64,000 nt of DNA from Acetobacteraceae bacterium (GTDB lineage Bacteria > Pseudomonadota > Alphaproteobacteria > Acetobacterales > Acetobacteraceae): NCBI GenBank assembly GCA_003151425.1, contig PLXO01000031.1, forward strand, positions 1-64,000, in the 5' to 3' direction. Both the position numbers and the translations under genes were made by a program. This document shows, piece after piece, positions 1-64,000 of the stretch (its first letter is position 1; each line of letters opens with the position of its first letter). Below the pieces are notes generated by a model. It did no database searches. It worked only from the letters and a program-made list of their open reading frames with translations, and had not been told where the DNA came from.

Positions 1-633
1 CAGCGCGATCTCTCGGTGTCCTACAGCAAGGTCGGCGACGTGCTGCTGGCGCAAGGCAACCTGGCGGAGGCGCTGAAGACCTACCGCAACGGCCTCGCCA
101 TCCGCGACCGCCTGGCCCGCGCCGACCCCGGCAACGCCGGCTGGCAGCGCGATCTCTCGGTGTCCTACATCAAGGTCGGCGACGTGCTGGTGGCGCAGGG
201 CAACCTGCCGGAGGCGCTAAAGAGCTACCGCGATAGCCTCGCCATCGCCGACCGGCTGGCCCGCGCAGACCCTGGCAACGCCGGATGGCAGCGCGTTCTC
301 TCGGTGTCCTACAACAACGTCGGCGACGTGCTGGTGGCGCAGGGCAACCTGCCGGAAGCGCTGAACAGCTACCGCGACAGCCTCGCTATCTTCGACCGCC
401 TGGCCCGCGCCGACCCCGGCAACGCCGGATGGCAGCACGATCTGTCGTTCAGCCTGGGGCGGGTCGCCGAGACCTTGCTGAAGCTGGGCCGGAAGGAGGA
501 GGCGCGTCCGCTGGCCGAGCGCGCGCTGGCCCAGCTCCGGTCCGCCATCGCCCGAATGCCGGACGATCCGCGGTTGACCCGCGATCTGCCGTATTTCCAG
601 GACCTGCTCCACCGCGCCGGTGGGACGCCGTAA
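1..633 (+). CDS. TPR-repeat protein, C-terminal part (5' end outside window)
   Basis: Repeated ~48-aa units ALK(T/S)YR(N/D)xLAIxDRLARADPGNAGWQRDLSVSYxxVGDVLVAQGNLPE; ORF 16..633 open upstream. Confidence 0.75.
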   Translation, partial: QRDLSVSYSKVGDVLLAQGNLAEALKTYRNGLAIRDRLARADPGNAGWQRDLSVSYIKVGDVLVAQGNLPEALKSYRDSLAIADRLARADPGNAGWQRVLSVSYNNVGDVLVAQGNLPEALNSYRDSLAIFDRLARADPGNAGWQHDLSFSLGRVAETLLKLGRKEEARPLAERALAQLRSAIARMPDDPRLTRDLPYFQDLLHRAGGTP

Positions 634-964
634 CGGATGACCCATCGCCCGCCGGGCTGCGCCCATATTTGCGCGGTCCGCGGCACGCAGGCGCACGCCA
701 CGAGATGGCGCCGCGTGGCCATACCGCGCATCGACGGAATGATATCCGGCCGTCGCGCCCCAAGCGGTGGGAAGCACCGAGCCTCGCCGGCATCGCGACG
801 AAGATGAACCGCTTCATGCGCATCGCGAATGTTCGGGTGCGGAACGCGCCGCAAATGAGGTGCGAGGGCGTGGTCCCGCACCTCGGGCGTTGCAAGCGGC
901 GTCGAGCGAGGTCCCGGGCACGCCCGCGACGGCCTGGCGTAGCCCGACAATGCCGGCGACTTCC

Positions 965-1195
965 CTACCGCCCGAGCAGCCGCATGAACTGCTCGACCGT
1001 GAGACCTGCATCGGTGACGATGCGGCCGAGCGTGCCGGCCCGGATCTGCTGGTGATCGGGAACGACGACCCTGGCATGTGGCGCGTCGCGCCGGAGAATC
1101 ATGTGACTGCCCGCTTGTCGGCGGAACACGAAGCCCGCGCGTTCCAGGGCGGTCCGTACCTCCCGGCCGGAGAGATCGGTCGGAAGCTTTGCCAC
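965..1195 (-). CDS. hicA: HicA-family mRNA interferase toxin (YcfA-like)
   Basis: 76 aa; GREVRTALERAGFVFRRQAGSHMILRR...VVVPDHQQIRAGTLGRIVTDAGLTVEQF matches the HicA fold pattern. Confidence 0.85.
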   Translation of the reverse strand: MAKLPTDLSGREVRTALERAGFVFRRQAGSHMILRRDAPHARVVVPDHQQIRAGTLGRIVTDAGLTVEQFMRLLGR

Positions 1196-1210
1196 GAACC
1201 CCGGACCCGT

Positions 1211-1432
1211 CTAGGCGGCGTCGACCTCGACGAATTCCCGGCCCGCCTCGATGGGAATTGGATCGCCGGCGTCGCGACAGTCGTCCAGGTACAGTTCAAT
1301 CGCTTCCTTTATATTGGCGAGGGCCTCTTCGCGGTTGTTCCCTTGGCTAACGCATCCCGGAAGAGCGGGGACGCTTGCCACGCAACCGCCGTCTTGTTCC
1401 TGTTCCAGAACCACGGTGTACCGCACGCGCAT
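1211..1432 (-). CDS. hicB: HicB-family antitoxin
   Basis: 73 aa; YTVVLEQEQDGGCVASVPALPGCVSQGNNREEALANIKEAIELYL; directly upstream of hicA. Confidence 0.85.
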   Translation of the reverse strand: MRVRYTVVLEQEQDGGCVASVPALPGCVSQGNNREEALANIKEAIELYLDDCRDAGDPIPIEAGREFVEVDAA

Positions 1433-1447
1433 TCTCCTGGTGGTCGA

Positions 1448-1540
1448 TCACGATCTGCCGCGACGGTTGTTTGGAGCGATCCCCAGCCAGATGTCTTCAA
1501 GGTCGCGTTCGGCCGGCGCCGTTATGACGACCCGGGTCAC
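1448..1540 (-). pseudogene. Truncated ParE-type toxin remnant (~30 aa)
   Basis: GTG overlapping the parD stop; VTRVVITAPAERDLEDIWLGIAPNNRRGRS* resembles the ParE N-terminus then stops just before hicB. Confidence 0.55.
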
Positions 1541-1998
1541 ACTGCTTCGGCTGTGCCCAACCGCTCGCGCGCAGCCACGAGGGTCCACTCGATATCGAGC
1601 GGCCGCGTCGCACCCCGGTCCTTGCCTGCATCCCACAAGTCCCGCAGACGACTGATGTCGTCCTCGAGCTGCGCGTGCTCAATCCGCCAGTCAGCGATCG
1701 CCTCCCGTACAATCTCGTCGCTCGATGCATAGGCGTCGCTATCCACTGCCGCCCGCAGGTCGGCCGCCTCATCTTCCGTCAGTGCGACACTGATCTTCCG
1801 AACGTCTGCCACGGCTACTCCCACGCCCGCCGCCATGGCCCAAAGGTAGTGATCCGGCCGCCGCGTGTCCATGCGGGACTCCCGGAGGCAACGCGCGCGC
1901 CGCGATCCCAGGAAGGCGGACGCAGTGCCGGATATCTTCTCCGCGTGCTCCGCGGTGGATCTTCTTCCTTGCGGACCATCCAGCTCCTCGCGGACCAT
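1537..1998 (-). CDS. ParD/RHH-type antitoxin (true start probably internal)
   Basis: KISVALTEDEAADLRAAVDSDAYASSDEIVREAIADWR typical of the ParD ribbon-helix-helix. Confidence 0.7.
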   Translation of the reverse strand: MVREELDGPQGRRSTAEHAEKISGTASAFLGSRRARCLRESRMDTRRPDHYLWAMAAGVGVAVADVRKISVALTEDEAADLRAAVDSDAYASSDEIVREAIADWRIEHAQLEDDISRLRDLWDAGKDRGATRPLDIEWTLVAARERLGTAEAV

Positions 1999-2160
1999 CC
2001 AGCACCACCGACGGCTGGCATCGCGACTCCAGCCGCCGCCCGCCCCGCCGCTCCCCGGTTCCCGCCGCCATGATTGCCGCTATACTGCCCCCAACAAGAG
2101 GGCCACATGCCCCTGGGAGACCGTGATTTGACCTCCGACCAACCGGCGCGCTGACCCGGC

Positions 2161-3153
2161 ATGGGCGCCTTCATCGTCTCGCGCATCCTGCAGGCCGTCC
2201 CGGTCCTGCTGGTGATCGGCTTCATCAGCTTCGCCATGTTCGCCTATGTCGGCGACCCCGTCACGATCATGCTGGGCCAGGACTACACCGAGGCCCAACG
2301 CGTCGCCCTGGTCCACCAGCTAGGCCTCGATCAACCGTTCTTCATCCAATACGCAAAATTCATCTGGACCGCGCTGCACGGCAACCTCGGAATGTCCTAC
2401 CGCCTGGCCCAGCCGGTCGCCGGCCTGATCGAGCAACGCCTGCCCGCGACCCTGGAACTGGTCGCCACCGCCACCGTATTCTCCCTGGTCGTCGGCGTGC
2501 CGCTCGGCGTCTACACCGGCATCTACCGCGACGCGCCGCTGGCAAGACTGTGCATGGCGATCAGCCTGGTCGGAGTATCGCTGCCCACCTTCCTGATCGG
2601 CATCCTGCTGATCCTGGTGTTCTCCGTCATGCTGGGCTGGCTGCCGAGCTTCGGACGCGGCGACGTGGTGCATTTCGGCACCTGGTGGTCCACCGGGTTC
2701 GTGACGATCAGCGGACTGCGCGCCCTGGTGCTGCCGGCGATCACGCTCGGCCTGTTCACGCTCACCCTGGTCATGCGCCTGGTGCGCGCCGAGATGCTGG
2801 AGGTACTGCGCACCGACTACATCAAATTTGCCCGCGCCCGCGGCCTGAGCAATCGCGCAGTCTATTTCGGTCACGCATTGAAGAACACGCTGGTGCCGGT
2901 GATCACCATCGTCGGGCTGCAGATCGGCAACATCATCGGCTTCTCTTTGGTTACCGAGACGGTGTTCCAATGGCCGGGGATGGGGCTGTTGCTGGTGCAG
3001 TCGGTGGCGGTTGCCGACATACCCGTGATGTCGGCCTACCTGCTGCTTGTCGGCGTGGTGTTCGTGCTGATCAACCTGATCGTCGACCTGCTTTACTTCG
3101 CGGTCGATCCAAGGCTGCGTGTCGATCGCGCCGCGGCCACGGCCGCACGATGA
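2161..3153 (+). CDS. Peptide/dipeptide ABC transporter permease (DppB-like)
   Basis: 330 aa; N-terminal ILQAVPVLLVIGFISFAMF...GDPV and the binding-protein-dependent permease motif. Confidence 0.9.
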   Translation: MGAFIVSRILQAVPVLLVIGFISFAMFAYVGDPVTIMLGQDYTEAQRVALVHQLGLDQPFFIQYAKFIWTALHGNLGMSYRLAQPVAGLIEQRLPATLELVATATVFSLVVGVPLGVYTGIYRDAPLARLCMAISLVGVSLPTFLIGILLILVFSVMLGWLPSFGRGDVVHFGTWWSTGFVTISGLRALVLPAITLGLFTLTLVMRLVRAEMLEVLRTDYIKFARARGLSNRAVYFGHALKNTLVPVITIVGLQIGNIIGFSLVTETVFQWPGMGLLLVQSVAVADIPVMSAYLLLVGVVFVLINLIVDLLYFAVDPRLRVDRAAATAAR

Positions 3154-3216
3154 ATGCGCCACGATGAACGTGCCGCGATGAACGCGCAACGATGAACGTA
3201 ACGCAATGAGCGCAAC
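3147..3216 (+). repeat. 14-bp x5 tandem repeat spanning the dppB stop and dppC start
   Basis: acgatgaatgcgcc/acgatgaacgtgcc/gcgatgaacgcgca/acgatgaacgtaac/gcaatgagcgcaac. Confidence 0.9.
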
Positions 3217-4135
3217 CCACCCTCCGACGCGCTGGGCGCGCACGCTGGACAGCGACCTGCTGTACAGCTTCCGCCGCTCGCCGCTGGCGGTGGCCTCGGC
3301 GGGGGTTGCGCTGATCCTGATCCTGGCCGCCGCGCTGGCGCCCTGGATCGCGCCGCAGGATCCCACCAACGTCGCCAACCTCAACCTGCTGAACAGCTTC
3401 AATCCGCCGCTGCCGTTGGAGGGTTCGGACTGGGCGTTTCCCCTCGGCACCGACGAGCAGGGCCGCGACATGCTCTCGGCGATCATGTTTGGCTCCCGGA
3501 TCAGTCTGATCGTCGGCGCGGCGGCAATGATCTTCGCCGTGGTGGTGGGCGTCGCGGTGGGCCTGCTGGCGGGGTACGCCGGCGGGATCGCCGACGCGCT
3601 GCTGATGCGTGCGGCCGACGTGCAACTGACGTTTCCCGCGATCCTGATGGCGCTGCTGGTCGACGGCGTGGTCAGCGCGGAGCTGCCGCAGACCATGCAC
3701 GCGACGCTGCAGATCTACGTGCTGATCTTCGCCATCGGCATCAGCCGCTGGCCGCAATTCGCCCGCACCGTGCGCGGCTCGACGTTGGTAGAGCGCAACA
3801 AGGACTACGTGATGGCCGCCAGGCTGATCGGCCTCGGCCGCGTGCGGATCATGGCGACGCACATCCTGCCCAACGTGCTGGGGCCGGTGCTGGTGCTCGG
3901 CACATTGACTCTGGGCCTGGCGATCCTGGACGAGGCGACGCTGTCGTTCCTGGGCGTCGGGCTGCCGCCGACAAAGCCCTCGCTCGGCACATTGATCCGC
4001 ATCGGAGACGATTTCCTGTTCAGCGGCCAGTGGTGGGTGACGATCTTTCCGGGCCTGGCGCTGGTGCTGATGGTGCTGTCGATCAACCTGTTGGGCGACT
4101 GGCTGCGCGACGCGCTGAACCCCAGGCTTCGCTGA
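3206..4135 (+). CDS. Peptide ABC transporter permease (DppC-like)
   Basis: 309 aa; LGTDEQGRDMLSAIMFGSRISL typical DppC motif. Confidence 0.9.
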   Translation: MSATHPPTRWARTLDSDLLYSFRRSPLAVASAGVALILILAAALAPWIAPQDPTNVANLNLLNSFNPPLPLEGSDWAFPLGTDEQGRDMLSAIMFGSRISLIVGAAAMIFAVVVGVAVGLLAGYAGGIADALLMRAADVQLTFPAILMALLVDGVVSAELPQTMHATLQIYVLIFAIGISRWPQFARTVRGSTLVERNKDYVMAARLIGLGRVRIMATHILPNVLGPVLVLGTLTLGLAILDEATLSFLGVGLPPTKPSLGTLIRIGDDFLFSGQWWVTIFPGLALVLMVLSINLLGDWLRDALNPRLR

Positions 4136-5124
4136 TGGCGTTGCTGAACCTCGAAAACCTGACCGTCGAGTTCCCCACCCGCCGGGGCATCCTGCGCGCG
4201 CTGGACGGCATCTCGCTTTCTATCGATGACGGCGAAGTCCTAGGCGTGGTCGGTGAATCCGGCGCCGGCAAGTCGCTGACAGGCGTCGCGGTCATCGGCC
4301 TGCTGGAACCCCCGGGCCGCATCGCCGGCGGCCAGATCCTGTTGAACGGCAAGCGTATCGACAATTTGCCGTATGAGGCGATGCGGCGCATCCGCGGCCG
4401 GCAGATCGGCACCATCTTCCAGGACCCGCTGACCACGCTCAACCCGCTCTATTCGATCGGCCGCCAGTTGGTCGAGACGATCCAGACGCATCTGCATTTG
4501 TCGGACGCCGACGCCCGCAAGCGTGCCATCAACTGGCTGTCCGAAGTCGGTATCCCTGCCGCTTCGCAACGGATCGATGCCTATCCGCACGAATTCTCCG
4601 GCGGCATGCGCCAGCGCGTGGTGATCGCGCTGGCGCTGTGCGCCGAACCGATTCTGGTCATCGCCGACGAGCCCACGACGGCGCTGGACGTCTCGATCCA
4701 GGCACAGATCATCACCTTGCTGAAACGGCTGACCCGCGACCACGGCACCGCCGTGATGCTGGTCACCCACGACATGGGCGTGATCGCCGAGACCGCCGAC
4801 CGCGTCGCCGTCATGTATGCCGGCCGCATTGCCGAGATCGGCCCGGTGGCCGAGGTGGTGAGGCACCCCGCGCACCCCTACACCGAGGGCCTGATGGGCT
4901 CGATCCCGTCGCTGGAGCACCGCGTCGCCCGGTTGCGCCAGATCGACGGCGCGATGCCGCGGCTGAACGCCATCCCGCCGGGCTGTGCCTTCAACCCGCG
5001 CTGCCCCAAGGTGTTCGACCGCTGCCGCAACGAACGTCCAGAGCTGCTGGCGGCGGGCGCCACGCACGCCGCCTGCTGGCTGTTCGGCGGAGGGCGGGCT
5101 GATGCCGAGGCCGACGATGCGTGA
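4135..5124 (+). CDS. Peptide ABC transporter ATP-binding protein (DppD-like)
   Basis: Walker A GESGAGKS, signature FSGGMRQR, Walker B; ATG overlaps the upstream TGA. Confidence 0.9.
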   Translation: MALLNLENLTVEFPTRRGILRALDGISLSIDDGEVLGVVGESGAGKSLTGVAVIGLLEPPGRIAGGQILLNGKRIDNLPYEAMRRIRGRQIGTIFQDPLTTLNPLYSIGRQLVETIQTHLHLSDADARKRAINWLSEVGIPAASQRIDAYPHEFSGGMRQRVVIALALCAEPILVIADEPTTALDVSIQAQIITLLKRLTRDHGTAVMLVTHDMGVIAETADRVAVMYAGRIAEIGPVAEVVRHPAHPYTEGLMGSIPSLEHRVARLRQIDGAMPRLNAIPPGCAFNPRCPKVFDRCRNERPELLAAGATHAACWLFGGGRADAEADDA

Positions 5125-5306
5125 GGCGCCGTTGCCTCGCGCCCCGTTGCCCGAGGCGCCGATGCTCGGGGAGCCAATGCCGGGGGCACCGCTGCCCGGG
5201 GCGCCAATGCGTGAAGCACCAATCCCCGAGGCGCCAACGCCTGCGACATCCGGGACAATGGTGTCGGAGGTGCCAATGCCCGGAGCGCCAATGGGCCGCG
5301 GCGCCA

Positions 5307-6356
5307 ATGCTTGAGCCACCCACCCCCGCCGCACCAATTCGTGCGTCGTCTGATGCGCCGGTGCCCGACGCGCCGATGCTCGAAGCATCCGCGATCTCGC
5401 GCGTGTTCGACGTCTCGAAACCCTGGCTGCAGCGGGTGCTGGCGCGCGAGCCGCGCCTGACGCTGCGTGCGGTGGACGAGGCAAGTTTCAGCATCGCCCC
5501 CGGCAGCACGCTGTCGCTGGTGGGCGAGTCCGGCTGCGGCAAATCGACCATTGCGCGCATGGCGGTCGGCCTGCTGCCGCCCAGCGCGGGAGAGCTCCGT
5601 TTCGAGGGCAACCCCATCTCCACCGCCCGCGCGCAGCCGGAGCTGCGCCGGCGGATGAACATGATCTTCCAGGACCCCTACGCCTCGCTCAACCCGCGCT
5701 GGCGGGTGCGCAATATCGTTGCCGAACCGATCCGCGCTTTCGCCATCCTGTCCGGCACGCCGGCGATCGCCGCGCGGGTCGGCGAGCTGCTGGCGCAGGT
5801 CGGCCTGGCGCCCGCGGACGGCGAGAAATACCCGCACGAATTCTCCGGCGGCCAGCGCCAGCGCATCTCGATTGCCCGCGCGCTGGCCTCGGAGCCGGAC
5901 TTCCTGGTGTGCGACGAGCCGACCAGCGCGCTGGACGTTTCGGTCCAAGCACAGATCCTCAACCTGATGCGCGATTTGCAGCAGCGGCTGGGCCTGACCT
6001 ACCTGTTCATCAGCCACAACCTGGCCGTGGTGCGCCATGTCTCCGACCGGCTCGGCGTGATGTACCTCGGGCGTATCGTCGAGCAGGGACCGGCCGAAAC
6101 GATCTTCCGCACCCCGCGCCACCCCTATACGCGCCTGCTGCTGGACGCGATCCCGGACCTGGAGATGGTCGGACGCAGCCGCACGCCGGTGGGCGGCGAG
6201 GTGCCCAGCCCGATCGATCCGCCCTCCGGCTGCCCGTTCCATCCGCGCTGTCCGCTTGCCAATGACCGCTGCCGCGCGGAGAAACCGAAGCATACACAGC
6301 AGCGCGAGGTGCAGGTGGCGTGCCACGCCGTGGCGGAAGGACGGGAGGCGATCTGA
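5307..6356 (+). CDS. Peptide ABC transporter ATP-binding protein (DppF-like); start could also be 5376
   Basis: GESGCGKS, FSGGQRQRISIARAL, C-terminal oligopeptide-transporter signature. Confidence 0.88.
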   Translation: MLEPPTPAAPIRASSDAPVPDAPMLEASAISRVFDVSKPWLQRVLAREPRLTLRAVDEASFSIAPGSTLSLVGESGCGKSTIARMAVGLLPPSAGELRFEGNPISTARAQPELRRRMNMIFQDPYASLNPRWRVRNIVAEPIRAFAILSGTPAIAARVGELLAQVGLAPADGEKYPHEFSGGQRQRISIARALASEPDFLVCDEPTSALDVSVQAQILNLMRDLQQRLGLTYLFISHNLAVVRHVSDRLGVMYLGRIVEQGPAETIFRTPRHPYTRLLLDAIPDLEMVGRSRTPVGGEVPSPIDPPSGCPFHPRCPLANDRCRAEKPKHTQQREVQVACHAVAEGREAI

Positions 6357-6454
6357 TGTCCGATCACGATCAATCCGGGCACGATCGATACCGACAAGGA
6401 CGGAAGGCGGTCTGATGTCCGATCAAGATCAATCCGGGCCCGATCAGGACAGGG
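6337..6454 (+). repeat. 59-bp tandem duplication covering a stop/start junction
   Basis: aaggacgg(g/a)aggcg(a/g)tctgatgtccgatca(c/a)gatcaatccggg(c)(a/c)cgatc repeated at 6337 and 6396. Confidence 0.85.
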
Positions 6455-6624
6455 AACCGGCACCCGGGCCGCCGCGTGGCGCTCTGATGGCCCTGCTGCT
6501 GGTAGCCGTGCTGATCGGCGCCGTCATGTTCATTATGAATCGGCTGCGCCAGGCAGGTCAGCTCCAGGATTGCGTGGCTTCAGGGCGGACCAACTGCGCG
6601 CCGATCGACACGCAGCACCAATAG
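6415..6624 (+). CDS. Small single-TM hypothetical protein
   Basis: 69 aa; ALMALLLVAVLIGAVMFIMNRL TM segment. Confidence 0.6.
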   Translation: MSDQDQSGPDQDREPAPGPPRGALMALLLVAVLIGAVMFIMNRLRQAGQLQDCVASGRTNCAPIDTQHQ

Positions 6625-6999
6625 ATGGACGCGCGTCAGCGACGCGGGCGGCGCGCCCATACGCGCGGCGTCGACACCGAGGCCGCTGCCAGCGCGGCGC
6701 TGCTGCGTGACGGCTGGACGGTGCACGCGCGACGCCTCCGCACCGCATCGGGCGAGATCGATCTCGTTGCGGAAAAGGACGGGCTGCTGGCCATCGTCGA
6801 AGTGAAATCCCGCCCCACCCTTGCCGACGCCGCCGCTGCGCTCACCACCAGGCAGCGCGCACGGCTGATTGCCGCGGCGGAAATCCTGCTGGGCGAGCAC
6901 CCAGAGTGGGGCACGAACGGCGTCCGCTTCGACGTGGTCGTGGTGGATGCCACCGGCGCCGTGCGACGGATCGCCGATGCGTTCCGGCTGGAGGGTTAG
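6625..6999 (+). CDS. YraN/UPF0102 family protein
   Basis: GVDTEAAASAALLRDGWTVHARRLRTASGEIDLVAEKDGLLAIVEVKSR typical YraN. Confidence 0.88.
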   Translation: MDARQRRGRRAHTRGVDTEAAASAALLRDGWTVHARRLRTASGEIDLVAEKDGLLAIVEVKSRPTLADAAAALTTRQRARLIAAAEILLGEHPEWGTNGVRFDVVVVDATGAVRRIADAFRLEG

Positions 7000-7028
7000 A
7001 GCATTTTCACCCTGGCCGGAAACGCACC

Positions 7029-7111
7029 CTGTCATTGCGAGGAGCGCAGCGAGGAAGCAATCCCCTGCGTCGGGGGGGATTGCTTCGTCGCTACGCTCCT
7101 CGCAATGACAG
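7029..7111. repeat. REP/BIME-like palindromic element
   Basis: ctgtcattgcgaggagcg...gaggaagcaatcccc // ggggattgcttcgtcg...cgctcctcgcaatgacag. Confidence 0.85.
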
Positions 7112-7222
7112 GTGGGGGCAATGACAGGTGGGGGCAATGACAGGTGGGGCCGGCGATTCCAGTCAGCGTGAACGTGCTCTTGTTGTGCCGATGATCGCCG
7201 GTGACGGTCGGGGCCGGCTGCC

Positions 7223-7948
7223 TCACCACCACCCGACGCCCAGCGGACATGGGCTGCGTCCTTTTACCTCTTTCGCCCAGTCTGGCGTGCAAACACGGAT
7301 ATCTCCTGCAATCACCTTGAAAACACCAAGGTCATCGCGAAGTCGATCCCGCGTCGTCATGAGCGAAACAACCAAGACGTGGTCAGCGACCTCTTGCATC
7401 GCGCGGTCGACACTGTAAAGGCCCACGACCCTGACCTCGACGGAGCGTCGGTCCTCGATCAGACATCCGGCTGCCACAACGCCAAGCAGTTGAATTCCGG
7501 CAGGCACCGGGGCGTGTGGCTCTCGGCAATAAATCTGCAATGCCTCACGCGGCGTCCGCGGCGGCGAGTACCGACCTGATCCTGGCGAAATCTCGACCAC
7601 GTTGTACGCATAGTAAAGACCGATGGTCGGCACACGCGATCCTGGAGAGCGATCAGACGACCAATACGATGTCGACGCGCCGCATCCGGCAGGTGGCACC
7701 AGATAGACCTCGGTGCCGTGATCCGACCCGACCCAGTCCTTCGGCAGCGGACAATACGTCAGACCAGGTGGAAAGCTGGCCATCAGACCATGGTTTTCCG
7801 TGACATAGACGGGCGGGACCGGTCGCGGCTGGTCGGCGCCGAGATCGTCGGCCACGCTCGGCGCGATCCGGAGGAACCAGGTCATACCCAGCAGGAGACG
7901 CACAAGCCGAATGTCGCACCGCACCGCCACGTCCCTGGCCTGACGCAT
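7223..7948 (-). CDS. Hypothetical protein with possible signal peptide
   Basis: 241-aa ORF with coherent composition; no family recognised. Confidence 0.5.
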   Translation of the reverse strand: MRQARDVAVRCDIRLVRLLLGMTWFLRIAPSVADDLGADQPRPVPPVYVTENHGLMASFPPGLTYCPLPKDWVGSDHGTEVYLVPPAGCGASTSYWSSDRSPGSRVPTIGLYYAYNVVEISPGSGRYSPPRTPREALQIYCREPHAPVPAGIQLLGVVAAGCLIEDRRSVEVRVVGLYSVDRAMQEVADHVLVVSLMTTRDRLRDDLGVFKVIAGDIRVCTPDWAKEVKGRSPCPLGVGWW

Positions 7949-7993
7949 TATTCGTGTCGTCGATATGTCATCGACGAACGACGATGACGCACA

Positions 7994-9385
7994 CTAGGCA
8001 CATTCAAGCATCGGCTGCGTCTTGCACGCCGCCAGATGCTGCAGGAACACCTCGCAGAATCGCCGCGCGGTCGACTGGTGAACCTTGTCCTGCAGTGCCT
8101 GGTGCCGGGCACGGCGTTCGTCCAGCTCCATCAACAGCGCCCGGTGGATGGCCTCAGCAATCTCGTCCGGGTCGAACGGGTTGACGATCAGCGCCTCGGT
8201 CAGCTCATCCGCCGCACCGGCGAAGCGCGACAGCACGAGCACGCCGGGATCGGCCGGGTTCTGTGCCGCGACGTATTCCTTGGCCACCAGGTTCATGCCA
8301 TCGCGCAGCGGCGTCACCACACCGACGCGGGCGATGCGATAGAAACCGGCCAGGGTGCGCCGGCTCAGCGCGCGGGTGATATAGCGCACCGGAGTCCAGT
8401 CGAACTCGGAGTAGCGGCCATTCGTGTCACCGACGATACGGTCCAGCTCGCGGCGAAGCTGCAGGTAGTCGGTGTTGTCCTCGCGTGAGCGTGCGGCGAC
8501 CTGGAGGAAGCTCACCTTGCGGCGATGCTCGGGATACTCGGCGAGCAGCCGGCCGAACGCGATCAGGCGGTTGGGCAGGCCCTTCGAGTAATCCAGCCGA
8601 TCCACGCCGACCGCCAGCGCGCGCCCCTCCAGGCTGTCGCGCAACCGCCGTGCCTCCGCTCCACGCGCTGCCCGTACCGCATCCTTGACGAATGCCTCGG
8701 TATCGATGCCGATCGGGTCGACGATGGCATGCACCGTCGAGCCATTGTGCACGAAGGAGTCGCGGTCCAGTTCCACGCCGAGCATCTGCTGTGCGCACTG
8801 CAGGAACGCGCGGCGATACCCATCGGTGTGAAAGCCGACCACGTCATAGGCCGCCATTCCTTCCAGCAACTCCGGCGCACAAGGTAGCACCTCAAGCATC
8901 ACCGGTGGCACGAAGGGGATATGCAGGAAAAAGCCGATCCGATTTCGCACCGACAGGCGTCGCAGCTCCTGGGCCAGCGGGATCAGATGGTAATCGTGCA
9001 CCCAGATCAGGTCGTCAGGTTGCAGCACCGTCGCCAGCGCCGCGGCGAAGCGCCGATTGACGGCGCAGTAACCAACATAATCCTCACGCCGATACGTCAT
9101 CAGGCCGAGCCGAAAATGCAGCAGCGGCCACAGCGCGCCATTGGCGAAGCCGACGTAGAAGGCGCGGTACTCGGCCTCCGTCATATCGACCGTGGCGTAG
9201 GTGACCCCGTCCGCCTGCACGAGCTCCGGTGTCTCCGCCGGCGTCTCGACGCGCTTTCCGCTCCAGCCGAACCACAGCGTCCCCGGTCGCAGCGCATCGG
9301 CCAGCGCCACCGCGAGACCGCCGGCTCGCGGCCCGCGCTCCGTCGGCAGCGGGACCCGGTTGGAAACGATTACCAGGCGTGCCAC
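7994..9385 (-). CDS. otsA: Alpha,alpha-trehalose-phosphate synthase (GT20)
   Basis: ARLVIVSNRVP, GGLAVAL, WVHDYHL, GVDRLDYSKG, RDGMNLVAKEYVA; GTG start after GGAGGAGG. Confidence 0.92.
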   Translation of the reverse strand: MARLVIVSNRVPLPTERGPRAGGLAVALADALRPGTLWFGWSGKRVETPAETPELVQADGVTYATVDMTEAEYRAFYVGFANGALWPLLHFRLGLMTYRREDYVGYCAVNRRFAAALATVLQPDDLIWVHDYHLIPLAQELRRLSVRNRIGFFLHIPFVPPVMLEVLPCAPELLEGMAAYDVVGFHTDGYRRAFLQCAQQMLGVELDRDSFVHNGSTVHAIVDPIGIDTEAFVKDAVRAARGAEARRLRDSLEGRALAVGVDRLDYSKGLPNRLIAFGRLLAEYPEHRRKVSFLQVAARSREDNTDYLQLRRELDRIVGDTNGRYSEFDWTPVRYITRALSRRTLAGFYRIARVGVVTPLRDGMNLVAKEYVAAQNPADPGVLVLSRFAGAADELTEALIVNPFDPDEIAEAIHRALLMELDERRARHQALQDKVHQSTARRFCEVFLQHLAACKTQPMLECA

Positions 9386-9576
9386 ATGCCCTCCTCCCAC
9401 GAGCGCGACGGGCGCACTCACGCTTATTTGTTCATCCTGGTCACCCGCACCCCAGATTGACAAGAGCCGGCCGCGCCAAGTCTGCGGCGAAATCCGGGCG
9501 GGCGCGCCGCAAAAGCGACCCAATCACCGCGCTTTGGTAGGCATGGCGCTGCCGCCGCCCCCGGAGCTTCACGATT

Positions 9577-10629
9577 ATGCGAATTGCCCAGATCGCGCCG
9601 CTGACCGAATCGGTCCCGCCGAAGCTCTATGGCGGAACCGAGCGGATCGTTTCATATCTGACGGAAGAGCTCACCGAGCTCGGTCACGACGTGACGCTGT
9701 TCGCCAGCGGCGATTCGACCACCTCGGCGACACTCGAGCCGATGTCATCCTGCGCGCTGCGCTTCGACGCCGCGCTGCGCGACCCGATCGCACCTCATAT
9801 GGCGATGCTGGAGACGGTGTATCGTCGCGCGCATGAGTTCGACGTGCTGCACTGCCACCTCGACTACTGGACGTTCTCGCTGTTCAGCCGCGCGGCGACG
9901 CCGTTCCTGACGACGCTGCACGGCCGGCTCGATCTGCCGGACCATGCGCCAGTTTACGACCTGTTTCCAGACGTGCCGCTGGTCTCGATTTCCTTCGCGC
10001 AACGCCGCGGCCTGCCGGGCGCGAATTACGTGAAGACGATCCACCACGGCATCCCGCCTGATCTGCTGACGCCGCAACGGGTCGAGCCGAGCTACCTCGC
10101 GTTCCTGGGCCGCATCACGCCCGACAAGCGGGCCGATCGCGCCATCCGCATTGCAAGGCGCGCCGGCCTGAAGCTGAAGATCGCCGCCAAGGTGGACCGC
10201 GTGGACCAGGCGTATTTCGACGCGACGATCCGTCCGATGATCGACGGGGATCAAATCGAGATGATCGGCGAGATCGGCGACGACACGAAGTCCGCATTCC
10301 TGAGTGGGGCGCACGCGCTGCTGATGCCGATCGACTGGCCGGAACCGTTCGGTCTCGTGATGATCGAGGCGATGGCCTGCGGCACCCCGGTGATCGCGTT
10401 CGACTGTGGCTCGGTGCCGGAGATCGTCGACCACGGCCTGACCGGCTTCGTCGTCGACAGCGAGGATGCGGCGGTCGCCGCGATCCCGCGCCTGCAACGC
10501 CTGTCGCGCCACGCGATCCGCCAGCAATTCGAGCGCCGGTTCACCGCGCGGCGGATGGCGAGCGATTACCTGGATCTGTATCACCAGCTCGCCATCCGCG
10601 AGCGCCCGCGGCTGCGCGTGGTGTCGTAA
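9577..10629 (+). CDS. Family 4 glycosyltransferase
   Basis: MRIAQIAPLTESVPPKLYGGTERIV...EPFGLVMIEAMACGTPVIAFDCGSVPE. Confidence 0.9.
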   Translation: MRIAQIAPLTESVPPKLYGGTERIVSYLTEELTELGHDVTLFASGDSTTSATLEPMSSCALRFDAALRDPIAPHMAMLETVYRRAHEFDVLHCHLDYWTFSLFSRAATPFLTTLHGRLDLPDHAPVYDLFPDVPLVSISFAQRRGLPGANYVKTIHHGIPPDLLTPQRVEPSYLAFLGRITPDKRADRAIRIARRAGLKLKIAAKVDRVDQAYFDATIRPMIDGDQIEMIGEIGDDTKSAFLSGAHALLMPIDWPEPFGLVMIEAMACGTPVIAFDCGSVPEIVDHGLTGFVVDSEDAAVAAIPRLQRLSRHAIRQQFERRFTARRMASDYLDLYHQLAIRERPRLRVVS

Positions 10630-10903
10630 CGCGCGCGTCCACGGCTGTTCGGTAGAGTCGGGCGCACCGCCCGGCGTTTACTTGCCGTCGCGCCAGGGAC
10701 AGTCCCGCTTCTTGTCGCGAGACAAGCCAGGGCCGCACTCCCGCGATATGGAAGCGAAGGCAGCTAGCGCCCAACGTCGTGCGGCGTGGCCGAATCAGGA
10801 AACAAACCTGCTTGCGACGCGCCTCCCCCGAGGAGAATTTCCTCCGCCGGCCTACCCCCTTGCCTTCCCGGCCATTTTCTTTCTTTGTCGCGGCGAACGA
10901 CCG

Positions 10904-11887
10904 ATGGAGCTCACGTTGCCGCCACATCTATCACGCCGCGCGTTCGGCGGCACCGCCTTGGCACTTCTCGCGCAGCCGCACATCGCCCGCGCAGCGCCGG
11001 CGGACATCACCATCGACTGGGCAACCTACAACCCCGTCAGCATCGTGCTGAAACAGCAGGCCCTGCTCGAGCGGGAGCTCGCCCCCGACAGGATCGGCGT
11101 CCGTTGGGTGCAGTCGCTGGGATCGAACAAGGCGCTGGAGTTCCTCAATGCCGGCTCGATCGACTTCGGCTCGACCGCCGGCGCGGCGGCGCTGATCGGC
11201 AAGATCAACGGCAATCCGATCAAGTCGATCTACGTCTTTTCGCGGCCCGAATGGACGGCGCTGGTGACCATGCCGAACAGCCCGATCCACACCGTCGCCG
11301 ATCTGAAGGGGCAGCGCATCGCGGTGACGCGCGGCACCGATCCGCACATCTTCCTGGTGCGTGCGCTGGCCACCGCCGGGCTGACGGAACACGACGTGAA
11401 GCTGGTACTGCTGCAGCGTCCGGACGGCCGCACCGCGCTCGAGCGTGGCGACGTCCCCGCCTGGGCCGGCCTCGATCCGATGATGGCCGCCGCAGAGATC
11501 GAGAGCGGCGCCCGGCTGTTCTACCGCAATCCGGCGGCGAACACCTGGGGCGTGCTGAACGTGCACGAGGCATTCGCCGCCGAGAACCCGGAGCTGGTGC
11601 GCCGCGTCCTCGCGACCTACGAGCATGCGCGGCGTTGGTCGGTGGAGCATCCGGCCGAGCTGAAGGCGCTGATGGTCGCGGCGATGAAGCTGCCGGACGC
11701 GGTGGTGGCGCGCCAGCTCGAACGCAACGATCTGTCCAGCGGCGCGATCGGCGACAAGCAGGCGCAGACTATCATCGAGGCGGGCAAGGCGCTGCAGCTT
11801 GCCGGCGTGCTGCCGGGGGATGTCGACGTGGCCGCGGTGACCAATCGGATGATCGACCCGACCTACGCGCGTGCTGCCGGGGCATGA
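10904..11887 (+). CDS. ABC substrate-binding protein (SsuA-like, aliphatic sulfonate/nitrate type)
   Basis: Twin-Arg-like N-terminus, YNPVSIVLKQQALLERELA...GSNKALEFLNAGSIDFGSTAG. Confidence 0.85.
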   Translation: MELTLPPHLSRRAFGGTALALLAQPHIARAAPADITIDWATYNPVSIVLKQQALLERELAPDRIGVRWVQSLGSNKALEFLNAGSIDFGSTAGAAALIGKINGNPIKSIYVFSRPEWTALVTMPNSPIHTVADLKGQRIAVTRGTDPHIFLVRALATAGLTEHDVKLVLLQRPDGRTALERGDVPAWAGLDPMMAAAEIESGARLFYRNPAANTWGVLNVHEAFAAENPELVRRVLATYEHARRWSVEHPAELKALMVAAMKLPDAVVARQLERNDLSSGAIGDKQAQTIIEAGKALQLAGVLPGDVDVAAVTNRMIDPTYARAAGA

Positions 11888-12717
11888 ACGTTACGACTAC
11901 CGCTACTCCCCCTCCCCTTGAGGGAGGGGGAGTAGTAACAGTAGCAGCAGTCCGCCTGCGCCATTACCTAACCGCCCTGATCGTTCCGGTGGCGCTCGCC
12001 GTCGCCTGGGAAATCGCGGTGCGCGCCGGCGTCGCACCAGGCCGGCTGATGCCGCCGCCGTCGCGCCTGCTGCACACCGCGATCGCGCTAGCCGCATCGG
12101 GCGAGCTGCAAACGCACGTCGCAGCGACCATGACCCGCGTCGTCATCGGCTTCGGCGTCGGTGCCGTTGCCGGCACGCTGTTCGGCATGCTGACCGGCGC
12201 CAGCGAGACCGCGCGCCGCCTGCTCGATCCCTCCATCCAGGCGCTGCGCGCCGTCCCCTCGATCGCCTGGGTGCCGATCTTCATCCTCTGGCTCGGCATT
12301 TTCGAGACCTCGAAGCTCGCGCTGATCGCTTTGGGCGTGTTCTTCCCGGTCTATCTCGGCGTGCTGTCCGCCATCCAAGGCGTAGACCGCAAGCTGATCG
12401 AGGTCGGCCGCGTGTTCGGCCTCTCCCAAGTTGGCATCATGCTGCGCATCACCTGGCCCGCCGTGTTGCCAATCTGGATCGCGTCGCTGCGCAGCGGCCT
12501 CGGGCTCGGTTTCATGTTCGTTGTCGCGGCGGAACTGATGGGCGCGTCGGAGGGCCTCGGCTACCTGCTGCTCGACGGCCAGCAGATGGGGCGCGCCGAC
12601 ATCATCCTGGTGGCGATGATCGTCTTCGCCCTGCTCGGCAAGGCGTCGGACGGCGTGCTGGTCGCGGTGACCCGGCCGCTGGTGCGCTGGCAGGATACGG
12701 TGCGGGAACGACTGTGA
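11884..12717 (+). CDS. ABC transporter permease (SsuC-like)
   Basis: RAVPSIAWVPIFILWLGIFETSKLALI; start overlaps upstream stop. Confidence 0.88.
   Translation: MNVTTTATPPPLEGGGVVTVAAVRLRHYLTALIVPVALAVAWEIAVRAGVAPGRLMPPPSRLLHTAIALAASGELQTHVAATMTRVVIGFGVGAVAGTLFGMLTGASETARRLLDPSIQALRAVPSIAWVPIFILWLGIFETSKLALIALGVFFPVYLGVLSAIQGVDRKLIEVGRVFGLSQVGIMLRITWPAVLPIWIASLRSGLGLGFMFVVAAELMGASEGLGYLLLDGQQMGRADIILVAMIVFALLGKASDGVLVAVTRPLVRWQDTVRERL
11904..11934. repeat. Palindrome tactccccctccc-cttga-gggagggggagta in frame within ssuC
   Basis: 13-bp perfect arms, 5-nt loop; related copy at 48504-48530. Confidence 0.9.
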
Positions 12718-13514
12718 CCCGGCTTGCGATCAACGGTCTGGGAAAGACCTATGCCGACGGCACCGAGGCGCTGCGCGATATCCATATCGTGGCGCAGAGC
12801 GGCGAGATCGTTGCCATCCTCGGTGGTTCCGGTCGCGGCAAGACAACGCTGCTGCGCCTGACGGCCGGGCTGGATCGGCCGAGCGCCGGGGTGATCTCCA
12901 TTGATGGCCGGGCGATCGACGGGCAGGCCGCCTCGGGCACGCATCCGGCGATCAGCGCGGTGTTTCAGGAGCCGCGCCTGCTGCCCTGGCTGACGGTCGG
13001 GCGCAACATCGCGTTCGGCGGCAGACGTATTGCGCGGCCGGAACGACAGCGCCGCGTCGCCGACCTGTTGGCGCGTATCGGGCTGGCGGGTTACGGCGCG
13101 CGCTGGCCGAAGGACCTGTCCGGCGGCCAGCAGCAGCGGGTGGCGGTCGCCCGCGCGCTGATCGGCCATCCCGAGATCCTGCTGCTGGACGAGCCGTTCT
13201 CCGCGCTGGACGCTTTCACCCGAGGCAGCCTGCACGAGATGCTGTTGAGCCTGTGGCAGGAACTGCGGCCGACGATCCTGATCGTCACGCATGACGTGGA
13301 GGAGGCGGTGTTCCTCGCCGACCGCATCGTGGTGATGCGGCCGCGGCCCGGGCGGGTGTACGAAACGATGACGATCCGACTGCCGCGGCCGCGCAACAAG
13401 TTGACCTCGGAGTACGACGTGGCGCGACGCGATGTGCTGCGTGCGATCGACCGGTCGTTGGCGTCGGAGGGGGCGAGCGGACTGTGGTCCGGCGCGGTGT
13501 CGCCCTGGGTGTAA
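12714..13514 (+). CDS. ABC transporter ATP-binding protein (SsuB-like)
   Basis: GGSGRGKTTLLR, LSGGQQQRVAVARAL, LLLDEPFSALDAFTR. Confidence 0.9.
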   Translation: MTRLAINGLGKTYADGTEALRDIHIVAQSGEIVAILGGSGRGKTTLLRLTAGLDRPSAGVISIDGRAIDGQAASGTHPAISAVFQEPRLLPWLTVGRNIAFGGRRIARPERQRRVADLLARIGLAGYGARWPKDLSGGQQQRVAVARALIGHPEILLLDEPFSALDAFTRGSLHEMLLSLWQELRPTILIVTHDVEEAVFLADRIVVMRPRPGRVYETMTIRLPRPRNKLTSEYDVARRDVLRAIDRSLASEGASGLWSGAVSPWV

Positions 13515-13631
13515 CGGATTAGAGGGGGGAAAGGCGCAAGAATCCCCCTCCCGGGCCGTTGCCGATCCGAGAGGGGTTATCCTTCGGTGGTAGAAAACCA
13601 CCTTGCCGTGGCTTTCCTACCGATTTCCCCG
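13515..13631 (-). ncRNA. Candidate tracrRNA of the type II-C system
   Basis: Anti-repeat gccgtggctttcctaccgatttccccg (13605-13631) matches the reverse-complement CRISPR repeat over 27 nt with 1 mismatch; minus-strand hairpins ggtggt-tttct-accacc (13586-13602) and a G/C-rich hairpin (13522-13550). Confidence 0.75.
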
Positions 13632-13686
13632 CTACTATCTGCGCGAAATGATCACCGCCTGTCAATAGCGCGGGATCGGCGGGGAA

Positions 13687-16600
13687 ATGACAATGCGCAT
13701 TTTCGGCATCGACGGCGGTATCGCCTCCATCGGCTGGGCCGTTCTGGACATCACGGACGACACGGCATCCATCGTCGCCGCTGGTGTTCGCATGTTCGAT
13801 GCGCCGGAGACGGATAAGGAGCGCACGCCGACGAACGCAGTGAGGCGGCTGCATCGCGGCCAACGCCGCGTCATTCGCCGGCGCCGGCAACGCATGGCGG
13901 CGTTGCGGATGATGTTCCAGCAACACGGGTTGCTGACCGAGGCGCATCGCGACGCATTGAAGCAGCCGGGCCTCGATCCGTGGCGACTGCGTGCGGAGGG
14001 ACTCGAACGGCCTCTGTCCGGTCTCGAAATGGCGGTGGTGCTCGGCCACATCGCGCGGCATCGCGGCTTCCGCTCCAACGCCAAGCGGGAGGCGGGCGCA
14101 AATGCGGCCGACGAGACGTCCAAGATGAAAAAGGCCATCGCGGCGACGCAGGAGCGGCTTGGCCAATGGCAGACGGTCGGCCTGATGTTCGCGCGTGATC
14201 CGAACTACACGGACCGCAAGCATAACCGCGGCCTGAATTTTGACCGGTCGATCCAGCGTTCGGATCACGAAGACGAGGTCCGCACGCTGTTCGCCACTCA
14301 ACGTCGGCTTGGCAATGCGCTGGCGACGGAAGAACTCCAGGTTGCATATGCCGACAAGGCATTCTCCCAGCTTCCGTTGCAGGACAGCGAGCACCTGCTC
14401 GCCGCCTGCCCGTTCGAGCCGGACCAGAAGCGCACCGCCCGCCGCTGCTATGCATTCGAGAAGTTCCGTCTGCTGTCGCGGTTGGCGACGCTGCGACTGA
14501 CCGTGCGTGGCCAGGAACAGCCGCCGTTATCGGCCGAACAGATCAGCCTGGCGGCAGCCGATTTCGGCCACCAAAAATCGCTGTCCTACCGCTGGCTGCG
14601 CAAGACCCTGGACCTTGATACGGGCGTGCGCTTCGCCGGGGTGGCGGAAAAGGACGAAAAGAACGACTTCGTCGCCCGGAGCGGTGCCGCAGTCGAAGGC
14701 ACCTACGCGCTGCGTGAGGTCCTGGGCGATGCCGGCTGGCGGGTGCTGATGCACAACCCGGTCATGCGCGACCGCATCGGCGAGGTACTGACGTTCCGCG
14801 AAGATCCTGGCTCTATCCGCCGCGGCCTGGAGGAGGCCGGCGTCGCGGGACTGATCCTGGACGCACTGATGGACGGTGTCGCCACCGGCAAGTTCCACGC
14901 GTTTACCCGCGCTGGCCATATCTCCGCCAAGGCAGCGCGGGCACTGATTCCGCCGCTGGCGCGTGGGCTGGTCTACTCCGACGCCTGCGCCGAAGTGGGC
15001 TACGACCATGCTAAACGGGTGGAGGTAAAGTTGGAGGACGTGCGCAACCCGGTGGCCCGCAAGGCGGTGACCGAGATGCTGAAGCAGGTCCGCGCACTGG
15101 TGCACGAATACGGCCTGCCCGAGTTCATCCATGTCGAACTGGCGCGCGACATCGGCAAGGGCGTCGAGGAGCGCGACAAGATCACCAAGGGCATCGAGGA
15201 TCGCAACAAGGAACGCGATAAGGCGCGAAAGCGCCTTGAGGAAGACATATTGGGTCGTCCGGCCAGCCTGGAAGAATTGATTCGTTACGAATTGTGGAAG
15301 GAGCAGAACGGCTTCTGCCTGTATACCGGCGACTACATCGAACCGGGATGGATCGCCGCCGGCGACAACCGCGTGCAGGTGGATCACATCTTGCCTTGGA
15401 GCCGGTTTGGCGATGACAGTTTCGTAAACAAGACGTTGTGCCTGGCACGGGCGAACCAGGCAAAGCTCGGACGCACGCCGTACGAGTGGTTCGAGGCTGA
15501 GGGTCTCGACTGGCCGCTGTTCGCCGCCCGCGTAGAAGGCTGCAAGGAGATGAAGGGCCGCAAAAAGGGCGGCTTCTATCTGCGGAAGAACGCCGTGGAG
15601 GTGGAGGAGCGGTTTCGCAACCGCAACCTGGGCGACACCCGCTATGCGACACGCCTGCTGCTCGATCTACTGGCGAGAATGTATCCGAGGGATGGGCAAC
15701 TTCACGTTCTAGCGCGTCCCGGACAGTTGACGGCAAAGTTGCGGCGGGCCTGGGGCCTCGATGATCTGAAGAAGGACGCGGAGGGTAATCGCCTGGAGGA
15801 TGACCGTCACCACGCCCTGGACGCGATCGTGGTGGCGGCAACGAGTCAATCGATGCTCCTGCGACTGACAAAGGCAGCGCAAGAGGCAGAGCGGCAAGGA
15901 GCCCCTCGTGGCTTCGATTTTGAGCATGTGCCGCTGCCGGCGGGAGGGTTCCGTGACGTTGTGCGGGATGTGGTTAAGGATGTGTTCGTCTCCCGCGCCG
16001 AACGGCGGCGGGCACGCGGCGAGGCGCATGCCGCGACGATCAAGCAGGTGCGCGAGATCGACGGCGCGCAGGTGGTGTTCGAGCGGAAGGCCATTGAGCG
16101 GCTGACGCCGGCGGACCTGGATAATATCCCGATCCCTGAGCCGTATGGGAATATCGGCGATCCGGGGAAGCTGCGCGATGAGACCGTGGCGGAGCTGCGG
16201 CGCTGGATCGAGGCCGGCAAGCCGAAGGATGCGCTGCCGCACTCGCCGAAGGGCGATGTGATCCGCAAGGTGCGCGTGGCGAACAAGGACAAGGTCGCAG
16301 TCGAGGTGCGAGGTGGCACGGCGGATCGCGGCGACATGGCGCGGGTGGATGTGTTCGCGAAGGCAGATCGACGCGGCCGGAAACAGTACCACGTGGTACC
16401 AATCTACCCTCACCAGATAGCCGACAGAGACGCATTTCCACAACCGCCCGATCGAGCAGTTATCGCGTTCAAGTTGGAAGCAGATTGGACAAAAGTGGAT
16501 CCGACCTTCGACTTCCAATTCAGTTTATATCAGAACAGCTTCGTTGAGGTTGCCAAACCTGACGGCGAGATCATTCGCGGCTATTTCAAGGGAATGGATC

Positions 16601-16770
16601 GGCAGGGAGCGCAGATTCATCTTGCGCTGCATTCCAGTCAACGCAGCCTCATTCGGGGAATCGGCAGCAAGACACTGTTGGCGTTCCACAAATTCGCCGT
16701 CGACAGGCTGGGGCGCATGTCAGAAATCGAGCACGAGAAACGCACATGGCATGGCGAGGCGTGCACATAA
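13687..16770 (+). CDS. cas9: CRISPR-associated endonuclease Cas9 (type II-C, 1027 aa)
   Basis: RuvC-I MRIFGIDGGIASIGWAVLD; RuvC-II FIHVELARD; HNH QVDHILPWSRFGDDSFVNKTL; RuvC-III DDRHHALDAIVVAA; next to cas1/cas2 and array. Confidence 0.96.
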   Translation: MTMRIFGIDGGIASIGWAVLDITDDTASIVAAGVRMFDAPETDKERTPTNAVRRLHRGQRRVIRRRRQRMAALRMMFQQHGLLTEAHRDALKQPGLDPWRLRAEGLERPLSGLEMAVVLGHIARHRGFRSNAKREAGANAADETSKMKKAIAATQERLGQWQTVGLMFARDPNYTDRKHNRGLNFDRSIQRSDHEDEVRTLFATQRRLGNALATEELQVAYADKAFSQLPLQDSEHLLAACPFEPDQKRTARRCYAFEKFRLLSRLATLRLTVRGQEQPPLSAEQISLAAADFGHQKSLSYRWLRKTLDLDTGVRFAGVAEKDEKNDFVARSGAAVEGTYALREVLGDAGWRVLMHNPVMRDRIGEVLTFREDPGSIRRGLEEAGVAGLILDALMDGVATGKFHAFTRAGHISAKAARALIPPLARGLVYSDACAEVGYDHAKRVEVKLEDVRNPVARKAVTEMLKQVRALVHEYGLPEFIHVELARDIGKGVEERDKITKGIEDRNKERDKARKRLEEDILGRPASLEELIRYELWKEQNGFCLYTGDYIEPGWIAAGDNRVQVDHILPWSRFGDDSFVNKTLCLARANQAKLGRTPYEWFEAEGLDWPLFAARVEGCKEMKGRKKGGFYLRKNAVEVEERFRNRNLGDTRYATRLLLDLLARMYPRDGQLHVLARPGQLTAKLRRAWGLDDLKKDAEGNRLEDDRHHALDAIVVAATSQSMLLRLTKAAQEAERQGAPRGFDFEHVPLPAGGFRDVVRDVVKDVFVSRAERRRARGEAHAATIKQVREIDGAQVVFERKAIERLTPADLDNIPIPEPYGNIGDPGKLRDETVAELRRWIEAGKPKDALPHSPKGDVIRKVRVANKDKVAVEVRGGTADRGDMARVDVFAKADRRGRKQYHVVPIYPHQIADRDAFPQPPDRAVIAFKLEADWTKVDPTFDFQFSLYQNSFVEVAKPDGEIIRGYFKGMDRQGAQIHLALHSSQRSLIRGIGSKTLLAFHKFAVDRLGRMSEIEHEKRTWHGEACT

Positions 16771-17636
16771 CGCAGCCCTCGCGGCTGTCACTGGCGGACG
16801 GACAGCTCGTCGTTACGCGCGACGACGGGGACGTGCGCCTGCCGATCGAGGATGTGGCCTGGCTGATGATCGATACGCCGCAGGTGACGCTGTCCACCGC
16901 GCTGATCTCGGCCTGCATGGATGCCGGGATGGTGCTGATCACCACGGATCGGACCCACACGCCAAGCGGAATGATGCTGCCGTTCCACCGGCACCATCGC
17001 CAGGCCGAAATCGCCGCATTGCAGATCGCGATTTCCGCACCGCTGAAAAAGCGCCTGTGGCAGACGATCATTCAGATGAAGATCGCCAACCAGGCAGCGG
17101 TGCTAACCGGCTGCGGACAGAGTGCCTCGGCCTTGCTGGCGATGGCGCGGCTGGTCGGCTCCGGCGATCCCGACAACACCGAGGCGCGCGCGGCCCGCGC
17201 CTATTGGCCAAGGCTGTTCGTTGATTTCATCCGCGAGGATGGCAGCGACAAGCGCAATGCATTGCTCAATTATGGCTATGCCGTTGTGCGCTCAGCGGTG
17301 GCGCGCGCGCTGGTGGCCGCCGGCCTGCTGCCGGCCTTCGGCGTCAACCACGCCAGCATCACCAATGCGTTCAACCTGGCGGATGACCTCGTGGAACCGT
17401 TTCGGCCGTTCGTCGATCGGCTGGTATGGCGCCTGACCGACACGGGCCGCACGCGAACCGGCGAAACGACTGTGGAGGAGCGGCGTTCGCTGGCCTCCCT
17501 GCCCACGGAAGAAGCCCTGTTTGCCGACGACACGGTGACTCTGCTGGTCGCTACCGAACGCACGGCGGAAAGTTTGGTGCGGGCGATGGAAGGCAACAGC
17601 GCCGCGCTGCTGTTGCTGCCGCGGCTCGACGGCTGA
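16746..17636 (+). CDS. cas1: CRISPR-associated endonuclease Cas1
   Basis: 296 aa; WLMIDTPQVTLSTALISACMDAGMVLITTDRTHTPSGMMLPF; NALLNYGYAVVRSAVARALVAAGLLPAFGVNH. Confidence 0.95.
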   Translation: MAWRGVHITQPSRLSLADGQLVVTRDDGDVRLPIEDVAWLMIDTPQVTLSTALISACMDAGMVLITTDRTHTPSGMMLPFHRHHRQAEIAALQIAISAPLKKRLWQTIIQMKIANQAAVLTGCGQSASALLAMARLVGSGDPDNTEARAARAYWPRLFVDFIREDGSDKRNALLNYGYAVVRSAVARALVAAGLLPAFGVNHASITNAFNLADDLVEPFRPFVDRLVWRLTDTGRTRTGETTVEERRSLASLPTEEALFADDTVTLLVATERTAESLVRAMEGNSAALLLLPRLDG

Positions 17637-17965
17637 TGCCGGCGACCGAGATCCGGTTCGTGTGGTTGTTTGTGTTCTTCGACCTGCCGGTGGGCACCAA
17701 GCCGGAGCGGCGGGACGCCACGCGGTTTCGTAACTTCCTCAAAGACGATGGCTTCATGATGTTGCAGTATTCAGTTTACGCGCGCGTCTGCCGGGGCGAG
17801 GATGGTTCGATGAAACACGTTGCACGCGTGACGCGGAACCTGCCCGGCAAGGGCAGCGTCCGCGCGCTTCAAGTCACCGACCGGCAGTACGGCCGGATGC
17901 GGTTGCTACTCGGCGAGGCGACAAAAACCGAGTCGGTCGGCTCCCGACAGATGGTGTTGCTGTGA
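17636..17965 (+). CDS. cas2: CRISPR-associated endoribonuclease Cas2
   Basis: MPATEIRFVWLFVFFDLPVGTKPERRDATRFRNFLKDDGFMMLQYSVYARVC; ATG overlaps cas1 TGA. Confidence 0.94.
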   Translation: MPATEIRFVWLFVFFDLPVGTKPERRDATRFRNFLKDDGFMMLQYSVYARVCRGEDGSMKHVARVTRNLPGKGSVRALQVTDRQYGRMRLLLGEATKTESVGSRQMVLL

Positions 17966-18001
17966 ATTCCGACTCGGCAAGAAGCCGGAATTCACAGCAA
18001 C
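17956..18001. repeat. Perfect 16-bp inverted repeat over the cas2 stop codon
   Basis: gttgctgtgaattccg (17956-17971) / cggaattcacagcaac (17986-18001), 14-nt loop. Confidence 0.92.
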
Positions 18002-18023
18002 TCCATACGTCTATCGGCAAGGG

Positions 18024-18786
18024 AACCTACCACGGGGAAATCGGTAGGGAAGCCACGGCTAGATGGTGGGAACATAGAAGGGATTGCCAAACCTACCACG
18101 GGGAAATCGGTAGGGAAGCCACGGCCTGACAATCCAGCCGGCTAACGCTCATAACAACCTACCACGGGGAAATCGGTAGGGAAGCCACGGCCCGCTGAGC
18201 CGAACACCCTTGTTGGTGGACAACCTACCACGGGGAAATCGGTAGGGAAGCCACGGCAAGATGATTTCGTCATTCGCACCGCCGGGGAACCTACCACGGG
18301 GAAATCGGTAGGGAAGCCACGGCCAAAGACAGGTGTCATGCCGTCTGACTTGAAACCTACCACGGGGAAATCGGTAGGGAAGCCACGGCGTTGCTACAGG
18401 GATGGGGCGTTGTGCTTCGAACCTACCACGGGGAAATCGGTAGGGAAGCCACGGCGTTTCGTAGGTTGAAAACTCTGTGTGTGTGAACCTACCACGGGGA
18501 AATCGGTAGGGAAGCCACGGCTGGCGCGACGATCACCCGGACATTGGCCGTAACCTACCACGGGGAAATCGGTAGGGAAGCCACGGCCCTAAGCCTGCAA
18601 GGGTAATATACCCCAGAAAACCTACCACGGGGAAATCGGTAGGGAAGCCACGGCGTATAGCATTGACGGGCACGGACGCAAGGGAACCTACCACGGGGAA
18701 ATCGGTAGGGAAGCCACGGCCCCCAGAACGGCGGCAAGTACAAGCGCCATAACCTACCACGGGGAAATCGGTAGGGAAGCCACGGC
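18024..18786 (-). CRISPR. CRISPR array, 12 repeats, 11 spacers (30-31 nt); minus-strand transcription inferred
   Basis: Identical 36-bp repeat AACCTACCACGGGGAAATCGGTAGGGAAGCCACGGC (plus-strand form) from 18024 to 18786, ~66-bp period. Confidence 0.98.
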
Positions 18787-18790
18787 CGAT

Positions 18791-18865
18791 CCGGTCTTCG
18801 CGGCGAGGGGCGCCACGCGCGCCGGAAATCGTGTCACCGTGCCCGCCCCTCGCCGCGAAGACCGG
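18791..18865. repeat. Perfect 21-bp inverted repeat next to the cas-distal end of the array
   Basis: ccggtcttcgcggcgaggggc (18791-18811) / gcccctcgccgcgaagaccgg (18845-18865), 33-nt loop. Confidence 0.95.
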
Positions 18866-18971
18866 AAGGGGGCCACGACCCCCAAAGGCTCATGAAGCCC
18901 GCGGAAAAGAAAATTAGTACGAAACAACCGCACCACGGCAAGGATGGCGGAAGGCGCTGCGCTTTTCGGCC

Positions 18972-19982
18972 CTACGACGCCATCGCCTGCTCAAACACCC
19001 CAGTATACCCGAACAGCCCAACCGCCCCGCCCGTGTGCAAAAACACCACCCGCTCGCCCTTGCCGATCGCGCCCTTGCGGATCAGGTCGATCATCCCCGC
19101 CATTGCCTTGCCGGAATAGACCGGGTCCAGCAGCACACCCTCAAGCCGTGCCAGCATCAGCACCGCCTCGATCATCCCCGGCGTCGGCTGGCCATACCCC
19201 GGCCCGACATAATCGCAATTCGCCTCCACCGCCCCGCGCGGCACCCCGCCACGCACGCCAACCAACTCCGCGGTCGCCTCGGCCAGCCGGTGCACGTTCG
19301 CCTCCTGCCGGTCCTTCGGCAGCCTTACGCCAATCCCCAGCACCGGCACCCCGGCGTTGCAGCCGGCCAGTCCCACCACCAGCCCCGCCTGCGTCCCGGC
19401 ACTCCCCGTCGCCGTCACCACACGGTCGATCCGCAGCCCCATCTCGTCGGCCTGCTGCATCAGCTCCTGCGCGCAACCGACATAGCCCAGCGCGCCCACC
19501 GGGTTCGATCCACCGCCCGGGATCACGTACGGCTTCGCGCCCGTCTCGCGCAACGCGGCGCCCTTCGCCTCGGCCTCGGCGTTCATGTCGAGGCCAGCCG
19601 CCCGGTACTCGATCGCGCAGTCGAACAGCCGGTCCAGCAGCACGTTGCCGCTGTTCAGGTAGTCGCGGTCGTTGGTCTCGATCCGGTGCTCCAGCAGCGC
19701 GGTGCACTTCATGCCGAAGCGCCGCGCCACCGCCGCCGTCTGGCGCACATGGTTGGACTGCACCGCACCCTGAGTCACCAGGTGGTCCGCCCCCTCGGCC
19801 CGCGCCGCGCCAACCAGGTACTCCAGTTTTCGAATTTTGTTGCCGCCGGTCGCCACCACCGTGCAGTCGTCCCGCTTGATCCAGATCTCCGGCCCGCCCA
19901 GCTCGCGTGTCAGGTTGTCCAGCCGCTCCAGCGGCGTCGGGGTCGGAAACATGCGAACGCGAGGGAACCGGGCGAGGTGCAT
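18972..19982 (-). CDS. D-cysteine desulfhydrase / ACC deaminase-family PLP enzyme
   Basis: [27 protein letters not shown]...[22 protein letters not shown]. Confidence 0.9.
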
Positions 19983-20147
19983 CAGCGTAACTCCTGTCAA
20001 GGTGCCACCCACGGCGAGGCAATACCCGGGGGCGGCTGTAATGTTCCCGATCCTCGGGCGTCCGACAATCAGGGCGCATGCAGGGCAGATGGCAATGGCC
20101 GGCCGCCGCATGTGTTTGTATGCTGACCAACCGGAAGGGACCACCCG

Positions 20148-21089
20148 ATGCTGATCAAGCGACGCCGAGGCTGGGAAATACCGGACCGCGAGGCCACGCC
20201 GGAGGCTCTGGTGCTACGCCGCCGCGACGCCATGGCCGGCGCCGTTGCGGTGTCCGTCGCTATGCCGACGATCATCGCGCCCGCCGCGGCCCGCGCCGAC
20301 TCCGCGCCGGTGCCGCGCAACCCGAAATACACGGTCGATCGGGCGCTGACCGCGGAGAAAAACGCCACCACCTACAACAACTATTACGAATTCAGCGATG
20401 ACAAGGATTTGTGGCAGGACGCTCAGGCGCTGCATCAGCGCCCGTGGTCGATCGAGCTGGCCGGCATGCTGCCCAAGCCGCGCACCATCGGCCTCGACGA
20501 CCTGTTGAAGCAGTTCCAGCTCGAGGAGCGCGTCTACCGCCATCGCTGCGTGGAGGCGTGGGCGATGACGGTGCCCTGGACCGGCTTCCCGCTCAGCCAA
20601 TTGGTAAAACTCGCGGAACCGCTCGGGTCGGCCAAGTATGTTGTGTTCCAGACCATCCAGGACAAGACGATGCCCGGCCTCAGCGCGCCGTACTACCCGT
20701 TCCCGTATACCGAGGGCGTCACCATGGACGAGGCCAACAACGACCTTGCCTTCATGGTGACCGGCCTCTACGGCAAGCCCGTGCCGCCGCAGAACGGTGG
20801 CCCAATTCGCCTCGCACTGCCCTGGAAATACGGCTTCAAATCCGCCAAGGCGATCATCAAGATCACATTCACCGACCAGCGCCCGCACACCTTCTGGGAA
20901 GCCATCCAGCCCAGCGAGTATGGCTTCTGGGCCAACGTCAACCCGGAGGTCTCGCATCCGCGCTGGAGCCAGGCGAGCGAACGCCTGCTCGGCAGCAACG
21001 AACGCGTGCCAACCCGCCTGTATAACGGCTATGCTGAGTTCGTCGGGGGGCTGTACCAGAACCTCAATGGCGAGAAGCTGTTCATGTGA
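20148..21089 (+). CDS. msrP: Protein-methionine-sulfoxide reductase catalytic subunit MsrP (YedY)
   Basis: Tat-like N-terminus; [47 protein letters not shown]. Confidence 0.93.
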
Positions 21090-21397
21090 TTGCGCAACGC
21101 ATCCTCGCAATTCTATCAGCGGCGCTGCTGGTCGGCGCGGTGGCCGTGGCACTGCTCGCACCGCCGGGCATGCCGCTCGGCCAGGCGCTGCTGACGATCG
21201 ACCACACGATGCTGGATGTGCTGCGGTCCGCGGTGGAGCGGGTCTTCGCGCGCTGGATGTGGACCGAGGTCGTTCTACCCGTGCTGGCACGCCCCGCTTG
21301 GCTGCCCCCGGCGGCCCTGGGCCTGATCTGCGGCGGTCTCTGTGTCACGCTGCCGCTCGGCCGGCGTGCCGAGCGGCCTCGCCAGCGTAGATTCTGA
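21086..21397 (+). CDS. Small membrane hypothetical protein overlapping msrP
   Basis: 103 aa with two hydrophobic segments; 4-nt overlap with msrP stop. Confidence 0.55.
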   Translation: MIAQRILAILSAALLVGAVAVALLAPPGMPLGQALLTIDHTMLDVLRSAVERVFARWMWTEVVLPVLARPAWLPPAALGLICGGLCVTLPLGRRAERPRQRRF

Positions 21398-21632
21398 CCC
21401 GGACACTCGGGTCTGATCCGGCCACGCGGGGTCTGATCTTGGCACGCGTCCGGGCACGCACCAACCGGGCACGCACCAACGTGATGCCGGGGTGACCCGA
21501 TGCCGGTGTGACCGATGCCAGCGTGACTCGCCAACGTGACGCCGGCGTGACACGATACGCCACGGTGCGTGACGGCACATTACGGGCATCGCAAGCGCCC
21601 GTCCACGCACCAAGGAGGCTGCCACCCCGGAG

Positions 21633-24600
21633 ATGTCTGATCCGTCGCCGCCATCGACGACCAGTGCCGTGGAAATGCCAGGCCACAAGCGCGGACTGGC
21701 ACCGTTGGGAGCCCTGTTGATTGTCGTCGTCGTCGCCATGGCGGCACTGGCAATCATGGGCGCGCGCAAGCACGCGATCACGCAGGCGCAGCAGATCAGC
21801 GGCAATCTTGGCGCGCTGCTGGCGGAGCAGACCTTGCGCACGCTGCAAGGGGTCGATGTCGCGCTGCAAACGACCGCCGAGCAAATCCGCGCCGCCGGCA
21901 TCGCCTCGCCCGACGCGTTCCGTCCAGGGCTGGACAAACCCGTGGTGGGCAACCCCGGGCGGGACAAACCGGCGCTGGGCAGCGAGCGCATGCACGACGC
22001 GCTCGCGGACCAACTGAAGAGCCTGCCGCAGGCCACCGCACTGGCGGTGCTCGACGCGGACGGCAAGACGGTGGTCTCGTCGCTGTCCTGGCCGACGGTG
22101 CCGGCCGACCTGTCGGATCGTGACTTCGTGCGCACCCTGCGCGCCCATCCGGAGACGGCGATTTATATCGGCGCGCCGGAGCGCAGCCCTGCCGGCAGCG
22201 ACGGGTCGATCGTCCTCGCCCGTCGCGTCAGCGGCCCGAACGGCGAGCTTCTGGGCATCGTCGCGGCGTCCTTGCCGGTGCGGTATTTCGAGCAATTCTA
22301 CCAGGCCATCGCGCTGATGGACGGCGCAAAGGTCAGCATCGTCAGGCGCGACGGCACCCGGCTGGTGCTCTTCCCGCATGACGACGAGGTGATCGGCGCG
22401 GCGGTCTCGCCCGGTTCCCCCTGGTACCAGCTCGTCGCCGCGGGAGGCGGTGACTACTTCGCGCAAGACCGCGGTGCGGCAGACTACGTTTCCGTCCGCC
22501 CGCTGCGGGAGTATCCCCTGGTCGTCGATGTCGGCGTGACGCGCGACGCAGCGCTGGCCGGATGGTGGCAAGATGCGATCTCGATCATGCTCGGTGCGCT
22601 CGCGATCGTGCTGGCGATCGTGCTGCTGTTCCTCGTGCTGGCGCGCCAGTTCCAGCGCCTCGCGGCGTCGGAACGCTCGCTCGCCCAGAAGAACGCCGAC
22701 CTCGAGCGCACCCAGCGCCGGCTGCAGATGCAGGCCACCGAACTCCGCCGCACCGCCGACGCGCTCACCCAGAGCGAGCATCTGATTGCCGAGAAATCCG
22801 CCGTGCTCGAGACCACGCTCGAGTCCATGGGCCAGGGCATCATGATGATCACCGCGAACCGGACCGTGGCGGTTTGCAACCAGCGCACCATCGAGATGCT
22901 CGGCCTGCCGCCCGAGATGCGCACGCCCGGCACCCCGTTCGCGCAGGTCCTCGCCTATCAGTGGCGCACCGACGAATTCAAGCACACGCCGGCCGACCTG
23001 CTGGATTTCATCCGTGCCGGCGGCATCCTCGACCAGCCGCATGTCTACGAGCGGCGGCGGCCGGACGGGCGGATGATCGAGGTGCGCAGCACGCCACTGC
23101 CCGACGGCAGCGTCGTGCGCACCTACACCGACATCTCCGAGCGCAAGGCGGCCGAAGACCGCGCCGCGCAGGCGCACGAACTGGCCGAACAGGCCCGCAT
23201 CCACGCGGAGGAGGCGAGCCGGGCAAAGACCGACTTCCTGGCGCGCATGTCGCACGAGATCCGCACGCCGATGAACGGCATCATCGGCATGAACGCCATC
23301 CTGCTCGGCTCCAAGCTGGGCGAGGAGCAGCGCGAATGCGCCGTCGCGGTGCGCGAGAGTGCCGACTCGCTGCTTGGCGTGATCAACGACATCCTCGACA
23401 TCTCCAAGCTCGAGGCCGGCTGTCTCGAGCTGGAGACGATCGATTTCGACATGGTCGATCTGATCGAGGGGGCGGTTGGGCTGCTTGCGCCGCGGGCACG
23501 CGAGAAACGGATCGAGCTTTCTACCTTTATCGATCCGGCCGCGAGGTTCGGCTTCCGCGGCGATCCGACGCGGCTGCGCCAGGTGGTGCTCAACCTGGTC
23601 GGCAATGCGATCAAGTTCACCGACGCCGGCGGGGTGGCCGTCGAGGTGATGTTGCAGTCAGGCGCCGGGCAGTCAGGCGCCGGGAACTCACGCGCAGCGC
23701 AACACGAGTCCGGCGAAGCGAACTGGCGCGTGCGCGTCGAGGTCGCCGACACCGGCCCCGGCGTCCCGCAAAGCGTCAGGGCGCGGCTGTTCGAGCCATT
23801 CGCCCAGGCCGACCGCTCGATCTCGCGCCGCTTCGGCGGCACCGGCCTCGGCCTCGCCATCTGTCGCCAGCTCGTGGAGCTGATGGGCGGCACGATCGGA
23901 ATGACCTCCACGCCCGGCCGCGGCAGCCGCTTCTTCTTCGAGGTCAAGCTGGCCCGCGCCGACGCCCCCGTGCTGATCCGCCGTTCGCTGCCCGAACAGT
24001 TGCGCGGCCTGCGCGTGCTGCTGGTCGACAGCACCGACATCAATCGCCGCGTGCTGCGCCGCGAGCTGGCCGCGCTTGGGATGGAGATCATCACCGCGCA
24101 GGACGGCGGCGCGGCGATCGCCGTGCTGGAGCAGGGCTGGTACGCCGGCGAGCCCTTCGATCTGGCGCTGATCGACCTGGAGATGCCCGGCCGTCCGCGT
24201 GTGGGCCTCGCGGGTAAGGGTCTCGCGGGAGAGGACCTCGCAGGTGCGGCGTTGGTGCGGCGGATCCGCGACATGCCAGGCATGGGCGAGCTGCGACTGG
24301 TGATCGTCGGCTCGGCGGATTGCGATGCGCTGCCGCCGTCGCTGGAGCCGCTGGTCGACGCGGTGCTGACAAAGCCGGTGCGCGAGCAGCCCCTGCGCGA
24401 CACGTTGGGCCGGCTGTTCGGCCTGGCCGCACCCGGCGGCGGTCTTCCGACCGCGCCGGCTCCCGGACAGGACGTGGCGAACCTGTTGCCGATGCGGGTG
24501 CTGGTGGCGGAGGACAACAAGATCAACCAGCGGCTGATGGTGATGCTGCTCGGCGCGGCCGGCCATCAGGTGGAGGTCGTCGGCAATGGCGAGGAAGCCG

Positions 24601-25316
24601 TGGCCGCCGCGCGCCAAGGCGGTTTCGACCTTATCCTGATGGATATCCAGATGCCGGTGCTCGACGGCGTCGGTGCCATCCGGCGCATCCGCGCCATGCC
24701 CGAACCACTGTGCTCGGTCCCCATCCTGGCGCTGACCGCCGATGCGATCGCCGGGGCGGAGGAGCGCTACCTGGCGGTGGGCGTGGATGCCTATCTCGCC
24801 AAACCGATTACCCCCGCGGCGCTACAGGCCGCACTCGCCAGGCTAACCGCGCGGAGGCGCGACCTGCATGAGACCGCTGCCGACGAGACTGCTTCCGACC
24901 TGGCGTCGGTTGCCCGATCACCTGCCCCGGCGGCGCTGCGGCCGCCACCGTCCGAGCCGCGGTTGGATGGACCCCAGCTCGATCCGTCGGTGCTGGCGGA
25001 GCTGCGCCGCATCTTCAATCCGGACCAGTTCGACAGCTTCCTGGCCGACGCGCTCGATGACATTCCACACCGTATCGTGCGACTGAGCGAACGCCTGGCA
25101 GCCGGGGAACTGCCGGTGGCGACGCAGGAGGCGCATGACCTTGTGGCGTTGTTCGGCAACCTGGGCGCACGCCGGGCGAGCGGGCTCGCGCGCGCGGTCG
25201 AGCAGACGTGCCGCGCCGACGATCGAGCCACGGTGCTGGCGCGGCACCACGCGTTCGCCGCCGCCGCCGCCGCCGCCTTGGCCGAGCTGGCGGCGCAGCG
25301 CCAGTTGGTCGGTTAG
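21633..25316 (+). CDS. Hybrid sensor histidine kinase/response regulator (Cache-like sensor, PAS, HisKA, HATPase, REC x2, HPt)
   Basis: [52 protein letters not shown]...[15 protein letters not shown]-terminal HPt [13 protein letters not shown]. Confidence 0.92.
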
Positions 25317-25793
25317 CAGCCTGTCGGACCTAGCCGAAAATTGGGGGAATTTGGAGTTTTATGTCGTCTAGCCGCGATTTCCACGGAGCGGAATTGGCCT
25401 AACAATTGGCGCACACCACAAGCTGCCGGAGCTCGGTGGCCACTCGCTTTGCGGCGCAGAGCCAACCGCACGGCAGTTCGCCATGGCTGCACGGAGCGTG
25501 GCTCCGATGGGATGGCCTTGTGGCTGTTGTACGCAAGCAAGGACTAACGTAGAGATCGCAGAGAAGAAAGCCTTGGGTGCTTCGCGCGGCAGCGTCTCGG
25601 CACTGTCATCGAAGTTGGTACGACGGTCTCCGGTTGTTTACATGTGATACCTCGCGAACCGTCTCGGGGTTGGCTCCGCGGCCGGCGCCAGGGATTGACT
25701 CGCGTGCGACCAATGCGCTCAAGCCGACGGGCATAACCGACTCAAAAGACCTCAAGAACCTTCCGGACGGACGCTTAGGTCCGACAGGCTGCT
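25315..25793. mobile_element. Putative MITE-like element with 18-bp terminal inverted repeats
   Basis: agcagcctgtcggaccta (25315-25332) / taggtccgacaggctgct (25776-25793); no complete transposase inside. Confidence 0.55.
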
Positions 25794-25858
25794 CGGGACT
25801 GTTCGGGACTTGGCCCGACAGGAACGTGCGAGGCACGGGACAGAAGGACCTCCCTGTG

Positions 25859-27877
25859 ATGCTGGATTTTCCTGCCCGTTCGGACCGCCCCCCCGTCCAG
25901 GTCGCGCCGGCCGAAACCCCTGGCCTGCGCAGCCTGCTGACCATCGCCGTCGCGTTCGTCGTGGTCGCAGGGCTTTATTTCGGCCGGTCGGTGCTGATCC
26001 CACTTACGCTTGCGGTGCTGTTGTCCTTCCTGCTCGCGCCGCTCGTCAGCCTGCTGCGGCGGGGGCATCTCGGCCGTATCCCCTCGGTGATGCTTGCCAT
26101 ATTGGCGGCCCTCGCGGTGATCCTGGCGCTCGGCGGTCTGATCGGCACACAGGTGGCCGGACTGGCAGATGATGTGCCGCGCTACGTGTCCACCATCCAG
26201 CAGAAGGTCGATACGGTGCAGCGGCTTGTGCTGTCGCGCATGACGACATTCACGCGCAGCCTGGTCAATCAGCCTGCTCCTGTCGACGTCGCCGCCAGCA
26301 CCAAACCGCGTGCCGCCCCGGTTGGAACACCACCGGCTGGAACATCCCCGGCTCCGGCACCATCCGCTGCCGCGCAGAAGCCGATCCCGGTGGAGGTGCA
26401 TCAGCCGGACCAGACGGTCATTCAGCTCGTGCAGCGCATCGTCACGCCGGTTGTCGAACCGCTGTCCACGACGGCTATCGTGTTCGTCGTCGCGATCTTC
26501 ATCCTGCTGCAGCGCGAGGACCTGCGCGACCGGATGATCCGGCTGTTCGGCTCCTCCGACCTGCACCGGACCACAGTCGCGATGAACGACGCGGCGCGAC
26601 GCCTGTCGCGCTACCTTTTTACCCAGCTTGTCGTGAACACGGCGTTCGGCGTGTTCATCGCCACGGGTCTGGCCTTTATCGGCATACCCTCGCCGGTGAT
26701 TTGGGGCGTTCTCGGCGCTTTGCTGCGCTTCGTGCCCTATATCGGCGCGCCGCTGTCCGCCGTGATTCCGCTGGCGCTGGCCGCTGCCGTCGATCCTGGG
26801 TGGTCCGGACTGCTGTGGACCGCTTGCCTCTACCTCGTGGTGGAGATGGCCATGAGCCAAGTGGTCGAGCCGCTGCTTTACGGCCACAGCACTGGGCTCT
26901 CGCCCTTCGCGGTCGTGCTGGCGGCGACGTTCTGGACGTGGTTGTGGGGGCCGATCGGGCTTATCGTTTCCACCCCGTTGACGCTCTGCCTGGTGGTGCT
27001 CGGCCGGTATGTGGCGCGGCTGCAGTTTCTCGATGTACTGCTCGGCGACCGCCCGGCGCTGACACCGGTGGAAAGCTTCTATCAGCGAATTCTGGCGGGC
27101 GATCCGGACGAGGCACACGATCAGGCCGAGATCCTGCTGAAGGAGCGGCCGTTGTGGTCCTACTATGACGAGGTGGCGTTGCAGGGCCTGCGGCTCGCCG
27201 TCATCGACGCCGAAAGAGGCGCGCTGACCCCTGCCCATCTCGAACGGATCAAGGTGTCCATCCAAAGCCTGATCGAGGATCTGGACGATCACGAAGACGA
27301 TCAACCAACGCAAGACACGGCCGAGGAGGCGACCGCAGTCCGGCTCCGCGCCGAGCAGGGTGTTCCGAAAACCCCCCCCCCTGACGGTGCGGCGCCGACC
27401 GGGCTCGACCTTGCGCCGGCATGGCGCGGCGCGGCGCCGGTGTTGTGCATTGCCGGCCCTGGGATACTGGACGAGGCGGTTTCGACAATGCTCGCGCAAT
27501 TGCTGGAGAAGCGAGGGATTGCGGCCAGGGTTGTGGTGCACGCGGCAACCTCACGCGCCACGATCGGCGCATTGGACGTGGACGGCGTGGCGATGGCGTG
27601 CGTCTCATGCCTGGAGCTATCTGGCAGTCCGTCGCACCTGCGCTACCTGTTGCGGCGGCTGCGCCGGCGCCTGCCGCCGGAGGTGCCCGTGCTGGTCGGG
27701 GTGTGGCCGGCCGAGGACGCGATTTTGGCGGACGAACGGGTGCGCGCGGCAGTGGGTGCGGATTACTACACGACCTCGTTGCATGACGCGGTGGAGGCGT
27801 GCCTGGACGTCGCACGCAATGCGCAGGTCGACGAGCAGCCACCGTCGGAGACGATGGCGGCGGCGGCGATGCCTTGA
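25859..27877 (+). CDS. AI-2E family transporter with extra C-terminal domain
   Basis: PerM-type membrane core; C-terminal VLCIAGPGILDEAVSTMLAQLLEKRGIAARVV... resembles a B12-binding-type Rossmann domain. Confidence 0.85.
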   Translation: MLDFPARSDRPPVQVAPAETPGLRSLLTIAVAFVVVAGLYFGRSVLIPLTLAVLLSFLLAPLVSLLRRGHLGRIPSVMLAILAALAVILALGGLIGTQVAGLADDVPRYVSTIQQKVDTVQRLVLSRMTTFTRSLVNQPAPVDVAASTKPRAAPVGTPPAGTSPAPAPSAAAQKPIPVEVHQPDQTVIQLVQRIVTPVVEPLSTTAIVFVVAIFILLQREDLRDRMIRLFGSSDLHRTTVAMNDAARRLSRYLFTQLVVNTAFGVFIATGLAFIGIPSPVIWGVLGALLRFVPYIGAPLSAVIPLALAAAVDPGWSGLLWTACLYLVVEMAMSQVVEPLLYGHSTGLSPFAVVLAATFWTWLWGPIGLIVSTPLTLCLVVLGRYVARLQFLDVLLGDRPALTPVESFYQRILAGDPDEAHDQAEILLKERPLWSYYDEVALQGLRLAVIDAERGALTPAHLERIKVSIQSLIEDLDDHEDDQPTQDTAEEATAVRLRAEQGVPKTPPPDGAAPTGLDLAPAWRGAAPVLCIAGPGILDEAVSTMLAQLLEKRGIAARVVVHAATSRATIGALDVDGVAMACVSCLELSGSPSHLRYLLRRLRRRLPPEVPVLVGVWPAEDAILADERVRAAVGADYYTTSLHDAVEACLDVARNAQVDEQPPSETMAAAAMP

Positions 27878-28083
27878 AGGCGTCGCGGCGCTTCGCTAGA
27901 GCCCGGATTCCTCACACTGTCGCGGGAGGATGGCAAAGGGCACTGCCGTGCCCCAATAGTCCTATGTGGGTTTTCCCGCCGCCGCCAATACCGGGTGTAT
28001 GCGCAGGGCGCGAAAACCCCCATTGGTCCCTTGGGGCGCGACAAGGACCGAGCCAGCATCCGCGAGAGGCTGAGAAGTCCGGG

Positions 28084-28332
28084 TTAGTTCCCAGACGAAT
28101 GGCGCGAAGGGAGGAGCGACCCAAGGCGGCCAAACAGATACCCCAGCGTGAATACCACCAGAGCGGCGGTGATCGGCTGCGCGCGAATCACGTCCCGCAC
28201 CTCACCGATGCCGCCTCGGGCCGCGCATGCCGCACGCTGGGCCCGGTCCGCTGCGTCCTGAACGCCGTCCGCGACCCCTTGGACTGCCTCCGTGACCGAG
28301 TCCCGAATGCCGCTTTCGTCTGAATCGCTCAT
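28084..28332 (-). CDS. Small ElaB/DUF883-like single-TM protein
   Basis: 82 aa; amphipathic N-terminus then RAQPITAALVVFTLGYLFGRL. Confidence 0.6.
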   Translation of the reverse strand: MSDSDESGIRDSVTEAVQGVADGVQDAADRAQRAACAARGGIGEVRDVIRAQPITAALVVFTLGYLFGRLGSLLPSRHSSGN

Positions 28333-28549
28333 GCTTACCTCCTTGTGGCGCGCGCACCCTGGCGGCGGCTTATGGCCGTTTCGAGGCGACGGCGCGGCAT
28401 CGCTTCGGGCCCCCCTGCGTGCTGACGCATGTTGGGTGGCTGCTACAAGTTGTCACCAGTACGACCGATCCGCCGGCAACGAAACCCGTTCCATGCACAA
28501 CGACGGACCACAGGCCCTGCAACGTTTTCTGTTCGATATTGGCGAGACA

Positions 28550-28595
28550 CCAACCGGCGGAAGCGTTGAGCCGTTCCAACGCTTTCGCCGGTTGG
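28550..28595. repeat. 19-bp inverted repeat (1 mismatch)
   Basis: ccaaccggcggaagcgttg / caacgctttcgccggttgg. Confidence 0.85.
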
Positions 28596-28768
28596 TATCG
28601 CGCGCGGGGCTGCCCGAGGGAGGCAACGTGCGGCCACGCGCCACTCCAAGACAGATGCCGGCCACCCGACGATCCGGCCAAATGTCAAACCTTCGGGCGG
28701 CTGGCATGACGCGCGGCCCGCCAATCATCCCGGTGGGCGATACGACCCACGGTAAATGCCCACGGTAA

Positions 28769-29671
28769 ATGATGGAACGGTCATCATGCTCCGCGGCGCG
28801 CGTCGGCTTGTGGACGTTCATCACGTTAACGTGGCGGAGGATTTACCAGCACAACCTCTCGGCTCTCGCCGCCGCCGCGGCGTTCTACGCGCTGCTTTCC
28901 ATTTTTCCCACGCTCACGGCTCTGGTGTCGCTCTATGGCCTCGTTACGGATCCTGCCATGGCGGAACGGCAAGCCGCGGCCATGGAAGGGGTGCTTCCGC
29001 CAGAGGCTCTCAAACTGGTGGCTACCTGGCTCCAGGCTCTGGTCCAAGGACCGGCCGCGAGGTTTGGTATCGGGCTGCTCATCAGCGTCCTTCTCGCCTT
29101 ATGGAGCGTGTGGTCGGCGACCGTGATGCTGATGAATGCCATCAACATCTGCTACGGCGACAAGGAAACGCGCAGCTTCGTTCGGTTCAACCTTGAAGCC
29201 GTCGCGCTAGGTGCCGGCCTCGTGCTTTTTGGTGTCGTTGCTATCACGCTCGTTGCGGTGGTGCCCGTCCTCTTGGACAGTCTCCATGCGACAGGAGCAT
29301 GGCACGCCGTGATCTCGCTGGTACGCTGGCCGATCCTGGCGGCGCTGGTCATCACCCTGCTGGCGATCATCTACCGATACGGGCGCGCCCGGGTACTGCG
29401 GAAGTGGGAATGGATCAGTAGGGGCGCGGCGACCGCCACGGCGTTATGGCTCATCGGTTCGATCGTCTTCAGCTTCTACGTCTCCGAGGTCGGAAGCTAC
29501 GACAGGACATATGGATCGCTGGGCGCGGTCATCGTCCTGCTGCTCTGGTTCTATATGACCGCCTACGTCATTTTGATCGGGGCGGAATTGAATGCCGAGG
29601 CGGAACGTCAGGCGGCAGGTCAAGGTTCTGCTCTGCCCAAGCCAGCCGGAGGCGATGCCCCTGGACCTTGA
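28769..29671 (+). CDS. YihY/BrkB family membrane protein
   Basis: NLSALAAAAAFYALLSIFPTLTALVSLYGL; YDRTYGSLGAVIVLLLWFYMTAYVILIGAELNAE. Confidence 0.92.
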   Translation: MMERSSCSAARVGLWTFITLTWRRIYQHNLSALAAAAAFYALLSIFPTLTALVSLYGLVTDPAMAERQAAAMEGVLPPEALKLVATWLQALVQGPAARFGIGLLISVLLALWSVWSATVMLMNAINICYGDKETRSFVRFNLEAVALGAGLVLFGVVAITLVAVVPVLLDSLHATGAWHAVISLVRWPILAALVITLLAIIYRYGRARVLRKWEWISRGAATATALWLIGSIVFSFYVSEVGSYDRTYGSLGAVIVLLLWFYMTAYVILIGAELNAEAERQAAGQGSALPKPAGGDAPGP

Positions 29672-29817
29672 GCCATGGCGAATGGAATTATACCTTCCCG
29701 GCCTGGATCACCGTATTCGTCGCTGTGATCGATCAACATTCGATTGGCGCGATCCCGCGCGGGATGCGCGCGGCACGCGCCGGCGCGGCGTTGCCAGCAC
29801 CCTGAGAGGACCACGAA

Positions 29818-30294
29818 TTGGAAACCATCCTTACGGCGCACGCCGACCCCGACCAGCCCCGCGCCACGTTTCGCGCGATCGAGGCCGTGCTCGCCGAAGC
29901 GCCGGGCCACATCCTGTTCACCGTCCTGGCGCACCATCCGGCGGCGCGGCAGTCAGAGCGCTGCTACACCAACCGGCCGGACGCCTATCCGATCGGCGGG
30001 CGCAAGCCGGTGACCGACAGCGCCTGGATGCAGCGCGTGATCCATGGCGGCAAGCCGTATATCGGCCGCACGCGCGAGGACATCGCGGCGCATTTCTTCG
30101 ACCACGCGCTGATCGCGTCGCTGGGCTGCGAGTCGATCCTGAACATGCCGGCACGCTGGCGCGGCCAGACGCTCGGCACGCTGAACCTGTGCCACCGCGC
30201 CGGGCACTATACGGAGGCCGATCTGCCGCGCCTGCGCCTGATCGCCCAGCTTGCGGTGCCGGCGCTGCTGATGGTGGGCGCTGTCGGCGCCTGA
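29818..30294 (+). CDS. GAF-domain protein
   Basis: 158 aa; WMQRVIHGGKPYIGRTREDIAAHFFDHALIASLGCESILNMPARWRGQTLGTLNL. Confidence 0.7.
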   Translation: METILTAHADPDQPRATFRAIEAVLAEAPGHILFTVLAHHPAARQSERCYTNRPDAYPIGGRKPVTDSAWMQRVIHGGKPYIGRTREDIAAHFFDHALIASLGCESILNMPARWRGQTLGTLNLCHRAGHYTEADLPRLRLIAQLAVPALLMVGAVGA

Positions 30295-30509
30295 GAAGCG
30301 GAAGGCGCACAAGCCGCATCGCGGCGATGCGTCTCGGGCCATCTACGTGTTGCAGATTCATTACGTGTTGCGGATTCATAAAGCATGACCACACGTGTTG
30401 CAGATTCATAAAGCATGACCACGCGACCCGGCGCCGTCGAAGGCCTGAAGATAACGGCCCCTCGCGCCGCCACCGGCTTCCTCGTTGACACCGCCAGCCG
30501 CCGCGCGGA

Positions 30510-31358
30510 ATGCTCCCGCCGGGAGATTTCCGGGCTGGAACAATCATGACGGACGCCCTGGCGCGTGTAGAGCACACGGCGGTATCGCTGCTGGTGGCTC
30601 TCGGCGTCGCGCTGATCGGCGTGCCGCTGCTTCTCACGCTGTACCTCAGCGTGTTCGACGAGAAGCTGATCCTGTTCCCGCCGCACGCCTACACCCTTGG
30701 TTGGTATCCCGCGATCCCCGTCACCTTTGGCGCGCCGATCTGGACCAGCCTGCAACTCGGCATCGCCGCCGTCATCGGCAGCCTGCTGCTGGGCGTGCCC
30801 GCCGGCATCGGCCTTTCGCGCCATCGCTTCCGCGGCAGCAGGTTAATCGGCACGCTGCTGCTCGCCCCGCTCACCGTGCCCGGCATCGCGCTTGGCCTCG
30901 CGATCTACATCGTGCTGGTGAGCATCGACGAGCAGACCGGCACGGCGCTGACCGGTTCGCTCGTTGGGCTGGTGCTGGGCCACATCCTGATCACCACGCC
31001 CTGGGTGGTGCGGCTGTGCCTCGCCAGCCTGGCCACAACCGACCGCACCGCCGAGGAAGCCGCGGCCAGCCTCGGCGCCCATCCGCTCAAGGTGATCTGG
31101 CGCGTCACCCTGCCCGCGATGCGCCCCGGCATCATCGCCGGCGCGTTGTTCGCCTTCGTGATTTCCTTCGAGAACCTCGAACTGGCGCTGTTCCTGAGCA
31201 GCCCGGGCGTGACCACGCTGCCCGTCGCGGTACTGCAATATCTTGAATACCATATCGATCCGATGGTGGCGGCCGTGGCGGTCGCGCAGACCGTCGGCAT
31301 CGCCGTCCTGCTGTTGCTGCTCGACCGCTTCGTGCGGCTCGGCCGGGTGGTGCGATGA
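30510..31358 (+). CDS. Polyamine-type ABC transporter permease (PotC-like)
   Basis: AAASLGAHPLKVIWRVTLPAMRPGIIAGALFAFVISFENLELALFL. Confidence 0.88.
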   Translation: MLPPGDFRAGTIMTDALARVEHTAVSLLVALGVALIGVPLLLTLYLSVFDEKLILFPPHAYTLGWYPAIPVTFGAPIWTSLQLGIAAVIGSLLLGVPAGIGLSRHRFRGSRLIGTLLLAPLTVPGIALGLAIYIVLVSIDEQTGTALTGSLVGLVLGHILITTPWVVRLCLASLATTDRTAEEAAASLGAHPLKVIWRVTLPAMRPGIIAGALFAFVISFENLELALFLSSPGVTTLPVAVLQYLEYHIDPMVAAVAVAQTVGIAVLLLLLDRFVRLGRVVR

Positions 31359-32626
31359 CCGCGGCGCCGGGCGCATCGTCGCTTTCTCTGGACCACCTGA
31401 CGCGGCGGTTCGCCACCCACACCGCGGTGGACGAGCTTAGCCTCGAGGTCAGCCCTGGCGAGATGGTCGTGCTGCTCGGCCCCTCCGGCTGCGGCAAGAC
31501 CACGACGCTGCGGATGATCGCCGGCTTCATCGCGCCGCACGCCGGCGACATCCGCCTGGACGGCAGCAGCATCGTTGCACTGCCGCCGCACCGGCGCGAC
31601 ATGGGCATCGTGTTCCAGAGCTACGCGCTGTTCCCGCATCTCAGCGTGGCGCGCAACATCGCCTTCGGGCTGGAGATGCGCCGGGCAGGCACGGCCGCGA
31701 CCAACGCGCGGGTGACGGAGATGCTGCGCCTCGTGCGGCTCGATGCGTTCGCGACACGGTTGCCGCGCCACCTGTCCGGCGGCCAGCAGCAGCGGGTGGC
31801 GCTGGCGCGGGCACTGGCGATCCACCCGCGCGTGCTGCTGCTGGACGAGCCGCTGTCCAACCTGGACGCCGCGCTGCGCCAGGATATGGCGCGTGAGATC
31901 CGCCTGCTGCAACGGGGCCGCGGCATCACCACGATCATGGTGACGCACGACCAGACCGAGGCGATGGCACTGGCCGACCGGCTGGTGGTGATGCATGACG
32001 GCAAGGTGCAACAGATCGGCCCGCCCGAGGCGCTGCATCTGCGCCCCGCCAACCCCTTTGTCGCCCGCTTCATCGGCGGCAGCAATGTCGTGCAAGGTCG
32101 GATCGATGCCGGAACACGACTGGTGCTGGCCGACGGACCGGCGCTTGCGCTTGCCGCCGCCTATCATGGCGCCGGTCATTGCGCCACCGGTCATGTCGCC
32201 GCATCTCATGCCATTGCTGCGGCAACGCTCGCCGTGCGCCCTGACAGCATTCGGCTCGCCGAACCAGGTCGGCGCGAGGCCCGCACCGAGGGCACCGTCG
32301 AGCTCTGCACATGGCTCGGCGCCACGCTCGAGCACGTCGTGCGCCTCAGTCCGGGAGTGGCGATCCTGGCGCGCGGTCCAGGTCTCGGCCCGGACGCGGC
32401 CCCGCGCCACGCGGCTGGGACGCGCGTCTCGCTGCACTGGTCGGCTTCAGACGAATTCCTGTTCGATGCCGGGGATCGCCCGGTCGCCGCGGATGCGCCC
32501 CACTTCACCGCAGCCCACGTCCCGCCGCCCGACTTCACTTCGCCCCCCTTCACCCCGCCCAGCTGCACTCCACCCAACTGCACGCCGCCCAACTACACCC
32601 GTCCAACTTCACCCCGCCCCACTTGA
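31355..32626 (+). CDS. ABC transporter ATP-binding protein (PotA-like)
   Basis: GPSGCGKTTTLRMIAGF; LSGGQQQRVALARAL; TOBE-like C-terminus with repeat-derived tail. Confidence 0.9.
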   Translation: MTAAPGASSLSLDHLTRRFATHTAVDELSLEVSPGEMVVLLGPSGCGKTTTLRMIAGFIAPHAGDIRLDGSSIVALPPHRRDMGIVFQSYALFPHLSVARNIAFGLEMRRAGTAATNARVTEMLRLVRLDAFATRLPRHLSGGQQQRVALARALAIHPRVLLLDEPLSNLDAALRQDMAREIRLLQRGRGITTIMVTHDQTEAMALADRLVVMHDGKVQQIGPPEALHLRPANPFVARFIGGSNVVQGRIDAGTRLVLADGPALALAAAYHGAGHCATGHVAASHAIAAATLAVRPDSIRLAEPGRREARTEGTVELCTWLGATLEHVVRLSPGVAILARGPGLGPDAAPRHAAGTRVSLHWSASDEFLFDAGDRPVAADAPHFTAAHVPPPDFTSPPFTPPSCTPPNCTPPNYTRPTSPRPT

Positions 32627-32647
32627 ACCCAGCGAGGGAGACCGACC

Positions 32648-33727
32648 ATGCCTGAGCCCACTGATCGCCCTGCCCTGCCCCGCCCGCTCTATGACCGCCC
32701 CCTTTCCCGCCGCACCATGCTGGGCGCCGGTGCGCTGCTAGCCGCGCCTGCCCTGCTGTCGCACCGCGCCGCGGCGGCCGAGAACTGCGTCGTCGGCACC
32801 TGGGGCGGCGACTATGCCAGGCTGCTGCGCGACAATATCGACGACCCAATCGTGAAGCCCCTGGGCATCGATGTGATCCAGGATGTCGGTGACGAGACGC
32901 CACGCTTCGCCAAACTGACCGCGCAACGGAAATTGCCGCGCGGCACGATGGACATCGCCTGCCTCGGCGCCGTGAACGGGTTCCGCGGCACCGACGCCGA
33001 TCTGGTGGAAACGCTGGACGAAACGAAGGTGCCAAATCTCAAGCACGTCCTGCCGGCGCTGCGCATGCCCGCCTTCGTGCCGCATATCTATAGCGCCCAG
33101 GTGATCGTTTACAATCCGGCCAACGTTCCGAACCCGCCACAGAGCTTCGGCGACCTGCTCGATCCGCAATGGAAGGGCAAGATCGGCATGGTCAGCACGG
33201 TCGCGCAATGGGTGATGGCGGGAGCCAGCCTCTACGCGACCGGCACCACCACCGACTTCGACAAGGCCAAGGCCTTCATGCTGAAGCTAAACGCCAATGG
33301 CCTGCGGCTGTATCCGGAGACCGACGCTTTGGCGCCCGCCTTCAAGTCCGGCGAGATCGATGTGGGCGTCATCTGGCTGGCACGCAGCTTCATGTGGCAG
33401 AACGCCGGCTTCCCGGTGAAGGGCGCGTTCCCCAAGGAGGGGGCCATCCTTTACGTATCTGGTATGGTTCTGCCGAAGAACGCACCGAACAAGGAGGCCG
33501 CCTACAAATATTTGAACGCGTTGCTGGAACCGTCGGCCCAGCAAGGTTTCGCGGCCCATATGGGCTATCTGCCCACGGTCGACGACGCGCCGCTGAGCGG
33601 CAATGTGGGCGAGCAGCTCGCTTTCCCGGAACCCAAACCCAAGCTCGTCACGGTGGATTACGCGGCCATGAGCAAGGCAATGTCGGATCTGAACGATTGG
33701 TGGCTCAAGAACATCCAGCATAGCTGA
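32648..33727 (+). CDS. Extracellular solute-binding protein (PotD-like)
   Basis: LSRRTMLGAGALLAAPALLSHRAAAAENCVVGTWGGDYARLL. Confidence 0.87.
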   Translation: MPEPTDRPALPRPLYDRPLSRRTMLGAGALLAAPALLSHRAAAAENCVVGTWGGDYARLLRDNIDDPIVKPLGIDVIQDVGDETPRFAKLTAQRKLPRGTMDIACLGAVNGFRGTDADLVETLDETKVPNLKHVLPALRMPAFVPHIYSAQVIVYNPANVPNPPQSFGDLLDPQWKGKIGMVSTVAQWVMAGASLYATGTTTDFDKAKAFMLKLNANGLRLYPETDALAPAFKSGEIDVGVIWLARSFMWQNAGFPVKGAFPKEGAILYVSGMVLPKNAPNKEAAYKYLNALLEPSAQQGFAAHMGYLPTVDDAPLSGNVGEQLAFPEPKPKLVTVDYAAMSKAMSDLNDWWLKNIQHS

Positions 33728-33797
33728 AGCGCGATCGCTTGAGGCGGGCTCGTGAAAGCATGAACCACGCAATCAAACTGGCAGAGCGTCGGCACGC

Positions 33798-34682
33798 GTG
33801 AATGACGCGATCAATCAAGCGGAACGTGCGGCGCGCCGGCGTGAGGCGGGCGCCGCGATCTCGCTGCTCGGCCCGGCCAGTCTGCTGATGCTGCTGATGC
33901 TGCTCGTGCCGTGCGGCTTCATGCTGCGCGACAGCCTGAACCGTTTCGATCCCACCGAGATGATGATCGCGGCGGTGACGCCGGAGAACTATCTGCGGTT
34001 TATCGTCGACCCGTTCTATCGCGGCGTGCTGTACACGACCATTCGCGTCTCCGTCATCGTCACCGCTGCGTGCCTGGTATTCGGTCTGCCGATGGCCCGG
34101 CGGCTCGCGCGCAGCACAAGTCGATGGAAATCCGCGCTGGTAGTGCTGACGGTGCTGCCACTGTTCATCGGCTCGACCACGCGTACCGCCGGCTGGATGA
34201 TCCTGTTCAGCCGCGGCGGCATGCTGGACATCGTGTCGCAACGCATGTTCGGCGCCGGGTCGGTCAATCTGATGTACACCGAGCCCGCGGTGATCCTGGG
34301 CATCATCGCCATCAACCTGCCGTTCACCATCCTGACCTTGCAGAGCGTGTTCGAGGGCATCGATCCGCGGCTGGAGGAAGCCGCGGCCTCGATGGGCGCG
34401 GCACCGTCGCGTGCATTCTGGCGCATCGTCTTCCCGCTGGCGCTGCCGGGCGTGCTGATCGCCGGCGTGCTGTGCTTCATCCTATGCATGAACGCGTTCG
34501 CGACGCCGGTACTGCTGGGAGGGCCAAAGTTCCAGATGATGGCGCCGCTGCTGTACTGGGCGTTCTCCGGCGACAACAACTGGCCGTTCGCGGCGGCGTT
34601 GGCGTTCATATTGATGGGAACGACGCTCGGCCTGACCGGGTTGGCGAACGTAATGATCCCGCGGCGGTACCGCGGAGGATGA
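33798..34682 (+). CDS. ABC transporter permease (PotB-like)
   Basis: LEEAAASMGAAPSRAFWRIVFPLALPGVLIAGVLCFILCMNAFATPVLLGG. Confidence 0.88.
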   Translation: MNDAINQAERAARRREAGAAISLLGPASLLMLLMLLVPCGFMLRDSLNRFDPTEMMIAAVTPENYLRFIVDPFYRGVLYTTIRVSVIVTAACLVFGLPMARRLARSTSRWKSALVVLTVLPLFIGSTTRTAGWMILFSRGGMLDIVSQRMFGAGSVNLMYTEPAVILGIIAINLPFTILTLQSVFEGIDPRLEEAAASMGAAPSRAFWRIVFPLALPGVLIAGVLCFILCMNAFATPVLLGGPKFQMMAPLLYWAFSGDNNWPFAAALAFILMGTTLGLTGLANVMIPRRYRGG

Positions 34683-34699
34683 ACGCCAGGCGGATGAGA

Positions 34700-35071
34700 C
34701 TACGCGTCGGTTTCGCGCAGCACCTCGGTCTTCACCTTCAACACCTCGCCCATCCACATCGCGTGCAGGGTGTGATCGTCACGCGGCCGGCCCGATTCCG
34801 GGTGCAGCAGCACCGTCAACCCCATGCGGTTCAGCATGATGAACGGCGCCAGCGTCGGGAACACCTCGGGCTGGAATGCGATCTGGTACATCGCCGTCGG
34901 ATGCGGCCCGACCGGCACGTCGTGCCAGCTTCCCATGCGCACCGGGAACCGCGCCGCAACCCACTCGCGCAGCAGCGCTGCCCGAGCACGGCTGTCCGCG
35001 TCGGCCGGATCGTAATAGATGTGCGCGTGATAGTCGGTGATCCTGGCGACGTCCTTTGCTTGCTCGCTCAT
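34700..35071 (-). CDS. DOPA 4,5-dioxygenase family protein
   Basis: ITDYHAHIYYDP...RMGSWHDVPVGPHPTAMYQIAF. Confidence 0.85.
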   Translation of the reverse strand: MSEQAKDVARITDYHAHIYYDPADADSRARAALLREWVAARFPVRMGSWHDVPVGPHPTAMYQIAFQPEVFPTLAPFIMLNRMGLTVLLHPESGRPRDDHTLHAMWMGEVLKVKTEVLRETDA

Positions 35072-36606
35072 TCTTCCCGCTCCTGCAACATGCGTTTGAC
35101 CTCGCGCTTCGTGACCTTGCCGTAGCCCGATTTGGGCAGCTCCCGCCAGAACACGACCCGCGTCGGCCATTTGTATTTCGCCAGCCTGCTTTCGAGATGG
35201 ATGAAGACCTGTGCTTCGTCCACCTTGGTCCCGGGATCGGTCACCAGCACCGCCGCGCCGCTTTCGCCCCACCGCTCATGCGGCATGCCAACGACGCAGG
35301 CTTCTACAACGCCGGGGCAGGTCAGCAGCACCTCCTCGATCTCGCGCGGGTACACGTTCGATCCGCCGGAGATGTACATGTCGGACGCGCGGCCGGTGAT
35401 GTAGACCAAGCCGCGCGCGTCCACGTGGCCGAGGTCTCCGGTATGGAACCAGCCGAACCGCGTCGCCGCCTCGGTCGCCTCGGGGTTGTTGTGATACCCG
35501 GCGAACACGCCGGGGCCGCGCACACAGATCTCACCGGTGACATCGGGCGGCAGATGGGTGCCGTCCGTGTCCATGATCGTGACGTCCATACCGGTACGCG
35601 GGAAACCGCAGCTCCCGACTGGCATCTCCGCATCGTCCAGGCTGTGCAGCGATGGCGGCAGCACGGTGATGTTGCCGGTCACCTCGCCCATGCCGAAATA
35701 TTGCACCAGCACCGGACCAAGTTTGCTCAGCGCATACTTCTGGTCCGCCCGATACAGCGGCGAGCCGGCATAGATCACGTAGCGGAGACTGGAATGATCA
35801 TACCGGTCGACCGCGTCGTGCCGCGCAAGCATTGTCAGGATGGTCGGCACAGTAAACATGTTGGTCACCCGGTGCCGTTCGACGAGCTGCCATGCCTCCT
35901 CGCAGTCGAGACGCTCGCCCGACAGCAGCACCGTTGCCGCGCCGCGCGCCACCTGCGGCAGCGCGTGGATGCCGGCACCATGCGACAGCGGCGCGACCAC
36001 GAGGGATACATCGTGCTCCGTGGTGCCGGGCATCAGGTCGCACAGATGGTTGCAGATGACGTACTCCATCTGGCCGTGCGTCAGCACGCCCGCCTTCGGG
36101 CGGCCGGTCGTTCCGGAGGTGTAGAAGAACCATGCCGGATGGTCGCGCGCCACATCCGCCGCGCGTTCCGTCGGTTTGCCGTCCGCCGCCAGTCCGTCCC
36201 ACTCGGCACCAATGAGAATCTCCAGCCGGCAGGCCGGGTTTTCCGCTTTGGCCGCCGCCTGGTGATCGGGATAGACCGGATCAAAGATATGCACCGCGGC
36301 GCCGGATGACTTCGCCAGATACGCCACCTCCGGCGGGGTCAGACGGAAATTCGTCGGAACCCACACCGCGCCGAGCATCCAGGACGCGAACATCGTCTCC
36401 AATACGGCGTTGGAGTTGCGCGCGTGCAGCAGCACGCGGTCGCCGTGCCGCACGCCACGCGCCGCCAGCGCCCCGGCGGCCGCCTGGACGCGGGCGGCAA
36501 ATTGCGCCCAGGTCCAGGTCTGCTCGCGCCAGATGATCGCCGGCCGATCGGGAAAACGCCGCGCGGTCTGCAGCAGCAGATGCGCGAGGTTGCTGGTCGG
36601 GATCAG
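35068..36606 (-). CDS. Acyl-CoA synthetase (AMP-dependent ligase); start uncertain, likely non-ATG
   Basis: FFYTSGTTGRPKAGVLTHGQ; YITGRASDMYISGGSNVYPREIEEVL; conserved N-terminal sequence continues upstream of the first ATG at 36453. Confidence 0.87.
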   Translation of the reverse strand: MIPTSNLAHLLLQTARRFPDRPAIIWREQTWTWAQFAARVQAAAGALAARGVRHGDRVLLHARNSNAVLETMFASWMLGAVWVPTNFRLTPPEVAYLAKSSGAAVHIFDPVYPDHQAAAKAENPACRLEILIGAEWDGLAADGKPTERAADVARDHPAWFFYTSGTTGRPKAGVLTHGQMEYVICNHLCDLMPGTTEHDVSLVVAPLSHGAGIHALPQVARGAATVLLSGERLDCEEAWQLVERHRVTNMFTVPTILTMLARHDAVDRYDHSSLRYVIYAGSPLYRADQKYALSKLGPVLVQYFGMGEVTGNITVLPPSLHSLDDAEMPVGSCGFPRTGMDVTIMDTDGTHLPPDVTGEICVRGPGVFAGYHNNPEATEAATRFGWFHTGDLGHVDARGLVYITGRASDMYISGGSNVYPREIEEVLLTCPGVVEACVVGMPHERWGESGAAVLVTDPGTKVDEAQVFIHLESRLAKYKWPTRVVFWRELPKSGYGKVTKREVKRMLQEREE

Positions 36607-37772
36607 TGCAACTTCTCCAGGATCGAAACGTAGTTCGCCACCGCAGCGCCGCCCATGTTGAACACTGCGCCGAGATCGGCCTTCGGCAACTGCATCCCGC
36701 CGGCCTGGCCGGTAAGCTGCATTGCGGTGATCGCGTGCATCGATACGCCGGTGGCACCGATCGGATGGCCCTTCGCCTTCAGCCCACCCGAGGGATTGAC
36801 CGGCAGCCTGCCGTCCTTCGCCGTCCAGCCCTCCAGCACCGCCCGCGCCCCCTGCCCCACCGGCGTCAGGCCCATCGCCTCGTATTCCAGCAGTTCGGCA
36901 ATGGTGAAGCAGTCATGCGATTCGACGAAGGACAGGTCTTGAAGTTTGACATCCGCCGCCGAGAGCGCGCGCTGCCACGCCTCGGCCGCACCCTCGAAGC
37001 GCGTGATATCGCGTTTGCTGATCGGCAGGAAATCGTTCACCTGCACGGCGGCACGGAAGCGGACCGCCTTGCCCATCGCGCGCGCGGTGTCCTCATCGGC
37101 CAACACCAGTGCCGCGGCGCCGTCCGAGACCAGCGAGCAATCCGTGCGCTTCAGTGGTGGCGCGACGTAGGGGTTCTTCTCCGACACCGTGCGGCAGAAG
37201 GCGAAGCCAAGGTCTTTGCGAATCTGCGCATAGGGGTTGTCGACGCCGTTCTTGTGGTTCTTTGCCGCGATCGCCGCCAGCGCGTCGGATTGGTCGCCGT
37301 AGCGCTGGAAATAGCCGTCGGCGATGCGCCCGAACACGCCGGCGAAGCCCGCGGGGATGTCGGCTTCCTCCTTCTGGTAGCTGGCCTTCAGCAGGATCTC
37401 GCCGACCTCGGCGCCTGGCGTGGCGGTCATCTTCTCGACGCCGATCACCAGGGCGAAGCGGCCGCGCCCGGCGCCGAGGAAGTCGCGCGCGCCATGCACC
37501 GCGGCGGAACCGGAGGCGCAGGCGTTCTCGAACCGCGTGATCGGCTTGAAGCGCAGCTCCGGCACATGCTGCAGCACCAGCGAGGCCGGGAAGTCCTGCT
37601 TGGAAAACCCGTTGTTGAACAGGCTGACGAAGATGCCATCGATGTCGCCGGGGGCGATGCCGGCGTCCTCGATCGCCGCGCCGGCGACGCGGCCGATCAG
37701 CGATTCGATGTCGGGGTCTTCCAGCTTGCCGAACGGCGAATGCGCCCAGCCGACGATGCAGGCTTCGGTCAT
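36603..37772 (-). CDS. Thiolase / acetyl-CoA acetyltransferase family protein (SCP-x-like)
   Basis: MTEACIVGWAHSPFGKL; NACASGSAAVHGARDFLGAG; LPVNPSGGLKAKGHPIGATG. Confidence 0.9.
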   Translation of the reverse strand: MTEACIVGWAHSPFGKLEDPDIESLIGRVAGAAIEDAGIAPGDIDGIFVSLFNNGFSKQDFPASLVLQHVPELRFKPITRFENACASGSAAVHGARDFLGAGRGRFALVIGVEKMTATPGAEVGEILLKASYQKEEADIPAGFAGVFGRIADGYFQRYGDQSDALAAIAAKNHKNGVDNPYAQIRKDLGFAFCRTVSEKNPYVAPPLKRTDCSLVSDGAAALVLADEDTARAMGKAVRFRAAVQVNDFLPISKRDITRFEGAAEAWQRALSAADVKLQDLSFVESHDCFTIAELLEYEAMGLTPVGQGARAVLEGWTAKDGRLPVNPSGGLKAKGHPIGATGVSMHAITAMQLTGQAGGMQLPKADLGAVFNMGGAAVANYVSILEKLH

Positions 37773-37925
37773 GGCTCAGGTCTCCTGGTTTGGTGGGCTG
37801 AGGGTAGCGGATCGGGGCGGGGATGGCGACGGCGGGCGCCCTCCACCGCACCGCCGACGCCAGTGTGGATTGACAGGCACGGTGCGTCGGCCACCCTGGC
37901 AATCGTGTGATGTGGAGTCGGGCGC

Positions 37926-38261
37926 GTGGCAAAGGCACAAAAATTTATACCTAGCAAATTGCAACCTTGGATCGAGGCGCGACGGCGACACCACTTGTCA
38001 CATGCCCACGTGCAGATGGCCCGCAAACTCGGCATGAATCCGAAGAAACTCGGCGGCCTGGACAACCACCTTCAGGAGCCCTGGAAGCAACCGCTGCCAC
38101 AATTCATCGCCACGCTCTACGCCAAGGCGTTCGGCAGGGATGCGCCCGATGTCGTGCGAAGCATCGAAGACATGGTCGCCATGAAGCGGGCAAAGAAACA
38201 GGCAAGCAGGGCGGCAAAGGCTGTGGCAGAGACAACGCCCGCGACGGACGCACCGGGCTGA
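37926..38261 (+). CDS. Conserved hypothetical protein
   Basis: 111 aa, lysine-rich; IPSKLQPWIEARRRHHLSHAHVQMARKLGMNPKKLGGLDNH. Confidence 0.6.
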   Translation: MAKAQKFIPSKLQPWIEARRRHHLSHAHVQMARKLGMNPKKLGGLDNHLQEPWKQPLPQFIATLYAKAFGRDAPDVVRSIEDMVAMKRAKKQASRAAKAVAETTPATDAPG

Positions 38262-38265
38262 CCTG

Positions 38266-38313
38266 ATCCGCCGTCCACCCGCCATCGATCACAAGGCTCT
38301 ACCCGCTCATGCA
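38266..38313 (-). pseudogene. SDR C-terminal remnant
   Basis: MSG*SLVIDGGWTADQ, with in-frame stop; resembles the intact SDR C-terminus MTGQSLVVDGGWTAD at 42131. Confidence 0.55.
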
Positions 38314-38390
38314 GGCCGGGGCGTGAGCGGCCAGGAAGAAATTGCTTCGTCGCTCCTCGCAATGACGTGGCGCGCGGCGGATGCCGCGCC

Positions 38391-39311
38391 TCACGCCACC
38401 TCGAACAGCCCCGCCGCGCCCATGCCGCCGCCGACGCACATCGTCACCACGACGTATTTCGCGCCGCGCCGCTTGCCCTCGATCAGCGCGTGCCCGGTCA
38501 TTCGCGCGCCCGACATGCCATACGGGTGGCCGATCGCAATCGCCCCGCCATCGACGTTCAACTTGTCCGGATCGATGCCGAGCCGGTCGCGGCAATAGAT
38601 CAACTGGCAGGCGAACGCCTCGTTCAGCTCCCACAATCCGATGTCGTCCACCGTCAGCCCGTGCTTCGCCAGCAGCTTCGGCACCGCGAACGCCGGGCCG
38701 ATGCCCATCTCGTCCGGCGCACACCCCGCCACCGCCATGCCGCGATAGATGCCGAGCGGCTGCAGGCCGCGACGCTCCGCCTCCTTCGCCTCCATCAGCA
38801 CCGCGGCCGAGGCGCGGTCGGACAACTGCGACGCGTTGCCGGCGGTGATGTACTGCCCCGCCTTCACGCGCTGCCCGTCGGCGAACACCGGCTTCAGCGC
38901 GGCCAGCCCCTCCAGCGTGGTGTCCGGACGGTTGCCCTCGTCCTTGCCGAGCGTCACCTGCTTCGGCGACGTGGCGCCGGTGGCGCGGTCGGTGACCAGC
39001 ATGGTGGATGGCAGCGATACGATCTCGTCGTCGAACCGCCCAGCCTGTTGCGCCGCCGCGGTGCGCTGCTGCGAGCGCAACGCATATTCGTCCTGCGCGT
39101 CGCGCGCGATGTTGTAGCGGTCGGCGACGATCTCGGCGGTTTCGATCATCGCCATGTAAAGCGCGGGGATGCGCTCGACCAACGCCGGGTCCTGCCCGCG
39201 GTTGCGGTTCATCTGCGGCGTCTGTACCAGCGAGATGCTCTCCAGCCCGCCGCCGACCACGATCTGCATGTCGTCGTCGATCCGCACCGGCCTGACATTG
39301 CAAGATATCAT
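38391..39311 (-). pseudogene. Acetyl-CoA acetyltransferase, C-terminal part of interrupted gene
   Basis: [24 protein letters not shown]...[30 protein letters not shown]-terminal half at 39780-40091. Confidence 0.85.
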
Positions 39312-39779
39312 TGCGCTCCCGGCCGCACGAATGCTGGCTGGCCACCAACAGTCCGGTCATGGGGCCAGTGTGAAATTCACGTCGATCGTCGTGAGTACTA
39401 ACATCGGTTCGCCATTAATCAAGGTCGGGGCGTACACCCACTGTTCCACCGCTTGAAGAGCCGCCTGCACCAGCAGGGGATGGCCAAGCATGACGTGCAA
39501 CTGCTGGACCGTGCCATCCTTTGCGATGACGGCGCTGAGCTCGACCGTGCCTTGAACGCGCGCCTGCTTGGCGAGCGGCGGGTATGTCGGACGGACCTGG
39601 CGGATCAACTTGGCGGCCTGTATCTGGCGGTCAACCGTGATTTGCGCGGGCGTCACACTACCGGTCGATGTCGGCGGGGGGGGGGAGGGGGGCGGCGCTC
39701 GATTGACGCGTGATAGCGCCGCCGCCTGACAATGCCAGGACCACCAGATGCTCAAGAGCCCAAAGAACTTCAAAGCGTT
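39282..39779 (-). mobile_element. Inserted ~500-bp cassette encoding a TonB_C-type domain
   Basis: LIRQVRPTYPPLAKQARVQGTVELSAVIAKDGTVQQLHVMLGHPLLVQAALQAVEQWVYAPTLINGEPM; GATC at both borders; removal restores the thiolase frame. Confidence 0.7.
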
Positions 39780-40091
39780 GATCTGCTTCGCCGCGGTGGC
39801 GATCGCCATCAGCCCGGACGAACACTGCCGATCCACCGTCATGCCGGCGACGCTGTCCGGCAGGCCGGCGGCGAGCGCGCACTGGCGAGCGAGGTTAAAA
39901 CCCTGTGCGCCTTGCTGCAGCGCGGCGCCCATCACCACGTCGTCCACCTCGGCGGGGGCGACGCCGGCGCGCTGCACGGCGGCGGCGATGACGTGGCCGC
40001 CCAGCGTCTGCGACTGGGTGTCGTTGAACGCGCCGCGATAGGCGCGGCCGATCGGCGTGCGCGCGGTGCAGACGATGACGGCGCTGCGCAT
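39357..40091 (-). pseudogene. Chimeric ORF: thiolase N-terminus fused to TonB_C domain
   Basis: MRSAVIVCTARTPIGRAYRGAFNDTQSQTLGGHVI...DRQCSSGLMAIATAAKQI then proline-rich linker and TonB_C. Confidence 0.8.
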
Positions 40092-40415
40092 GGATGTTCT
40101 CCCGGTGGGTCGCTTGGCGCGGAGTGTTGGCGCGGAATGGCTTGGGCGTCCAGCCGGGGGTGGGCGGCTTCCGCGATACGGTGCGGCGTATCATGGTCCG
40201 TCCGTCGGGTATCGCGTGGGACGCTGGCCTTGTCGCGCATCAACCGAACGTACGCGCCAGATCGCCCGCAGGAACGTGGGTTCGCGGCCGAAGCGCGCCG
40301 GCAATCGCTGGAGGCAGCGGTCGTTGCTCGCAATATGGCGACGGGCAGGCAATGCTGGACTCCGTATGGACAAGGTCCACACATCACCCTAGCGTGGCGT
40401 CATCAAGAGACCATC

Positions 40416-40715
40416 ATGGCGCGTGCCGTCACCACAAGTCACACCCAGCCCGCCGTACGCAGCGGCGTCATCAACATCCGCGTCCGCCCCGATGAACGCG
40501 CGCTGATCGACCGCGCCGCCTTGGCCCAGGGCAAGAGCCGCTCCGACTTCATGCTGGAAGCGTCGCGCCGCGCCGCCGAGGAGGCATTGCTCGACCAGAC
40601 AGTGCTGCGGGTAGGTGCGGCAACCTACGCTCGTTTCGTCGAGCTGCTGGATGCGCCGCCTCGGCCGAATGCCGCGCTGCGCCGGCTGATGCAGACCAAG
40701 GCGCCGTGGGAGTAG
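40416..40715 (+). CDS. DUF1778/TacA-like antitoxin
   Basis: SGVINIRVRPDERALIDRAALAQGKSRSDFMLEASRRAAEEALLDQTV. Confidence 0.85.
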   Translation: MARAVTTSHTQPAVRSGVINIRVRPDERALIDRAALAQGKSRSDFMLEASRRAAEEALLDQTVLRVGAATYARFVELLDAPPRPNAALRRLMQTKAPWE

Positions 40716-40810
40716 GTGCGGCGCCCCACGGCGCTGTTGGCCGTCGGATCGCGCATAATGATTGAGGCAAAATTGCCGTTGACGCTTTGAATTCGCGGGA
40801 GGCGGTGTCC

Positions 40811-42126
40811 TCAGCGGTGCTTTTCGTGACTCCATCCAACGTAGGGCTCGAAAGTGCGGAGGTGCTCCCGTATCTCGTCATCACTCAGCCCCATCACCCC
40901 AAGAAGACACACCTCCGCGAACAGGCGGGTCTTTTCAAAAAGGATCAGCAGCCGTCTTGACCATAATATGTCGCTCCCGAGCGATTTGGGTCTACTGTAG
41001 TGTGTCAAGTAATTCCTCACGTCCTTTAGCAAACCCATATCACCCAGCCCGGCGGGGAATATAGGTGTCAGGGATTTAGGATAACTCTCGAATAACTCGC
41101 TTAACCTCCCCACCAGCGTAAGGTCGCGCGAAGCTGTGAATCGCTCTCGGTGCAGGACTTCCAACGCCTGCAAGTATGCGAGCAACCTTGCGTGGATATA
41201 GCTGTCACTCTGATACGATGTTCCGGCGAACAAGAGCATTGCGTTCATTAAACCCTCGTAATTCTCCCGCCACGATCGCAGGCAGCCTGCCAAACGATTC
41301 CCGAGTTGCCCTTTCGTAAACAGAATGTAATCATGGTTCTGGCGAGCGATCGAGGCGGGATCCCGTCTCCCTGGAACCATTAGGCCAAATGGGGTCGTGC
41401 CCTTTGCCTTATCCGCGATTGAAAAGCGAGCGTCATCGAGGTAGACTGCCTGCCGCAGGGCCAGCGTGAAGAAGGTTTGCCAGATGGTAAGTTCGTTGTG
41501 AAGCTCCGCGATAGATATCGGCTGGCCAAAATCCAGTTCCAATCGATTAATTTCACGTAATGTCACCTCTTTTGTGTTGGCAAAGGCAGCAGGTCCGTCG
41601 TAGTCACATCGAAAGCGCAATTTTCTGCCACTGCCGAGAGGGTACCATGGGCTGAGAGCCGATCTGTACGTCAGAGTCAGCGACCATACTTGATCGTCCC
41701 CTCTTCGGTAATAACGACGCGTCCTGTCATCCCGGAGTCGTCGCACCATTGAGAGAATCCCGTTAATCTGATGCGCGCTCTCGTAATCAGGGGATCGGAA
41801 ACCGACTGAACGTGTGCTCCGACAACGATCTCGTTAGTAAATAGTTCTGCCTCCACCTTCCTCTGCGGTGCGGCGGTGGAATATCGTGGCCATCCTCGAT
41901 GCATGATGGTCTTGAGCAAGGTGACTTCGTAATCGTATCCTGATGATATTTTGCCATAAAAGGTTCGCTCCCCTTGCGCCCAATCTTGCGGCGGCGTTCG
42001 ATCGCTGATCAGTGTCAGTTTCCCATGATTACTGGGCTCTATCTCCAACACTCCCCCCATCTTGTTGTCAGGCTCTCCTGGTTGCCACCACAACCCTTCT
42101 AGCCGCTTGCCTCGCAAATGGTCCAT
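40811..42126 (-). pseudogene. ApeA/HEPN-like anti-phage protein, split by a frameshift (or two overlapping genes)
   Basis: ORF 41677..42153 (start likely 42126) has ApeA-NTD-like LRGKRLEGLWWQPGEPDNKMGGVLEIEP...; ORF 40811..41749 carries LLKDVRNYLTHYSRP (RxxxxH). Confidence 0.6.
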
Positions 42127-42130
42127 GCTG

Positions 42131-42873
42131 CTAATCCGCCGTCCAGCCGCCATCCACCACCAGGCTCTGCCCGGTCATATATGTCGACGCATCCGACGCC
42201 AGAAACACCACCGCGCCCCCCATCTCCCGCGGCGTGCCAAAGCGGCCGAGCGGGATATGATCCAGGAACGGCTTGCCGTGCACCTCGTGCGACAGCAACG
42301 CATGGGTCAGATCGGTATCGACATAACCGGGCGCAAGGCAGTTCACCCGCACCCCACGCTTGGCCCAATCCAGCGCCAGCGCCTTGGTCAGCAGCTCCAC
42401 ACCGCCCTTCGAAGCGCAGTAAGGCACCGAGCGCGTCACCCCGACACGCCCGGCGATCGAGCTGACATTGATCACCGAGCCGCCCTGCCCGATCGCGCTG
42501 CCGAGGTATTTGCAGCACAGGAACGTGCCGGTCAGGTTGGTGTCGATGATCGCCTGCCAGTCTGCCAGGCTGGTCTTCTCGATGCCGCGCCAGACCGGGT
42601 CGATGCCGGCGTTGTTCACCAGCACGTCGATGCGGCCGTGCCGCGCCAGCACCGCGTCGCGCAACGCGATCACGTCCGCCTCGCGCGTCACATCGGCGAC
42701 CTGCGTGCTCGCCGCGGCGCCGATCGCGGCGGCAGCGTCGGCCAGCGTCGCCGCGGTCCGTCCGCTCAGCACCACGGTCGCGCCGTACCGCGCCAGGCTC
42801 TCGGCGATGCCCCGGCCGATGCCGCGCCCGGCGCCGGTGACGACGCAGACCTTGCCGGTCAGATCGAAGTCGC

Positions 42874-42877
<4 letters not shown>
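42131..42877 (-). CDS. SDR-family oxidoreductase
   Basis: GKVCVVTGAGRGIGRGIAESLARYGA; VNNAGIDPVW; YCASKGGVELLTKALALDWA. Confidence 0.93.
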
Positions 42878-44043
<1,166 letters not shown>

Positions 44044-44080
44044 TGTTTGGGTGCCTTCAATGCGCGCCCCTCTCTACCCG

Positions 44081-44154
44081 TCATGGCCGGGCTTGACCGG
44101 GCCATCCGCGCAGCACCGGTCGTGCGGGGATGGCCGGGTCAAGCCCGGCCATGA
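44081..44154. repeat. REP-like palindrome of the GTCATGGCCGGGCTTG type
   Basis: tcatggccgggcttgacc...ggtcaagcccggccatga. Confidence 0.85.
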
Positions 44155-44198
44155 GGGGCGGGAGGTCGAGGAAGATGCGGGGTGGTGATCGGTGCGCA

Positions 44199-45269
44199 TC
44201 AGAACGCGTGGCCCTGGGCGATCTCGTGGGCGAATTCCAGGATGCCCGTGCCGATCGCCGACAACGGCGCATAGCGCGGATCCGTGGTGGCCCCGGTTCG
44301 CCAGCGCAGGCCAAGCTGCAGGAAGATAACGCCCAGCTTGTACATCGCCAGCACGCGGTGGAACAGGAAGTCGGACACGTCGCGCCCGGTCAGCCGCGCG
44401 TAGGATGCCACAGCCTCGGCGCGCGAACACAGATGCGCCTCGACCGCGGGCATCTGCGCCATGTCGTGCATCGGCTGTGGGTCCTCGGCGTGCACCCAAT
44501 AGCTAAGAAGGGTGGCGAAATCGAACAGCGGGTCGCCGCGAGTGCCCTGGTCCCAGTCCACCACCGCGACCGGCGACAGATCGATCCGGTCCAGGATCAT
44601 GTTGTTCAGCTTGAAATCGTTGTGCAGCAGCCCAGGCTTGCCATCCGGCACCAGATGCGCCTCCAGCCAGGTGCCCAGCGCGGCGTGCAGCGCGTCGGTG
44701 CCGTCTTCTTTCGCCGCCAGCCCGCGCCGGCGCCAGCCGGACACCGCGCGCTCCAGGAACCCGTCCGGGCGGCCAAGCTCGTCGAGACCGATCGCCGCCG
44801 TGTCGACCGCATGGATCGCCGCGATCGTCTCCAGCAGCACCTGCGACAGCCGCGCGCCCAACCCGGGGCGCGCGGCAAGGTCGGGTGGCACGTGCTCGCG
44901 GATCACCAGTCCCGGGCGGTATTGCAGGATCTGGAACGGCGCGCCAAGCACCGCGGCATCGGTGCACAGGAACAGGCTGCGCGGCACGAACGCCAGCACG
45001 TCGGGCAGGCGGCTCAGGATGCGATGCTCGCGCGCCATGTCGTGACTGCCGGCCGGCAGTTCGCCCAACGGCGGGCGGCGCAGCACCGCCGGTGCACCGT
45101 CGAGCCGGATCAGAAAGTTGAGGTTGGCAAGGCCGCCGGCAAATTGACGCGGCGGCTGATCGAGTTCCAGCGCGTGGCCGTGCGCCGCCAGATGCGCGTG
45201 CGCCTGCGGCCAATCGAGCTGCACGCTCTCCGCCGCGGGACGGGTATCTGCGGGAACTTCGTCTGGCAC
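44199..45269 (-). CDS. Phosphotransferase family protein (APH-like)
   Basis: FAGGLANLNFLIRLDG; GLLHNDFKLNNMILD; VAVVDWDQGTRGDPLFDFATLLSYW; GTG start preceded by GGAGGG. Confidence 0.88.
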   Translation of the reverse strand: MPDEVPADTRPAAESVQLDWPQAHAHLAAHGHALELDQPPRQFAGGLANLNFLIRLDGAPAVLRRPPLGELPAGSHDMAREHRILSRLPDVLAFVPRSLFLCTDAAVLGAPFQILQYRPGLVIREHVPPDLAARPGLGARLSQVLLETIAAIHAVDTAAIGLDELGRPDGFLERAVSGWRRRGLAAKEDGTDALHAALGTWLEAHLVPDGKPGLLHNDFKLNNMILDRIDLSPVAVVDWDQGTRGDPLFDFATLLSYWVHAEDPQPMHDMAQMPAVEAHLCSRAEAVASYARLTGRDVSDFLFHRVLAMYKLGVIFLQLGLRWRTGATTDPRYAPLSAIGTGILEFAHEIAQGHAF

Positions 45270-45445
45270 GCTCCCTCCGGTTCGGCCGACGGCGACCCTG
45301 CGAAGGTGGCGCGCCGGCGTCAAGGCGGCCCGACCATGGCGCCGCCTTGACGCCGACGCGACCAACGTGGTGCCGCCACAGTCAAGACGGGAACGAGCGT
45401 GGCGCCGCTGCTGTCAAGACGGGACCGAGCGTAGTAACGCCACAG

Positions 45446-46501
45446 TCATGGCGGGACGAGCGCGGCCCCGTCGGCGTCCAGCACGATCCCCACGCTGGCG
45501 CCCGTGTCCAGCGGTACCGCAACATTCGCATCGATCACGAACAGTTCCTTCGCCAGCCCGTCGACGGCGACCTGATACTCCATGTGATCGCCCAGGTAGG
45601 CCGCCTTGGCGATCCGCCCGGTCAGCTCGCCGCGATCGGCCCCAAGCCGCACGGCACGCGGGCGGATTGCGAGCTCCGCCGGTCCGGGCGGCACGCCGTG
45701 ATGCAATAACTTAATGACCGCCGGCCCGATGCGCACCACTGCCTGCTCGCCATCGTGGCGCTCGATCGTCACCGGCAGAAGGTTGGCGTCGCCGATGAAA
45801 TCGGCGACGAAATGGCTGTTCGGCCGCTCGTACAGCGATCGCGGCGTGCCGTCCTGCGCGATGCGCGCGGTGTTCATGACGATGATCCGGTCGGACACCG
45901 CCAGCGCCTCCTCCTGGTCATGCGTGACGTAGACCACGGTCAACGCCAGGTCCTGCTGCAAGGCGCGGATCTCCTCACGCACCCGCCGACGCAGCTTGGC
46001 GTCCAGATTAGACAACGGCTCGTCGAACAGCAGCACCTGCGGCTCCAGCACGATGGCGCGGGCGACGGCGACGCGCTGCTGCTGGCCGCCGGACAGTTCG
46101 CTCGGCAGGCGATGCTCGTAGCCGGCCAGGCCCACCAGCGCGAGCTTCGCCGCTGCCTGCTCCCGCGCTCGCCCCCGCCGCGTGCCGCCGGCGCGCAGGC
46201 CGTAGCAGACATTCTCCAGCACCGTCATGTGGGGGAACAGCGCGTAGGATTGGAACACCATCGACACGTCTCGCTCGGCCGCCGACAGCGTGGTGACATC
46301 GGCGCCACCGATCATGATGCGCCCGGCGCTGGGCTGCTCCAGGCCGGCGATCAACCGCAGCGTGCTGGTCTTGCCGCAGCCGGACGGGCCCAGCAGCGTC
46401 ACCAGGCTGGCGCGCGCGATGGCGAAGCTGACCTCGTCCACCGCGACGACCGGGCCGTAACGCTTGCTGACCGCGTGGAACTCGACCGCCGGCGCGCTCA
46501 T
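45446..46501 (-). CDS. Fe3+/polyamine-type ABC transporter ATP-binding protein
   Basis: GPSGCGKTSTLRLIAGLEQPSAG; LSGGQQQRVAVARAIVLEPQVLLFDEPLSNLDAKL; TOBE. Confidence 0.92.
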   Translation of the reverse strand: MSAPAVEFHAVSKRYGPVVAVDEVSFAIARASLVTLLGPSGCGKTSTLRLIAGLEQPSAGRIMIGGADVTTLSAAERDVSMVFQSYALFPHMTVLENVCYGLRAGGTRRGRAREQAAAKLALVGLAGYEHRLPSELSGGQQQRVAVARAIVLEPQVLLFDEPLSNLDAKLRRRVREEIRALQQDLALTVVYVTHDQEEALAVSDRIIVMNTARIAQDGTPRSLYERPNSHFVADFIGDANLLPVTIERHDGEQAVVRIGPAVIKLLHHGVPPGPAELAIRPRAVRLGADRGELTGRIAKAAYLGDHMEYQVAVDGLAKELFVIDANVAVPLDTGASVGIVLDADGAALVPP

Positions 46502-48753
46502 CCCTGCACCGCAACGACGGTGGTGGCGGGCCGCGCCTCGGTCCGCCGACCGAGCCGGCGCTCGCCGACCAGCGCCTGGATCACCAGCAGCACCAGCAGC
46601 ATGAACACGATCAGCACGGCGGAATACACGATCGCCACCCCCAGGTCGCCGACATCGACGCGACCGACGATATAGACGGTGGCGAGGTTGTAGGCCCCAG
46701 TGGTCAGGAAGATCACCGCCGAGACCGCGGTGACCGCGGCGACAAAGCTGTAGACCATCGCGGTCACCACCGCCGGGCGCATCAGCGGCAGCAGGACGCG
46801 CAGCAACGTGCCGGGCGCATGCGCGCCCAGGGTCAGCGACGCCTCGTCCAGGCTGCGGTCGATCTGGCTGAGATTGGCCAGCCCGGCGCGGATTCCCACC
46901 GGCAGGTTGCGGAACACGAACGAGATGACGATGATCGTTCCGGTCCCAGTCAAGGACACCGGTGGCACGTTGAACGCCAGGATGTAGGCGACGCCGATCA
47001 CCGTGCCGGGAATGGCAAAGCTCATCATCACAAGGAACTCGAAGCTGCGGCGCCCCGGGAAACTCTGCCGGTCCAGCAGCCAGGCGGTCAGCAGCCCGAG
47101 CGCCGCGGTGAACGGCATGGCGATCAGCGACAGCTCGATCGTGGTGACGAAGGACGGCCAGGCCGAGCCCGACAGGAACCAGCCGGCGACGCCCTTCTCG
47201 AACGAGAACGCGGTCCACAGATACTCCAGCGTCGGCGTGTTGTCGCGCCCGATCGAGACGACGAAGCCGCCGGCCAGGATCATGCCGTAGACCGCGACAG
47301 TCAGCACCAACCAGGGCAGGATCGCGCCCAGACATAGCGCGCGCAGCGGGCCTGGCAGCTCGCCCGGCAGGCCCGCGTCGCCCTTGCCGGTCAACGTCGC
47401 GTAGCTGCGCCGCCCGATCCACAGCCGCTGGGCCACGAAAGCCGAAAGCGTGAACGCCAGCAGAACGATCGCCAGCACCGCCGCGCGCCCCTGGTCGTGT
47501 GCGGCGCCGACCACGGCGAAGAAGATCTCGGTCGACAGCACGTTGAAGTTGCCGCCGATCACCAGCGGATTGGCGAAATCCGCCATGCTCTCGATGAAGC
47601 CGATCAGGAACGCGTTCGCCAGTCCCGGGCGGATCAACCGCCAGGTGATCGTGCGGAAGACGCGCCAGGGATGCGCGCGCAGCGTCTGTGCGGCTTCCTC
47701 CAGGCTGGGGCTGACGCCCTGGAGAACACCGGTGACCATCAGGAACGAGATCGGGGTGAACGCCAGCACCTGGGAGATGGCGATGCCGGGCAGGCCGTAG
47801 ATCCAGCGGCTGCGTGGGATGTCGAACATGTTATCGAGCCAGATCGTTACCACGCCGGCGCGGCCGAACAGCAGGATCAGCGCCAGGCCGATGACAAACG
47901 GCGGCGTGATCACCGGCAGGATCGCCAGCGCGCGCAGCACGGGCTTCAGCGGCAGCCGCGTTCGGTTCGCCACCAGCGCGAAGGCCAAGCCCAGCAGCGT
48001 GGTCAGCAGACCTACAAGCACCGCCAGCGCAACGGTGTGCCACGCCACGCCGCAAGCGCCCTCACCGGTGACGCAGCCCACACCCCAGATCGACGCGCTG
48101 AACAGTTTTTGCGCGAACAGCTCGGGGGCGAACCTGCCGACATTGTCTCGCAATGCCGACAGCAGGATGCAGATTACCGGGTAGAACACGAACAGCGCTG
48201 TCACCCCAACGACTGTCAGCAGCGCGCCGACGACGAACACGTCGCCCTTGCACAGGCCCTGGCGTGCCAGCCCCACGGCCATCAGCATCGTGCAGCTGGC
48301 GGCATAGAGCACCGCACCCCAGCCCAGCGCCGGTTGATCCGGTCCCGGACCGAGCAGCGCGGTCAGCCAGGCGAGGCCCCAGCCATGCTGCACGATCGCG
48401 AAGGCCTCGATCGCGAGCCAGACCAGCCCGGCGGCACCGGCGGCCGCCAGGACACGCGGCCGGACGTCTCGGGGATCAGGATAGGCATGGGTCGGCGAAC
48501 CTTCTCCCGCTCCCCTTGAGGGAGGGGGAGAGTCTTTGGCTTCCCCGGCCTTGCGTTTATCCTGGTGCGCGCCCCGCCGCGCCCGTCCGACCGCGGCCCA
48601 CGTCGCCAGCAGCAGCGGCGCGGCCAGCGGCCACAACCAGGCACGGCCCGCCAGCATCGCCACCGGCGAAATCCCGTCGTCCAGCCCGTACCAGGGCACC
48701 ACCAGCAGACCCGCCCAGGCGACGACCAGCCAGACCAACAGCGCGCGCCGCAT
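46498..48753 (-). CDS. Iron ABC transporter permease (double permease, FbpB-like)
   Basis: Two permease modules in one 751-aa ORF, e.g. LEEAAQTLRAHPWRVFRTITWRLIRPGLANAF. Confidence 0.9.
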   Translation of the reverse strand: MRRALLVWLVVAWAGLLVVPWYGLDDGISPVAMLAGRAWLWPLAAPLLLATWAAVGRARRGAHQDKRKAGEAKDSPPPSRGAGEGSPTHAYPDPRDVRPRVLAAAGAAGLVWLAIEAFAIVQHGWGLAWLTALLGPGPDQPALGWGAVLYAASCTMLMAVGLARQGLCKGDVFVVGALLTVVGVTALFVFYPVICILLSALRDNVGRFAPELFAQKLFSASIWGVGCVTGEGACGVAWHTVALAVLVGLLTTLLGLAFALVANRTRLPLKPVLRALAILPVITPPFVIGLALILLFGRAGVVTIWLDNMFDIPRSRWIYGLPGIAISQVLAFTPISFLMVTGVLQGVSPSLEEAAQTLRAHPWRVFRTITWRLIRPGLANAFLIGFIESMADFANPLVIGGNFNVLSTEIFFAVVGAAHDQGRAAVLAIVLLAFTLSAFVAQRLWIGRRSYATLTGKGDAGLPGELPGPLRALCLGAILPWLVLTVAVYGMILAGGFVVSIGRDNTPTLEYLWTAFSFEKGVAGWFLSGSAWPSFVTTIELSLIAMPFTAALGLLTAWLLDRQSFPGRRSFEFLVMMSFAIPGTVIGVAYILAFNVPPVSLTGTGTIIVISFVFRNLPVGIRAGLANLSQIDRSLDEASLTLGAHAPGTLLRVLLPLMRPAVVTAMVYSFVAAVTAVSAVIFLTTGAYNLATVYIVGRVDVGDLGVAIVYSAVLIVFMLLVLLVIQALVGERRLGRRTEARPATTVVAVQG
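48504..48530. repeat. Second copy of the CTCCCCTTGAGGGAGGGGGAG palindrome, in frame in the permease gene
   Basis: ctcccgctccccttgagggagggggag; shares core with 11904-11934. Confidence 0.85.
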
Positions 48754-48784
48754 CTACTATTTCGTCGTCTGCAACTTCGGGGGA

Positions 48785-49822
48785 TTACTTCGGCGCGTTC
48801 TTCACCTCGTTGGTCCAGCGTCCCAGCAGCCGCGCGCGCGTGGCCGACGAGCCATAGGTCGCAAAATCGTATTCGATCAGCTTGATCTTCGACAGATCGG
48901 GGGCCTCCGGCGGCACCGGCGTTTCCGGATTCGACGGGATCTGGAAGCTGCCGGACGGCGCGGCGAGCTTCTGCGCCGGCACGGTCAGCGCCCAGTCGTA
49001 GAACTTGCGCGCCTCGTCCAGGTGCCGCCCGCCCTTGATCAGGCTCATCGAGCCGATCTCGTAACCAGTGCCCTCGCAGGGCGAGACCACGGCGACCGGC
49101 TTGTGGTGCTCGGCCACATCGATGATGTCGTGCTGGAAGGCGATGCCAATCAGCGTCTCGCCCTGCCCGGCGGCGAGCGCGGGCGCTGCGCCGGCCTTGG
49201 TGTATTCGTTGATGTTACGGTTCAATGCCTTCATGTAGTCGAACGCCTTCGCCTCCCCCATCAACTGCACGATGGTGGCGAGCATGGTCCACGCCGTGCC
49301 CGACGAATTCGGGTCCGCCATCTGCACCTCGCCCTTGAACTCGGGCTTGATCAGGTCGGCCCAGCAGGCGGGCGGCGTCAGCTTGCGCCGCTTCATGTCC
49401 TCCGTGTTGTAACCGAAGCCCAGCGCGCCGAGGTAGATCCCGACGGTGCGGTACTGCGAGCGTTGCGCCTGGCGCTGCGCCCAGTCGCGCAGCTTGGGCA
49501 GCACCGGCGATTGATACGGCTCGGTCAGGCCCTCGTCGGCGGCCTGCAGATGTGGGTCGCCGGTGCCACCCCACCAGATGTCACCGTGCGGGTTGTCCTT
49601 CTCGGCGCGGATACGAGCAAAAATCTCGCCGGCGCTCATGCGGGTCATGTCGATCTGGACGCCGGTCTCCTTCTGGTAGGTGTTGGCCATGCTGCGGCAC
49701 CATTTCTCGTCGACACCGCAATACATCACCAACGTGCGCTGCGCCGCCGCCTGACCGGCGGCGAGAAGGGTGGCGGTGCTGAAGGCAAGCGCGAACAGAG
49801 TACGTCGCGTGGTCTCGGACAT
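48785..49822 (-). CDS. Fe3+-type ABC transporter substrate-binding protein
   Basis: Signal peptide; LVMYCGVDEKWCRSMANTYQKETGVQIDMTRMSAGEIFARI. Confidence 0.9.
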   Translation of the reverse strand: MSETTRRTLFALAFSTATLLAAGQAAAQRTLVMYCGVDEKWCRSMANTYQKETGVQIDMTRMSAGEIFARIRAEKDNPHGDIWWGGTGDPHLQAADEGLTEPYQSPVLPKLRDWAQRQAQRSQYRTVGIYLGALGFGYNTEDMKRRKLTPPACWADLIKPEFKGEVQMADPNSSGTAWTMLATIVQLMGEAKAFDYMKALNRNINEYTKAGAAPALAAGQGETLIGIAFQHDIIDVAEHHKPVAVVSPCEGTGYEIGSMSLIKGGRHLDEARKFYDWALTVPAQKLAAPSGSFQIPSNPETPVPPEAPDLSKIKLIEYDFATYGSSATRARLLGRWTNEVKNAPK

Positions 49823-49983
49823 GGTGAGACTCCCCCGGGTGTATCCGTAACGGTCGGTGATCGTACCCGATTCGCTCGGGGTTCGCATTGGGGTCACCGT
49901 ATCGCCACACGATAGATCGGGAAAGCGCCGGCGGGCGAGAAAGCAATGGACCAAACAATGCATCGCAGCCAAAGGAGGGCACC

Positions 49984-50931
49984 ATGTCAAAGCCCGATCA
50001 GATCAAACATGTCGCAGTGCTGGGGGCCGGCACGATCGGTGCGAGCTGGACTGCGCTGTTCCTGGCGCGCGGCCTGTCTGTCGCGGTGCAGGACCCGAAC
50101 CCGGCGGCCGAGGCCTACGTACGCCGCTACGTCGCGGACGCCTGGCCGACGCTGCATCGCCTGGGTATGGCGGCCGACGCGGCGCCGGATCGCTGGACCT
50201 TCCATGCCTCGCCGGTCGCAGCGGTGGACCGGGCGGAATTCGTCCAGGAGAACGCGCCGGAGCGGCTGGAGATCAAGCGCGCCCTCTATGCCGAGATCGA
50301 CGCGGCGCTGCCGCCGCGGGCGATCCTGGCGTCCAGCTCCTCCGGCCTGATGATGAGCGATCTACAGCCGGGCGTGGCGAGCGCGTCGCGCATGGCGATC
50401 GGCCACCCGTTCAACCCGCCGCACCTGATCCCGCTGGTCGAGGTGGTGGGCGGCAAGGACACCGCGCCGGCAACGGTGGACTGGTGCCTCGACTTCTACC
50501 GCCACATCGGCAAGCGGCCGATCCACATCCGCAAGGAGGCGCCGGGCCATCTCGCCAACCGGCTGCAGGCGGCGCTGTGGCGCGAGGCGATCAACGCCGT
50601 CGTCACCGGGCTGGCCAGCGTGGAGGACGTCGACACCGCGATCAGCGCCGGGCCGGGCCTGCGCTGGGCGGCGATGGGGCCGCACATGACGTTCCACCTC
50701 GGCGGCGGCGAGGGCGGCATGACGCACATGCTCGCCCAGTTCCGCCCCGCGTTCGAGGCATGGTGGCGGACCATGGGCACGCCGGAACTGACCGACGCGG
50801 TCTGCCTGCAGTTGATCGAGGGGGTGGCGGCGGAGGCGCGCGGACGCGACATGGCGACCCTGGTGCGCGACCGCGACGCCGTGCTGCTGCCGCTGCTGGA
50901 GCTGGTGAGCAAGCCGGGCAGTCGGACGTAG
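49984..50931 (+). CDS. 3-hydroxyacyl-CoA dehydrogenase NAD-binding family protein
   Basis: HVAVLGAGTIGASWTALFLARGLSVAVQDP; GHPFNPPHLIPLVEVVGG. Confidence 0.9.
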   Translation: MSKPDQIKHVAVLGAGTIGASWTALFLARGLSVAVQDPNPAAEAYVRRYVADAWPTLHRLGMAADAAPDRWTFHASPVAAVDRAEFVQENAPERLEIKRALYAEIDAALPPRAILASSSSGLMMSDLQPGVASASRMAIGHPFNPPHLIPLVEVVGGKDTAPATVDWCLDFYRHIGKRPIHIRKEAPGHLANRLQAALWREAINAVVTGLASVEDVDTAISAGPGLRWAAMGPHMTFHLGGGEGGMTHMLAQFRPAFEAWWRTMGTPELTDAVCLQLIEGVAAEARGRDMATLVRDRDAVLLPLLELVSKPGSRT

Positions 50932-51192
50932 GAAGCAAGGCCAGGGGCTCCGCCCCTGGACCCCGCCAAGGGGCTTTGCCCCTTAGAACCCCACCAAGGG
51001 CAGCGGCCCTTGGAACCCGCTCTTTGAATGTGGGGCACGGGAGGGGGACCCCCCTCCCGTGCCCCACATCCAAAAAATGGAGTCCAGAGGCCGCTGCCGG
51101 CGCCTGCCCCCGGGCACTTGACCCGGGGGGTGGGGGTCCAGGGGGCAAAGCCCCCTGGCGGGTTTCAGGGCAGAGCCCTGACCTTGCTTCCT
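50930..51192. repeat. 263-bp nested multi-hairpin element between convergent genes
   Basis: Outer arms aggaagcaaggccaggg / ccctgaccttgcttcct; inner 20-bp palindrome atgtggggcacgggaggggg-ac-ccccctcccgtgccccacat and several small hairpins. Confidence 0.9.
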
Positions 51193-51945
51193 TCACCCGA
51201 TTGCCAAGCCCTTCTGCCAACCCCGCGCCCACGCGATCAGCCGGCCCAGCGCGGCGGCCGGACCGCGGCGCGGCGGCGGGCTTCCGGCGGTCGATGGCAG
51301 TGCCGGGGCTGGGGTGGGCGCCGCGCCGGCAACCAGCGCATCGATGGTCTTGCGGATCCGGCCGCGGGCGCGGTGCGGCAGCACGCGCTGGTTCTCCGCG
51401 CTGATGCCGAGCAGGGCGCAGGCCTCCTCCGCCTCGCTGCCCTCCATGTCGCGCAGGATGATCACCGCGCGCTGGCCGGCGGGCAGACGCTCGATCGCCG
51501 CCTGCACATGGGTCCAGAGCTGCCGGCCCGCGACCACCCGCTCCGGGTTGATCTCGTCCCACAGCCGGGGCGCCTCGACCCAGTGGCCGTCGGCCTGGAA
51601 TTCGGTCACATCAACCGCCCGCTCGTTGCCCTGGGCGCCGTCGAGGATCCCTGGCAGTCCGACCAGCCGCTTCTCGCGCCCGGCGCGGGTGCGCGCGCGG
51701 TTCAGCACGATGGAGAATAGCCAAGTGTCCAGGCTGGAGCGGCCCTCGAAGCGGCGGATCCCATTGAACACTGCCAGCCAAGCGTCCTGCACCACCTCCT
51801 CCGCCTGGGCGCGGCTGCCGATGATCGAGTTGGCGACCGACACCAAGGACGCATGGAACCGGCGGATCAACTGCCGGTAGGCGCCGTCCTCTCCCGCCCG
51901 GAGCCGCGCCAGGAACGCCGGATCGTCGAATTCGGCCGTGCGCAT
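51193..51945 (-). CDS. ECF-type RNA polymerase sigma factor
   Basis: AEEVVQDAWLAVFNGIRRFEGRSSLDTWLFSIVLNRART; LPAGQRAVIILRDMEGSEAEEACALLGIS. Confidence 0.9.
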   Translation of the reverse strand: MRTAEFDDPAFLARLRAGEDGAYRQLIRRFHASLVSVANSIIGSRAQAEEVVQDAWLAVFNGIRRFEGRSSLDTWLFSIVLNRARTRAGREKRLVGLPGILDGAQGNERAVDVTEFQADGHWVEAPRLWDEINPERVVAGRQLWTHVQAAIERLPAGQRAVIILRDMEGSEAEEACALLGISAENQRVLPHRARGRIRKTIDALVAGAAPTPAPALPSTAGSPPPRRGPAAALGRLIAWARGWQKGLAIG

Positions 51946-52118
51946 GCGCCCTCGCCCCTCCGCCTGGCCCGGTGACCGGGAGACCGGGGATGGTGTAACG
52001 TCTTGGCGGCTGGGGTGTCCAAGATTGTATTGGGACAGTCCGTGGGCGACCGCGGGGGGAGGCAGCCGAACCGCGGAGGGCCGCGGGGAGAGAGAGAGCC
52101 GGTCCTCGGGCGACCGCG

Positions 52119-52403
52119 GTGGAACGAGAGAAGGTAAAGAGAGACCAGGACGTGCCGACCTGCAGAGACGTAAGCGAGCTGGTGACCGACTATCTGGAGC
52201 GCCGCCTGTCGGTGCGCGGCTGGCTGGGGGTGCGCTGGCACCTGCGCCAATGCGACGCCTGCCGGCGCTATATCGCGCAGATGCGCCAAACCATACGACT
52301 TCTAGCCGACAGCGCATTCCCGCCGCCGGGCACCGAGACCGAGGAAACCGTGTTGCGCGCCGTGCATGGCAGCGCGCCGCCTGACCCCGCTCCGGGCGAG
52401 TAG
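52119..52403 (+). CDS. Putative zinc-finger anti-sigma factor
   Basis: CRDVSELVTDYLERRLSVRGWLGVRWHLRQCDACRRYIAQMRQTI (HxxxCxxC). Confidence 0.75.
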   Translation: MEREKVKRDQDVPTCRDVSELVTDYLERRLSVRGWLGVRWHLRQCDACRRYIAQMRQTIRLLADSAFPPPGTETEETVLRAVHGSAPPDPAPGE

Positions 52404-52985
52404 CCATGGGTTGCCCAGCGCCGGTTGCTCAGTGTTCGGGCAGAGGATGCCCCCGGGGCCGCCAGAGTGCCGCGCGCTTACCCAATCGGTGTGACCAACC
52501 GCTCATCGGACTCACCGTCAGGACTAAAATCTTAATGGATTATTAAGCATACGGATGTAGGTTGCACAGTTCCCGGCGTCTCCACACCGGCTGACGCCAC
52601 AGGACACGGAGTCGGTTTATATGCCGCGACGTCCTGACTCACGAAATTCCTTGCCGCCAGGAGCAGAACGCGCGGCGGGCGTCACCCACCCTGCCCCAGG
52701 CCGCGCCCATCCCCACCTTGGCGCCGTCCTGATTCCCCCGAGTCGTCATTCCGCCAGCGGTCGTCCCGCCAGCGGTCATCTCCCCAGTCGTCATCCATCG
52801 TCATCCCCGGGGTCGCAGTCCCCCCTTGGGCATTGCGACTCGGGCGCCCATATATTTTGGAGAGTCCCGCATGGCCACTCAAAAACCACACTTTTTCCCG
52901 ATAAGCGCCGCACCCCCACGATTATCATTGACGGGGTGTCGGCGTAGCGGGCTAGGCTCGCATCCATCTTGCATCTCCCGACACG

Positions 52986-54959
52986 GTGACAACCATGCCT
53001 AAGGGGGCACCGATGCACACGGCCGATGACCTGTTCGCCGCCTATGCGCGTGGCTTCGAGGCGCATCGCGACGCTGAGCTGACGCTCGCGGAGTACCTGG
53101 ACGCCTGCCGCGCCAACCCGATGTCGTACGCAACCGCGACCGAGCGGCTGCTGGCGGCGATCGGCGAGCCGGAGATGGTGGACACCTCGAAGGACGCGCG
53201 CCTCGGGCGCATGTTCATGAACCGCACCATGCGGCTGTATCCCTCGTTCTCCGAGTTCTACGGCATGGAGGAGACGATCGAGCGCATCGTCGGCTTCCTG
53301 CGCCATGCCGCCCAGGGGCTCGAGGAGCGCAAGCAGATCATGTATCTGCTCGGCCCGGTCGGCGGAGGAAAATCGTCCCTGGCCGAGCGGCTGAAGGCGC
53401 TGATGGAAACCTATCCCATCTACGTCCTGAAGGCCGGCAGCGAGGTCAGCCCCGTGTTCGAGAGCCCGCTGGGGCTGTTCGATCCCGACAAGATGGGCAA
53501 GCTGCTGGAGGACCGCTACGGCATCCCGCAGCGCCGGCTGACCCGCATCATGAGCCCATGGTGCCTCAAGCGGCTGGACGAGTTCGACGGCGACCTGACG
53601 AAGTTCCGCGTGGTGAAGCTGATGCCGTCGCGGCTGCGCCAGATCGCGGTGGCGAAGACCGAGCCGGGCGACGAGAACAACCAGGACATTTCTTCCCTCG
53701 TCGGCAAGGTGGACATCCGCAAGCTGGAGTTGCATTCGCAGAACGATCCGGACGCGTACAGCTATTCCGGCGGGCTGAACCGCGCCAACCAGGGCATGCT
53801 CGAATTCGTGGAGATGTTCAAGGCGCCGATCAAGATGCTGCACCCGCTGCTGACCGCGACGCAGGAGGGGAATTACATCGGCACCGAGAATATCGGCGCC
53901 ATCCCGTTCTCCGGCATCATCATGGCCCACTCCAACGAGGCGGAGTGGACGAGCTTCAAGAACAACCGCAACAACGAAGCGTTCATCGACCGCATCTATG
54001 TCATCAAGGTGCCGTACTGCCTGCGGGTGACCGAGGAGCAGAAGATCTACGAGAAGCTGGTGTCGGGCTCGGAGCTCTCCGCGTCACCCTGCGCGCCGGC
54101 GACGCTGGAGATGCTGGCCCGCTTTTCCGTGCTGTCGCGGCTGAAGCGGCATGAGAATTCTACCCTCTACGCCAAGATGCGTGTCTATGACGGCGAGAGC
54201 CTGAAGGAAACCGACCCGCGCGCGCGCAGCCTGCAGGAATACAAGGATGCCGCGGGCGTCGAGGAGGGCATGGACGGCGCGTCCACCCGCTTCGCGTTCA
54301 AGGTGCTGGCGGCCACGTTCAACCACGACACCACCGAGATCGCGGCCGATCCGGTGCATCTGATGTACGTGCTGGAGCAGTCGATCCGGCGCGACCAGTT
54401 GCCGGCCGAGACCGAGAAGCGCTACCTCGAGTTCATCAAGGGCGAGCTGGCGCCACGTTACGCCGAATTCATCGGCAATGAGATCCAGAAGGCGTATCTG
54501 GAATCCTATCATGACTACGGCCAGAACCTGTTCGACCGCTACGTGGCCTATGCCGATGCCTGGATCGAGGATCAGGACTTCAAGGATGCCGACACCGGCC
54601 AGTTGCTGAACCGCGAGCTGCTGAACCAGGAGCTGACCAAGATCGAGAAGCCGGCGGGCATCGCCAATCCGAAGGACTTCCGGAACGAAGTAGTAAAATT
54701 CAGCTTGCGCACGCGGGCCAACAACAACGGAAAGAACCCGTCCTGGACCAGCTACGAGAAGATCCGCGAGGTGATCGAGCGGCGCATGTTCAGCCAGGTG
54801 GAGGAACTGCTGCCGGTGATCAGCTTCGGCTCGAAGAAGGACGGCGAGACCGAACGCAAGCACGACGAGTTCGTGCTGCGCATGACCGAGCGCGGCTATA
54901 CGGAACGCCAGGTGCGGCGCCTGGTCGAATGGTATATGCGGGTGAAGCAGGCCGGATGA
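52986..54959 (+). CDS. prkA: PrkA family serine protein kinase (YeaG-like)
   Basis: LLGPVGGGKSSLAERLK; 657 aa; followed by yeaH and spoVR. Confidence 0.95.
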   Translation: MTTMPKGAPMHTADDLFAAYARGFEAHRDAELTLAEYLDACRANPMSYATATERLLAAIGEPEMVDTSKDARLGRMFMNRTMRLYPSFSEFYGMEETIERIVGFLRHAAQGLEERKQIMYLLGPVGGGKSSLAERLKALMETYPIYVLKAGSEVSPVFESPLGLFDPDKMGKLLEDRYGIPQRRLTRIMSPWCLKRLDEFDGDLTKFRVVKLMPSRLRQIAVAKTEPGDENNQDISSLVGKVDIRKLELHSQNDPDAYSYSGGLNRANQGMLEFVEMFKAPIKMLHPLLTATQEGNYIGTENIGAIPFSGIIMAHSNEAEWTSFKNNRNNEAFIDRIYVIKVPYCLRVTEEQKIYEKLVSGSELSASPCAPATLEMLARFSVLSRLKRHENSTLYAKMRVYDGESLKETDPRARSLQEYKDAAGVEEGMDGASTRFAFKVLAATFNHDTTEIAADPVHLMYVLEQSIRRDQLPAETEKRYLEFIKGELAPRYAEFIGNEIQKAYLESYHDYGQNLFDRYVAYADAWIEDQDFKDADTGQLLNRELLNQELTKIEKPAGIANPKDFRNEVVKFSLRTRANNNGKNPSWTSYEKIREVIERRMFSQVEELLPVISFGSKKDGETERKHDEFVLRMTERGYTERQVRRLVEWYMRVKQAG

Positions 54960-54987
54960 CGGAGGGCGCCACAGGGGTAAGCGTTTC

Positions 54988-56379
54988 ATGAACATCGTCG
55001 ACCGCCGCCTCAACCCCAGCGGCAAGAACCTCGCCAACCGCCAGCGCTTCATGCGGCGAGCGAAGTCGTTGATCCGCAAGGCGGTGCATGAAAGCTCCGC
55101 CAGCCGCAGCATCAAGGATGCCGACGAAGCCGGCGAGGTCTCGCTGCCGGCGCAGGGCGTGCAGGAGCCGTCGTTCCGGCGCGGTGCCAGCGGCGGGGTG
55201 CGCGACTACCTGCTGCCCGGCAACAAGGAGTACCTGGAGGGCGACACCATCCCGCGCCCGCCCGGCGGCGGCGGTGGGTCCGGGAGCGAAGGCGCGCCGG
55301 ATGGCGAGGGCCAGGACGATTTCCGCTTCGCGCTGTCGCGCGAGGAGTTCGTCGACCTGTTCCTGGAAGACCTGGAACTGCCGGACCTGGCCAAGCGCAA
55401 GGTGGTGGACGCCGAGGCGCTGAGCTGGAGCCGCGCGGGTTATTCCGTGTCCGGCTCGCCGGCCAACCTCGCGCTGATGCGCACGGTGCGCAACAGCCTG
55501 TCGCGGCGCATCGCGCTGAAGCGGCCGAAGGCGGGCGAGATCGCCAAGCTGCGCGACGACATTGCCGAGCTGGACGCCGCCGCGGCGGGCGTCGCCGGCG
55601 TGGGCAGTGGGGCGCTGGACACAGGTGCGCGCGACCGGAACGCCGAGGACGATGCGCGGCGCATCGCACTCGAAGCCGAGCTGCAACGGCAGCTTCGCCG
55701 CACCACCCTGATCCCCTACATCGATCCGCTGGATGTGCGCTACAAGCGGTTCGAGGCGCATCCGAAGCCGGTGGCGCAGGCCGTGATGTTCTGCCTGATG
55801 GACGTGTCCGGCTCGATGACCGAGCACATGAAGGACCTGGCCAAGCGGTTCTACGTGCTGCTTTACATCTTCCTGAAGCGTCGCTACAAAAACGTCGACG
55901 TCGTGTTCATCCGCCACACGCATTTGGCGCAGGAGGTCGACGAGGACACGTTCTTCAACAGCCCGGAGACCGGCGGCACCGTGGTCTCCACCGCGCTGGA
56001 GGAAATGCAGCGCGTGGTGCGGGAGCGCTACAACCCGGACATGTGGAACATCTACGCCGCGCAGGCGTCGGACGGCGACAACACGGCGTCGGACAACGAG
56101 CGCACGGCGGCGCTGCTGAACGGCTCGATCCTGCCGTCGTGCCAATACTACGCCTATCTCGAGGTCGGGCGCGATTCGGAACATTTCCCGCCCGGATTCA
56201 TCCGTCGCGAAAGCGACCTGTGGCAAACCTACACCGAGATCTGCCGCACCGGCGCGCCGATGGCGATGCGCAAGGTGGGCCACCGGCGCGACATCTATCC
56301 GGTGTTCCGGGAACTGTTCGCACCGCGCAACGGTGCCGGGCAGACGGCGGGCCAGACCGCGGGAGTCGAAGCCGAATGA
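54988..56379 (+). CDS. YeaH/YhbH family protein (DUF444)
   Basis: VMFCLMDVSGSMTEHMKDLAKRFYVLLYIFLKRRYKNVDVVFIRHT. Confidence 0.95.
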   Translation: MNIVDRRLNPSGKNLANRQRFMRRAKSLIRKAVHESSASRSIKDADEAGEVSLPAQGVQEPSFRRGASGGVRDYLLPGNKEYLEGDTIPRPPGGGGGSGSEGAPDGEGQDDFRFALSREEFVDLFLEDLELPDLAKRKVVDAEALSWSRAGYSVSGSPANLALMRTVRNSLSRRIALKRPKAGEIAKLRDDIAELDAAAAGVAGVGSGALDTGARDRNAEDDARRIALEAELQRQLRRTTLIPYIDPLDVRYKRFEAHPKPVAQAVMFCLMDVSGSMTEHMKDLAKRFYVLLYIFLKRRYKNVDVVFIRHTHLAQEVDEDTFFNSPETGGTVVSTALEEMQRVVRERYNPDMWNIYAAQASDGDNTASDNERTAALLNGSILPSCQYYAYLEVGRDSEHFPPGFIRRESDLWQTYTEICRTGAPMAMRKVGHRRDIYPVFRELFAPRNGAGQTAGQTAGVEAE

Positions 56380-57941
56380 ACGTCATCACGCGCGTCGATC
56401 GGCCGTTGTTCGAAGGGGCCGAGTGGGACTTCTCCGTCATCCAACGCGTGCATGACGCAATCCAGGCGGTGGCGGTCAACGAGCTCGGACTGGACGTCTA
56501 TCCGAACCAGATCGAGGTGATCAGCACCGAGCAGATGCTGGACGCGTATTCCTCGATCGGCATGCCGCTATTCTACAAGCACTGGTCGTTCGGCAAGCAT
56601 TTCGCCCGCAACGAGGCGCTGTATCGCGCCGGCATGCAGGGACTGGCCTACGAGATCGTCATCAATTCCAACCCGTGCATCTCCTACATCATGGAGGAGA
56701 ACACGGCGACGATGCAGACGCTGGTGATCGCGCACGCGGCGTTCGGCCACAACCATTTCTTCAAGAACAACTATGTGTTCCAGCAATGGACCGATGCCGA
56801 TGGCATCCTGGACTATCTGGAATTCGCCCGCGGCTATATCGCCACCTGCGAGGAGCGCTACGGCGAGGCGGCGGTGGAACGGTTGCTGGACGCCGCGCAC
56901 GCGCTGATGAGCCACGCGGTCCACCGCTATCCGCGCAAGCGCGTCACCGATCTGCGCATGGAAGAAAAGCGCGCGCGCGACCGGCGCCAGTACGACGAGG
57001 AGATGTTCAACGATCTGTGGCGCACCGTGCCGCACAAGGGCGCCAAGAAGAAGGACAAGTCCGTCGAGGAACGCCGCCGCGCGCTGCTGCAACTGCCGCA
57101 GGAGAATATCCTGGCCTTCCTGGAACGGTCGGCCCCGCGTCTGGTGCCTTGGCAGCGCGAGATATTGCGCATCGTGCGGCAGATCGCCCAGTACTTCTAT
57201 CCGCAGGGCCAGACCAAGCTGATGAACGAGGGCTGCGCGACCTACGTGCACTATCGGATCATGCAGCGCCTGCACCAGACCGGCGCGCTGACCGACGGGG
57301 CGATGGTGGAGTTCCTGCGCAGCCACACCAACGTGGTGTTCCAGCCGGAGTTCGACGATCCGCGCTACAGCGGGATCAATCCGTACGCGCTCGGGTTTGC
57401 CATGATGCGGGACATCGCGCGCATCTGCACCGATCCGAAAGATGAGGACCGCGAGTGGTTCCCGGCGATCGCCGGCCGTGGCGACGAGATGGCGGTGCTG
57501 CGCGAGGTGTGGGCGAATTATCGCGATGAGAGCTTCGTGTTGCAGTATCTGAGCCCGCGCATGATCCGCGAGTTCGGCCTGTTCCACGTGCTGGATGACG
57601 CGAGCGAGCAGCATCTGCGGGTGCAGGCGATCCACGACGAGCGCGGCTATCGGAAGATCCAGCGTGCGCTGGCGCGGCAGTACGACGTGGCCTACACGAC
57701 GCCGGACATCCAGGTGGTGGACGTGAACCTGGAGGGCGACCGCAAGCTGATCCTGCATCACCGCACGCTGAACCGCGTGCTGCTGGAGGAGAAGGACACC
57801 AAGCTGGTGCTGCAGCACGTGGCCGATATGTGGGGCTACGACGTGGTGCTGAAGGAGATCGATCCGGCGAACGATTCGGTGCTGAAGGAGCATGCGGCGA
57901 CGCCTCGGCCGGGGATCCTGCCGACGGTTGGGGACACGTAG
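56376..57941 (+). CDS. SpoVR family protein
   Basis: YPNQIEVISTEQMLDAYSSIGMPLFYKHWSFGKHF; NEGCATYVHYRIM. Confidence 0.96.
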   Translation: MNVITRVDRPLFEGAEWDFSVIQRVHDAIQAVAVNELGLDVYPNQIEVISTEQMLDAYSSIGMPLFYKHWSFGKHFARNEALYRAGMQGLAYEIVINSNPCISYIMEENTATMQTLVIAHAAFGHNHFFKNNYVFQQWTDADGILDYLEFARGYIATCEERYGEAAVERLLDAAHALMSHAVHRYPRKRVTDLRMEEKRARDRRQYDEEMFNDLWRTVPHKGAKKKDKSVEERRRALLQLPQENILAFLERSAPRLVPWQREILRIVRQIAQYFYPQGQTKLMNEGCATYVHYRIMQRLHQTGALTDGAMVEFLRSHTNVVFQPEFDDPRYSGINPYALGFAMMRDIARICTDPKDEDREWFPAIAGRGDEMAVLREVWANYRDESFVLQYLSPRMIREFGLFHVLDDASEQHLRVQAIHDERGYRKIQRALARQYDVAYTTPDIQVVDVNLEGDRKLILHHRTLNRVLLEEKDTKLVLQHVADMWGYDVVLKEIDPANDSVLKEHAATPRPGILPTVGDT

Positions 57942-58180
57942 GGCGGGTTGTAACCCGCCGCTTGCAACCCGCCGCGATCGCCAACCAACCCCCGCGCCAC
58001 GCCGGTCCCGCCTCTCGGGGCCACCGCTTACGCAACGGCGTTTATGCGGGGATTTGACACTGGTACGGAGGCGGCCCGCTCTCACGTCTTGGCGGCGTCT
58101 CCACCCGACGCCGTAGGGCCGCAAGAATTTTGTGTCCGTCAGCCGTCAGTTCGTATGGGGCGCGTCGCGCATCGGTCTGG

Positions 58181-59046
58181 TTACGAACCGTATTTTTGCG
58201 CTTTAAGGTTTTGCATGAGCGCGTTCATCGATGTTTGAGAAATCCCCAACGCGAGGCCGACGTCCCGCGTGCGTGTCGGCCCCTGGCTCTCCAGGTAGGA
58301 CAGCACGTCGCGAACCCGCGCCGACCGGAACGGAAGCGGCGGGGTATCAGCGTGGAACGCGGCCGCCGATCGTTGCCAATGCGTCGCTCCAGCCGCGGTT
58401 AGCCGATACAGATCGCCATAGGTTGCGTGCCCGGTCTTCTCGATAAGGCCCGCCTCGCGCAAAGATTCCGCGATCCTGGCAGTCTTGCCGGCATACATAT
58501 TTGTCACGACGGCGATCTTCGATAGCGTCGTCGCCTCGGTTCCCGGAACCGCGGATAGCGCGCGTTCCTGGTCTGGCCGCAGCAAGGTCGATGGGTCGTC
58601 CCTGAGCACTACTACAAACGTGGGATAATTCGGGTCAGCGGATCGTATGAGGCCGCGTGCGGTCAGGGCGACAACCAATTGATGGACACGTTGGCGCGTT
58701 ACGCCGAACAAGGTCACCAATTCTGCTCCACGTCGAGGCCGGTCGAGCGACGCCAGCAAGCGGGAAGCTGAGCCGCCAGGGACCGCGTCGGTCATTGCCT
58801 TTCGGCCGCGCGTCCGGACAGCGGCAGCGATCGATATGTCCACCCGCTTCCCCCGTGGGGTGAGATGCCAGGCGCGATGTCCGTTGCGCGCGGCAAGACC
58901 CGACGAGGCGAGTGTTGCAAGGTCCAGTTGGTCCGCCGGAGATTCAGGCCCGCGCGCAGGGCAATCAGCGTCTTTCGGTCGGTACCGGAGCGAAGAGCTT
59001 CGAGGCAGGCAGCTTCGGACGCACGCAACGCGATGGGCTTTTGCAT
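58181..59046 (-). pseudogene. Winged-helix (MarR-like) protein, apparently frameshifted near 58910-58920
   Basis: N-terminal ORF MQKPIALRASEAACLEALRSGTDRKTL...TNWTLQ; the other frame continues LASSGLAARNGHRAWHLTPRGKRVDISIAAAVR into ORF 58181..58843. Confidence 0.6.
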
Positions 59047-59258
59047 CGCAGCTCGCTCATTCAAAGTGGAAGTCGCAGCATGCCTCGCTACGCGATGTGG
59101 TGGCGATTCGCTATCGTGGTGGGTCGAGTGGCGCGGCGGAGTTTCACCGCCGCGCCGGTCGACCTCGTGGTTGACCTTAGGGGCCAGGGTGATCGCATTT
59201 GAGCCGCTGGGTGGCCCGGGTGCGCCGGCTGATCGAGGCGCCAAACCGGCGCGCGGCC

Positions 59259-59438
59259 TCAGGAAGCACGCGACAGAAGGACCGGTGTCTCGGACGGCAC
59301 CGGACCACCCGGCCGTTGCGAACGCGGAAGCGCGCGCTTGGCCGAGCGGTCCAGCGGCGCCAGCAGGGCACCGAGCAATGTCGCCATGACCAGGGCGCCC
59401 AGTGGGGCACCAAGCGCACCCAGGATCATGGACGTCAT
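59259..59438 (-). CDS. Small membrane protein, copy 1 (59 aa)
   Basis: MTSMILGALGAPLGALVMATLLGALLAPLDRSAKRALPRS...; RBS context GGGAGCCCGACGATG; paralogue of 62715-62918. Confidence 0.75.
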   Translation of the reverse strand: MTSMILGALGAPLGALVMATLLGALLAPLDRSAKRALPRSQRPGGPVPSETPVLLSRAS

Positions 59439-59475
59439 CGTCGGGCTCCCGCGGGAGGGGGGCGTCGCCGACAGG

Positions 59476-59598
59476 TCAGCCGGCCGACGTGGACGGCGGG
59501 TACAGCGACACGGTCGAGGCGTGTGCCGCCGGGATCAATTCGGCGGTGCCGAGGGCGATGCCCAGAATGGCCGCCAGGGTGAGGAACATGGTTTTCAT
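59476..59598 (-). CDS. Secreted micropeptide precursor, copy 1 (40 aa)
   Basis: MKTMFLTLAAILGIALGTAELIPAAHASTVSLYPPSTSAG*; RBS GGAGAACGACGATG. Confidence 0.85.
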   Translation of the reverse strand: MKTMFLTLAAILGIALGTAELIPAAHASTVSLYPPSTSAG

Positions 59599-59790
59599 CG
59601 TCGTTCTCCAGGTTAGCCGTGGTCCGCAGAAGCACGGCAGGTTGGTCTGGCATTTCGTCTGCCGCTGAGTAGATCGTCGGAGCTCGCGGTTTATTCCGCC
59701 GCTTCAATTCGTGTCGGTGGATTCGCTCACTGTTACCGCTTCAATTCGGGTGGATGGGTTCGCCTTGCTGATGTGCGGATCGAGGGCGGG

Positions 59791-61359
59791 TCAGTGCGCG
59801 CCCCCTCCGCTCACAGCCCCCTTGCGCAACAGGGCGACCGACACCGCGGCCAGCAGCAGGACCGCGCCCAGCAGGGCGAAACTGTCGCTGTAGCCCATCA
59901 GCGTCGCCTGCGCGCGGATCGTGTTGCCGACGGCGATGATCGCGCTGTGCATCGCGGCGGCCGGATCCGCCGAGCCATGCGCCAGGAAATATTGCTGCAT
60001 CGCGGAGAGTTGCGCCCGGGTTGATGGTTCCAGCAGCGAGACGTGCTGATTGATGACGAACGAGTGGTACTGCTCGCGCTTGGTATAGAAGGTCTCCAGC
60101 ATCGCGGTGCCGATCGCGCCGCCGAGATTGCGCATCATGTTGAAGATGCCGGAGGCGCCACCTGCGTCCTGGCCACGGATGCCGAGCAGCGCGATCGAGG
60201 ACAGCGGCGCCATCACGACGGCCTGGCCGAGCGCGCGGGTGACGTCGGGCCAGAACAACTGCGGTGCGGCGTAGTTCGCGTCCATGTGCAGGTTCATGAA
60301 GCAGCTTGTCGCGAACACCACCAGGCCGGTGCCGACCAGCAGGCGGGGGTCGATGCGGCGCATCAGCAGCGGCAGCAGCGGGATCACCACAAGCTGCGGC
60401 AGGCCGGTCCAGGCCATGACACTGCCGATCTGCTGGGCGTTGAAGCCCTGCGCATTGGCGAGGTACTGCGGCAGCAGATAGGCCGAACCATACAGCGCGG
60501 AGCCGAGCAGGAAATTGGCCAGCGTACCGAAGCCGAAATTGCGCCGTGCCAACAGACGAAAATTCACCAGCGGCTCCGGCCGGGTGAATTCCACGATCAG
60601 GAAGCCGCCGAGCGCCAGCGCCGCGACCAGGGTCAGTTGCACGATGAAGGGAGAGCCGAACCAGTCGTAGACGTTGCCCTCGTCGAGCACCGTTTGCAGC
60701 GCGGCGAGCCCGACCGCCATCAGTGCGATACCGAGCCAGTCGCCGCGGCGCAGCAGGTCGAGCTGCATCTTGGACCTCGGCAACGCGTAGACCAGCATCG
60801 CCAGCATCGCCGCGCCGGGCACCAGGTTGAGGTAGAAGATCGAGGACCAGCCGTAGGTTTCCGTGAAGTAGCCGCCGATTGTCGGGCCGATCGCCGGAGC
60901 GAAGGTGGCGGTCAGCGCGAACGCCGCCAGACCGATCGCGCGCTTGGCCGGCGGCAGCATGGTCACCACGATGGTGAAGGCCAACGGGATCAGCACGCCG
61001 CCGGCGAAGCCCTGCAGGCCGCGCAGCACGATCATCTCGGGCAGGCTGCTGGCCTGGCCGCACAGCGCGGAGAACAACAGGAACAGCGCGACGTTGGCGA
61101 TCAGGTAGCGGCGCAGCGAGAACACCCGGCTGAGATAGTCGGACAGCGGAATGACGATGATCTCGCCGATCAGATAGGCGGTGGTGATCCAGGCGCCGTT
61201 GACGCCGCCGGTGCCGATGCCGCCCTCGATGTCCCGCAGCGAGGCGTTGGTGATCTGGATGTTCAGCACCGCCATGAAGGCGCCGAGCATCGCACCGGCG
61301 ACGACGATCCAGGTCTTGATCGAAACGGTCGGCTCGCTGCTCGTGGTGGCTTCAGACAT
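59791..61359 (-). CDS. DHA2 (EmrB-like) MFS transporter
   Basis: 522 aa; AFMAVLNIQITNASLRDIEGGIGTGGVNGAWITTAYLIGEIIVIPLSDYLSRVFSLRRYL. Confidence 0.93.
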   Translation of the reverse strand: MSEATTSSEPTVSIKTWIVVAGAMLGAFMAVLNIQITNASLRDIEGGIGTGGVNGAWITTAYLIGEIIVIPLSDYLSRVFSLRRYLIANVALFLLFSALCGQASSLPEMIVLRGLQGFAGGVLIPLAFTIVVTMLPPAKRAIGLAAFALTATFAPAIGPTIGGYFTETYGWSSIFYLNLVPGAAMLAMLVYALPRSKMQLDLLRRGDWLGIALMAVGLAALQTVLDEGNVYDWFGSPFIVQLTLVAALALGGFLIVEFTRPEPLVNFRLLARRNFGFGTLANFLLGSALYGSAYLLPQYLANAQGFNAQQIGSVMAWTGLPQLVVIPLLPLLMRRIDPRLLVGTGLVVFATSCFMNLHMDANYAAPQLFWPDVTRALGQAVVMAPLSSIALLGIRGQDAGGASGIFNMMRNLGGAIGTAMLETFYTKREQYHSFVINQHVSLLEPSTRAQLSAMQQYFLAHGSADPAAAMHSAIIAVGNTIRAQATLMGYSDSFALLGAVLLLAAVSVALLRKGAVSGGGAH

Positions 61360-61508
61360 GGTGGCGTCCCTTCTACTGCGCGTCGTTTGACGTGCGCCCG
61401 TTCCTGTTCATGGCGCATCTCACCGGTGCACGCTCCGGTGAGCGCACGCCGCGGCCGGTGCGCCGGTCAGAGCGCGCCGGTCGGCGCACGCCGGCCAGAG
61501 CGCGCCGA

Positions 61509-62627
61509 TCAGAGCGCGCCCGGGTCGGCGACCTTGGTGTCGATGGTCGGCTCGACCGACATGCCCGGGCGCAGCATGCCGGCGAGCGGATCGTGCGGAT
61601 CGATGACGATCTTCACCGGAATGCGCTGGACGATCTTGGTAAAGTTGCCGGTGGCGTTGTCGGGCGGCAGCAGGGTGAACTCCTGGCCGCTGGCCGGGGC
61701 AATACTGTCGACATGGCCGTGCACGACGGCGCCGGGGAACATATCGACATCGATATAGACCTGCTGGCCGGGCCGCACGTCGGTGAGCTGCGTCTCCTTG
61801 TAGTTCGCGGAGACGTAGACCGCCCGCAGCGGCACCACTGCCATGAGCTGGGTGCCGGCCTGGACGTACTGGCCGACGCGCAACGTGCGCGCGCCCACCG
61901 TGCCGTCGTTCGGCGCGGTGATGGTGGTGTAGCTCAGGTTCAGCTCGGCCTGGTGCCCCGCGGCCTGGCGCTGCGCCAGCGTGGCCTGCGCCTTGGCAAG
62001 CTGGGCGCGCAGCACGTCGGTCTGTTTCGATGCCACGCCGATGCCGGCCTGGTCGTGTGCCAGCGTTGCCTGCCGCTCCTGGATCTCGGCCTGGTATTGC
62101 TGTGCCTGCTGGATCGTTCCGGCGCCGGTGCGCGCCAGGTCGGTGTAGCGCAGGCGCTGCTGATCAGAGAATGTCACGGCGGCCTGATCGGCGGCGACCA
62201 GGGTGCGTGCCTGCGCGATGATCAGGGCCTGCTGCTCGATCTCCTGTTGCAGGTTGACGATGTCGGCCTGGGCCGCGGCGACGTCGGCGCGCGCCTGGTC
62301 GAGGGCGGTGCGGTAGTCGCGGTCGTCGATGCGGGCCAGCACGTCGCCGGCGTGCACCGGCTGATTGTCCTGCACCAGCACCTGGGCGAGGATGCCGGAG
62401 ACCTTGGGGCTGAGGATCACCGAGTCCGCGGCGATGTAGGCATCGTCGGTGGCGACCTGGAAGCGCCCGACGGTCCACCAGTCATGCGCATACACGCCGG
62501 CGGCGGCGACGATGCCAAGCGCGGCTGCGCCGAGCAGCAGGCGCTCGGCGGAAATTCCGGCACGCTGGCCGGCGATGGCGTGGGGCGGCAGGGTGATCTC
62601 GTCTGCGCAGGAATCGGATGCATCCAC
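61509..62627 (-). CDS. HlyD/EmrA-type membrane fusion protein
   Basis: VATDDAYIAADSVILSPKVSGILAQVLVQDNQPVHAGDVLARIDDRDY; PNDGTVGARTLRVGQYVQAG. Confidence 0.93.
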   Translation of the reverse strand: MDASDSCADEITLPPHAIAGQRAGISAERLLLGAAALGIVAAAGVYAHDWWTVGRFQVATDDAYIAADSVILSPKVSGILAQVLVQDNQPVHAGDVLARIDDRDYRTALDQARADVAAAQADIVNLQQEIEQQALIIAQARTLVAADQAAVTFSDQQRLRYTDLARTGAGTIQQAQQYQAEIQERQATLAHDQAGIGVASKQTDVLRAQLAKAQATLAQRQAAGHQAELNLSYTTITAPNDGTVGARTLRVGQYVQAGTQLMAVVPLRAVYVSANYKETQLTDVRPGQQVYIDVDMFPGAVVHGHVDSIAPASGQEFTLLPPDNATGNFTKIVQRIPVKIVIDPHDPLAGMLRPGMSVEPTIDTKVADPGAL

Positions 62628-62714
62628 GGGGCTGCCCTCCAGGTCATGTCGGGAAAATTGTGTTGGAACGAAACGAAGGTGTGTCCGCGCCGGTGCGCGG
62701 CGTCAGGCGGCGTT

Positions 62715-62918
62715 CTACTCGCCGCACGGCCTGCCGCTTGGTGCGGCGGGCAGCAGAGGGCGGCTCGGCCACTGCGACCCGCGCGGCGGCCACGGGGGCG
62801 ACCGCAGGGCTGCGCGGCAAGCCAAGAAATCCAGCGGCGCCAGCAGGGCACCGGCAACTGTCGCGATGATCAGAGCAGCCAGAGGAAGGTAAAGGACCAC
62901 CAGGACCACGTGCGTCAT
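62715..62918 (-). CDS. Small membrane protein, copy 2 (67 aa)
   Basis: MTHVVLVVLYLPLAALIIATVAGALLAPLDFLACRAALRS...; RBS context GGAGCCCGACAATG. Confidence 0.75.
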   Translation of the reverse strand: MTHVVLVVLYLPLAALIIATVAGALLAPLDFLACRAALRSPPWPPRGSQWPSRPLLPAAPSGRPCGE

Positions 62919-62961
62919 TGTCGGGCTCCTGCCGGAGTGCCGCGGTCAACGTCGGGACGGG

Positions 62962-63084
62962 TTAGCCGGCCGACTGGGACGGCGGGTACAGCGACACGGT
63001 CGAGGCGTGCGCCGCCGGGATCAGCGAAGCGGTGCCGAGGGCGATGCCGAGGACGGCCGCCAGAGTGAGGAACATGGTCTTCAT
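62962..63084 (-). CDS. Secreted micropeptide precursor, copy 2 (40 aa)
   Basis: MKTMFLTLAAVLGIALGTASLIPAAHASTVSLYPPSQSAG*; RBS AAGGAGAACGACGATG. Confidence 0.87.
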   Translation of the reverse strand: MKTMFLTLAAVLGIALGTASLIPAAHASTVSLYPPSQSAG

Positions 63085-63214
63085 CGTCGTTCTCCTTGTT
63101 CTCCGCGCGTTGCGCGGTGATTGGTTCGCCGCGCTTTGCGCGGTGTTTGATTCGCCGCACGTTTCGCGGTGATTGAACTTTCTGCTTAGCGCTTCGGTCG
63201 CGGTCGCCGACGGG

Positions 63215-63337
63215 TTAGCCGGCCGACTGGGACGGCGGGTACAGCGACACGGTCGAAGCGTGTGCCGCGGGGATCAGCGAAGCGGTGCCCAGGGCGATGC
63301 CGAGGACGGCCGCCAGGGTGAGGAACGTGGTCTTCAT
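63215..63337 (-). CDS. Secreted micropeptide precursor, copy 3 (40 aa)
   Basis: MKTTFLTLAAVLGIALGTASLIPAAHASTVSLYPPSQSAG*; RBS AAGGAGAACGACGATG. Confidence 0.87.
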   Translation of the reverse strand: MKTTFLTLAAVLGIALGTASLIPAAHASTVSLYPPSQSAG

Positions 63338-63604
63338 CGTCGTTCTCCTTGTTTCCGCGCGTCGCGCGGTGGTTGATCTCGTCGTTGGGACCGTCTCATC
63401 GGGTTCCACCGACGCGACGGGATATGGCCCATGCCGCTTGCGCCGATAATCTGGTAAACCAGCACATGATTTATGCGTAAAGCGGCGAAATAGCCGGCTT
63501 GATCCTACTGCCGATGGCAGGTGGCCAGCGCGAGGCGCGCCCGTCGCTGACCCGACCGGTCGTCCAACCATCCATCGCGGCAGAGTGACGCTACCGATGC
63601 CCGG

Positions 63605-63715
63605 GACAAGCCCGGGCATGACGATGTGGGCGGCCACGGTGATGGGGGCGGGCATGACAATGTGGGCGGCATGGTGATGCGGGCGGGCATGGTGATACGG
63701 GCGGGCATGACGATC
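63605..63715 (+). repeat. Degenerate short tandem repeat (gggcatgrtgatrcgggc-type)
   Basis: cgggcatgacgatgtgggcggccacggtgatgggggcgggcatgacaatgtgggcggcatggtgatgcgggcgggcatggtgatacgggcgggcatgacgat. Confidence 0.85.
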
Positions 63716-63837
63716 CGACGACGAGTCGATGGCAGCGCCCATGCGCGGCGTGCTGGCATCGACTCTTGCCTGTTCCGGGGTGCCCGGACTGTGACAGGAT
63801 ACAAGGCACGGGCTGATCAGCGGAACTGGAACGGGCG

Positions 63838-64000
63838 ATGCTCAATCTGACGAAAATGCGATCCTTGCTGGATGCGCGCCAGCCGAACCACGCTTTGCCG
63901 CAAGGCTGCTACACGGACCCCGAGGTGTTCGCGTTCGATCTGGCCGCAATCCATGAAAGGAACTGGATCCTGGCCGGGTTCGAGGTGGAGCTGCCGGAAC
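63838..64000 (+). CDS. Aromatic ring-hydroxylating dioxygenase (Rieske)-like N-terminus, truncated by window end
   Basis: MLNLTKMRSLLDARQPNHALPQGCYTDPEVFAFDLAAIHERNWILAGFEVELPE. Confidence 0.65.
   Translation, partial: MLNLTKMRSLLDARQPNHALPQGCYTDPEVFAFDLAAIHERNWILAGFEVELPE

Follow-up and report, generated by a model that had tools for sequence, protein, structure and literature searches.

The window analysed here is the whole 64,000-nucleotide stretch that forms positions 1-64000 of contig C79 in an Acetobacteraceae genome (G000) of 7.7 Mb with an estimated contamination of 6%. A re-check of its open reading frames confirmed that all seven ORFs of the cluster lie on the minus strand, with the positions and order given by the preliminary description: three nearly identical precursors of predicted exported micropeptides, two small single-transmembrane (TM) ORFs, and the adaptor and permease of an efflux pump (Table 1). 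Intergenic gaps among them reach up to 192 nt, and the seven genes need not form one transcript. Downstream of the cluster, the same strand encodes a 220-aa protein with two winged-helix stretches (58181-58843; MarR_2 and HTH_IclR matches), and a short tandem repeat with 18-bp and 35-bp periods lies upstream (63613-63709).

Table 1. Features of the cluster and further copies of the peptide family; positions are those of the window unless a contig is named.
Feature	Position	Strand	Description
Small single-TM ORF 1 (probable gene)	59259-59438	-	59 aa; 37 nt after peptide copy 3
Predicted exported micropeptide precursor, copy 3	59476-59598	-	40 aa, ...AELIPAAHASTVSLYPPSTSAG; predicted mature part STVSLYPPSTSAG
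DHA2 family MFS transporter, EmrB type	59791-61359	-	522 aa; TIGR00711 355 bits
HlyD/EmrA-like periplasmic adaptor	61509-62627	-	372 aa; GTG start; Pfam HlyD_D23, HlyD_3
Small single-TM ORF 2 (probable gene)	62715-62918	-	67 aa; 43 nt after peptide copy 2; directly before adaptor gene
Predicted exported micropeptide precursor, copy 2	62962-63084	-	40 aa, MKTMFL...SQSAG
Two tandem inverted repeats	63103-63145	-	CACCGCGCAACGCGCGG / CACCGCGCAAAGCGCGG; between copies 1 and 2
Predicted exported micropeptide precursor, copy 1	63215-63337	-	40 aa, MKTTFLTLAAVLGIALGTASLIPAAHASTVSLYPPSQSAG; predicted mature part STVSLYPPSQSAG
Third inverted repeat	63355-63371		Before copy 1
Upstream element common to copies 1 and 4	63400-63485	-	GCATAAATCNTGTGCTG...GATTATCGG, about 90 bp
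Peptide copy 4	C79:65402-65521		2 kb outside the window, beside divergent LysR gene; MKTMFLTLAAVLGLAIGTASLIPAAQASSVYLYPPSTSVG
Peptide copy 5	contig C278		Beside OmpR/histidine-kinase pair; MKTMFLTLAALLGLAIGVTSLSPAAHASKVYLYQPTDNGQG
Peptide copy 6	contig C211		In Crp/Fnr–peptide–small-TM set; MKKFVLATLAILGVVLGTISLSAPANASTVYLYPPSDHGGEASN

The permease exceeds the TIGR00711 cut-off of 230.2 with 355.1 bits over residues 20-507. The adaptor exceeds the cut-off of the RND_mfp model (131 bits; cut-off 94.9) and stays under that of TIGR00998 for EmrA/EmrK (246.2 bits; cut-off 390.8); since it passes only the broader model, it is called EmrA-like. The EmrB and HlyD-type assignments of the preliminary description are thus upheld, and its assignment to EmrA falls short of that model's cut-off.

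A genome-wide search brought the peptide family to six copies, four clustered around the pump on C79 and two on other contigs, which, given the 6% contamination, might in principle be foreign. By inspection, all copies begin with MK(T/K) followed by a hydrophobic run and keep A-x-A before S, with the n-, h- and c-regions and the small residues at -3 and -1 that mark a signal peptide. Such a layout points to export by Sec followed by signal-peptidase cleavage, which would leave a peptide of 13-17 residues, the predicted forms including STVSLYPPSQSAG, STVSLYPPSTSAG and SSVYLYPPSTSVG. The predicted mature parts follow the pattern S[TKS][VT][YFS]L[YF][PQ][PV]... and have a short conserved C-terminus, with tails that vary between paralogues; both the cleavage-like site and the shared C-terminal end pointed out earlier are therefore conserved features. 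Differences between the copies are, in terms of rates, mostly synonymous. Among the C79 copies the Nei-Gojobori dN/dS ratio, a measure that the preliminary description had suggested, lies at 0.08-0.27 (copies 1-2, 0.08; 1-3, 0.24; 1-4, 0.25; 2-3, 0.22; 2-4, 0.27; 3-4, 0.21), and it is 0.31-0.36 when they are compared with copy 5. For each window peptide, a codon-usage score trained on the window's pump genes is positive in the annotated frame alone, against the five other frames. Low dN/dS and a codon usage that picks out the annotated frame together indicate that the peptides are real genes. Pfam and NCBIfam gave no family at its cut-off for the peptides or the small TM ORFs, and no paper on the peptide family was found in the open-access literature; judged from these comparisons the family is undescribed, as had been proposed, and is evolutionarily constrained and lineage-restricted.

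The two small membrane ORFs of the window share the start context GGAGCCCGAC(G/A)ATG and align with a score of 99, compared with 32.7 ± 6.9 for shuffles, which agrees with the relationship previously suggested for them. Their annotated frames score best of six in codon usage. Compared over their first 40 codons, the pair has a dN/dS of 0.89, a value that does not demonstrate constraint, so that these ORFs are probable genes, less certain than the peptides.

A transcription regulator of Crp/Fnr, LysR or OmpR type is the recurring neighbour of the peptide copies. Copy 4 and a LysR-type gene (L007:5658-6599) are divergently oriented, as are copy 5 and the gene of an OmpR-type response regulator, behind which a histidine kinase is encoded. 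Copy 6, on C211, has a Crp/Fnr gene before it and a 40-aa TM ORF, MSTLFVVICALAIAIIGREVVDPTKARRAPRSRNADAEAP, after it. The region between copies 1 and 4 also encodes a Rieske ring-hydroxylating oxygenase alpha subunit (L007:3838-5145), and a tyrosine recombinase is found beyond the LysR gene (L007:7047-8048).

Copies 1 and 4 have an upstream element in common, whose pattern, containing GCATAAATCNTGTGCTG, occurs without mismatch at these two places only in the 7.7 Mb genome. The element is a possible LysR-type operator or promoter, and it could be a leftover of duplication; a promoter scan found nothing. The inverted repeats CACCGCGCRAMGCGCGG before copies 1 and 2 match their exact pattern at only three places genome-wide, and the folds before these copies are more stable than those of shuffled sequences (z -2.2 for copy 1 and -2.8 for copy 2). 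Such folds, together with Pro-Pro near the C-terminus, would suit leader or arrest peptides that act in cis on the translation of a following gene, and arrest peptides whose N-termini are exported have been described (PMC10987492, PMC7897499). Copies 4 and 5, however, have no evident gene behind them, a chain of 40 residues would lie mostly within the exit tunnel so that its signal sequence would not be sensed before release, and constraint covers the whole ORF, all of which makes this explanation very unlikely. Tandem copies of small hydrophobic toxins from a type I toxin-antitoxin system are about as improbable: the ORFs are short, hydrophobic, arranged in tandem and restricted in distribution, but they have a clear signal-peptide layout with S after A-x-A and a polar conserved tail, their placement is linked to regulators, and no antisense gene was identified. 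Both explanations fit worse than regulated envelope peptides.

Relatives in other genera were sought by searching 398 genomes of the family with a profile, which gave convincing peptides in a single one, G152 (Acetobacteraceae bacterium CRAIB_MAG65, JANWJK010000264.1); such searches have little power with 40-residue queries, and at most 18 candidates were scored per genome, so that absence elsewhere means a lack of detection. G152 has an orthologous Crp/Fnr gene (60% identity) with a peptide on either side, one of the two being followed by the TM ORF MITTVLIVVCALALAVIGRAALDPQR. An anchoring regulator of this kind lets the genes be traced where the peptide is too short for homology searches, and the Crp/Fnr protein, used as the anchor, led to G335, where the Crp/Fnr gene is followed by MKSFTFAVLTALTLLAGTPLLPAAANAQTFPSAPGGVQGGTHG and MTALVVLGALILAVVGRALLHPPPGRYGADRMPGG. 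Peptide relatives are thus present in two other genera, in each case beside a Crp/Fnr gene and with a small TM protein next. The peptides of G335 and C211 align with a score of 63, as against 23.6 ± 4.9 for shuffles; among C211, G152 and G335, the TM proteins align mutually at z 7.7-14.2 against shuffled controls. The window TM ORFs match these proteins weakly, with a best z of 4.0 (TM ORF 2 with G335).

A peptide gene followed on the same strand by a small TM ORF therefore occurs twice in the window and again in C211, G152 and G335, and its return at independent loci and in separate genera identifies the pair as a recurrent module. A TM partner was looked for and not found for copies 1, 4 and 5 and for one of the G152 copies, and in the flanks searched most other Crp/Fnr orthologues lack a peptide-TM pair. 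The neighbours of the Crp gene in G078 and G128 are an exported protein carrying internal repeats and a small TM ORF that resembles the others (z 6.5 for G152-G078 and 6.1 for G152-G128); both genomes possibly carry the pair as well, with unrelated-looking repeat peptides. The motif NEG(S/T)N, common to G152, C211 and the repeat peptides of G078 and G128, is suggestive only. The repeat units are (T)ADREGGPENNY in G078 (L066:6652-6900) and EGESNG(L/F)GTKNFA in G128 (L075:4817-5170), and units of GEANQIGARNV are seen in a protein of G010 (L120).

Beyond these genomes, plasmid searches with two family members gave no match, none of 40 pattern matches in viral contigs was confirmed, and a scan of genome contigs returned CRAIB_MAG65 and one actinobacterial match only. 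The latter, frame AHASTVYLFPVADCAVNYAHAHHDYAATDI, runs past the peptide length and resembles the start of a larger enzyme, and it was rejected as a chance match. Weak matches (E about 0.001-0.01) were likewise rejected, most being in long frames with mainly the hydrophobic part aligned.

A second gene group borders the Crp module in several genomes. In G000 the neighbours code for a cyclase-TPR protein, a PAP2 protein and the sole Peptidase_A4 (G1) of the genome; this trio adjoins the Crp-peptide-TM genes in G000, G335 and G128, and the cyclase alone does so in G078. The trio was rejected as a constant home of the peptides, as many genera have it without them and it is on another contig in G152, and it is read as a conserved cluster in its own right that at times borders the module, a neighbour and not a proven partner. 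This cluster, which combines a TPR-repeat cyclase with a PAP2-superfamily protein and an eqolisin-type peptidase (Peptidase_A4/G1), is itself conserved in many Acetobacteraceae genera (L009:7851-11846, L070:2200-5852, L075:6378-10023, L155, L156, L158, L160-L165 and L167-L169).

As to the pump, 93 of 348 genomes contain adaptor relatives at E <= 1e-80, and the 15 best of these loci in the family (54-68% identity, L089-L103) have no such peptides or similar TM ORFs within 1.5 kb; conversely, copies 5 and 6 and the peptides of G152 have no pump beside them. The pump is not a constant partner of the peptide–small-TM pair, and its link with the peptides appears particular to G000 or its genus, of which one genome was examined. 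The peptide-plus-membrane module that had been proposed as sitting beside an export pump is consequently retained as a pair, placed non-randomly with respect to its membrane partner, and a conserved placement relative to the pump is not.

These distributions bear on two further explanations. A secreted signal or antimicrobial, in which a 13-residue peptide would leave the cell via the pump or a TolC-type channel and the TM protein would serve as immunity or sensing partner, is in keeping with the short conserved mature region, the multiple paralogues with variable tails, the pump beside copies 1-3 and the histidine kinase beside copy 5. This proposal is nevertheless doubtful, given the copies that lack a pump and a window cluster with no maturation protease or immunity-like gene; moreover, Sec signals direct their cargo to the periplasm, whereas pumps of the EmrAB type draw their substrates from the cytoplasm or inner membrane. 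It is similarly unlikely that the TM ORFs, alone or together with the peptides, bind and tune the MFS pump in the manner of AcrZ and AcrB. TM ORF 2 does stand directly before the adaptor gene, and the case of AcrZ shows that a small TM protein can alter a multidrug pump (PMC7267776), but the closest EmrA relatives have no such ORFs beside them and the same kind of pair is found at Crp loci without a pump.

Since the regulators next to the copies are of three kinds and a pump accompanies just one set, the peptides are read here as regulated envelope peptides that were recruited into an efflux regulon. On this tentative account, which is the one preferred and is still put short of probable, Sec-exported peptides would be cut by signal peptidase after A-x-A to give short envelope peptides, made at some loci together with a small single-TM protein, and separate copies would answer to separate regulators (LysR, OmpR/histidine kinase and Crp/Fnr). 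Within the window, a duplicated module of peptide and TM genes would have joined an EmrAB-type efflux operon under LysR control, and through the upstream element held in common with the LysR-divergent copy, LysR inducers would increase the pump and the peptides in concert. These peptides would probably be small modulators of an envelope response, acting in the periplasm or at the membrane. A more ambitious version would make this an Acetobacteraceae envelope-signalling module, consisting of a Crp/Fnr-linked exported micropeptide and a dedicated small TM partner, in which the peptide diversifies quickly between genera, was copied into LysR- and OmpR-type regulons and, in the window, feeds back on or travels through the efflux pump; this is considered rather improbable. 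Exported peptides so short are seldom annotated in Gram-negative genomes, and a constrained peptide family combined with a small membrane protein and several regulators offers a concrete, testable case of envelope or efflux micropeptides.

Parts of the locus resemble several known systems. In AaeXAB, the small membrane protein AaeX (DUF1656) is encoded directly before an HlyD-type adaptor, as is small TM ORF 2 of the window, whereas the window's small TM ORFs match no Pfam family. SecM, VemP and their relatives, which are Sec-monitoring arrest peptides (PMC10987492, PMC7897499), share with the window peptides a short exported N-terminus and prolines near the end; the window peptides differ in being much shorter and in having no Sec/YidC gene behind them, several copies being without an evident downstream gene. 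AcrZ, the small TM modulator of AcrB (PMC7267776), is likewise small, spans the membrane once and is linked to an efflux pump, but the window ORFs have no family match, stand with another pump class, are encoded beside the pump and are paired with a predicted exported peptide. There is also a likeness to EmrAB/DHA2 tripartite efflux systems with a LysR regulator: an HlyD-type adaptor is followed by a DHA2 MFS permease above the EmrB-subfamily cut-off, and a LysR gene is present a few kb away, its divergent promoter region resembling the region before copy 1. Whereas the relatives are without them, the window carries peptide and small-TM genes both before and after its pump genes.
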